Shown: piece after piece, positions 1 through 24,552 of the stretch | Position numbering within the stretch: position 1 is the stretch's first letter | Layout of the letters: each line of letters starts with the position of its first letter | Translations under genes and position numbers: made by a program | The notes under the pieces: model-generated | Told to the model about the DNA's origin: nothing | Seen by the model: the letters and a program-made list of their open reading frames with translations, nothing else | Database searches by the model: none | IMG/VR virus record: IMGVR_UViG_3300007512_000191 | Span: 1 to 24,552 of that record | DNA: 24,552 bases | Strand: one strand, 5' to 3' | Source: a virus

Positions 1-1169
1 GCGTGTAAAACTGCGCCGACCACGCCGTTAGTGCTTGTTGTGGTTGCCGTTAGTCTGGCAATAGACTGTGCTCCTGTTGGTAGTCTCGGATCTATAGCAC
101 CAAGAGATAAAACTGATGAGTAGTATTCTGGACTGCTTGTTGTTGGTACTTTTTGCGTAGTACCCCAAATTACCTTGTTTGCAATAGCTGTAGCTGCTCC
201 CGGTAGTGGTGAGTATCCATCTGACGCTACATAAACCGTCTGTATCTGTGCGCCTCCTGTATAGGCAGAGACTCTGTAGCCATTATTCCCTGTACCACCT
301 GAAAACACATAAATAACACCATTCACGTTCACAATGGCCGTGATAAGGGTGTCCGGTACTGGTACTCTCCTGTAAAACGACGGTGAAACTGCGTCCCAAA
401 AGAACAGGGCTGATTCACCCTGCGAAAGATTGCCGTCATTCGTCTGTATAGCCGCTACAACGAGGTCTGTACCGTATGAGTTGATCGCTGTTGGTTTATA
501 TCCGAAAGGAAGGTCTAGGGCGTTGTAAAGTGACGTATTGTCCGTATCCCCCTCGTCTGTAGTCTTCTTTGTTCGTATCTTATGGATAAGTCCCTGCCCC
601 TGTGCAAAGTCACAGAAGTACAGTGCGCCGTCTCCATGAACGTGTGCTACATGATTAGGCAGTGTTGCGCTCTGCCTAATGGTCGGGTAGGTCGTGTCTG
701 TAAGGGCTGTTTGACTCCCAAGTGTCGCTCCCGTCCATACTCCTGAAGTCATTGAGGGTGAGTTGTTCAGTGGCCCGTAACGAGCAACGTCCGTGTCTGT
801 AATGAAATAAAGGTAGTTATTATAGTAAACTGCTCCGTTCCCTGATGCATTCGCAATGGTTGATACTGTTGTTTCGCTTGCAAATGATGAATCCCAACTG
901 TGAACCTTCCCGTCTATACTGTATCCGTAAACCTTAGCGTCCTTCGGGTTTGTAATGAGCCAAGTAACAAGGTCATCTATTGAGTCTGTGAAATCAGCGT
1001 ATGCGCTAGGTCTTAATACGCCTGATGGAAGGTAGTCGTTATCTGCATCAGAAACAGGAAGATCAGGGTCTATGCCGACCCCGGTTAAATATTGCCCGTC
1101 AGCGTATAGATAAGAGGACGGTGATATTCCTCCTAATACACCTGTTATCTGTATGCTTTTCCTCGCCAT
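1..1169 (-). CDS. Tail nozzle / DNA-stabilisation-like virion protein, C-terminus cut by window edge
   Basis: The leftward frame is open from ATG at 1169 to the window edge, giving 389 codons without a stop. The start lies 2 nt after the stop of the adaptor gene. The protein is rich in Gly, Ser, Thr and aromatic residues, and short strands recur in a blade-like way (for example GAVYYNNYLYFITDTDVARY, ALYFCDFAQGQGLIHKI, GVIYVFSGGTGNNGYRVSAY), which suggests a beta-propeller. In P22-type podoviruses the adaptor (gp4) is followed by the nozzle or stabilisation protein gp10, which carries a beta-propeller, and this order matches. The identification rests on gene order and apparent fold, not on a recognised signature. 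No SD sequence precedes the start. Confidence 0.5.
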   Translation of the reverse strand, partial: MARKSIQITGVLGGISPSSYLYADGQYLTGVGIDPDLPVSDADNDYLPSGVLRPSAYADFTDSIDDLVTWLITNPKDAKVYGYSIDGKVHSWDSSFASETTVSTIANASGNGAVYYNNYLYFITDTDVARYGPLNNSPSMTSGVWTGATLGSQTALTDTTYPTIRQSATLPNHVAHVHGDGALYFCDFAQGQGLIHKIRTKKTTDEGDTDNTSLYNALDLPFGYKPTAINSYGTDLVVAAIQTNDGNLSQGESALFFWDAVSPSFYRRVPVPDTLITAIVNVNGVIYVFSGGTGNNGYRVSAYTGGAQIQTVYVASDGYSPLPGAATAIANKVIWGTTQKVPTTSSPEYYSSVLSLGAIDPRLPTGAQSIARLTATTTSTNGVVGAVLH

Positions 1170-1171
1170 AG

Positions 1172-1903
1172 TTATTCATAGTCAACGTACGCCGGTTTCA
1201 GTTTTCCGTGCCTATCTTCATTACGTCTACCGTAGAAATTAAGCATGTCGAACTCCAGCTCTTTTCTTATAGGTATGATTACATTCATAAGGTCTGGCTT
1301 GTGTGCCATGCCCCACGATTCACATGCCATCATCGGAATCATCTCGTGGAAAGGCTCTGCTATACCGGGTTCTTGTGTCGTATCTGCTGTCGTAAACTCG
1401 TCAATCTCTCGCACCGTCCACACCTTGAGTCCTGCTGTTTGGTTCGCATCTGGTTCTGGGTAAAGATACAGGTCTTTCCCTATAATGTCGTAGTATGGTG
1501 CTGTTTTAGTGAAGTATTTATCCACCGTTGCATCATCTAATGATCCTGAGAACTCCCCTTGATCTATCGGCTCTGCCTTGTGCCAGTTCGTTCCGTCATA
1601 GGTAATCTCAACACGTTTAACCGTTAGGATCTTATCTGCTAGTGCTAATTCGTATGAGCGAGTGCCTGATACGGTATTGATTGACTTTATGTATCCTGAG
1701 TCTGCATGATTCGGATCATCAAAATCCCACTCGTCCGTAGAGGCTATTATCTTGTTTACAACCTTGTGGTATGCGGTGTTTACCAGTCTCGTGAACTCCT
1801 TTAGCCTTGATGTGTCACCACTAATCTGAGCATAACCAAGACCCGTCAACATCTCGCAGTGTTGGATTATGCCTGTAAGGTTTGCGGTGTCGTTAAATTG
1901 CAT
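1172..1903 (-). CDS. Head-tail adaptor (P22 gp4 / tail accessory factor-like)
   Basis: The 243-aa product has a helical N-terminal half (LKEFTRLVNTAYHKVVNKII), a strand-rich middle (YYDIIGKDLYLYPEPD) and a helical C-terminal part with a Met-rich stretch (FHEMIPMMACESW). This layout fits the adaptor proteins that dock under the portal of podovirus-like virions. I chose ATG at 1903 over the TTG three codons upstream because it gives the TAA-T-ATG junction with the preceding gene that recurs in this genome. It sits just before the nozzle-like gene, as gp4 precedes gp10 in P22. I infer that it closes the portal channel and anchors the tail. Confidence 0.55.
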   Translation of the reverse strand: MQFNDTANLTGIIQHCEMLTGLGYAQISGDTSRLKEFTRLVNTAYHKVVNKIIASTDEWDFDDPNHADSGYIKSINTVSGTRSYELALADKILTVKRVEITYDGTNWHKAEPIDQGEFSGSLDDATVDKYFTKTAPYYDIIGKDLYLYPEPDANQTAGLKVWTVREIDEFTTADTTQEPGIAEPFHEMIPMMACESWGMAHKPDLMNVIIPIRKELEFDMLNFYGRRNEDRHGKLKPAYVDYE

Positions 1904-1904
1904 A

Positions 1905-2108
1905 TTATGCAATAACCACTACGAAATTATTGTCCGTTGCCAGTGTATTAACGCTATCTGTTTCCGCTTGCGATAATGCTTCGCTTATGTGATAAACAGC
2001 GTTTGTATTGTTACTATTTCGTTCTGAATACGAATACTTGCTACCGAGTACATCTAGCATCTGTTGATGCAATAACTGAGTGTCATATTGTGTGCATGTA
2101 ATAGTCAT
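1905..2108 (-). CDS. Small hypothetical virion-region protein (67 aa)
   Basis: A 67-aa protein of unknown function, polar and rich in Asn, Ser, Thr and Gln, with a hydrophobic C-terminal tail (NNFVVVIA). It starts 2 nt after the stop of the gene before it in transcription order and ends one base before the adaptor ATG, so it is packed tightly into the virion operon. Small proteins at this position are often structural accessories, but nothing in the sequence identifies it. Confidence 0.6.
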   Translation of the reverse strand: MTITCTQYDTQLLHQQMLDVLGSKYSYSERNSNNTNAVYHISEALSQAETDSVNTLATDNNFVVVIA

Positions 2109-2110
2109 AT

Positions 2111-2860
2111 TTAGTCAGTATTAGCGAAAGCCCTGTTGATTAGTGATGAGCGATAAATCCTTAATTTCTTCGCAACTCCCTCTTGTGGATTGATTAATGC
2201 ACAAGCTCTTAATCCAGTAGTAGATGTTGGCAAATTGGTTGTATATGTCGTTACGCCATTACCTAGCACTGTTCCGTCTGCATCTTTTAGCCTTATCTTA
2301 TAAGTTGAAGTATCAACGATGTTTATTTCTAAGTGATAGAAAGTGTCCGCTGCTACTGTTACGCCTGTATCCGTTAGCGATTGTGTCGTTCCATCGTCAA
2401 GCATTGCCTGAAATGTACTATCGCCTCGCCCCGTGCTGTATTGGAGACCGAAAGCCGGAAGACTGAAATCGTCAGCATCACTTATATCTGCAAGTGCTGT
2501 CATGTCCGCCAATCCAATGAATGAGCGATAGTTTGTTATATCGCTTGGTATCTGAAAGGCAAAACTCATAAACGGCTTATGGTCTGGTCGTGTATGGTCG
2601 TACCCTGCAAAAAAGCCGTGGTCTACACCAGATACTGATGATGATGTCTGCTCGAAATAATTACCGTATGCGTCAATTCCGTTCACCGCCGTGCTATCCG
2701 TAAATGTTCCGCTATTGAATAACCCTACGCCGTCCATGAATTGGCTCGCACCTGTGTAGTCGTTGTTGGGTTGCAATACGCCTGTCATGCGTCCTAGTAA
2801 TCGAGTAATGCCTGTTACAGATACTCCGCTTGCTCCGCCTCCGCTTATATTCAATCCCAT
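2111..2860 (-). CDS. Virion protein with lectin-like (LamG/ConA-type) beta-sandwich
   Basis: 249 aa. The N-terminal 60 residues are Gly/Ser/Thr-rich. From about residue 80 the sequence looks like a concanavalin/LamG-type jelly roll: strands such as PFMSFAFQIPSDITNYRSF and TFYHLEINIVDTSTYKIRLK, with a typical exposure sentence (VAADTFYHLEI). Such domains occur in phage fibre or decoration proteins and can bind sugars. The start makes a TAA-T-ATG junction with the upstream gene. The position between the tail spike and the adaptor suggests a fibre or minor tail protein. The domain call is by pattern only. Confidence 0.5.
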   Translation of the reverse strand: MGLNISGGGASGVSVTGITRLLGRMTGVLQPNNDYTGASQFMDGVGLFNSGTFTDSTAVNGIDAYGNYFEQTSSSVSGVDHGFFAGYDHTRPDHKPFMSFAFQIPSDITNYRSFIGLADMTALADISDADDFSLPAFGLQYSTGRGDSTFQAMLDDGTTQSLTDTGVTVAADTFYHLEINIVDTSTYKIRLKDADGTVLGNGVTTYTTNLPTSTTGLRACALINPQEGVAKKLRIYRSSLINRAFANTD

Positions 2861-2861
2861 A

Positions 2862-3272
2862 TTATTCTGTTGCTAAGTATGTCGCTGTTAGTGATGCCAC
2901 TGCTCCAGCAATCGTCTTTGTAAATTCTGTTGTTGAGATAACCCAAACTGCACCTGTAGATGCTGCTATCCCATGTTCTCCGAATCCGACATCCACTGTA
3001 GTGTCCGTACCTGTAGTATGTGCAACCTTAATAGGTGCTGCTAAAAATGTCACCGCACCATCTCCCGGCAAGGATGCTGCGTTAACAAGCTGTAGATAAT
3101 AGTCGTCCGATGATGCTGTTGAGTCTATACGCCCAAAAACTTCATAGACTTTGCAGGGTGCTGCACTGATAACTGACGATGCTTCTAACGCCGATGTTGA
3201 TGCATCTACTGAGAACGCTGCTGCTATTTCCTTGTTGATTTTTTCTGAGATTACTCCTCCGTCGTGTGTCAT
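2862..3272 (-). CDS. Small virion structural protein (136 aa)
   Basis: 136 aa, rich in Ala, Ser, Thr and Val with alternating strands (for example KVYEVFGRIDSTASSDDYYL and GAVWVISTTEF). It resembles small beta-sandwich phage decoration or baseplate-type proteins in composition only. ATG at 3272 lies 8 nt downstream of an exact TATAAT box, so the mRNA may be leaderless. It is the first gene of what may be a separate transcription unit that continues leftward to the nozzle gene. Confidence 0.6.
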   Translation of the reverse strand: MTHDGGVISEKINKEIAAAFSVDASTSALEASSVISAAPCKVYEVFGRIDSTASSDDYYLQLVNAASLPGDGAVTFLAAPIKVAHTTGTDTTVDVGFGEHGIAASTGAVWVISTTEFTKTIAGAVASLTATYLATE

Positions 3273-3280
3273 ATGGTTAT

Positions 3281-3289
3281 ATTATATCA
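3281..3289 (-). promoter_or_regulatory. Extended -10 promoter TGATATAAT
   Basis: On the minus strand TGATATAAT (TGnTATAAT, an exact extended -10) lies in the 59-nt gap between 3332 and 3272. The last T of the -10 is at 3281, so transcription should begin about 3273-3275, at or next to the ATG at 3272. There is no convincing -35. The same nonamer occurs at the other main intergenic sites of this window. Confidence 0.55.
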
Positions 3290-3331
3290 TTTAATTGTTT
3301 TCCCAAGAAACAGGGGGTGACTATTTTCATA

Positions 3332-3619
3332 TTATTTATCAAATAGCTTATTAAACGCTGTTTTAAGCATCGCTTCAATCGTTTCAAGTTTCGTCTCAAT
3401 ACTTGCCAATCGTTCACCATTCCGTGCATGTACCTGCTGTATATCCCTTAAATCACTATCTACTCGTTTCATCTCGCTTTCCATAGACTCTAGCTTCTCC
3501 GCATGTTTTCCGATAGTCGCTCGCATAGACGCAAGCCATACTGCACCACCGATTACTGCACCCGATACTGCAATAAGTAGTCCTATTGAGATTGTTGTAC
3601 TTTCGCTTATTATTTCCAT
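3332..3619 (-). CDS. Holin-like / XhlA-like membrane protein with coiled coil
   Basis: 95 aa from ATG at 3619, chosen because it makes a TAG-T-ATG junction; an in-frame start nine codons earlier lies inside the spike gene. One membrane segment spans about residues 10-31 (ISIGLLIAVSGAVIGGAVWL). A long charged heptad-like region follows (KLESMESEMKRVDSDLRDI). One TM segment plus a coiled coil is the layout of XhlA/BhlA-type holin-associated proteins and of some spanins. Its position after the tail spike suits a lysis function, but no endolysin is seen in the window. Confidence 0.5.
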   Translation of the reverse strand: MEIISESTTISIGLLIAVSGAVIGGAVWLASMRATIGKHAEKLESMESEMKRVDSDLRDIQQVHARNGERLASIETKLETIEAMLKTAFNKLFDK

Positions 3620-3620
3620 A

Positions 3621-5195
3621 CTATATTGCTGTTCGTGAAATCTCAAACCAATCTGTCCCGTCTAGTTCAATCATTAGTATATCATTTGCAGTAGCTGAAA
3701 AGTTGCCCGACCCTGCAAGCCGTATCTGTCCACTACCTCCTGCCTGATCTGTCACCGTGAGTGACCCGTCAAACTTCAAACGAATCCTTGCACCTTCAGC
3801 CCATCCAAGTACAGCGATATTATCAATGGTCGTTGTTCCTGTAATGTCGAAGCTCTTACCCAGTCCTAGTGTGAGCGTCGATGCACTAGCAACATCTGCG
3901 CCCTTTTCATCGTGTAGATGAGGTGGTACTGAGCCATTGGTAATTGTCGTTCCATCTGATGCATATGCAATCTCACTTGTACCTCCGTCCGCACTTACGG
4001 CGTTGGTATTGGTTGCTGTGGTCACGGAACTGTTTGCACCAATTTCAATAGTAGCTGACCGTTGGGCGGTCAGTAGGTAGTTGCTCCCGACCTCTCCATG
4101 TAGGTGTGGTAAGAATACATCCCCCCCAACCAGCTTATTGGAATTGTTTACGATAATACCTGTACTATTAGATGCTGCTACCGTCCCCGATCCATTTTCA
4201 AATAACCAAACATCACGGTCATCCAAACCATCTCCATTGAAGAAGCTAGCCCCCTCTACCGCAATGCCACTAGTTCCAAGCCCCCGGAAAACTACACGAG
4301 CTAGGGAGTTCACGAGTGCATCCATCTGAACACCAATATAATCTGCGTTTGCCACGCAATTTTCCGTATCAAATACTGTCCCTTGATCCCACCTGTTGAA
4401 TCCGTCATTGGTAAGTGTATGGAAGCCCCTAGGAGACACCCCGATGTTCGCTATGTAACACCCACTAAAAAAAGCTCGCCCGTCACCACCCGACTGAAAC
4501 CGGTTAATATGGGAATGACAGTGCTTTAGCTCTACTTTGTCCGTGGTCAAGAAGAACCACACCTTGTTACCCGTAAACTTAACTTTTTGAATATTGTATT
4601 GTGTGGAGTTCTTCGCTACCACCGTTGTAGTGAGGTTGAGCGTCGTATCTTGGCTTATCAGGCTTATATCGTCCGATGTGGTCGGAACGGCAATGTCCAG
4701 GTTCTTGTCCTGAGTTATCCATAACCTGTTGCCGGTGTTTCGCCAGACCCAGCCTCTTCGAGCGTTTGCGGCACCCCCGACATACTCTATTAGCCGTCCT
4801 CGCCATTCGTCGTCTGAAAGTGCCGAACCGTCTACTGTTACAGATATTAACTCGTCTTCTGTTGCATGATGAACCGTTGTAATGTTTCGTGTTTCTTCTG
4901 TTGATTCTGTCCCAATAAACGTAATCCAGTTGATCTCCGAGAGAGTTCCCGGTACATCAAATGTCCCAGCTCCGAACTGTACTGTTTTGGTACTGGGATT
5001 AGACATGCCAACCATTTGAATAGCACGTTCCATTGTTTTGATAGGATTCGCTGATGAACCGTCACCATTATCATCGTCCCCTGTTGTTTCAACGTAGATA
5101 GTTGAGGGTAGGGTAGACGGGTTCAAATATGGCCTCTGGTCGTCTAAAAGGCTATCGGGTGTCTTCCCGAAGATTACGTTCTCGTTACTACGCAT
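3621..5195 (-). CDS. Tail spike/fibre with predicted right-handed beta-helix
   Basis: 524 aa. Residues about 30-75 hold a pectate-lyase-type opening of phage spikes: a strand IYVETTGDDDNGDGSS followed by NPIKTMERAIQM, the usual set-up for a right-handed parallel beta-helix. The middle (about 190-400) has short strand-turn repeats with Asn/Gly turns, as expected for helix rungs. The last 70 residues resemble a module common at the ends of phage fibres (RIRLKFDGSLTVTDQAGG, FSATANDILMIELDG, WFEIS). ATG at 5195 overlaps the previous stop by 8 nt. Role: receptor binding, possibly with polysaccharide-degrading activity; no catalytic residues can be assigned by eye. Confidence 0.65.
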   Translation of the reverse strand: MRSNENVIFGKTPDSLLDDQRPYLNPSTLPSTIYVETTGDDDNGDGSSANPIKTMERAIQMVGMSNPSTKTVQFGAGTFDVPGTLSEINWITFIGTESTEETRNITTVHHATEDELISVTVDGSALSDDEWRGRLIEYVGGAANARRGWVWRNTGNRLWITQDKNLDIAVPTTSDDISLISQDTTLNLTTTVVAKNSTQYNIQKVKFTGNKVWFFLTTDKVELKHCHSHINRFQSGGDGRAFFSGCYIANIGVSPRGFHTLTNDGFNRWDQGTVFDTENCVANADYIGVQMDALVNSLARVVFRGLGTSGIAVEGASFFNGDGLDDRDVWLFENGSGTVAASNSTGIIVNNSNKLVGGDVFLPHLHGEVGSNYLLTAQRSATIEIGANSSVTTATNTNAVSADGGTSEIAYASDGTTITNGSVPPHLHDEKGADVASASTLTLGLGKSFDITGTTTIDNIAVLGWAEGARIRLKFDGSLTVTDQAGGSGQIRLAGSGNFSATANDILMIELDGTDWFEISRTAI

Positions 5196-5526
5196 ACGCC
5201 TCCAAACGATAGTTTGTATCGGCGGAGTGGATGAGCTGTATGCTGTGTATATCCCTCCTGTATATCTTAAATTCGTCCTTCTTCAGCGTGATTGCGTCGC
5301 TGAACGTCGCTCCGTCCACTGATAATTTGTACGTAAATGTATTCCCTCCGTCATTTATGAAAAATACGCTCTTAGCATTCTTACCAAGCCCTGCATTGAT
5401 GTTCACAGTCACATTAGCAGTAACCGCCCCTTCTGATACGAAAGGGAGGCTACCATCGGCAGCAGACTGAACTTCATATGGCCCCTTCTTAGGTGATGGG
5501 CCTGGTATTATCTGCATGTCGGTCAT
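5188..5526 (-). CDS. Small virion protein (112 aa), possible spike/fibre adaptor
   Basis: 112 aa, mostly beta-strand in character (VTANVTVNINAGLGKNAKSV, FTYKLSVDGATFSDAITLKK). The pattern resembles small phage proteins that carry one beta-sandwich domain. It is directly upstream of the tail spike in the same operon and overlaps it by 8 nt. The start makes a TGA-T-ATG junction with the previous gene; a second Met three codons downstream is an alternative. Function unknown. Confidence 0.6.
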   Translation of the reverse strand: MTDMQIIPGPSPKKGPYEVQSAADGSLPFVSEGAVTANVTVNINAGLGKNAKSVFFINDGGNTFTYKLSVDGATFSDAITLKKDEFKIYRRDIHSIQLIHSADTNYRLEAYA

Positions 5527-5527
5527 A

Positions 5528-5851
5528 TCATTCTATAAAAGGCTGTAATTCCCCCTCTACGGAGGCTAATTGTTGCTGGAGATCGTACCTCCTAGACGCT
5601 ATATCTGCATATTGCGACACAATGTCTAGGGTGCTCATCTCGTTATTTTTCTTATTAAGAGCTATGCGTCTGATTTCACCCATAGAGTCTTCAAATCTCT
5701 CTGCAAATGCTACGATCTTCTTCATTTTCTCCGCATCTTTTGGGTTTGTAGCGAGCAATACGGGATTTACCTTTAGAATATCGAACAGTTGTGTGCCTAT
5801 TTCTATACTCCTGGCTCCTACCTGATCGAACGCTGTATCGTTTGCTTGCAT
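5528..5851 (-). CDS. Small helical hypothetical protein (107 aa)
   Basis: 107 aa and almost entirely helical by composition, with amphipathic stretches (PKDAEKMKKIVAFAERFEDS, ADIASRRYDLQQQLASVEGE). It contains no Cys. It lies between the glycosyltransferase fusion and the minor virion proteins, and its stop is one base before the next ATG. It may be a tail or ejection accessory; no family is recognised. Confidence 0.6.
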   Translation of the reverse strand: MQANDTAFDQVGARSIEIGTQLFDILKVNPVLLATNPKDAEKMKKIVAFAERFEDSMGEIRRIALNKKNNEMSTLDIVSQYADIASRRYDLQQQLASVEGELQPFIE

Positions 5852-5852
5852 A

Positions 5853-8192
5853 CTATGAAATCAACTTAATCCACTGTTTTGCAATGGACTGCCAATCATA
5901 TTTTACCATATTTTGACGCATTTCGTCCCTTTCTTTTTCTGTAATGGGGTTCTTGAGAGCTTTTATACACTCTTTCACCCATTCTTTACGTGCCTTTTCC
6001 TCTTTTAGTCCGAAGTCAAACTGATACGGTTTGTCCCAGTTCTCCTCATCTACATTCGTTTTAACCTTCACTCCGTGCTGTACCGTTTCCGCTAATGCTC
6101 CGAAGTCTGTTGCCACAGGCAATGCCCCTGCCGCCTGTGCCTTTCGTGCGGATATACAGTCAATCTCAAAGAACGCTGTTGGATAAGCGAAAACACCTGC
6201 TCGCTGGTAGAGTTTAGCTACTTCCTCGTGGCTAACACGTCCAAGGGCCGTTACCCCATCCGTGTTCTCTATTTTCTCCATCAGTTCCTTCTTCCATTCA
6301 CCCTGCTTGCTGTTTGCGGAGTGTACGGAATCAAACACGTGGAACCCATACGCCCATTCAAGCCTTGCTTCTGGCACTTCCTTTTTCACCTCTGCAAATA
6401 GATCGACAAGGGTCATCATTGACCTATCCGGTGATGAAGTATTGATCAGTAGCATAGGGTCACGTTCCTCATCGCCTTGCATGTCCTTCCAGTGAATACC
6501 GTTCTGTACCACAGTAAACTTCTCGTCCGGTACGGCAGGGAAGAGGTCTCTATGTGCTTTTGACTTCACGAGTATCTGGTCTACACGCCTTAACCGTCTC
6601 TTGTTTAGTTCTCCCGGAGGAATCACATCATGTAAATCAAGTAATACCTTTTCCGAGTTGATCTCGTGGTCTAACGCCCTTGCGGATCGCCAAAGGATCA
6701 CCGTATCCTGTTTATCGCGGTAATTCCACATCCAGAACGGCTTATATGTAACGCCCTCTATTTTCGCCTCAGAACCGCCGCAGTTGTTATATACCGTAAC
6801 ATTCCACCCATCTGCCGCAAAAGCCTCTGAGAGGTTAACTACAGCCTCCTCAGAGCCTCCTAGTCCCTTGGTTCGTGCTGTATTACCGTCCCATTGCTCC
6901 TCTGTGTACCCACAATAGTACACAAGGTCTTTTCCTGATGATTCTTCCTTTACGAAGTTCTCGTTCCTGATCTTACAAACCATCGGATGACTTTTCATGC
7001 TATCTGGGAGTTTCTCCATCGCTGTTCGCAGTTCCTCACCCTCAAGCTCCTTCATCGCCTCCACTTCTTTGTAATATGTTTCGTAGAGTTCGGCTCGTTC
7101 CGTCATTCGCTCCACTTTGTCCGCTAACTGTTTATCCCGTGGCATGATCTCAGCACATGCCTTTAGTGCATCGAGGGCAAGACTTGGCATTTCCATACGG
7201 TCGTAGACTGCTGCAAGTATAGAAAGCGGTATGTAGTCATAAGCTCGTGGATTGTACACAATCATTCGAGAATACGGCTTATCCTGTCCATGGCTAATCT
7301 GCCCCAGACCAATAAGGATGTAATCTCTCGCTTCTGCGAGCTTGTTTAAGTAAAAACAGCACCTTCCAGCCATATGATAACCATCTGGCACGGTAGGACG
7401 CATCCCAATAGCAAGCTGAGCGTGTTTGAGAGCCTCTGCAAACCGTCCTTTCTCGCTAAGCATGTCAGAAATCCGTACATGAGCTAAGAAAATCTCCTCA
7501 TCTGACTGTGATTCGTCTATAAACTGCTCAAATGTAACCAGTCCCGTATCAATATCACCCGTTCCCATCTGGGCACAGGCTAGGTTCCACAGAGTACGCG
7601 GATCTTCTGGGTTTTCTTTCGCATCCTTTGCTGCAATCTCTAGGTTTCGGTCATTCTTTTCCTCTCTGTCCTCTTCTTTGTAGAGATGGAGTACGTCTAT
7701 CCCGTCAAAACGGCGTGTATCTAACGCTCTCGTAGGATTAAACGATTCGTGAATAGACCCTTGCCACTCTACGCATCCATCATTCTTGAATATACGTTCC
7801 TTGTAGTGAACTACGACAGGGTTCTTGTACTCATCAAAATCATATAAATAAGCGACGCTGTATGCGTCTACGTCGTCGTTCTCATCCAGCACTCCTCGTA
7901 TCTGCTCGTATCCTCTAGGCACGTCATCACAATCAAGCCATGTCCAGTGCGTATACTCTTCTGGTATCTGGCTAAGGGCGAAGTTCCTTGCTGCTGCAAA
8001 GTCATTGATCCATTCAAAGTGACTTACGTTTGCCCCAAAGAACTTTGCTACGTCCTCACATGCTTCATTTTCCCCTGTGATAGTGAGAAAGATGCCATCT
8101 ACATGCGGTGCTGCATGTGTAAGACATCTCTTTAGTAGTTCTGCCTCATTATCAGAGGCTTTTACGATCATTGATAGTGCTATTTTTGCCAT
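5853..8192 (-). CDS. Bifunctional glycosyltransferase: GT2 (GT-A) + TPR + GT4 (GT-B) fusion
   Basis: 779 aa in three parts. Residues 1-170 look like a GT2/GT-A domain: ALSMIVKASDNEAELLKRCL at the N-terminus and WTWLDCDD (83-90) as the metal-binding DxD region. Residues about 195-360 are TPR-like helical pairs (TLWNLACAQMGTGDIDTGLV, GRFAEALKHAQLAIGMRPTV). Residues about 420-779 look like a GT4/GT-B domain: YYCGYTEEQWDGNTARTKGL, the GGSEEAVVNLSEAF loop (445-458), VVQNGI (561-566) and FFEIDCISARKAQAAGALPV (674-693). In that last motif the second Glu of the usual E-x7-E is Lys (K684). It sits inside the virion operon between the capsid and tail genes, so it may glycosylate virion proteins or modify the host envelope. 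The domains are clear; the substrate is unknown. Confidence 0.8.
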   Translation of the reverse strand: MAKIALSMIVKASDNEAELLKRCLTHAAPHVDGIFLTITGENEACEDVAKFFGANVSHFEWINDFAAARNFALSQIPEEYTHWTWLDCDDVPRGYEQIRGVLDENDDVDAYSVAYLYDFDEYKNPVVVHYKERIFKNDGCVEWQGSIHESFNPTRALDTRRFDGIDVLHLYKEEDREEKNDRNLEIAAKDAKENPEDPRTLWNLACAQMGTGDIDTGLVTFEQFIDESQSDEEIFLAHVRISDMLSEKGRFAEALKHAQLAIGMRPTVPDGYHMAGRCCFYLNKLAEARDYILIGLGQISHGQDKPYSRMIVYNPRAYDYIPLSILAAVYDRMEMPSLALDALKACAEIMPRDKQLADKVERMTERAELYETYYKEVEAMKELEGEELRTAMEKLPDSMKSHPMVCKIRNENFVKEESSGKDLVYYCGYTEEQWDGNTARTKGLGGSEEAVVNLSEAFAADGWNVTVYNNCGGSEAKIEGVTYKPFWMWNYRDKQDTVILWRSARALDHEINSEKVLLDLHDVIPPGELNKRRLRRVDQILVKSKAHRDLFPAVPDEKFTVVQNGIHWKDMQGDEERDPMLLINTSSPDRSMMTLVDLFAEVKKEVPEARLEWAYGFHVFDSVHSANSKQGEWKKELMEKIENTDGVTALGRVSHEEVAKLYQRAGVFAYPTAFFEIDCISARKAQAAGALPVATDFGALAETVQHGVKVKTNVDEENWDKPYQFDFGLKEEKARKEWVKECIKALKNPITEKERDEMRQNMVKYDWQSIAKQWIKLIS

Positions 8193-8193
8193 A

Positions 8194-8553
8194 TTACATT
8201 GACTTTGTTATTCGGAATACTGGGAACTCCTCCAAAAACCATTTAATACCCTTATGCGTCCTCAGCCACTGATATTCTCCAATATCTAGTTGCTTTCTAA
8301 GGGCTATCTCTAGCGTTTCGGGCCATTCGGCGAGATGACGCTCTACTATATCTGACCCTTCTAGCTCGGCGAACTTGTTGCTCACCATGTCTATACTGTT
8401 TCGCTTCTTGGTCATGCCACGCTTAAACTCTTCGAACTCACCTGCAAAAATACGAACGTACTCCCTTACGACACCTTTAATCTTCTTTTCCCTAGGAGAA
8501 GCGGAATCTGTTTTATCCAGCCATCTCTTAGGGTCACTTACTAAATTTTTCAT
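8194..8553 (-). CDS. Hypothetical virion-region protein (119 aa)
   Basis: 119 aa from ATG at 8553. A TTG 16 codons upstream is open but falls in the hairpin region after the capsid gene, so I prefer the ATG. The protein is charged and helical (PREKKIKGVVREYVRIFAGE) with a Trp-rich C-terminal half (ALRKQLDIGEYQWLRTHKGI). It is the first gene after the capsid gene and the UUCG hairpin. It could be a head completion or minor head protein by position only; no family is recognised. Confidence 0.6.
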   Translation of the reverse strand: MKNLVSDPKRWLDKTDSASPREKKIKGVVREYVRIFAGEFEEFKRGMTKKRNSIDMVSNKFAELEGSDIVERHLAEWPETLEIALRKQLDIGEYQWLRTHKGIKWFLEEFPVFRITKSM

Positions 8554-8567
8554 AATGTTTGGCTCAT

Positions 8568-8593
8568 TCCCCTCCACCCGAAGATGGAGAGAA
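8568..8593 (-). other. UUCG-tetraloop hairpin just after the major capsid gene
   Basis: On the minus strand transcript an 11-bp helix (8593-8583 with 8578-8568; C-G, A-U, U-A and four G-U pairs) closes on C(UUCG)G, the exceptionally stable tetraloop. It begins 12 nt after the capsid stop codon. No U-tract follows, so it is more likely a 3' stabilising or processing hairpin than an intrinsic terminator. Confidence 0.6.
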
Positions 8594-8604
8594 GAAGACA
8601 ACCA

Positions 8605-9531
8605 TTAGTCTTTGTCGAATCCGCTAGCGAACCAACAAGAGTCTTGGTTTTGTACTTCAAGAGTCATTTTACCTGCAACTGCGTAGAAGTCGAAGTCACC
8701 GTCACGAGCAAGTTCCGTATCGATGTACGGCATCTTGAGGAAGGCAAGCGACAACTTGTTCGGGTTCACCGCAAGTACACGACCAGTTGCATCAGCAGAT
8801 TGCTGAATGTAACGGTGAGTGTTGATTTGCAATGTTCCAAACGCTGTCTGGTAAGTAGAAACAGTACGCACGATAGTCGTTTGTCCTGCTGCGTTGTTTA
8901 CAACAACATTACTCTTTTGTGTGAAATCATCCGTCTTTGAACGAAGGAATGATCCCATGTGAAGTTCTGTTGCAATATCTCCGTTAGAGTTCTCCCAGTT
9001 GTCACGCATCAATCCGTCAAGAATTGAAGCACTCCATGCTGTTCCAGAGGTATGTGCAGTAGTGTTCGTAGACTTAGAAATAGCCTCGATAATACCACTC
9101 ATCTTTGGAGCTGTACCTGAAACACCAGATACGAGTGTTGCACGAACAAGGTCAAACTCTGCTGCATTAGCAAATTCTGCTAGTGCTTTTTGTGTTTGAC
9201 GTTTTAGTTCGTCTTGACCATGATAATGATCAATTTCTTGTTGAGTTCGTGAAACCTTGAAAGGGATCGCAATATTCTCAACAACATTTGTTAGTCGTGA
9301 AGGGGTTGATCGAGTAAGAGCTGTGTAGCTTTCACCTTCTCCAACAGCTTGAGAAGCTGCTGTCGCCAACGTATCTGTAAGATAGTGATGAACTGTGTCG
9401 ATTGCTTTTGTTCGACCCAACCGTGTAAGGAAATAATTTTCCTTTGCAGTTAAGATCTCAACGGCGTTCATTACTACATCTTCTCGTGCCGATACATCCC
9501 CATAGGACATTAAGACTTTTGTCTCAGCCAT
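8605..9531 (-). CDS. Major capsid protein (SU10/DUF5309-like, HK97 fold)
   Basis: 308 aa. The N-terminal segment ends in a capsid-type pattern (AVEILTAKENYFLTRLGRTK). A long helix follows, FKVSRTQQEIDHYHGQDELK running into KALAEFANAAEFDLVRATLV (the spine-helix region), then a Gly/Ser-rich loop with SGIIEAI. The C-terminal half has LDGLMRDNWENSNG and the strand set around TYQTAFGTLQINTHRYI. Length and pattern agree with the DUF5309/SU10 major capsid family. It lies directly after the scaffold-like gene, the usual order. It forms the icosahedral shell; an N-terminal cleaved arm is not evident. Confidence 0.75.
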   Translation of the reverse strand: MAETKVLMSYGDVSAREDVVMNAVEILTAKENYFLTRLGRTKAIDTVHHYLTDTLATAASQAVGEGESYTALTRSTPSRLTNVVENIAIPFKVSRTQQEIDHYHGQDELKRQTQKALAEFANAAEFDLVRATLVSGVSGTAPKMSGIIEAISKSTNTTAHTSGTAWSASILDGLMRDNWENSNGDIATELHMGSFLRSKTDDFTQKSNVVVNNAAGQTTIVRTVSTYQTAFGTLQINTHRYIQQSADATGRVLAVNPNKLSLAFLKMPYIDTELARDGDFDFYAVAGKMTLEVQNQDSCWFASGFDKD

Positions 9532-9562
9532 ATGATTTTTAGATTATGGCCGTGAACAGATC

Positions 9563-10243
9563 CTATTTACCGAAAATAGCACTTACAGTGGCATCTACGG
9601 CCATCTTTTGAGCCGCTTGAGGGTTATCTTTTACGAGTTCCCTTGCTTTGCCCATTGCGTCTGTTGCACTGCCTAGTCTTGAATTAGGTTGTAAAACCTT
9701 CTTCTGCTGCGATGCTTCATCTTGAGCCTTTACTTTCTGAAAAATGTCGGATGCTGCTACCTCGGTCAACGTCTTTCCAGTCGTTCCCTTGAGTTCACGC
9801 AAAGTATCCATGTGAGGCTTGAGGTCTGGGTTCTCTGTAAGAAAACTTAGTTCCTCTACCTGCTTTTGTAGATCTTCAGTCGGATTTGCCGTTGTAGGCG
9901 TTTCCTTCTGTTCCGGCACTGCACTTGTTTCGTTGTCCATATTGAGTTTGTTTAAGGCGGCATCTAAGTCGCCTCCAAATTGCGAAGCTACTCTTTCGGC
10001 CAATTTTTTATACTTACCAGCCGTTCCTACGAACTTCTGAGTTTCTTTAATGGCGTTGAGAGCGTCTTCGGTAGATTTGTACTCTTTACCGAGTGCTTGT
10101 GAGATGGCGGTTCTCACATCATCAGATGTTTCCGACGTGGACTCGTCGTTTTCTGACTCCTGACTAGTATCAACAGCCTTTTCGCCGTCCGATGAACCGC
10201 CAAGTTCTTCGGGGAGGGCATTTAAGGGAATGTCTCCACTCAT
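9563..10243 (-). CDS. Scaffolding protein-like, acidic and helical
   Basis: 226 aa. The first 45 residues are very acidic and Ser/Glu-rich (SQESENDESTSETSDDVRTA). Helical stretches follow (KYKKLAERVASQFGGDLDAA, EDLQKQVEELSFL) and the C-terminus is basic and helical (MGKARELVKDNPQAAQKMAV). An acidic, Cys-free, coiled-coil protein immediately upstream of the capsid gene is characteristic of phage scaffolding proteins, which template prohead assembly and leave the shell. The identification is by composition and position. Confidence 0.65.
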   Translation of the reverse strand: MSGDIPLNALPEELGGSSDGEKAVDTSQESENDESTSETSDDVRTAISQALGKEYKSTEDALNAIKETQKFVGTAGKYKKLAERVASQFGGDLDAALNKLNMDNETSAVPEQKETPTTANPTEDLQKQVEELSFLTENPDLKPHMDTLRELKGTTGKTLTEVAASDIFQKVKAQDEASQQKKVLQPNSRLGSATDAMGKARELVKDNPQAAQKMAVDATVSAIFGK

Positions 10244-10301
10244 ACACAGTTGTTAAAGTGATTTACTGGGGTCATAGACCCACGGAGAGGGCATTGCCCC
10301 C

Positions 10302-10640
10302 CTACGCAGAGTTACGATCCGTGAACCTCACGATCATCTCTTCTTCTTGAACACGGTTAAACGCTTGTTTGTTCTCGCCGACGACTTCCACGAACCTATA
10401 GAGTTCGTCTAGCCATTCCACTACGAGATCTGTAGCAAGTTGTACCGCCTTTATCCTAAGCATGAAGTCTTCCGGTGACGTTTCGCCTGTTAAGTCAATC
10501 CTAGAAATATAGTTTTGCTTGGCAAGGCTTCTCAGTAGATCATCTCGTACTGTTTGCCACGCTTCTGAGGAGAGGAGACCTTTCAGCTTGTCGTGCTTGC
10601 TTATCAGCTCCCTGTCTTCCTTGCTTAGTTCTTCGCTCAT
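10302..10640 (-). CDS. Small helical head-region protein (112 aa)
   Basis: 112 aa, charged and helical (ELSKEDRELISKHDKLKGLL, TDLVVEWLDELYRFVEVVGE). Its ATG overlaps the stop of the 52-aa gene by ATGA, so the two are probably translationally coupled. It lies between the portal and the scaffold. No family is recognised; a head accessory role is plausible from position. The 58-nt gap downstream (10244-10301) holds only two weak 4-5 bp hairpins. Confidence 0.6.
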   Translation of the reverse strand: MSEELSKEDRELISKHDKLKGLLSSEAWQTVRDDLLRSLAKQNYISRIDLTGETSPEDFMLRIKAVQLATDLVVEWLDELYRFVEVVGENKQAFNRVQEEEMIVRFTDRNSA

Positions 10641-10795
10641 AGTTTTTCCGTATTTGTTATGCGGTTTACTCGCTTGGCCATTGTTTTGAGTGGCTGCTCC
10701 AGTACGGAGTCCTCTCGTTCTTGTATTGAGCGTAGCCGCTCCACTATGTTAGGGCGTTTACGTTTACGGGCAAGCCTACTTTGAAGTGTACTCAT
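10637..10795 (-). CDS. Small basic protein (52 aa) bridging portal and head genes
   Basis: A 52-aa frame exactly fills what would be a gap. Its ATG overlaps the portal stop (ATGA at 10792-10795) and its TGA overlaps the next ATG (10637-10640). The protein is very basic at the N-terminus (SRLARKRKRPNIVERLRSI). Two perfect 4-nt overlaps make it very likely to be a real coupled gene. Function unknown; the basic end could contact DNA or acidic scaffold. Confidence 0.7.
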   Translation of the reverse strand: MSTLQSRLARKRKRPNIVERLRSIQEREDSVLEQPLKTMAKRVNRITNTEKL

Positions 10796-12696
10796 ACCGT
10801 TGTTGCTGCTTGTTGGATAGTGGCTGCACTAGGCAATGGCGGTGTTCCTGTCGGCGGCCCTGCTTGACTAGGAATCTGTCCTGCTGTTGCGTTCTGTACA
10901 CCTCCTGCTGTTTGCCCTTGAGCTGCTGCTAATAGCTGCTGTAGTTCTGGCGGTGACTGTTCTTTCCTAAGCTGCGATACATCCAATCCCATAACATCGT
11001 ATATCTGTTCGAGGATCATTCGCGGATCTAGACCCGAATCTGGTGCTGCCGATACTGTTTGCAGTACAGAGATAAGGTTTTGCACGAGTACAGACTTGTC
11101 GATCTCCTCGTTTGTAATGAATACCTTGAGGTCATACTGCGTGAAGTCTGGCTTATCTGTTAGTTTGAAGAACCGTTGATCCTTCTGCGATTTCAGCTTC
11201 GTAAGCATCTTCTCCTGCATCTTCCGTACTTTGTCTATATCGAATATCCGACCTTCCGTGTTCATCTTCTGAACCTCTTTAGCCAGTAGGCTGTTTACAA
11301 GGTACTTGTCGGTCTCCTGTAAGTCTCTAATATCTCCCGTTACACGGAGTATATCATCTCTTTTAATATTACGTGCAATGATCGGTAAAATCTGCCTTGT
11401 CATCCACCTCTGCAAGAAGAATCCAACCTGCTCTTTAACCTTTACGAACTCACTTTGTGCTCCTCGACTAGCAAGCACTGCGTTTGTCGCCGGAGTAGAT
11501 GCTGGTAATTGTTCACCTGTTACAGACTCGAATGCACTTGTCACTCTTTGCGCCCATGATCCGGCTGTTTCTTCATCTCGGTAACTAGCTGCTGATGCTT
11601 CCTGTACGATCATTTGCTCAATATCTCCCATGTCCTTCACCTTCACAACTCCATTGACCGTTAGTCGTGAGAGCATGCTTTGTGTAATACCGGAGTTTGC
11701 ACGAACCTTGAACAGTCCTAATTGTGAAACTCTGGCCCTTGCTATACGGATGTTTACGGTTGTATTCATCCAAAGCTGCATCCACATGACCTTTTCCGCT
11801 ACTCCTCGACCGTACCAACGTGATTTAACACGCTTATACCAACATTCCTCATAAGGTTTCACTGGTCGTCCGATAAGGTCTGTGTTCTTGTTCTCCTCGA
11901 TTAGATGAACCGCTCCGCCGTTGCCTATACCGGATACAACAACGTGAGACTCTACCCACTTGTCTTTGTCGCTTTCCTTCCCAGTAAGGAGGTCTTTCGG
12001 GATCTTACCCCATCGTTCGTATACCTCAATAAGTGGTGTAGATTTCGTATTCCCTGCTGAATTTGATAGATCCCTGTCTGTTCTGTGGGCTTCTGTTGTA
12101 GCGACCACATCCTCCTTGTTCTCCCAACCGTCCATAGACATGAACTCCTCCTGTGTCATGAGGGAACGCTCAATAATATCTGATTCCTGTATGTTCTCTG
12201 ATGCTGGGTCAATATAAAAGTTTAGCAGGTCTACCGGTATTACTTTCGCATGCTTCTTGCCGTCAGAACCTACGACCTCAATAGTTTTCCATACGGCTGT
12301 TCCATCAATAGCGACCGTTTGCTCTAGGTCATCAAGTAATTGACCAAATTCCATCTCTTCCAGTGAATTGTTCACAATCTGCCGAACGATAGAGGTTAGG
12401 TGGATGGCATCTGCCTTTTTTGCACGGATATTGATGTCTTTTGTATCAAGGTCAATGTTTTTTACTACTGTGTCCACTACGCTCTCTGTGAGTGGTATCC
12501 AAATCTTCTTATTGCCGGCAGATGGGTCATTCGGTTTATCGAATATCCCCCAGAAGTTCTTTCTGAGTTTCTTAATGAGGTTTCGCATGTGAAAGGCGAT
12601 CTTATCGGTAACAAAGACGTTTGCGTCCTGCCATTCCGAGACCTCTCGATCTACCATTGTTATAATTTTGTCAGATATGTCCTTCTTGATCGGCAT
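10792..12696 (-). CDS. Portal protein
   Basis: 634 aa, placed directly after the large terminase with a TAA-T-ATG junction. Its length fits podovirus-type portals. Features: an N-terminal helical region (FHMRNLIKKLRKNFWGIFD), wing-type strands (GTAVWKTIEVVGSDGKKHAK, VIPVDLLNFYIDPAS), the Trp-rich clip segment (ECWYKRVKSRWYGRGVAEKV), a long stem-like helical region (LQRWMTRQILPIIARNIKRD) and a Gln/Ala/Pro-rich C-terminal tail that may be a barrel remnant or disordered. It forms the dodecameric DNA channel at one vertex and docks the terminase and adaptor. Confidence 0.8.
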   Translation of the reverse strand: MPIKKDISDKIITMVDREVSEWQDANVFVTDKIAFHMRNLIKKLRKNFWGIFDKPNDPSAGNKKIWIPLTESVVDTVVKNIDLDTKDINIRAKKADAIHLTSIVRQIVNNSLEEMEFGQLLDDLEQTVAIDGTAVWKTIEVVGSDGKKHAKVIPVDLLNFYIDPASENIQESDIIERSLMTQEEFMSMDGWENKEDVVATTEAHRTDRDLSNSAGNTKSTPLIEVYERWGKIPKDLLTGKESDKDKWVESHVVVSGIGNGGAVHLIEENKNTDLIGRPVKPYEECWYKRVKSRWYGRGVAEKVMWMQLWMNTTVNIRIARARVSQLGLFKVRANSGITQSMLSRLTVNGVVKVKDMGDIEQMIVQEASAASYRDEETAGSWAQRVTSAFESVTGEQLPASTPATNAVLASRGAQSEFVKVKEQVGFFLQRWMTRQILPIIARNIKRDDILRVTGDIRDLQETDKYLVNSLLAKEVQKMNTEGRIFDIDKVRKMQEKMLTKLKSQKDQRFFKLTDKPDFTQYDLKVFITNEEIDKSVLVQNLISVLQTVSAAPDSGLDPRMILEQIYDVMGLDVSQLRKEQSPPELQQLLAAAQGQTAGGVQNATAGQIPSQAGPPTGTPPLPSAATIQQAATTV

Positions 12697-12697
12697 A

Positions 12698-13942
12698 TTA
12701 TGTGTAATCTTCGTTAAATAGACTCAATTCCTCTTTATCTAAGGAAACGTCCACTGGGTCGTGAGAGAATATGGCATAACGAAGTGCATCGAGAGCATGG
12801 TTGTTGTCGTCGACAGGAATTTCGTTATTCGATTTCCCGTCTCTGTCTTCTGGATACCTATACGCCTCCATTTCCGAAAGAGTATGCGTACACTTGGGGT
12901 TGATAAACAGCCGTCCTTCCTTGATAAGTGACCGTATACGATCAATACCGGGAACGATGCGTTTATTCACCTCTCGCACATACAAACCTTCGTCCTCCAT
13001 CTCCTTTATTCTATCAGGTTCTGCTGAATCAGGATAGAAGTAGTTAACGCCATAATCGGCAATATAACTCTTCCCTATATGTATTATATCACTAGTTAGC
13101 TTTCCTGTTTCATACCACTCCTCTGTAATGAAGTATCTTTTGTCCCTATCTTGCCCTATAACAAGCATAGCTGTTGGGTTTGTGAACCCGAAGTCAACAC
13201 CACAAAACACTGCCGAGAAGTGATCTGGCTTCAGTCTTGCATAGTTTTCTGCGTTCTTGCTCCTATCGAAGTCCTTGTAAACAAGTCCCGTCATCTTCCT
13301 GAACTCTGCGAGGTACTCTTGAGCAAATACGTTCACGTCCTCCTTCTTCTTCGCCTCGTCTATCTCTTCAACGGGGATAAGTGGGTTATCGTAACTCGTA
13401 AAGTGGAATGTTGCCCATCTTTCATCTGATTCTGCCTCTGTATACACCTGATAGAAGTGATTGAACCCCTTTGGCGTACCGATAAACCAACACCACCCCT
13501 GTGTTGTCAGTAGGGTAGGGCGGATAATATGTGAAAATACGTTGGATTTCATGTCTGCGTACTCATCCAGTACAACGCCGTCCAGTCCAACTCCTCGAAG
13601 TGAATCAGGGTTATCAGCACCCTTGATGGTCACTCTTGCCCCGTTCACGAACTCAACAGATAGCTCCGACTCATTGATCTTTACTACGAGAGCAGAGGGT
13701 AATCGTGTTGCCTGTAGCTTCAACAGCTCCCATGCAATCATCTTTCCTTGCCTATAGGTTGGTGCAACGTAGAAAAACAGCCCTCTTTCTGTATCGAGAG
13801 CGTCTTCTATGAGCTTGTTCACCGCTAGATGGGTCTTACCGAAACGACGACCGCAAACAATAACCGCAAACCTTTTATCGCAGTCTATGATAGGCTGCTG
13901 GTTTACATGTGGTGTCCACAGTTCAACTGCTACTTCCTTCAT
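12698..13942 (-). CDS. Terminase large subunit (ATPase + RNase H-type nuclease)
   Basis: 414 aa. Walker A is CGRRFGKT (30-37), Walker B VVLDE (123-127), and the coupling motif GTPKG is at 155-159. The nuclease domain has Asp at 250 (CGVDFGFTNPTA), Asp at 305 (YPDSAEP) and Asp at 385 (NNHALDALRYA), the expected acidic set. It packages DNA into proheads through the portal encoded next. Its start overlaps the GT2 gene by 20 nt. The putative small subunit lies 3 kb upstream, separated by the glycosylation module, which is unusual. A TGATATAAT match inside the gene (13083-13091) is probably chance. Confidence 0.93.
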   Translation of the reverse strand: MKEVAVELWTPHVNQQPIIDCDKRFAVIVCGRRFGKTHLAVNKLIEDALDTERGLFFYVAPTYRQGKMIAWELLKLQATRLPSALVVKINESELSVEFVNGARVTIKGADNPDSLRGVGLDGVVLDEYADMKSNVFSHIIRPTLLTTQGWCWFIGTPKGFNHFYQVYTEAESDERWATFHFTSYDNPLIPVEEIDEAKKKEDVNVFAQEYLAEFRKMTGLVYKDFDRSKNAENYARLKPDHFSAVFCGVDFGFTNPTAMLVIGQDRDKRYFITEEWYETGKLTSDIIHIGKSYIADYGVNYFYPDSAEPDRIKEMEDEGLYVREVNKRIVPGIDRIRSLIKEGRLFINPKCTHTLSEMEAYRYPEDRDGKSNNEIPVDDNNHALDALRYAIFSHDPVDVSLDKEELSLFNEDYT

Positions 13943-14603
13943 ATTGTAGGTCTATTACAGCTTTTCTGTTTATCCATAGATCTCTGTTTGGCTTATCTTT
14001 GTACGGGTGTTTAACGTGAGCGTCGTGATCCCATGCCACCGCTATATTCTGGTTCAAGCATCCAAACGTAGCTCCTAGCTTGTGCATCTTGTACGCAGTG
14101 TCTACATTCTCCCATCCAAATCCTCGCTCATCGTATATCTCATCAAACCCCCCTGCTTCCACGAGGAGTTCCCTTGAGGCACACCCCCAGTCTATTTCCC
14201 AACGGTGAAAATCTGTATGCTCATCTGGCCAGAAAGGTCTCCAATCCCATTTAATATCTTTATTTTCACTGTCTAGCTTCGTGGTCATGATACGGCGTTC
14301 GTCCTGTATCTTTCCGACTGGTGCGGTGAAGCATTTGTTTTTGTCCTTTTGGTATGCCTCCCAGAAGTTTATAAGCCCTGTAGGCATGATCCGGATCCAG
14401 TCTTGTAAGAAAACAATTAGCTCGCCTCGTGATTCCTCCAATGCCTTGTTCATCTGGTATGAGAGGTCTGTTGTTTCACGTGGAACGGACAGCCTTGGTA
14501 GCCATTCCCATTCAATATCAGGGTGTCCTGCCTTCTGTAGGGTCTTAAACGCAACCTCTAGCCCTTTTGGTCTGATGCTTGGTGTTATGACGCTGATTTG
14601 CAT
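13923..14603 (-). CDS. GT2-family glycosyltransferase (GT-A fold)
   Basis: 226 aa from ATG at 14603; a longer frame open upstream overlaps the GT4 gene too far. The N-terminus QISVITPSIRPKGLEVAFKT is a typical GT2 nucleotide-binding start. ELIVFLQDWIRI (61-72) holds the metal-site region, with QDW in place of a plain DxD. GCASRELLVEAGGFDE and GFGWENVDTAYKMHKLGA (140-178) match the acceptor-side motif (GWE-x-D) of GT2/GT7-like enzymes. It overlaps the GT4 gene by 19 nt and the terminase gene by 20 nt, so it is fully embedded in the packaging operon. Confidence 0.8.
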   Translation of the reverse strand: MQISVITPSIRPKGLEVAFKTLQKAGHPDIEWEWLPRLSVPRETTDLSYQMNKALEESRGELIVFLQDWIRIMPTGLINFWEAYQKDKNKCFTAPVGKIQDERRIMTTKLDSENKDIKWDWRPFWPDEHTDFHRWEIDWGCASRELLVEAGGFDEIYDERGFGWENVDTAYKMHKLGATFGCLNQNIAVAWDHDAHVKHPYKDKPNRDLWINRKAVIDLQYEGSSS

Positions 14604-15535
14604 ATAGATAATATTCCTTCCTTCATCTGGCGAGCGTACACATATTCCGAGTAATTCTCGATAACCCAGTCCCTCGTGTTCACTTCCTTGTCCTTCCACT
14701 TATTCACCTCATCTCGAATCCTCGCGGCACTTGGTTCAACGATTCCTCCAACACCACAGTCTCGTATGTACTCTGATGTTTTATCGCTATCAGCCATAAC
14801 GATCGTAGGGATATTGCATGCCATTGCTTCAAGGACGGTTCGCTGTGATCCTCCAGTGGTGTGCGATGTGATCAAACAAGTACGCCCCATGTTATAGATG
14901 AGTGCTGTTGATTCAGCGTTCTGGTGGTGCAAAATGGCTGTACCGTGCTTTTGCAACGCTTCAATGACGTGTGGTTCATGTGGTTGCCAGTAGCCGCAAG
15001 CTAGTCCTTTCTCTCCCATAGCTTCTGCAAATAGCTCATGACGTTTCCATGCGGCCATCGTAGCGGGGAATACCGCATCAAATATCTTTGGTTGAGGCAT
15101 TGGCTTAAATAGCTCGGTGTTTACTCCAAATGCTCGCTTTACGTTCAGCCCTCGTGATTGAAAGTCCTTGTAATATGATTCAGACTCAACAAACACAACG
15201 TCTGCCACGTTCTCGTAATCTCTGAATGGGCCACCAGTAAACGCTTGGGCTTTCGGTATGTTCACGTCCTTAAACTCTTCTAGTATTGGCCTTGAGAAGT
15301 CACAGAAGAATAGTATTGCGTCTGGTTCCCAGTCGAGCACTGCTTGCTTCACGTTCGGCTGGAACTGCAAGTCAAAACCACACTCATGAGGCATGGTGAA
15401 CGTCTGCTCGTGCTTCTTGAAGAACTTTACGTCCCATTCCTTACCTAAGATACCAATAGCACGAAGAAAGCCGTCCTTGTTAAAGAAAACAGCACTCTTC
15501 TTGTTGTACCAGTCATTGACTATTGCTACCCGCAT
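14585..15535 (-). CDS. GT4-like glycosyltransferase (GT-B fold)
   Basis: 316 aa. The N-terminal Rossmann-like start is RVAIVNDWYNKKSAVFFNKD, and the inter-domain region has RAFGVNTELFKPM (134-146), typical of GT4. The C-terminal donor motif is SHTTGGSQRTVLEAMACNIP (224-243). It keeps the second Glu (E236) of the usual E-x7-E, but the first position is Gly (G228). The donor sugar cannot be inferred. The gene overlaps its neighbours on both sides (10 nt upstream, 19 nt downstream), so translation is probably coupled with the GT2 gene. Confidence 0.75.
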   Translation of the reverse strand: MRVAIVNDWYNKKSAVFFNKDGFLRAIGILGKEWDVKFFKKHEQTFTMPHECGFDLQFQPNVKQAVLDWEPDAILFFCDFSRPILEEFKDVNIPKAQAFTGGPFRDYENVADVVFVESESYYKDFQSRGLNVKRAFGVNTELFKPMPQPKIFDAVFPATMAAWKRHELFAEAMGEKGLACGYWQPHEPHVIEALQKHGTAILHHQNAESTALIYNMGRTCLITSHTTGGSQRTVLEAMACNIPTIVMADSDKTSEYIRDCGVGGIVEPSAARIRDEVNKWKDKEVNTRDWVIENYSEYVYARQMKEGILSICKSAS

Positions 15536-15753
15536 ATATCGTTCTTAAAGTGATTTCCTATCTTTTCCTTTGCCTCGCTAAACGCACGCTTCCACTCTTG
15601 GATCTCCTCTTCTTTGTGTAAGACAATCTTCATGTCCCTGTAGTGGATCACAACTTCTTTATTTGGCATGCGGTACACCCTGATCCTGTTCGGGTTTCTT
15701 GCTGGTACGGGTGAGCAAAGCTCATCGTAATATGTTTCTTCTATGAGGCCCAT
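15526..15753 (-). CDS. Small hypothetical protein in glycosylation module (75 aa)
   Basis: 75 aa from ATG at 15753, which makes TAG-T-ATG with the ParB-like gene; ten more in-frame codons exist upstream. Strand-helix pattern: NRIRVYRMPNKEVVIHYRDM followed by a charged helix (EEEIQEWKRAFSEAKEKI). It has one or two Cys. No family is recognised. It could be a small accessory of the flanking enzymes. Confidence 0.55.
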   Translation of the reverse strand: MGLIEETYYDELCSPVPARNPNRIRVYRMPNKEVVIHYRDMKIVLHKEEEIQEWKRAFSEAKEKIGNHFKNDICG

Positions 15754-15754
15754 A

Positions 15755-16339
15755 CTATTTGATACTACTAATCGCTTCTGCAAGCTGTAAAAAGTCTGTT
15801 CTTCCCATGCCTAGTCTGTAGCGTCCGTAGTCTCCCCAGTGGCAATGAATACTCTCTGCTAGTTCAATGCGTATGCCGTGAGGCTTATCGGGGTTCTTGT
15901 ATAAAAACTCTTGCGTCTCGTAGTTAAAGTCTTCTTGTTCGTATCCTTCCGTGGCTTTCGGAAACGTCTCTTTCATCTGTCCACCCTTCTCGGCTCTCAT
16001 CTCATCATGTAGGTAAGGAACGAATACGCTGTTTGTTACCTCTGTATGAGTGCAAACAAACGCCTCTACAAACCTCTCTCCCGATTCCTTATGAGCCATA
16101 GCACGCTTGAAACCGTCTAAGAGGCGGTATTCTTTGTCCTCATCCCAAATATTATGCACAAGGATAGGTCGTATCTTTGCTGACTTCTTAATCAACCCCT
16201 TCAGGTACTCAATACCTTGCTGATGTTCTTCTTTGGTCTTGCCGTCTCGTTCAACGTCAACGTCCCATCCATCTTCTGTTTCAAAGTGGAACTCATCGAA
16301 CATGCTTAGTTTTTCTATTGGTATCCAGCGTCTATACAT
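15755..16339 (-). CDS. ParB/sulfiredoxin-like domain protein
   Basis: 194 aa from ATG at 16339, which overlaps the previous stop by 8 nt. A 52-codon N-terminal extension is open but would cover the upstream gene. The core IKKSAKIRPILVHNI (about 60-75) followed by YRLLDGFKRAMAHKESGE matches the ParB/Srx-like pattern (residues at RPILV and the LLDGxxR box). In this domain the boxed part binds nucleotide. Here Lys replaces the common His/Arg in LLDGFKR. It is surrounded by sugar-transfer enzymes and not by partition genes, so a nucleotide-dependent kinase or regulator role is as likely as DNA binding. Confidence 0.5.
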   Translation of the reverse strand: MYRRWIPIEKLSMFDEFHFETEDGWDVDVERDGKTKEEHQQGIEYLKGLIKKSAKIRPILVHNIWDEDKEYRLLDGFKRAMAHKESGERFVEAFVCTHTEVTNSVFVPYLHDEMRAEKGGQMKETFPKATEGYEQEDFNYETQEFLYKNPDKPHGIRIELAESIHCHWGDYGRYRLGMGRTDFLQLAEAISSIK

Positions 16340-16748
16340 AATATCCGACTCCTTCATCAATACATTTAGTAGGTCTGCACCATTCGAGGAATATCGACTC
16401 CAGGTGGTGTTTGTAAGGATTGTCCGGCTTGTGTACAAGATCGTGATAATAAAGTGAAATAAAGTGAGCCTTAGAGCTTGGTATGTAAAAATCAATGCCC
16501 CGTGAACTCACTTTCCTTCTGTCTTCTAGCAGTATCTTTTCAATTTCCGGCGGATAATACCCGTCTCCCGGATAGCGAACGTCTACAAAGTCGTAGTGTT
16601 CTGCAAAGAGTAGCACCTCGTCCTTATCTTCTAGAGATACGAATATATCTATGTCGTCATGTGTTTCTGTTCTTTCTGGTAAATAGTCCCAGTTACGCTG
16701 AACCACATAGTTTAACCCTTCGATCTTCTCTAGGAATGATTCCCACAT
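16332..16748 (-). CDS. Nucleotidyltransferase-like protein (Pol-beta-type fold)
   Basis: 138 aa. The motif YLPERTETHDDIDIFVS (23-39) has the hD(h)D signature of the Pol-beta nucleotidyltransferase fold, and SRGIDFYIPS (80-89) supplies a third acidic residue. A classic GS box is not visible before it. Small proteins of this type occur in sugar or polysaccharide gene clusters. It is the first gene of the module that ends with GT4 and GT2. Activity is an inference from the motif. Confidence 0.5.
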   Translation of the reverse strand: MWESFLEKIEGLNYVVQRNWDYLPERTETHDDIDIFVSLEDKDEVLLFAEHYDFVDVRYPGDGYYPPEIEKILLEDRRKVSSRGIDFYIPSSKAHFISLYYHDLVHKPDNPYKHHLESIFLEWCRPTKCIDEGVGYYV

Positions 16749-16749
16749 A

Positions 16750-16944
16750 CTATTTCTTTGTGGTCTTTTTCCTCGTCTTTCTCTTCACTACCTTCTTTGC
16801 TGCTGGTGGTTTCGGTAATTGCTCCGCTACCCATTTCTCAGCCTCCGCCTCTGTACTAAACCTGTCTTGCTTCTTAACGCCGTCAATCTCAACGTAAGCA
16901 ATGAATGTACCTAACTGATAAACGATTCCCTTTCTTATTTCCAT
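16750..16944 (-). CDS. Small basic DNA-binding-like protein (AP2/Arm-type domain)
   Basis: 64 aa. Residues 9-41 (YQLGTFIAYVEIDGVKKQDR, then FSTEAEAEKWVAEQ) match the three-strand plus helix pattern of AP2-like or integrase arm-binding domains. The last 20 residues are nearly all Lys, Arg and Pro (KRKTRKKTTKK). It follows the small-terminase candidate with a TAA-T-ATG junction. It may bind DNA at the packaging site or act as a nucleoid-like protein. Confidence 0.5.
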   Translation of the reverse strand: MEIRKGIVYQLGTFIAYVEIDGVKKQDRFSTEAEAEKWVAEQLPKPPAAKKVVKRKTRKKTTKK

Positions 16945-16945
16945 A

Positions 16946-17215
16946 TTATTCTTTTTTAGATTTACCTCTAATAATATTATACACCACCTCGGCGTTCACA
17001 TCTCCTTCTATCGATTGTGTTGCCTTTCCAAGTAGTTGGTCGCCTAACCAAGTAATCATCTTTGTGTCTCCTGATTCCAGCTTCTTCTGAATAGCATTAT
17101 AGAACTTACGCTTGTTCTGCTCTTTATCCATGTACTGCATGAGTTCCTTACGCCACTTGAGTTGTCCTGGCTTACGACCTGCTCCGGCTCTTTTGCCTCC
17201 CCACTTCTTTTCCAT
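16946..17215 (-). CDS. Terminase small subunit candidate
   Basis: 89 aa from ATG at 17215; a TTG seven codons earlier is less likely. The N-terminus KKWGGKRAGAGRKPGQLKW is the basic GxRxGAGRKPG tail found in many small terminases and terminase-associated proteins. It is followed by a helical region with the phrase GDQLLGKATQSIEGDVN, also typical of them. It would recognise the packaging site and hand DNA to the large subunit. The usual partner gene is not adjacent: about 3 kb of glycosylation genes intervene. Confidence 0.5.
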   Translation of the reverse strand: MEKKWGGKRAGAGRKPGQLKWRKELMQYMDKEQNKRKFYNAIQKKLESGDTKMITWLGDQLLGKATQSIEGDVNAEVVYNIIRGKSKKE

Positions 17216-17232
17216 ATGATTTTTTGATATTT

Positions 17233-17397
17233 TCAAGTGATCCCGTATTCAAAATATGCCTTTTCTTTTGCAACCTTAGCAGAATATCCCTTCTTTTGCA
17301 AAACAGCTATTCTTCTCTTTGCACAAGATAACATCGTGTGACATGTGCCTTTATTCCATGCCCTATCGCCTTTTTTGAATCTATGTATCCCTGCCAT
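17233..17397 (-). CDS. Small basic protein with NUMOD3-like motif (54 aa)
   Basis: A 54-aa frame in the gap between the HNH and small-terminase genes, starting 12 nt after the HNH stop. The N-terminus GIHRFKKGDRAWNKGT has the KKGxxxWNKG signature of NUMOD3-type DNA-binding modules common in HNH and GIY-YIG homing endonucleases. The rest is basic and has two Cys. It may be a split-off DNA-binding module of the neighbouring HNH nuclease or a free small protein. Confidence 0.5.
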   Translation of the reverse strand: MAGIHRFKKGDRAWNKGTCHTMLSCAKRRIAVLQKKGYSAKVAKEKAYFEYGIT

Positions 17398-17409
17398 ATA
17401 TTCAGTATA

Positions 17410-17742
17410 TCAAATTAAGTCTTTGTATTTCAACTTTAGGTATTGTCTTTCCTTCTTTAGCTGACCGTTTAGCTTTGCTTTTATCAGGTCTTCTTCAGTG
17501 GCTTGTAAATATGCGTAATACATATTTATCTCCTTACTGAAATGCTTTTTGTCTGCCCACTTGCCTAGTCCATGGTGCTTTTCGCATAAGAGAATACAGT
17601 TCCACGATTCTTCCCTCTTTCTCCCACATGTATGCTCTATGGTTATTCTCCCTCCACATCTGGCATAGTGTTCGTTTCTTCTAACGCATTGCTGTGGTCT
17701 TGCTAGGACTTCTTCTAATACTTTCTTGTTCATTGGTTTCAT
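17410..17742 (-). CDS. HNH endonuclease
   Basis: 110 aa. The HNH/ββα-metal motif is seen as CGGRITIEHTCGRKR (29-43, EH at 36-37), then WNCILLCEKHHG (47-58) with Asn48 and His56-57. Its ATG overlaps the stop of the ClpP-like gene by 4 nt. HNH nucleases next to terminase genes often help DNA cleavage during packaging of cohesive-end phages; a homing role is the alternative. Its first 20 codons are repeated in the remnant upstream of the ClpP-like gene. Confidence 0.7.
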   Translation of the reverse strand: MKPMNKKVLEEVLARPQQCVRRNEHYARCGGRITIEHTCGRKREESWNCILLCEKHHGLGKWADKKHFSKEINMYYAYLQATEEDLIKAKLNGQLKKERQYLKLKYKDLI

Positions 17743-18197
17743 ATCTTTATCTCGTCTATAAGCCCTTCTCTTAGAGCTTCGAAAGCGTCCAAATTTACAT
17801 CTCCCGTTACTGCTTTTTTACTTATGACATCGTAGTAATTATTTGTAGCAAGGTCTAGTTTCTTTTGGTACTTCTTTTTGTTGGCACGTGTAGGTGATCC
17901 AAGCTCTGGGGAATGATACATAAATGTTGTATGCGGGTATGCGATCTTGTGTTTACCAGCAGCCAATATCACCATACCTGCCGACTCAACTTCGCCCATG
18001 CAGTGGATGGTTAGGTCTATTTTGTTTGCTCTCACATAATCATATATAGCAAACGCAGGTGCTGCATCTCCTCCCGAAGTACAAAGTATTACATTGGCTG
18101 ACTTGCTGTCCCCCAATGCATATAAGAAGTCAGAGAATGTTTGTGTTGTTATACTCTCAATTATTCTTATTTGTTTTAAATTTTTACCTTTTTCCAT
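17739..18197 (-). CDS. ClpP-like (S14) serine protease
   Basis: 152 aa from ATG at 18197; a start three codons upstream (18206) is also possible. ClpP features: CTSGGDAAPAFAIYDYV (39-55, substrate-binding Gly-Gly), GEVESAGMVILAAG (68-81) with the presumed nucleophile Ser72, YPHTTFMYHSPELG (87-100) with His95, and ALREGLIDEI near the end with Asp133 or Asp137 as the third catalytic residue. Phage members often act as prohead maturation proteases, but those usually adjoin the portal and capsid genes. Here the gene is about 7 kb upstream of the scaffold, flanked by HNH sequences. Confidence 0.75.
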   Translation of the reverse strand: MEKGKNLKQIRIIESITTQTFSDFLYALGDSKSANVILCTSGGDAAPAFAIYDYVRANKIDLTIHCMGEVESAGMVILAAGKHKIAYPHTTFMYHSPELGSPTRANKKKYQKKLDLATNNYYDVISKKAVTGDVNLDAFEALREGLIDEIKI

Positions 18198-18280
18198 ATA
18201 ACGCATATCTGCTTCCGTTTATTTACCTCTTCTTTTACCTTCGGGTCCATTGGTTTCATAAAGGCTTTTCTCTCACTCAT
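18176..18280 (-). pseudogene. Truncated HNH-gene N-terminus (34 codons), duplicate of the 5' end of the HNH gene
   Basis: An open frame from ATG 18280 to TAA 18176. From its internal ATG at 18259 it matches the start of the HNH gene: 13 of 20 residues are identical (MKPM, KV, EEV, R, Q, CV shared) and about 41 of 61 bases, including exact 12-base starts. The similarity stops where the ClpP-like gene begins. The fragment lacks the HNH residues. It is best read as the remnant of a duplication that left HNH starts on both sides of the ClpP-like gene; it could still be translated as a leader. Confidence 0.55.
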
Positions 18281-18281
18281 A

Positions 18282-18716
18282 CTAACTCATAACGAATCCC
18301 AAGTCTTCCCCCTTAAAACTAAAATTATCTATAGTTTTCTTTCTTTTAGTTTCTTTCTTATAGTTAGAGTTCGGTTTCCGAACTGGTACCCGTCTGGTTT
18401 CCGAACTACCCCCCGTTCGGTTTCCGAACTGGTTGAGCGTGTCGTACCAGGTGATGTCGTATAAGTTACTCACACCTTTTCCACGAATAATCCTCAAACG
18501 ACCTTTCTTCTCCATATCCTTTATTGTCTTAAAGAATCTCTCCCTCCCCCACCCTAGCTGTTCGGTTACTGTGGATGCCGAAGGGAAAGCACTGCTTTTG
18601 TTTATCGCATATAGCTTTAGAAAAAGATATAACTGTAACTCGTTAGCATCACATGCCGATATAAGTTCGTAATGGGCAAAAGCGAACTTCTGCTCTAAAT
18701 GTTTTATTTTTGTCAT
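18282..18716 (-). CDS. Winged-helix replication initiator-like protein (lambda O-type layout)
   Basis: 144 aa, the first gene of the leftward block. The N-terminal 80 residues have a winged-helix pattern: SAFPSASTVTEQLGWGRERF (41-60) as helix-turn-helix and MEKKGRLRIIRGKGVSNLYD (68-87) as the wing. This type of domain starts phage replication-organiser proteins. The second half is low-complexity, basic and coincides with three 23-bp iterons in DNA that are read in three different frames, followed by an AT-rich stretch. That is the arrangement of lambda O, whose origin lies inside the gene. A plain transcriptional regulator is the alternative. The mRNA leader holds a long hairpin ending four bases before ATG. 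Confidence 0.55.
   Translation of the reverse strand: MTKIKHLEQKFAFAHYELISACDANELQLYLFLKLYAINKSSAFPSASTVTEQLGWGRERFFKTIKDMEKKGRLRIIRGKGVSNLYDITWYDTLNQFGNRTGGSSETRRVPVRKPNSNYKKETKRKKTIDNFSFKGEDLGFVMS
18312..18429. repeat. Three 23-bp iterons next to an AT-rich tract: putative replication origin
   Basis: GTTCGGTTTCCGAAC occurs at 18369-18383 and 18415-18429, and the variant GTCTGGTTTCCGAAC at 18392-18406. Each is spaced exactly 23 bp from the next. The perfect copies are palindromes (GTTCGG/CCGAAC around TTT). The flanking stretch 18312-18368 is strongly AT-rich, with one strand nearly all pyrimidine over 18334-18360, as in DNA-unwinding elements. Repeats within an initiator gene suggest an origin; operator sites are the alternative. 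Confidence 0.55.
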
Positions 18717-18719
18717 ATA

Positions 18720-18791
18720 AAAAACCGCTTAACTCTACCTACGGCGTACCCCGCGATAAACCACAGGCATAGATAGAATTAAACAGTCTTT
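18720..18791 (-). terminator. 24-bp leader hairpin with U-tract: attenuator of the leftward operon
   Basis: In the minus-strand transcript 18791-18768 pairs with 18743-18720 over 24 consecutive base pairs (18 Watson-Crick, 6 G-U) around a 24-nt loop. The 3' arm ends in a run of six U (18724-18719), three bases before ATG 18716. The opposite strand would have six A-C mismatches instead of G-U pairs, so the structure belongs to the leftward RNA. Its position between promoter and first gene marks it as an attenuator or translation block. Confidence 0.65.
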
Positions 18792-18818
18792 GCGTTGCAG
18801 TACGCTTACAACACCTTC

Positions 18819-18827
18819 ATTATATCA
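18819..18827 (-). promoter_or_regulatory. Leftward extended -10 promoter TGATATAAT
   Basis: TGATATAAT on the minus strand; transcription should begin near 18812 and give a leader of about 95 nt before the initiator-like gene at 18716. The best -35 (CGGACG, 16 nt upstream) is poor, as expected for an extended -10 promoter. It faces away from the rightward copy 70 bp to the right. Confidence 0.6.
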
Positions 18828-18854
18828 CGAGTTCTAAAGTCGTCCGCTCTCCCC

Positions 18855-18883
18855 TGTGCATACACTGTGCAAGGTGTGGATAA
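18855..18883. promoter_or_regulatory. Consensus DnaA box with adjacent TGTGCA direct repeats
   Basis: TGTGGATAA at 18875-18883 is the reverse complement of TTATCCACA, the consensus DnaA box. It lies between the two divergent promoters and overlaps the place of the rightward -35. Two TGTGCA copies, 11 bp apart (18855-18860 and 18866-18871), lie next to it and may be repressor half-sites. A host DnaA link to replication or promoter control is inferred. Confidence 0.45.
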
Positions 18884-18891
18884 CTCTGGCG

Positions 18892-18900
18892 TGATATAAT
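18892..18900 (+). promoter_or_regulatory. Rightward extended -10 promoter TGATATAAT
   Basis: TGATATAAT on the plus strand; the transcript should start near 18907. No good -35 is present. The leader then contains a 6-bp palindrome (GGCTCA-C-TGAGCC, 18929-18941) and an intrinsic terminator before the first gene at 19010, so basal output may be a short RNA of about 75 nt. Confidence 0.6.
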
Positions 18901-18942
18901 ACTCCTACGTTCTTTTATACAACACATAGGCTCACTGAGCCG

Positions 18943-18982
18943 AAAGAAACAAGATTGCGCTCCCCCGTGGTCTTGTTTTTTT
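18943..18982 (+). terminator. Intrinsic terminator in the leader of the rightward operon
   Basis: AAACAAGA (18947-18954) pairs with TCTTGTTT (18971-18978). The helix extends inward by five pairs (three G-U) around a CTCCCC loop and outward by A-U pairs to 18943/18982. A run of seven T (18976-18982) follows. It lies between the promoter at 18892-18900 and the first ATG, so it acts as an attenuator or ends a short RNA. Confidence 0.7.
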
Positions 18983-19009
18983 ATTCCGTGCATGGTAAGG
19001 TCGTGGCGT

Positions 19010-19432
19010 ATGAATGAAGAAACGCTAGACAAAGTCTATACAATAATAGACACGTTACAGGGTAGAAAGTGGGAAGAGCATGGGGATCAAATTCTAATCT
19101 CTTCACAAGGAAAGCTCGCAAGCCTTATGGCAAACGTGGGTGCTATGACCGCTACAGCAGAATATGAATACAGTGTGAAGAAAATAAACCACGAGCAGTA
19201 CGAAAAGGAGCAATACTTCGTATATAGGAAAGAAGGCATGTCTGCAAAAGACTCCGAGGGTAATGCAAAGATAGATGCGTTCGCCAAAGAAAAGACAGTG
19301 TTTGAGGCCAGGCACTACTGGCAGACCCTTAAAACACTCTTAAAGGCTATGGAAGCTATGAGCGTGGCTTGTAGTACAACACTAAAGCATCAGTTAAGAG
19401 AACGGATGCAATCGAATAATCAAGGAAACTAA
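19010..19432 (+). CDS. Early small protein of the recombination operon (140 aa)
   Basis: 140 aa from ATG at 19010; an ATG at 18992 is in frame and possible. The protein is helical, with the phrases LASLMANVGAMTATAEYEYS, YFVYRKEGMSAKDSEGNAK and WQTLKTLLKAMEAMSVACST. I recognise this sort of sequence from phage genes located just upstream of ERF or SSB genes, but know no function for it. A role in recombination or ssDNA metabolism is plausible from context. Confidence 0.65.
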   Translation: MNEETLDKVYTIIDTLQGRKWEEHGDQILISSQGKLASLMANVGAMTATAEYEYSVKKINHEQYEKEQYFVYRKEGMSAKDSEGNAKIDAFAKEKTVFEARHYWQTLKTLLKAMEAMSVACSTTLKHQLRERMQSNNQGN

Positions 19433-19434
19433 AT

Positions 19435-19581
19435 ATGCACGAAGAAGTAAAGAAGTACCTATCAGAAAGAAACAGCAAAGCTGCGAAAGCACGTTGGGCA
19501 AAGACTACACCAGAAGAACGAAAAGCCGTGTCAAAAAAGCTAAACGACATTAAACGGAAGAAGTTATCCCCAGAGTCTTGA
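19435..19581 (+). CDS. Small basic protein (48 aa), ARWAK-TPEER type
   Basis: 48 aa, starting 2 nt after the previous stop (TAA-AT-ATG) with a weak AAGGA upstream. Basic and helical: RNSKAAKARWAKTTPEERKA then VSKKLNDIKRKK. The A(K/R)xRWxKxTPEER phrase recurs in many small bacterial and phage proteins of unknown role, probably nucleic-acid binding. Its stop codon overlaps the -35 box of the next promoter. Confidence 0.65.
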   Translation: MHEEVKKYLSERNSKAAKARWAKTTPEERKAVSKKLNDIKRKKLSPES

Positions 19582-19606
19582 CGACCATGACCGTACATGG
19601 TACAGT
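19578..19606 (+). promoter_or_regulatory. Sigma-70-like promoter with palindromic operator in the spacer
   Basis: TTGACG (19578-19583), 17-bp spacer, TACAGT (19601-19606). The spacer is filled by ACCATG-N6-CATGGT (19584-19601), a perfect inverted repeat placed where a repressor would block polymerase. The transcript would start near 19613. A further short hairpin TGAGG-GATTAA-CCTCA lies at its 5' end, before ATG 19647. Confidence 0.5.
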
Positions 19607-19646
19607 ATAGACAGATGAGGGATTAACCTCACAAAAACATCCATAT

Positions 19647-19835
19647 ATGAAATATACATATGCAACTGCCTCAGACTTTAAGAGGCGACAAGTTAATACA
19701 ATGGCCCAGTTCCATACTCGTCAATTAGCAACGATCATGAACGGGCTGAACATGCCTAAGTGCGATACATGCGGCAAGAACTCACACATTGTGAACTTAC
19801 ACGGAGATAATCCATGTGAAGCGTGTAGTAAATAA
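19647..19835 (+). CDS. Small zinc-ribbon-like protein (62 aa)
   Basis: 62 aa. A basic helical N-terminal half (SDFKRRQVNTMAQFHTRQLA) precedes a knuckle pair CDTCGKNSHIVNLHGDNPCEAC (C-x2-C, 17 residues, C-x2-C), which should bind one zinc. It is the first gene after the operator-bearing promoter. It may be a small DNA- or RNA-binding regulator. Confidence 0.6.
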   Translation: MKYTYATASDFKRRQVNTMAQFHTRQLATIMNGLNMPKCDTCGKNSHIVNLHGDNPCEACSK

Positions 19836-19836
19836 T

Positions 19837-20007
19837 ATGTTTAGTCACATACACGGCGACTGTAGCGGTTGCGGAAAAGATCACGATGAGTGGGAATGCC
19901 CGACACTCGAAGAAACAGGAAGAACATGCTCGGACGATGAATGTAGAGAGGCACATGAAACATCAGAAAGTTATGAGTATGACCGAGCAACCATTCATCA
20001 GTTATGA
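19837..20007 (+). CDS. Small Cys/His-rich acidic protein (56 aa)
   Basis: 56 aa from ATG at 19837 (TAA-T-ATG with the previous gene). It holds five Cys and several His (HIHGDCSGCGKDHDEWECP, then CSDDECREAHE), so metal binding is likely. It is strongly acidic. The start seven codons earlier overlaps the previous gene and is not preferred. Function unknown. Confidence 0.5.
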   Translation: MFSHIHGDCSGCGKDHDEWECPTLEETGRTCSDDECREAHETSESYEYDRATIHQL

Positions 20008-20158
20008 ATATAAGAGAGCCTTCTTTGTAGACATGTTGGGTCTAACGGACGAACAAATAGCGTCCATGATCTACGCAGAGATCAGAAACATATTTAGAAG
20101 GAGGAATAAAAAACTATATAACGTATTATATGAAAAACATCCTAACGAAATTGAATAA
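19973..20158 (+). CDS. Small hypothetical protein overlapping neighbours (about 61 aa)
   Basis: The frame is open from 19886, but ATG at 19973 (or 19979) fits the small overlaps used here. The product is helical (KRAFFVDMLGLTDEQIASMI) and basic near the end (IFRRRNKKLYNVLYEK). It overlaps the previous gene by about 35 nt and the ERF gene by 29 nt. AAGGAGG inside it (20096-20102) is Arg codons and too far from the ERF start to be its SD. No family is recognised. Confidence 0.45.
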   Translation: MSMTEQPFISYEYKRAFFVDMLGLTDEQIASMIYAEIRNIFRRRNKKLYNVLYEKHPNEIE

Positions 20159-20720
20159 GATTCAAACAGAACTTAAAGCACCAAAGGGGCAGTACAACAC
20201 ATTCGGTAAATACAAGTATCGAAATGCCGAGGATATTTTAGAAGCACTGAAGCCCCTTCTGGTAAAGCACGGAGCATCTTTGCGAATTACAGATAGTATA
20301 GAGATGGTTGGTGATCGGTATTATGTAAAGGCAACTGTGCATTTGTCCGATACGGAGACCGCAGAAGAGCTTACCGTAGAAGCACTTGCAAGAGAGGCGG
20401 ACAGCAAAAAAGGTATGGACAGCTCACAGGTTACTGGTGCTACTTCCTCATATGCACGAAAATACGCTCTAAACGGTTTATTTGCCATAGATGACACGAG
20501 GGACGCAAACACGCAAGACAATTCAAAGGAGGGGCAATTCAACGAAACGCATGCGAAGAAAATCGCTAGTATCAAAACCACAGAACAGCTAAAGCAATAC
20601 TGGGAAACCCATCAATCATTAGGAAAGGAATTTGCAAGAGCAATAACTGAAAGAAAAAAAGAAATACTCCAAACTGAAAAGATGATTGACGATATTGAAA
20701 CCGCAACAAAGAATGTATGA
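20130..20720 (+). CDS. ERF-family single-strand annealing recombinase
   Basis: 196 aa. ERF hallmarks: LNKIQTELKAPKGQYNTFGK, YKYRNAEDILEALKPLL (28-44), and SQVTGATSSYARKYALNGLF followed by AIDDTRDAN (about 99-127). The C-terminal 60 residues are a charged helical tail. ERF proteins anneal complementary single strands for phage recombination and end-joining or circularisation. It overlaps the exonuclease gene by 4 nt, so exonuclease and annealing protein form the standard two-component system. Confidence 0.88.
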   Translation: MKNILTKLNKIQTELKAPKGQYNTFGKYKYRNAEDILEALKPLLVKHGASLRITDSIEMVGDRYYVKATVHLSDTETAEELTVEALAREADSKKGMDSSQVTGATSSYARKYALNGLFAIDDTRDANTQDNSKEGQFNETHAKKIASIKTTEQLKQYWETHQSLGKEFARAITERKKEILQTEKMIDDIETATKNV

Positions 20721-21313
20721 TAATACACGACATTGAGCAGGGTACGGACGAATGGCATGCAATAAGAGAGGGTAAACTCACAGCCTCACATGGTCAAGAA
20801 ATATCAGCCAACGGCAAAGGGCTTGAAACCTATATCTACAAAATGCTGTCGGAAAAATACTCTTCCGCCGAGAGAGAGAATTATACAAATGAACACATGG
20901 AGCGAGGAAACGAGCTTGAGCCAATAGCAAGGTCAATGTACGAAATGCAAGAAAGTGTGTCGGTCGATGAAGTCGGCTTTGTCGAATTAGATGAATATAC
21001 AGGGGCGAGCCCAGACGGATTTGTAGGAGAAGACGGAGGTATTGAGATTAAATGCCATGCAGATACCAAACATTTTAGATTGGTATTGAACGGAGAAAAA
21101 GAAATAGAAAGTAAATATAAATGGCAATGCCAGATGAACATGCTTATCACGGGGCGTAAATGGTGGGACTATGTAGCGTACAATCCCAATTTTGAGCAAT
21201 CACTTGTTATCTTCCGTATCGAAGCGGACGAAGAAAAGCATGAAAAACTCAAGAAGGGACTGGAAACTGGGAGAAAACTAATAAAAGAAATAAACAAACA
21301 ATATGGAAAATAG
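20717..21313 (+). CDS. YqaJ-type viral exonuclease
   Basis: 198 aa. YqaJ/lambda-exonuclease motifs of the PD-(D/E)XK fold: QGTDEWHAIREGKLTAS (8-24), GNELEPIAR (64-72, Glu68), TGASPDGFV (95-103, Asp100), GIEIKC (108-113, Glu110 and Lys112) and WQCQMNM (136-142). It makes 3' single strands for the ERF protein encoded just upstream. Start overlaps ERF by ATGA; its end overlaps the TM2 gene by 11 nt. Confidence 0.9.
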   Translation: MIIHDIEQGTDEWHAIREGKLTASHGQEISANGKGLETYIYKMLSEKYSSAERENYTNEHMERGNELEPIARSMYEMQESVSVDEVGFVELDEYTGASPDGFVGEDGGIEIKCHADTKHFRLVLNGEKEIESKYKWQCQMNMLITGRKWWDYVAYNPNFEQSLVIFRIEADEEKHEKLKKGLETGRKLIKEINKQYGK

Positions 21314-21515
21314 AAGTATAGCAATAGTCATAGCACTATTATTCGGAGGTGTCGGCGGTCATATGTTCTATGTGGGAAGACCTGTTAGTGGGATTATTCG
21401 GTTCTTGTTCTCATGGACCTTTATACCCACGATTATCGCCATTGTAGATATATTCAAATATCTGGGCATGAGCGATAGACAATTTAAGAAACACGTTCGA
21501 TTAAATAGCAAATAA
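21303..21515 (+). CDS. TM2-domain membrane protein
   Basis: 70 aa. AIVIALLFGGVGGHMFYVGR (7-26) and GIIRFLFSWTFIPTIIAIVD (30-49) are two membrane segments with the TM2 motif (GGxGxHxFYxGR and a final Asp in the second helix). A short basic tail follows. TM2 proteins occur widely in bacteria and phages with unclear roles. In a phage early operon a superinfection-exclusion role is possible but unproven. Confidence 0.75.
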   Translation: MENRSIAIVIALLFGGVGGHMFYVGRPVSGIIRFLFSWTFIPTIIAIVDIFKYLGMSDRQFKKHVRLNSK

Positions 21516-21520
21516 ATTAT

Positions 21521-21703
21521 ATGAAAAACTTAAATAAAACATTGTCAGGAATCTTAATTGCAACGGTGGGGGTAAATATTACAATCGGTATTATTGAACC
21601 GTATCTCACGATAGAAGCGTCTAATATCTGGTATACGCTTATAGGACTGTCTTATATAACAGTTGGGATATGGCTACCTATAAGAATATTAAGTGATAAA
21701 TAA
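21521..21703 (+). CDS. Small two-helix membrane protein (60 aa)
   Basis: 60 aa with two hydrophobic segments, LSGILIATVGVNITIGII (8-25) and WYTLIGLSYITVGIWL (37-52), separated by a short acidic loop. It follows the TM2 gene by 5 nt and precedes the SSB-like gene by one base. Function unknown; the pairing with TM2 suggests a membrane-associated pair. Confidence 0.6.
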   Translation: MKNLNKTLSGILIATVGVNITIGIIEPYLTIEASNIWYTLIGLSYITVGIWLPIRILSDK

Positions 21704-21704
21704 T

Positions 21705-22019
21705 ATGAACGACAAACAATTTGCAGTAGGATTTTTTGCAGAACACAAGGACATTGACGGCTCAAACGGTACATTCCGCATTACTAAAATTGGCGTGAAT
21801 GTTGCAGAAGCAATAGACTTCTTGCAAGCACACCAGAATCAAGCAGGATATGTCAATCTTGACCTTAAAACGGCTCAAAACGGAAAGGCATACATTGAAC
21901 TAAATACCTATCAAAAACCTGATACAGCTCAATCTGAAGCTCCTCAGTGGGAAGGTAGAGAGCAGGCAAGGCAGGCGGTGCAGGGAGATGATATAGATTT
22001 GGAAGATTTACCATTTTAA
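21705..22019 (+). CDS. ssDNA-binding protein-like (acidic DLPF tail)
   Basis: 104 aa from ATG at 21705; four more in-frame codons are rejected because 21705 gives TAA-T-ATG. The N-terminal 70 residues are mixed strand (FAVGFFAEHKDIDGSNGTFR, GYVNLDLKTAQNGKAYIELN). The C-terminus is a linker followed by the acidic tip DDIDLEDLPF, like the protein-docking tips of SSB (ending in Pro-Phe) and T7 gp2.5. It lies between recombination and resolvase genes. The OB fold itself is not proven. Confidence 0.55.
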   Translation: MNDKQFAVGFFAEHKDIDGSNGTFRITKIGVNVAEAIDFLQAHQNQAGYVNLDLKTAQNGKAYIELNTYQKPDTAQSEAPQWEGREQARQAVQGDDIDLEDLPF

Positions 22020-22020
22020 T

Positions 22021-22323
22021 ATGAGCACGAGAGCGAAGGGGCGCAGGCGTGAAGTAATGGCACGTGACGAACTAAAAGAACAAGGGTTTAGGGTTATGCT
22101 CGCACCAATGGCAAGCAGATGGCAACGGCAGACCGACATGTTTGGATTATGGGATATAATAGCCGTTCGGCATGATACAGTTCGCTTTATACAGGTAAAG
22201 TCCAGAAAGATATACGGAAAAGCCTTATTGCCATTTCATGACTTCAAGTGCCCCCTTAATTGCTCTCGTGAAATATGGACATATAAGAAAGGAAAATCTG
22301 GATTTGATATTCAATACCTATAA
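22021..22323 (+). CDS. Holliday-junction-resolvase-like PD-(D/E)XK nuclease
   Basis: 100 aa. KGRRREVMARDELKEQGFRV (6-25) provides the N-terminal Glu11, WDIIAV (44-49) the Asp45 and FIQVKSRK (56-63) the Q-x-K pair (Gln58, Lys60), where Gln replaces the common Glu. This matches archaeal Hjc-like or VRR-NUC-like resolvases. It could cut recombination branches left by the ERF/exonuclease pair. It ends the SD-less early operon. Confidence 0.65.
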   Translation: MSTRAKGRRREVMARDELKEQGFRVMLAPMASRWQRQTDMFGLWDIIAVRHDTVRFIQVKSRKIYGKALLPFHDFKCPLNCSREIWTYKKGKSGFDIQYL

Positions 22324-22325
22324 TC

Positions 22326-22442
22326 CCTTCCTCACTGAACACGACAAGTACGGGAACGCGGAAACTTCTGAACGGGCATGTATGCACTTGCATGTATCCT
22401 CGCTCTTTAGCGGAAGTCCATTCTCTTGTTCAGTAAGGAGGG
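22326..22442 (+). promoter_or_regulatory. Long-range RNA helix that sequesters an SD
   Basis: 22326-22340 pairs with 22428-22442 (14 of 15 pairs, one A-C mismatch, one G-U). The 3' arm contains AAGGAGG (22435-22441), a perfect SD five bases before ATG 22447. So the SD is hidden when the helix forms. The 87-nt enclosed region holds smaller repeats (CATGTATGCA, TTGCATGTAT) that may fold further. This stretch between the nuclease and LRR genes is structured and not empty. Confidence 0.5.
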
Positions 22443-22443
22443 T

Positions 22444-22503
22444 GTTATGCCCTATCGCTCCGAGGTTTGCATGGATGTTATCCTCGGAGCGATAATGCAT
22501 AAC
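22444..22503 (+). repeat. 20-bp imperfect inverted repeat covering the leader ORF
   Basis: TATCGCTCCGAGG (22453-22465) pairs perfectly with 22482-22494. After a 2x2 internal loop, GTTATGC (22444-22450) pairs with GCATAAC (22497-22503). The total is 20 bp around a 16-nt loop. No U-tract follows, so it is not a normal terminator. It lies within the 19-codon ORF and just before the LRR gene. Confidence 0.65.
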
Positions 22504-22506
22504 TAA
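22447..22506 (+). CDS. 19-codon leader peptide with perfect SD upstream of LRR gene
   Basis: ATG 22447 lies 5 nt after AAGGAGG (22435-22441). The frame encodes MPYRSEVCMDVILGAIMHN and ends at TAA 22504-22506, six nt before the LRR ATG at 22513. The LRR gene has no SD of its own, so it is probably translated by reinitiation or coupling. The codons coincide with a strong hairpin, which translation would melt. It is read here as a leader ORF; expression is not proven. Confidence 0.5.
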   Translation: MPYRSEVCMDVILGAIMHN

Positions 22507-22512
22507 TAACGT

Positions 22513-23115
22513 ATGAACAACCAATACATAGTCGCAGACATAATTGAAAAACACATCGGTACAAATTACACCAAGCAAGTTCTCCTTGCTGCTGAAGAAA
22601 TAGAACTCACGCTTGAGATACAATCTCTTAAAGAGCGCATAGCCTTACTTGATAAAGTAATTGATAAAGTAAAACCAAATAATAACAAACAACAACTTAT
22701 AGACTGGGCGCTCTCTTTCGGCAAAGACGAGAACTGGATAGATGAGCGATTCATTTTCCACAAAGATGGGCGTATAGAGTCAAAGAATGAATGGTTGTCA
22801 TTGAAGTTTATGGGTATTTCTTATTTACCAAAAGCTTTTTCTGCCATTGAGGGTGTGACGACGCTCTACCTCAATGGCAACAATATCTCCAAGATAGAGA
22901 ATATACCGGATAATGTGACGAAGCTCTCCCTCGGTAGCAACAATATCTCCAAGATAGAGAATATACCGGATAATGTGACGACGCTCTCCCTCGGTAGCAA
23001 CAACATTTCCAAGATAGAGAATATCTCGGATGGTGTGACAAATCTCTACCTCGGTGGCAACCCCATCGAGAACCCAGAAGATAAACCAGAAACAGTAAAA
23101 CATTTCTTTCTATGA
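22513..23115 (+). CDS. Leucine-rich-repeat protein (200 aa)
   Basis: 200 aa. Residues about 28-58 may form a coiled coil (ELTLEIQSLKERIALLDKVI). A linker segment has WIDERFIFHKDGRIESKNEW. From residue 115 come four 20-residue LRRs of the bacterial type: VTTLYLNGNNISKIENIPDN, then VTKLSLGSNNISKIENIPDN, VTTLSLGSNNISKIENISDG and a degenerate last unit. No signal peptide is visible, so it is likely intracellular. It is the first large gene of the SD cassette and its stop overlaps the next ATG. LRR domains bind proteins; a role in sensing or counter-defence is speculative. Confidence 0.8.
   Translation: MNNQYIVADIIEKHIGTNYTKQVLLAAEEIELTLEIQSLKERIALLDKVIDKVKPNNNKQQLIDWALSFGKDENWIDERFIFHKDGRIESKNEWLSLKFMGISYLPKAFSAIEGVTTLYLNGNNISKIENIPDNVTKLSLGSNNISKIENIPDNVTTLSLGSNNISKIENISDGVTNLYLGGNPIENPEDKPETVKHFFL
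22855..23094 (+). repeat. Four 60-bp tandem units encoding the LRRs
   Basis: Units start at 22855, 22915, 22975 and 23035, each exactly 60 bp. Units 1 and 2 are identical over their last 38 bases, and differences cluster in the codons for the exposed positions (LYLNGN versus LSLGSN). High DNA identity suggests recent expansion by slippage or recombination. The fourth unit has diverged. Confidence 0.8.
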
Positions 23116-23216
23116 CCAAACAAGAAGCGGTTTGGCAGTACCAAGGGGGGCATGATGGGTGTGAAACCCTACCAATCGTGTACCCCTTGGTGCTTATCAC
23201 CAAGGAGGGAAAATGA
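23112..23216 (+). CDS. 34-aa ORF coupled by ATGA overlaps at both ends
   Basis: ATG 23112 overlaps the LRR stop and its TGA (23214-23216) overlaps the next ATG (23213). The protein has TKQEAVWQYQGGHDGCETLP and a hydrophobic-to-basic end (IVYPLVLITKEGK). The two 4-nt overlaps favour real translation. Its 3' half carries two mutually exclusive hairpins that control the SD of the next gene, so it may function as a regulatory leader. No own SD. Confidence 0.5.
   Translation: MTKQEAVWQYQGGHDGCETLPIVYPLVLITKEGK
23137..23208 (+). promoter_or_regulatory. Alternative hairpins around the SD of the next gene
   Basis: Helix A: 23137-23148 with 23183-23194 (12 pairs, one G-U). Helix B: CCTTGGTG (23185-23192) with CACCAAGG (23198-23205), 8 perfect pairs and a 5-nt loop. 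A and B share 23185-23192, so they exclude each other. Helix B covers AAGG of the SD AAGGAGG (23202-23208), four bases before ATG 23213. A leaves the SD free. Confidence 0.5.
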
Positions 23217-23413
23217 AGAAGGAATCTTTGTACATTGCACAAGGTCGATGCGATTCATGCCTACAATTTGATTGGGCGATTGCCTCGTCTATATTGGATG
23301 CTAGGCTACTGCTAGGTCATCAACATGGCAGAGACCATCTCTGGTCTGGTCATATCACTATCAACCCTATCTCAAAGGCGAGTGCCAGAGAGATGGAGAG
23401 GACAAGACGATGA
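23213..23413 (+). CDS. Small Cys/His protein of the SD cassette (66 aa)
   Basis: 66 aa with an AAGGAGG SD four bases upstream. It contains C-x2-C (GRCDSCLQFDW) and a His-rich central part (LLLGHQHGRDHLWSGHIT), so a single metal site is possible. The C-terminus is basic (ASAREMERTRR). Its stop overlaps the next ATG by ATGA. No family is recognised. Confidence 0.55.
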   Translation: MKKESLYIAQGRCDSCLQFDWAIASSILDARLLLGHQHGRDHLWSGHITINPISKASAREMERTRR

Positions 23414-23832
23414 AAGAGAAAGTGAAACACACCCTGTGTTCTCTACTTCTGGTATCGCTCGGCTTCCTTGCAGGGAACAAATGCGACCCCGAAGAGAATG
23501 ACCGAGTACGATACGAGGGATTGCTCATCGACGGTGCGTGGGCTGATAGCGTCACCATCAACGATGAAGATTCCAAAATCATTATCACTACATGGGACGA
23601 AACCGTTCGCCTATGTTATGACGGAGATGTAGACATTCAATTCTTCGGTACGCAGAACCTCTACGGCTTCGACTGCCAAGACTTCCACTACAATCCGAAC
23701 GACAAGGACTTCACCTTGAATTACACTTACGGATTACTCGTTATTCCTATCGAAGGATGCATTAGAGATAACGATACTATTCGTCTCTCTATCTTCTCAA
23801 TCGGTACAATGTTCGTGCGGAGGACTAAATGA
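23410..23832 (+). CDS. Exported Cys-containing protein (140 aa)
   Basis: 140 aa with a GGAGAGG SD at 23395-23401. The N-terminus KEKVKHTLCSLLLVSLGFLA is a Sec signal: basic start, hydrophobic core, small residues. A lipobox is absent, since the Cys at residue 25 is preceded by Gly-Asn-Lys. The mature part is beta-rich and acidic with several Cys (RLCYDGDVDIQFFG, CQDFHYNPNDKDFTLNYTY) and may form disulphides. It is probably periplasmic or surface-located. Function unknown; the pairing with a zinc protein and an LRR protein is notable. Confidence 0.6.
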   Translation: MKEKVKHTLCSLLLVSLGFLAGNKCDPEENDRVRYEGLLIDGAWADSVTINDEDSKIIITTWDETVRLCYDGDVDIQFFGTQNLYGFDCQDFHYNPNDKDFTLNYTYGLLVIPIEGCIRDNDTIRLSIFSIGTMFVRRTK

Positions 23833-24035
23833 TTGGTCCATGCTCACCTTGTAAGTATTATCGGATACTAAAAGGCACACAGTATGACATTGCTATGTGC
23901 AAAATGTGCAAGCGTATCAAGCTAATGTGTCCTCATTGCGAGGGGACTATGCGTGAAGACCATCGCTACAACTTTCAAGAGTTCTCATGCGTAAGGTGCA
24001 ACCACACCACTAATCTACGCTCTATCTGGGGTTAG
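23829..24035 (+). CDS. Zinc-ribbon protein with four CxxC knuckles (68 aa)
   Basis: 68 aa with GGAGG at 23819-23823, five bases before ATG. Four knuckles, CSPC, CKMC, CPHC and CVRC, predict two zinc sites. Basic stretches (CKRIKLMCPHCEG) could contact nucleic acid. It ends the cassette: its ATG overlaps the previous stop by 4 nt, and after its TAG a short hairpin follows. It resembles small regulatory or translation-associated zinc ribbons in outline only. Confidence 0.6.
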   Translation: MIGPCSPCKYYRILKGTQYDIAMCKMCKRIKLMCPHCEGTMREDHRYNFQEFSCVRCNHTTNLRSIWG

Positions 24036-24051
24036 GGTACGCACTGTACCC
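24035..24051 (+). terminator. Weak terminator-like hairpin after the SD cassette
   Basis: GGGTAC-GCACT-GTACCC forms a 6-bp hairpin right after the zinc-ribbon stop, followed by CCCC and then a TTT/ATT-rich stretch. The U-tract is poor, so termination would be partial. Confidence 0.3.
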
Positions 24052-24076
24052 CCCCTGTTTATTAAATTAAACGTAT

Positions 24077-24289
24077 ATGCCAAAAATAGAACACATACTA
24101 CACGGAAACTTCAACCGCAGCCGTCTGGGCACCGGTACGGCTGACAAAATAAACGAGATAATCGATGCGGTAAACGATAAAAGAGACATTCAGTTTGTTT
24201 TGCAGGAGTTGTTTCACTGTGTAAGAACAGGAGAACCAATGAGCGGTAGACTAGAGTTAAAGATAGAAGAACTTATAGAGTCTCTTTGA
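24077..24289 (+). CDS. Small hypothetical protein (70 aa), SD-less
   Basis: 70 aa, charged and helical (TADKINEIIDAVNDKRDIQF, LELKIEELIESL). It lacks an SD and is preceded by an AT-rich TATATG, as in the viral core, so it marks the return from the SD cassette to ordinary phage sequence. No family is recognised. The region after it (24290-24425) carries an inverted repeat and a promoter and no gene. Confidence 0.6.
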   Translation: MPKIEHILHGNFNRSRLGTGTADKINEIIDAVNDKRDIQFVLQELFHCVRTGEPMSGRLELKIEELIESL

Positions 24290-24317
24290 TAAGTTATGGT
24301 GTTCATATGCGAGGGAC

Positions 24318-24335
24318 ACTATAGTAATCTATAGT
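24318..24335. promoter_or_regulatory. Operator-like inverted repeat
   Basis: ACTATAG-TAAT-CTATAGT is a perfect 7-bp inverted repeat around 4 nt, between the 70-aa gene and the promoter at 24411. It may be a repressor site or a small hairpin; it is not followed by a T-run. Confidence 0.35.
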
Positions 24336-24410
24336 TGAAACTAGGAGAGGCTAGCAAAGCAGAGAATTGAAGGGACGATATTATAGTTATCGGATACGAA
24401 TATTGACGCA

Positions 24411-24419
24411 TGATATAAT
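24411..24419 (+). promoter_or_regulatory. Extended -10 promoter TGATATAAT, leaderless start
   Basis: TGATATAAT with six bases between its last T and ATG 24426, so transcription should start at the ATG itself. TTGACG upstream (24403-24408) is too close to serve as -35. It matches the copies at 3281, 18819 and 18892. Confidence 0.55.
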
Positions 24420-24425
24420 GCACTC

Positions 24426-24552
24426 ATGGAAACAGCAATAACATTCGGTCTCGCTATTCATACCTTCCTATTATTCCTTGCGTTGATTGGCGTGTACTTC
24501 GGTGTGAAAGAACGTGAGAAGGATTACTTAATAGGATTCGGGCAAATAGCTG
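24426..24552 (+). CDS. Membrane protein, C-terminus cut by window edge
   Basis: Open to the edge (42 full codons). The first segment (ITFGLAIHTFLLFLALIGVY) is a membrane helix with the N-terminus outside or a short tail; then a basic KEREKDYL. The gene sits directly on the TGATATAAT promoter and probably has a leaderless mRNA. Family unknown from the fragment. Confidence 0.5.
   Translation, partial: METAITFGLAIHTFLLFLALIGVYFGVKEREKDYLIGFGQIA

Follow-up and report, generated by a model that had tools for sequence, protein, structure and literature searches.

Three described systems lie closest to the locus considered here: translational riboswitches and attenuators, the RNase III sites that occur between early genes of T7-like phages, and the Bacteroidota gene rpsU. 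In the Bacteroidota, rpsU is regulated by ribosomes lacking bS21, and its SD sequences are stronger than -13 kcal/mol (PMC9976891).

The window analysed here is the whole 24,552-base record IMGVR_UViG_3300007512_000191. It derives from a tailed phage (caudovirus), in which a terminase, portal, major head protein, head protease, Erf, and RecE-like exonuclease were identified. We propose, with a probability of roughly 0.6, that this phage carries an accessory tract made up of conserved folded RNAs, exchangeable genes, and a three-gene block gated by SD access. Such a modular tract would lie downstream of a resolvase-like gene, and its framework would consist of intergenic RNA that folds on the gene strand.

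Comparisons were drawn with a sister virus represented by contigs L004, L005/L018/L020/L027, and L006, and probably also by L021 and L022; its identity to the window is 83% for the terminase, 65% for the exonuclease, and 89% for the resolvase. L005 belongs to the same sister virus as L004, hence one independent relative carries the RNA elements, and the first cargo slot past the resolvase gene is covered by L004 only. One further contig (L003/L019) is near-identical to the window and stops before the region of interest. Upstream of the cargo slot, a 2.3-kb insert between Erf and the exonuclease in L004, L005, and L006 constitutes a second difference; in L004 (644-2865) a ParB-N-like protein and a 128-aa ORF are encoded there alongside a PAPS-reductase/DUF3440 (IbrAB-like) protein, and matches to DndC are weak. 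The early-operon leader at 18880-18990, which is conserved (85% identical in the sister virus), comprises TGATATAAT, a short hairpin, and a CAAGA...TCTTG hairpin followed by T7, and is a possible attenuator or small RNA.

The features of the tract are as follows.

22021..22323, + strand: Hjc/PD-(D/E)XK Holliday-junction-resolvase-like gene (PHROG 6591, E=3.8e-5; 89% identical in L004)
22326..22442, + strand: RNA1, closing stem 22326-22341 with 22427-22442; z -6.3 (with RNA2); covariance-model bits 157/147
22444..22503, + strand: RNA2, hairpin of 7 bp, 2x2 internal loop, and 13 bp
22513..23115, + strand: LRR protein gene, 200 aa (Pfam LRR_4, 1.4e-7)
23116..23194, + strand: RNA3, small hairpin 23116-23135 and long hairpin 23137-23194, core CATGANGGGTGTGAAACCCTA; z -4.7
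23185..23205, + strand: alternative, predicted SD-sequestering helix, CCTTGGTG/CACCAAGG pairing, competing with the RNA3 stem
23202..23209, + strand: SD AAGGAGGG of the gene at 23213, 3-nt spacer
23213..23413, + strand: Cys/His-containing ORF, 66 aa, first of the block; SD -11.9, no T at -1
23410..23832, + strand: 140-aa protein, hydrophobic N-terminus, beta-rich; SD -6.4
23829..24035, + strand: double-zinc-ribbon-like protein, 68 aa, four CxxC pairs; SD -9.5

Folded elements and an exchangeable cargo slot

The stop codon of the resolvase-like gene lies 2 nt upstream of RNA1, whose long stem encloses a structured internal domain conserved in sequence. When 100-nt segments of the + strand are ranked by stability across the full 24.5 kb, the top two start at 22411 and 23111, and fold z-scores of -6.3 (RNA1 and RNA2 together) and -4.7 (RNA3) in the window have counterparts of -4.9 and -2.4 in L004. 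Between the RNA1 copies of the two viruses there are four compensatory pairs, eight one-sided changes that keep the pair as a wobble, and five breaks; 92.7% of cells are paired, versus 41-52% in slid registers, and a P1 simulation gave p of about 0.01. We regard this apparent covariation, drawn from one independent relative, as good but short of overwhelming. RNA2 retains its plan in L004 (7 bp, 2x2 loop, upper stem) with almost no sequence in common, and only its shape is claimed, because the 3' arm is misregistered in the sequence alignment and covariation fails. A nearly continuous helix of about 20 bp or more, the feature sought in a putative RNase III processing site, is present between cistrons. 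RNA1 and RNA2, which follow the resolvase gene and precede the first cargo gene, would most likely act on a polycistronic mRNA, through processing or protection at their double-stranded stems or as a regulatory leader.

Conservation of RNA1 could in principle reflect protein coding, as the +1 frame of the resolvase gene is open through it to 22495 in the window and to 4309 in L004. This is very improbable, and we rejected it: in the best-conserved stretch of RNA1 the codon differences are all nonsynonymous and fall across all three positions, the changes track base pairing, the C-termini differ, and no shift site was identified.

The same fold accounts for the strongest SD-like string in the region. 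A sequence-only reading had counted AAGGAGG here among its SDs; the string, at 22435-22441, is the 3' arm of the RNA1 stem, and L004 has TTAGAGAGG at its position and no ATG, so that the ATG at 22447, which opens a 19-codon ORF inside the near-perfect hairpin RNA2, does not begin a gene.

Between RNA2 and RNA3 the two viruses carry different genes. The slot holds the LRR gene in the window and an unrelated 162-aa ORF (4387-4875) in L004; both slots have a leader, AATAACTAATAACGTAT (in the window CATAACTAATAACGTAT), ahead of the start and TATGACCAA at the end. Since L004 retains RNA1, the RNA2 shape, and RNA3 around the unrelated ORF, the conserved parts appear to be the RNAs and the proteins between them exchangeable cargo. 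The LRR gene starts as the viral core genes do, with no SD (+1.9) and T at -1, and was replaced alone between conserved RNAs, which removes it from the SD-bearing unit in which it had earlier been placed. Relatives of its product were limited to generic LRR matches among phages, viral contigs, plasmids, PDB, and sampled genomes, the collections varying by protein. Its repeats are encoded by a 60-bp tandem repeat (22854-23061; 3.5 copies, 88% matching), which is a recent repeat expansion.

Might the inverted repeats act as DNA instead, as cruciform or single-strand hairpin sites of cargo exchange, attC-like or serving as resolvase substrates? They do sit at cargo boundaries with a resolvase-like gene adjoining, the RNA2 sequence changes along with the cargo, and two of the sister assemblies end within repeats (L004 in RNA3, L005 in RNA1). 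However, the interiors of RNA1 and RNA3 are conserved in sequence, unlike those of attC, and the attC core order RYYYAAC...GTTRRRY is reversed, RNA2 starting GTTATGC and ending GCATAAC. Neither an integrase nor a Y1 transposase was seen, and ordinary homologous mosaicism suffices to explain the exchange. Changes of the G-U kind also outnumber A-C changes on the gene strand, and it is mainly by this small excess that the strand of the RNA elements was assigned. We consider the DNA-site explanation unlikely and infer that the elements are transcribed and function as RNA.

Homology searches for these elements returned the two viruses. Rfam 15 covariance models at relaxed E gave no plausible match in the window, L004, L005, or L027, and exact-core scans of viral contigs for RNA1, RNA3, and RNA4 recovered the sister virus only. 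Other GGGTGTGAAACCCTA matches in viral contigs had different folds and were attributed to chance. Besides chance-level matches, covariance models R1 and R2 found only the window, L004, and L005 loci and their reverse strands, and R1 had no match in 198 genomes. The most useful result is a new set of phage RNA elements with, so far, two members. The fourth RNA-like element, RNA4, lies at 24295-24360 and, in reverse, at L005 5704-5768; it consists of two small hairpins with core GGCTAGCAAAGC, its copies differ by compensatory changes, and its place and orientation differ in the sister virus. Next to the L005 copy is a stretch of about 470 nt (5445-5912) devoid of ORFs of at least 50 aa, the minus strand of which gives one of the most stable sister-virus folds (-44 kcal/mol).

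Start signals in the virus and its sister

SD strength was scored against the anti-SD ACCUCCUUA, with a cut-off of -6 kcal/mol or below. Only 1/32 core starts reached it, and the absence of SDs from viral core genes, noted earlier from the sequence, essentially holds under this systematic scoring. T occupies position -1 in 29 of the 32, compared with 26% of all ATGs in the window; for 19434, one of the three exceptions, the coordinate is one base off and the true ATG is also preceded by T. The sister virus shares the signature (10/10 starts in L021, 13/14 in L022, and 19/22 in L020), which was not seen in relatives more distant than this. T at -1 without an SD is a strong mark of the lineage; it could point to the lineage of the host, and pairing of U(-1) with A37 of the initiator tRNA might be its basis. 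Separately, TATAAT boxes lie 6-10 nt ahead of the ATG at 24414-24426 (ATG 24426) and 3272-3290 (3272, minus strand), which suggests leaderless transcripts.

Within the tract, all four SD strings reported earlier between 22435 and 23829 are present (ahead of ATGs 22447, -12.6; 23213, -11.9; 23410, -6.4; and 23829, -9.5 kcal/mol), the first being the RNA1 arm. The genes at 23213, 23410, and 23829 are odd by both signals, having an SD and no T at -1, while the LRR gene (22513) and the ORF at 24077 have core-like starts. SDs are thus borne by three genes behind RNA3 and one core gene, that is, by 3/3 block genes versus 1/32 core genes (Fisher p = 0.0006).

RNA3 and the three-gene block

RNA3 has a counterpart at L004 4922-4988; over 62 nt the two are 88.7% identical, and the core hardly varies. 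The 34-aa ORF (23112) that overlies it lacks an SD and is broken after eight codons in L004, where the hairpin is conserved; what had been counted as a gene of the unit is an unconserved frame above a conserved RNA hairpin.

ACCAAGG occurs twice around this element, in the RNA3 5' arm (23140) and at the SD (23199), and the intervening CCTTGGT can pair with one copy or the other. The resulting arm/anti-arm/arm arrangement (23140/23184/23199) is the sole instance in the window, with 0.1 expected per shuffled window. Were the long stem to form (ACCAAGGGG with CCCCUUGGU), the SD would be free; were the 5' arm unavailable, the same 3' arm would pair with CACCAAGG and bury it. Computed energies are -43.0 for the SD-free and -33.2 for the SD-paired state, and withholding the 5' arm leaves the SD almost entirely buried. 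Mutually exclusive stems, one burying an SD, are what an SD-masking switch calls for, and both are found here in computed folds. The L004 contig ends at GGTG, just before the SD-side bases of the helix.

Because the arrangement is the only one of its kind in the window and falls on an SD, RNA3 probably serves the three-gene block as a translational switch. Access to the SD would gate translation of the block, which would explain why SDs occur in an otherwise SD-less genome. As the SD-free state is about 10 kcal/mol more stable, such a switch would need an active disruptor. We infer that RNA3 can flip, and it may be open by default and close when its 5' arm is occupied, or it may be a folding-dependent switch. 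A more specific proposal, that RNA3 is a new riboswitch-like element and that exposure of the SD gives one small operon a regulatory channel of its own, is doubtful at present; if true, it would place an SD channel in a virus that generally initiates with U at -1 in place of an SD.

Of the proteins of the block, the 140-aa one, with its hydrophobic N-terminus, is probably exported, and its AlphaFold model (pLDDT 42, strands only) is uninterpretable; the 68-aa protein has weak, sub-threshold Zn-ribbon Pfam matches and no phage homologue. Apart from one weak zinc-ribbon match, the three proteins have no relatives among the phages, viral contigs, plasmids, PDB, and sampled genomes searched, the collections covered varying from protein to protein. 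PADLOC likewise gave no component match for the cassette proteins, and the suggestion of a defence or counter-defence system is left unsupported.

Two accounts of foreign origin bear on this block. The sequence-only reading held that the LRR, 34-aa, Cys/His, exported, and zinc-ribbon genes form one unit acquired from an SD-using donor, perhaps for defence or counter-defence. Three of these genes do have SDs without T at -1, and few genes match the core codon model as badly as the LRR, exported, and zinc-ribbon genes do, a weak signal as the genes are small; GC is the same as in the flanks. The ATGA overlaps said to join the genes are real (23112, 23213, 23410, and 23829), but they are no marker of a cassette because they also occur among core genes (e.g. 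20717 and 17739). Against a five-gene unit stand the viral start of the LRR gene, the unconserved 34-aa ORF, the exchange of the RNA2-RNA3 slot alone in L004, the silence of PADLOC, and the lack of co-occurring relatives in the collections searched. The sister virus has RNA1-3 without the LRR gene, which takes the five-gene account halfway to refutation, and we judge it improbable. What survives of it, with partial support, is a foreign or differently regulated SD block of three genes, 23213-24035.

The narrower account, in which 23195-24035 alone is a recent acquisition from an SD-using lineage, placed behind an RNA3 of older, viral origin, is possible if somewhat unlikely. The start signals of the block differ from those of the core and of the sister cargo (all T at -1), and its exported and zinc-ribbon genes are odd in codon use. 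On the other hand, GC is as in the flanks, no donor was found, and pairing of the SD is specific to the viral RNA3 arm, a match more suggestive of co-evolution than of a chance junction. The SDs do not by themselves imply an SD-using donor, because the first of them is the target of the sequestering helix. A foreign origin of 23195-24035 is, moreover, compatible with an RNA3 switch.

Comparison with known systems

The tract illustrates that strong SD strings may be arms of folded RNAs and not gene starts. It would also provide a concrete case of SD access serving as a switch in a lineage without routine SD use, and in it three RNA elements outside Rfam frame exchangeable phage cargo.

Like the RNase III sites of T7-like phages, these elements include long interrupted hairpins between apparently co-transcribed genes, and RNA2 keeps its shape while its sequence drifts. 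Unlike them, RNA1 and RNA3 have conserved unpaired cores, which RNase III does not need, and cleavage here is putative. As for the Bacteroidota, a host from this phylum with bS21 gating was considered and found unsupported. The phylum sample of G007 does not show the phage's T(-1) signature; the likeness to rpsU (PMC9976891) lies in the use of a strong SD for regulation where SDs are not the norm. Relative to translational riboswitches and attenuators, RNA3 differs in having no Rfam match, no known ligand or regulator, and one SD-side example, and shares with them an upstream fold in which the 5' arm and the SD are alternative partners for the 3' arm.
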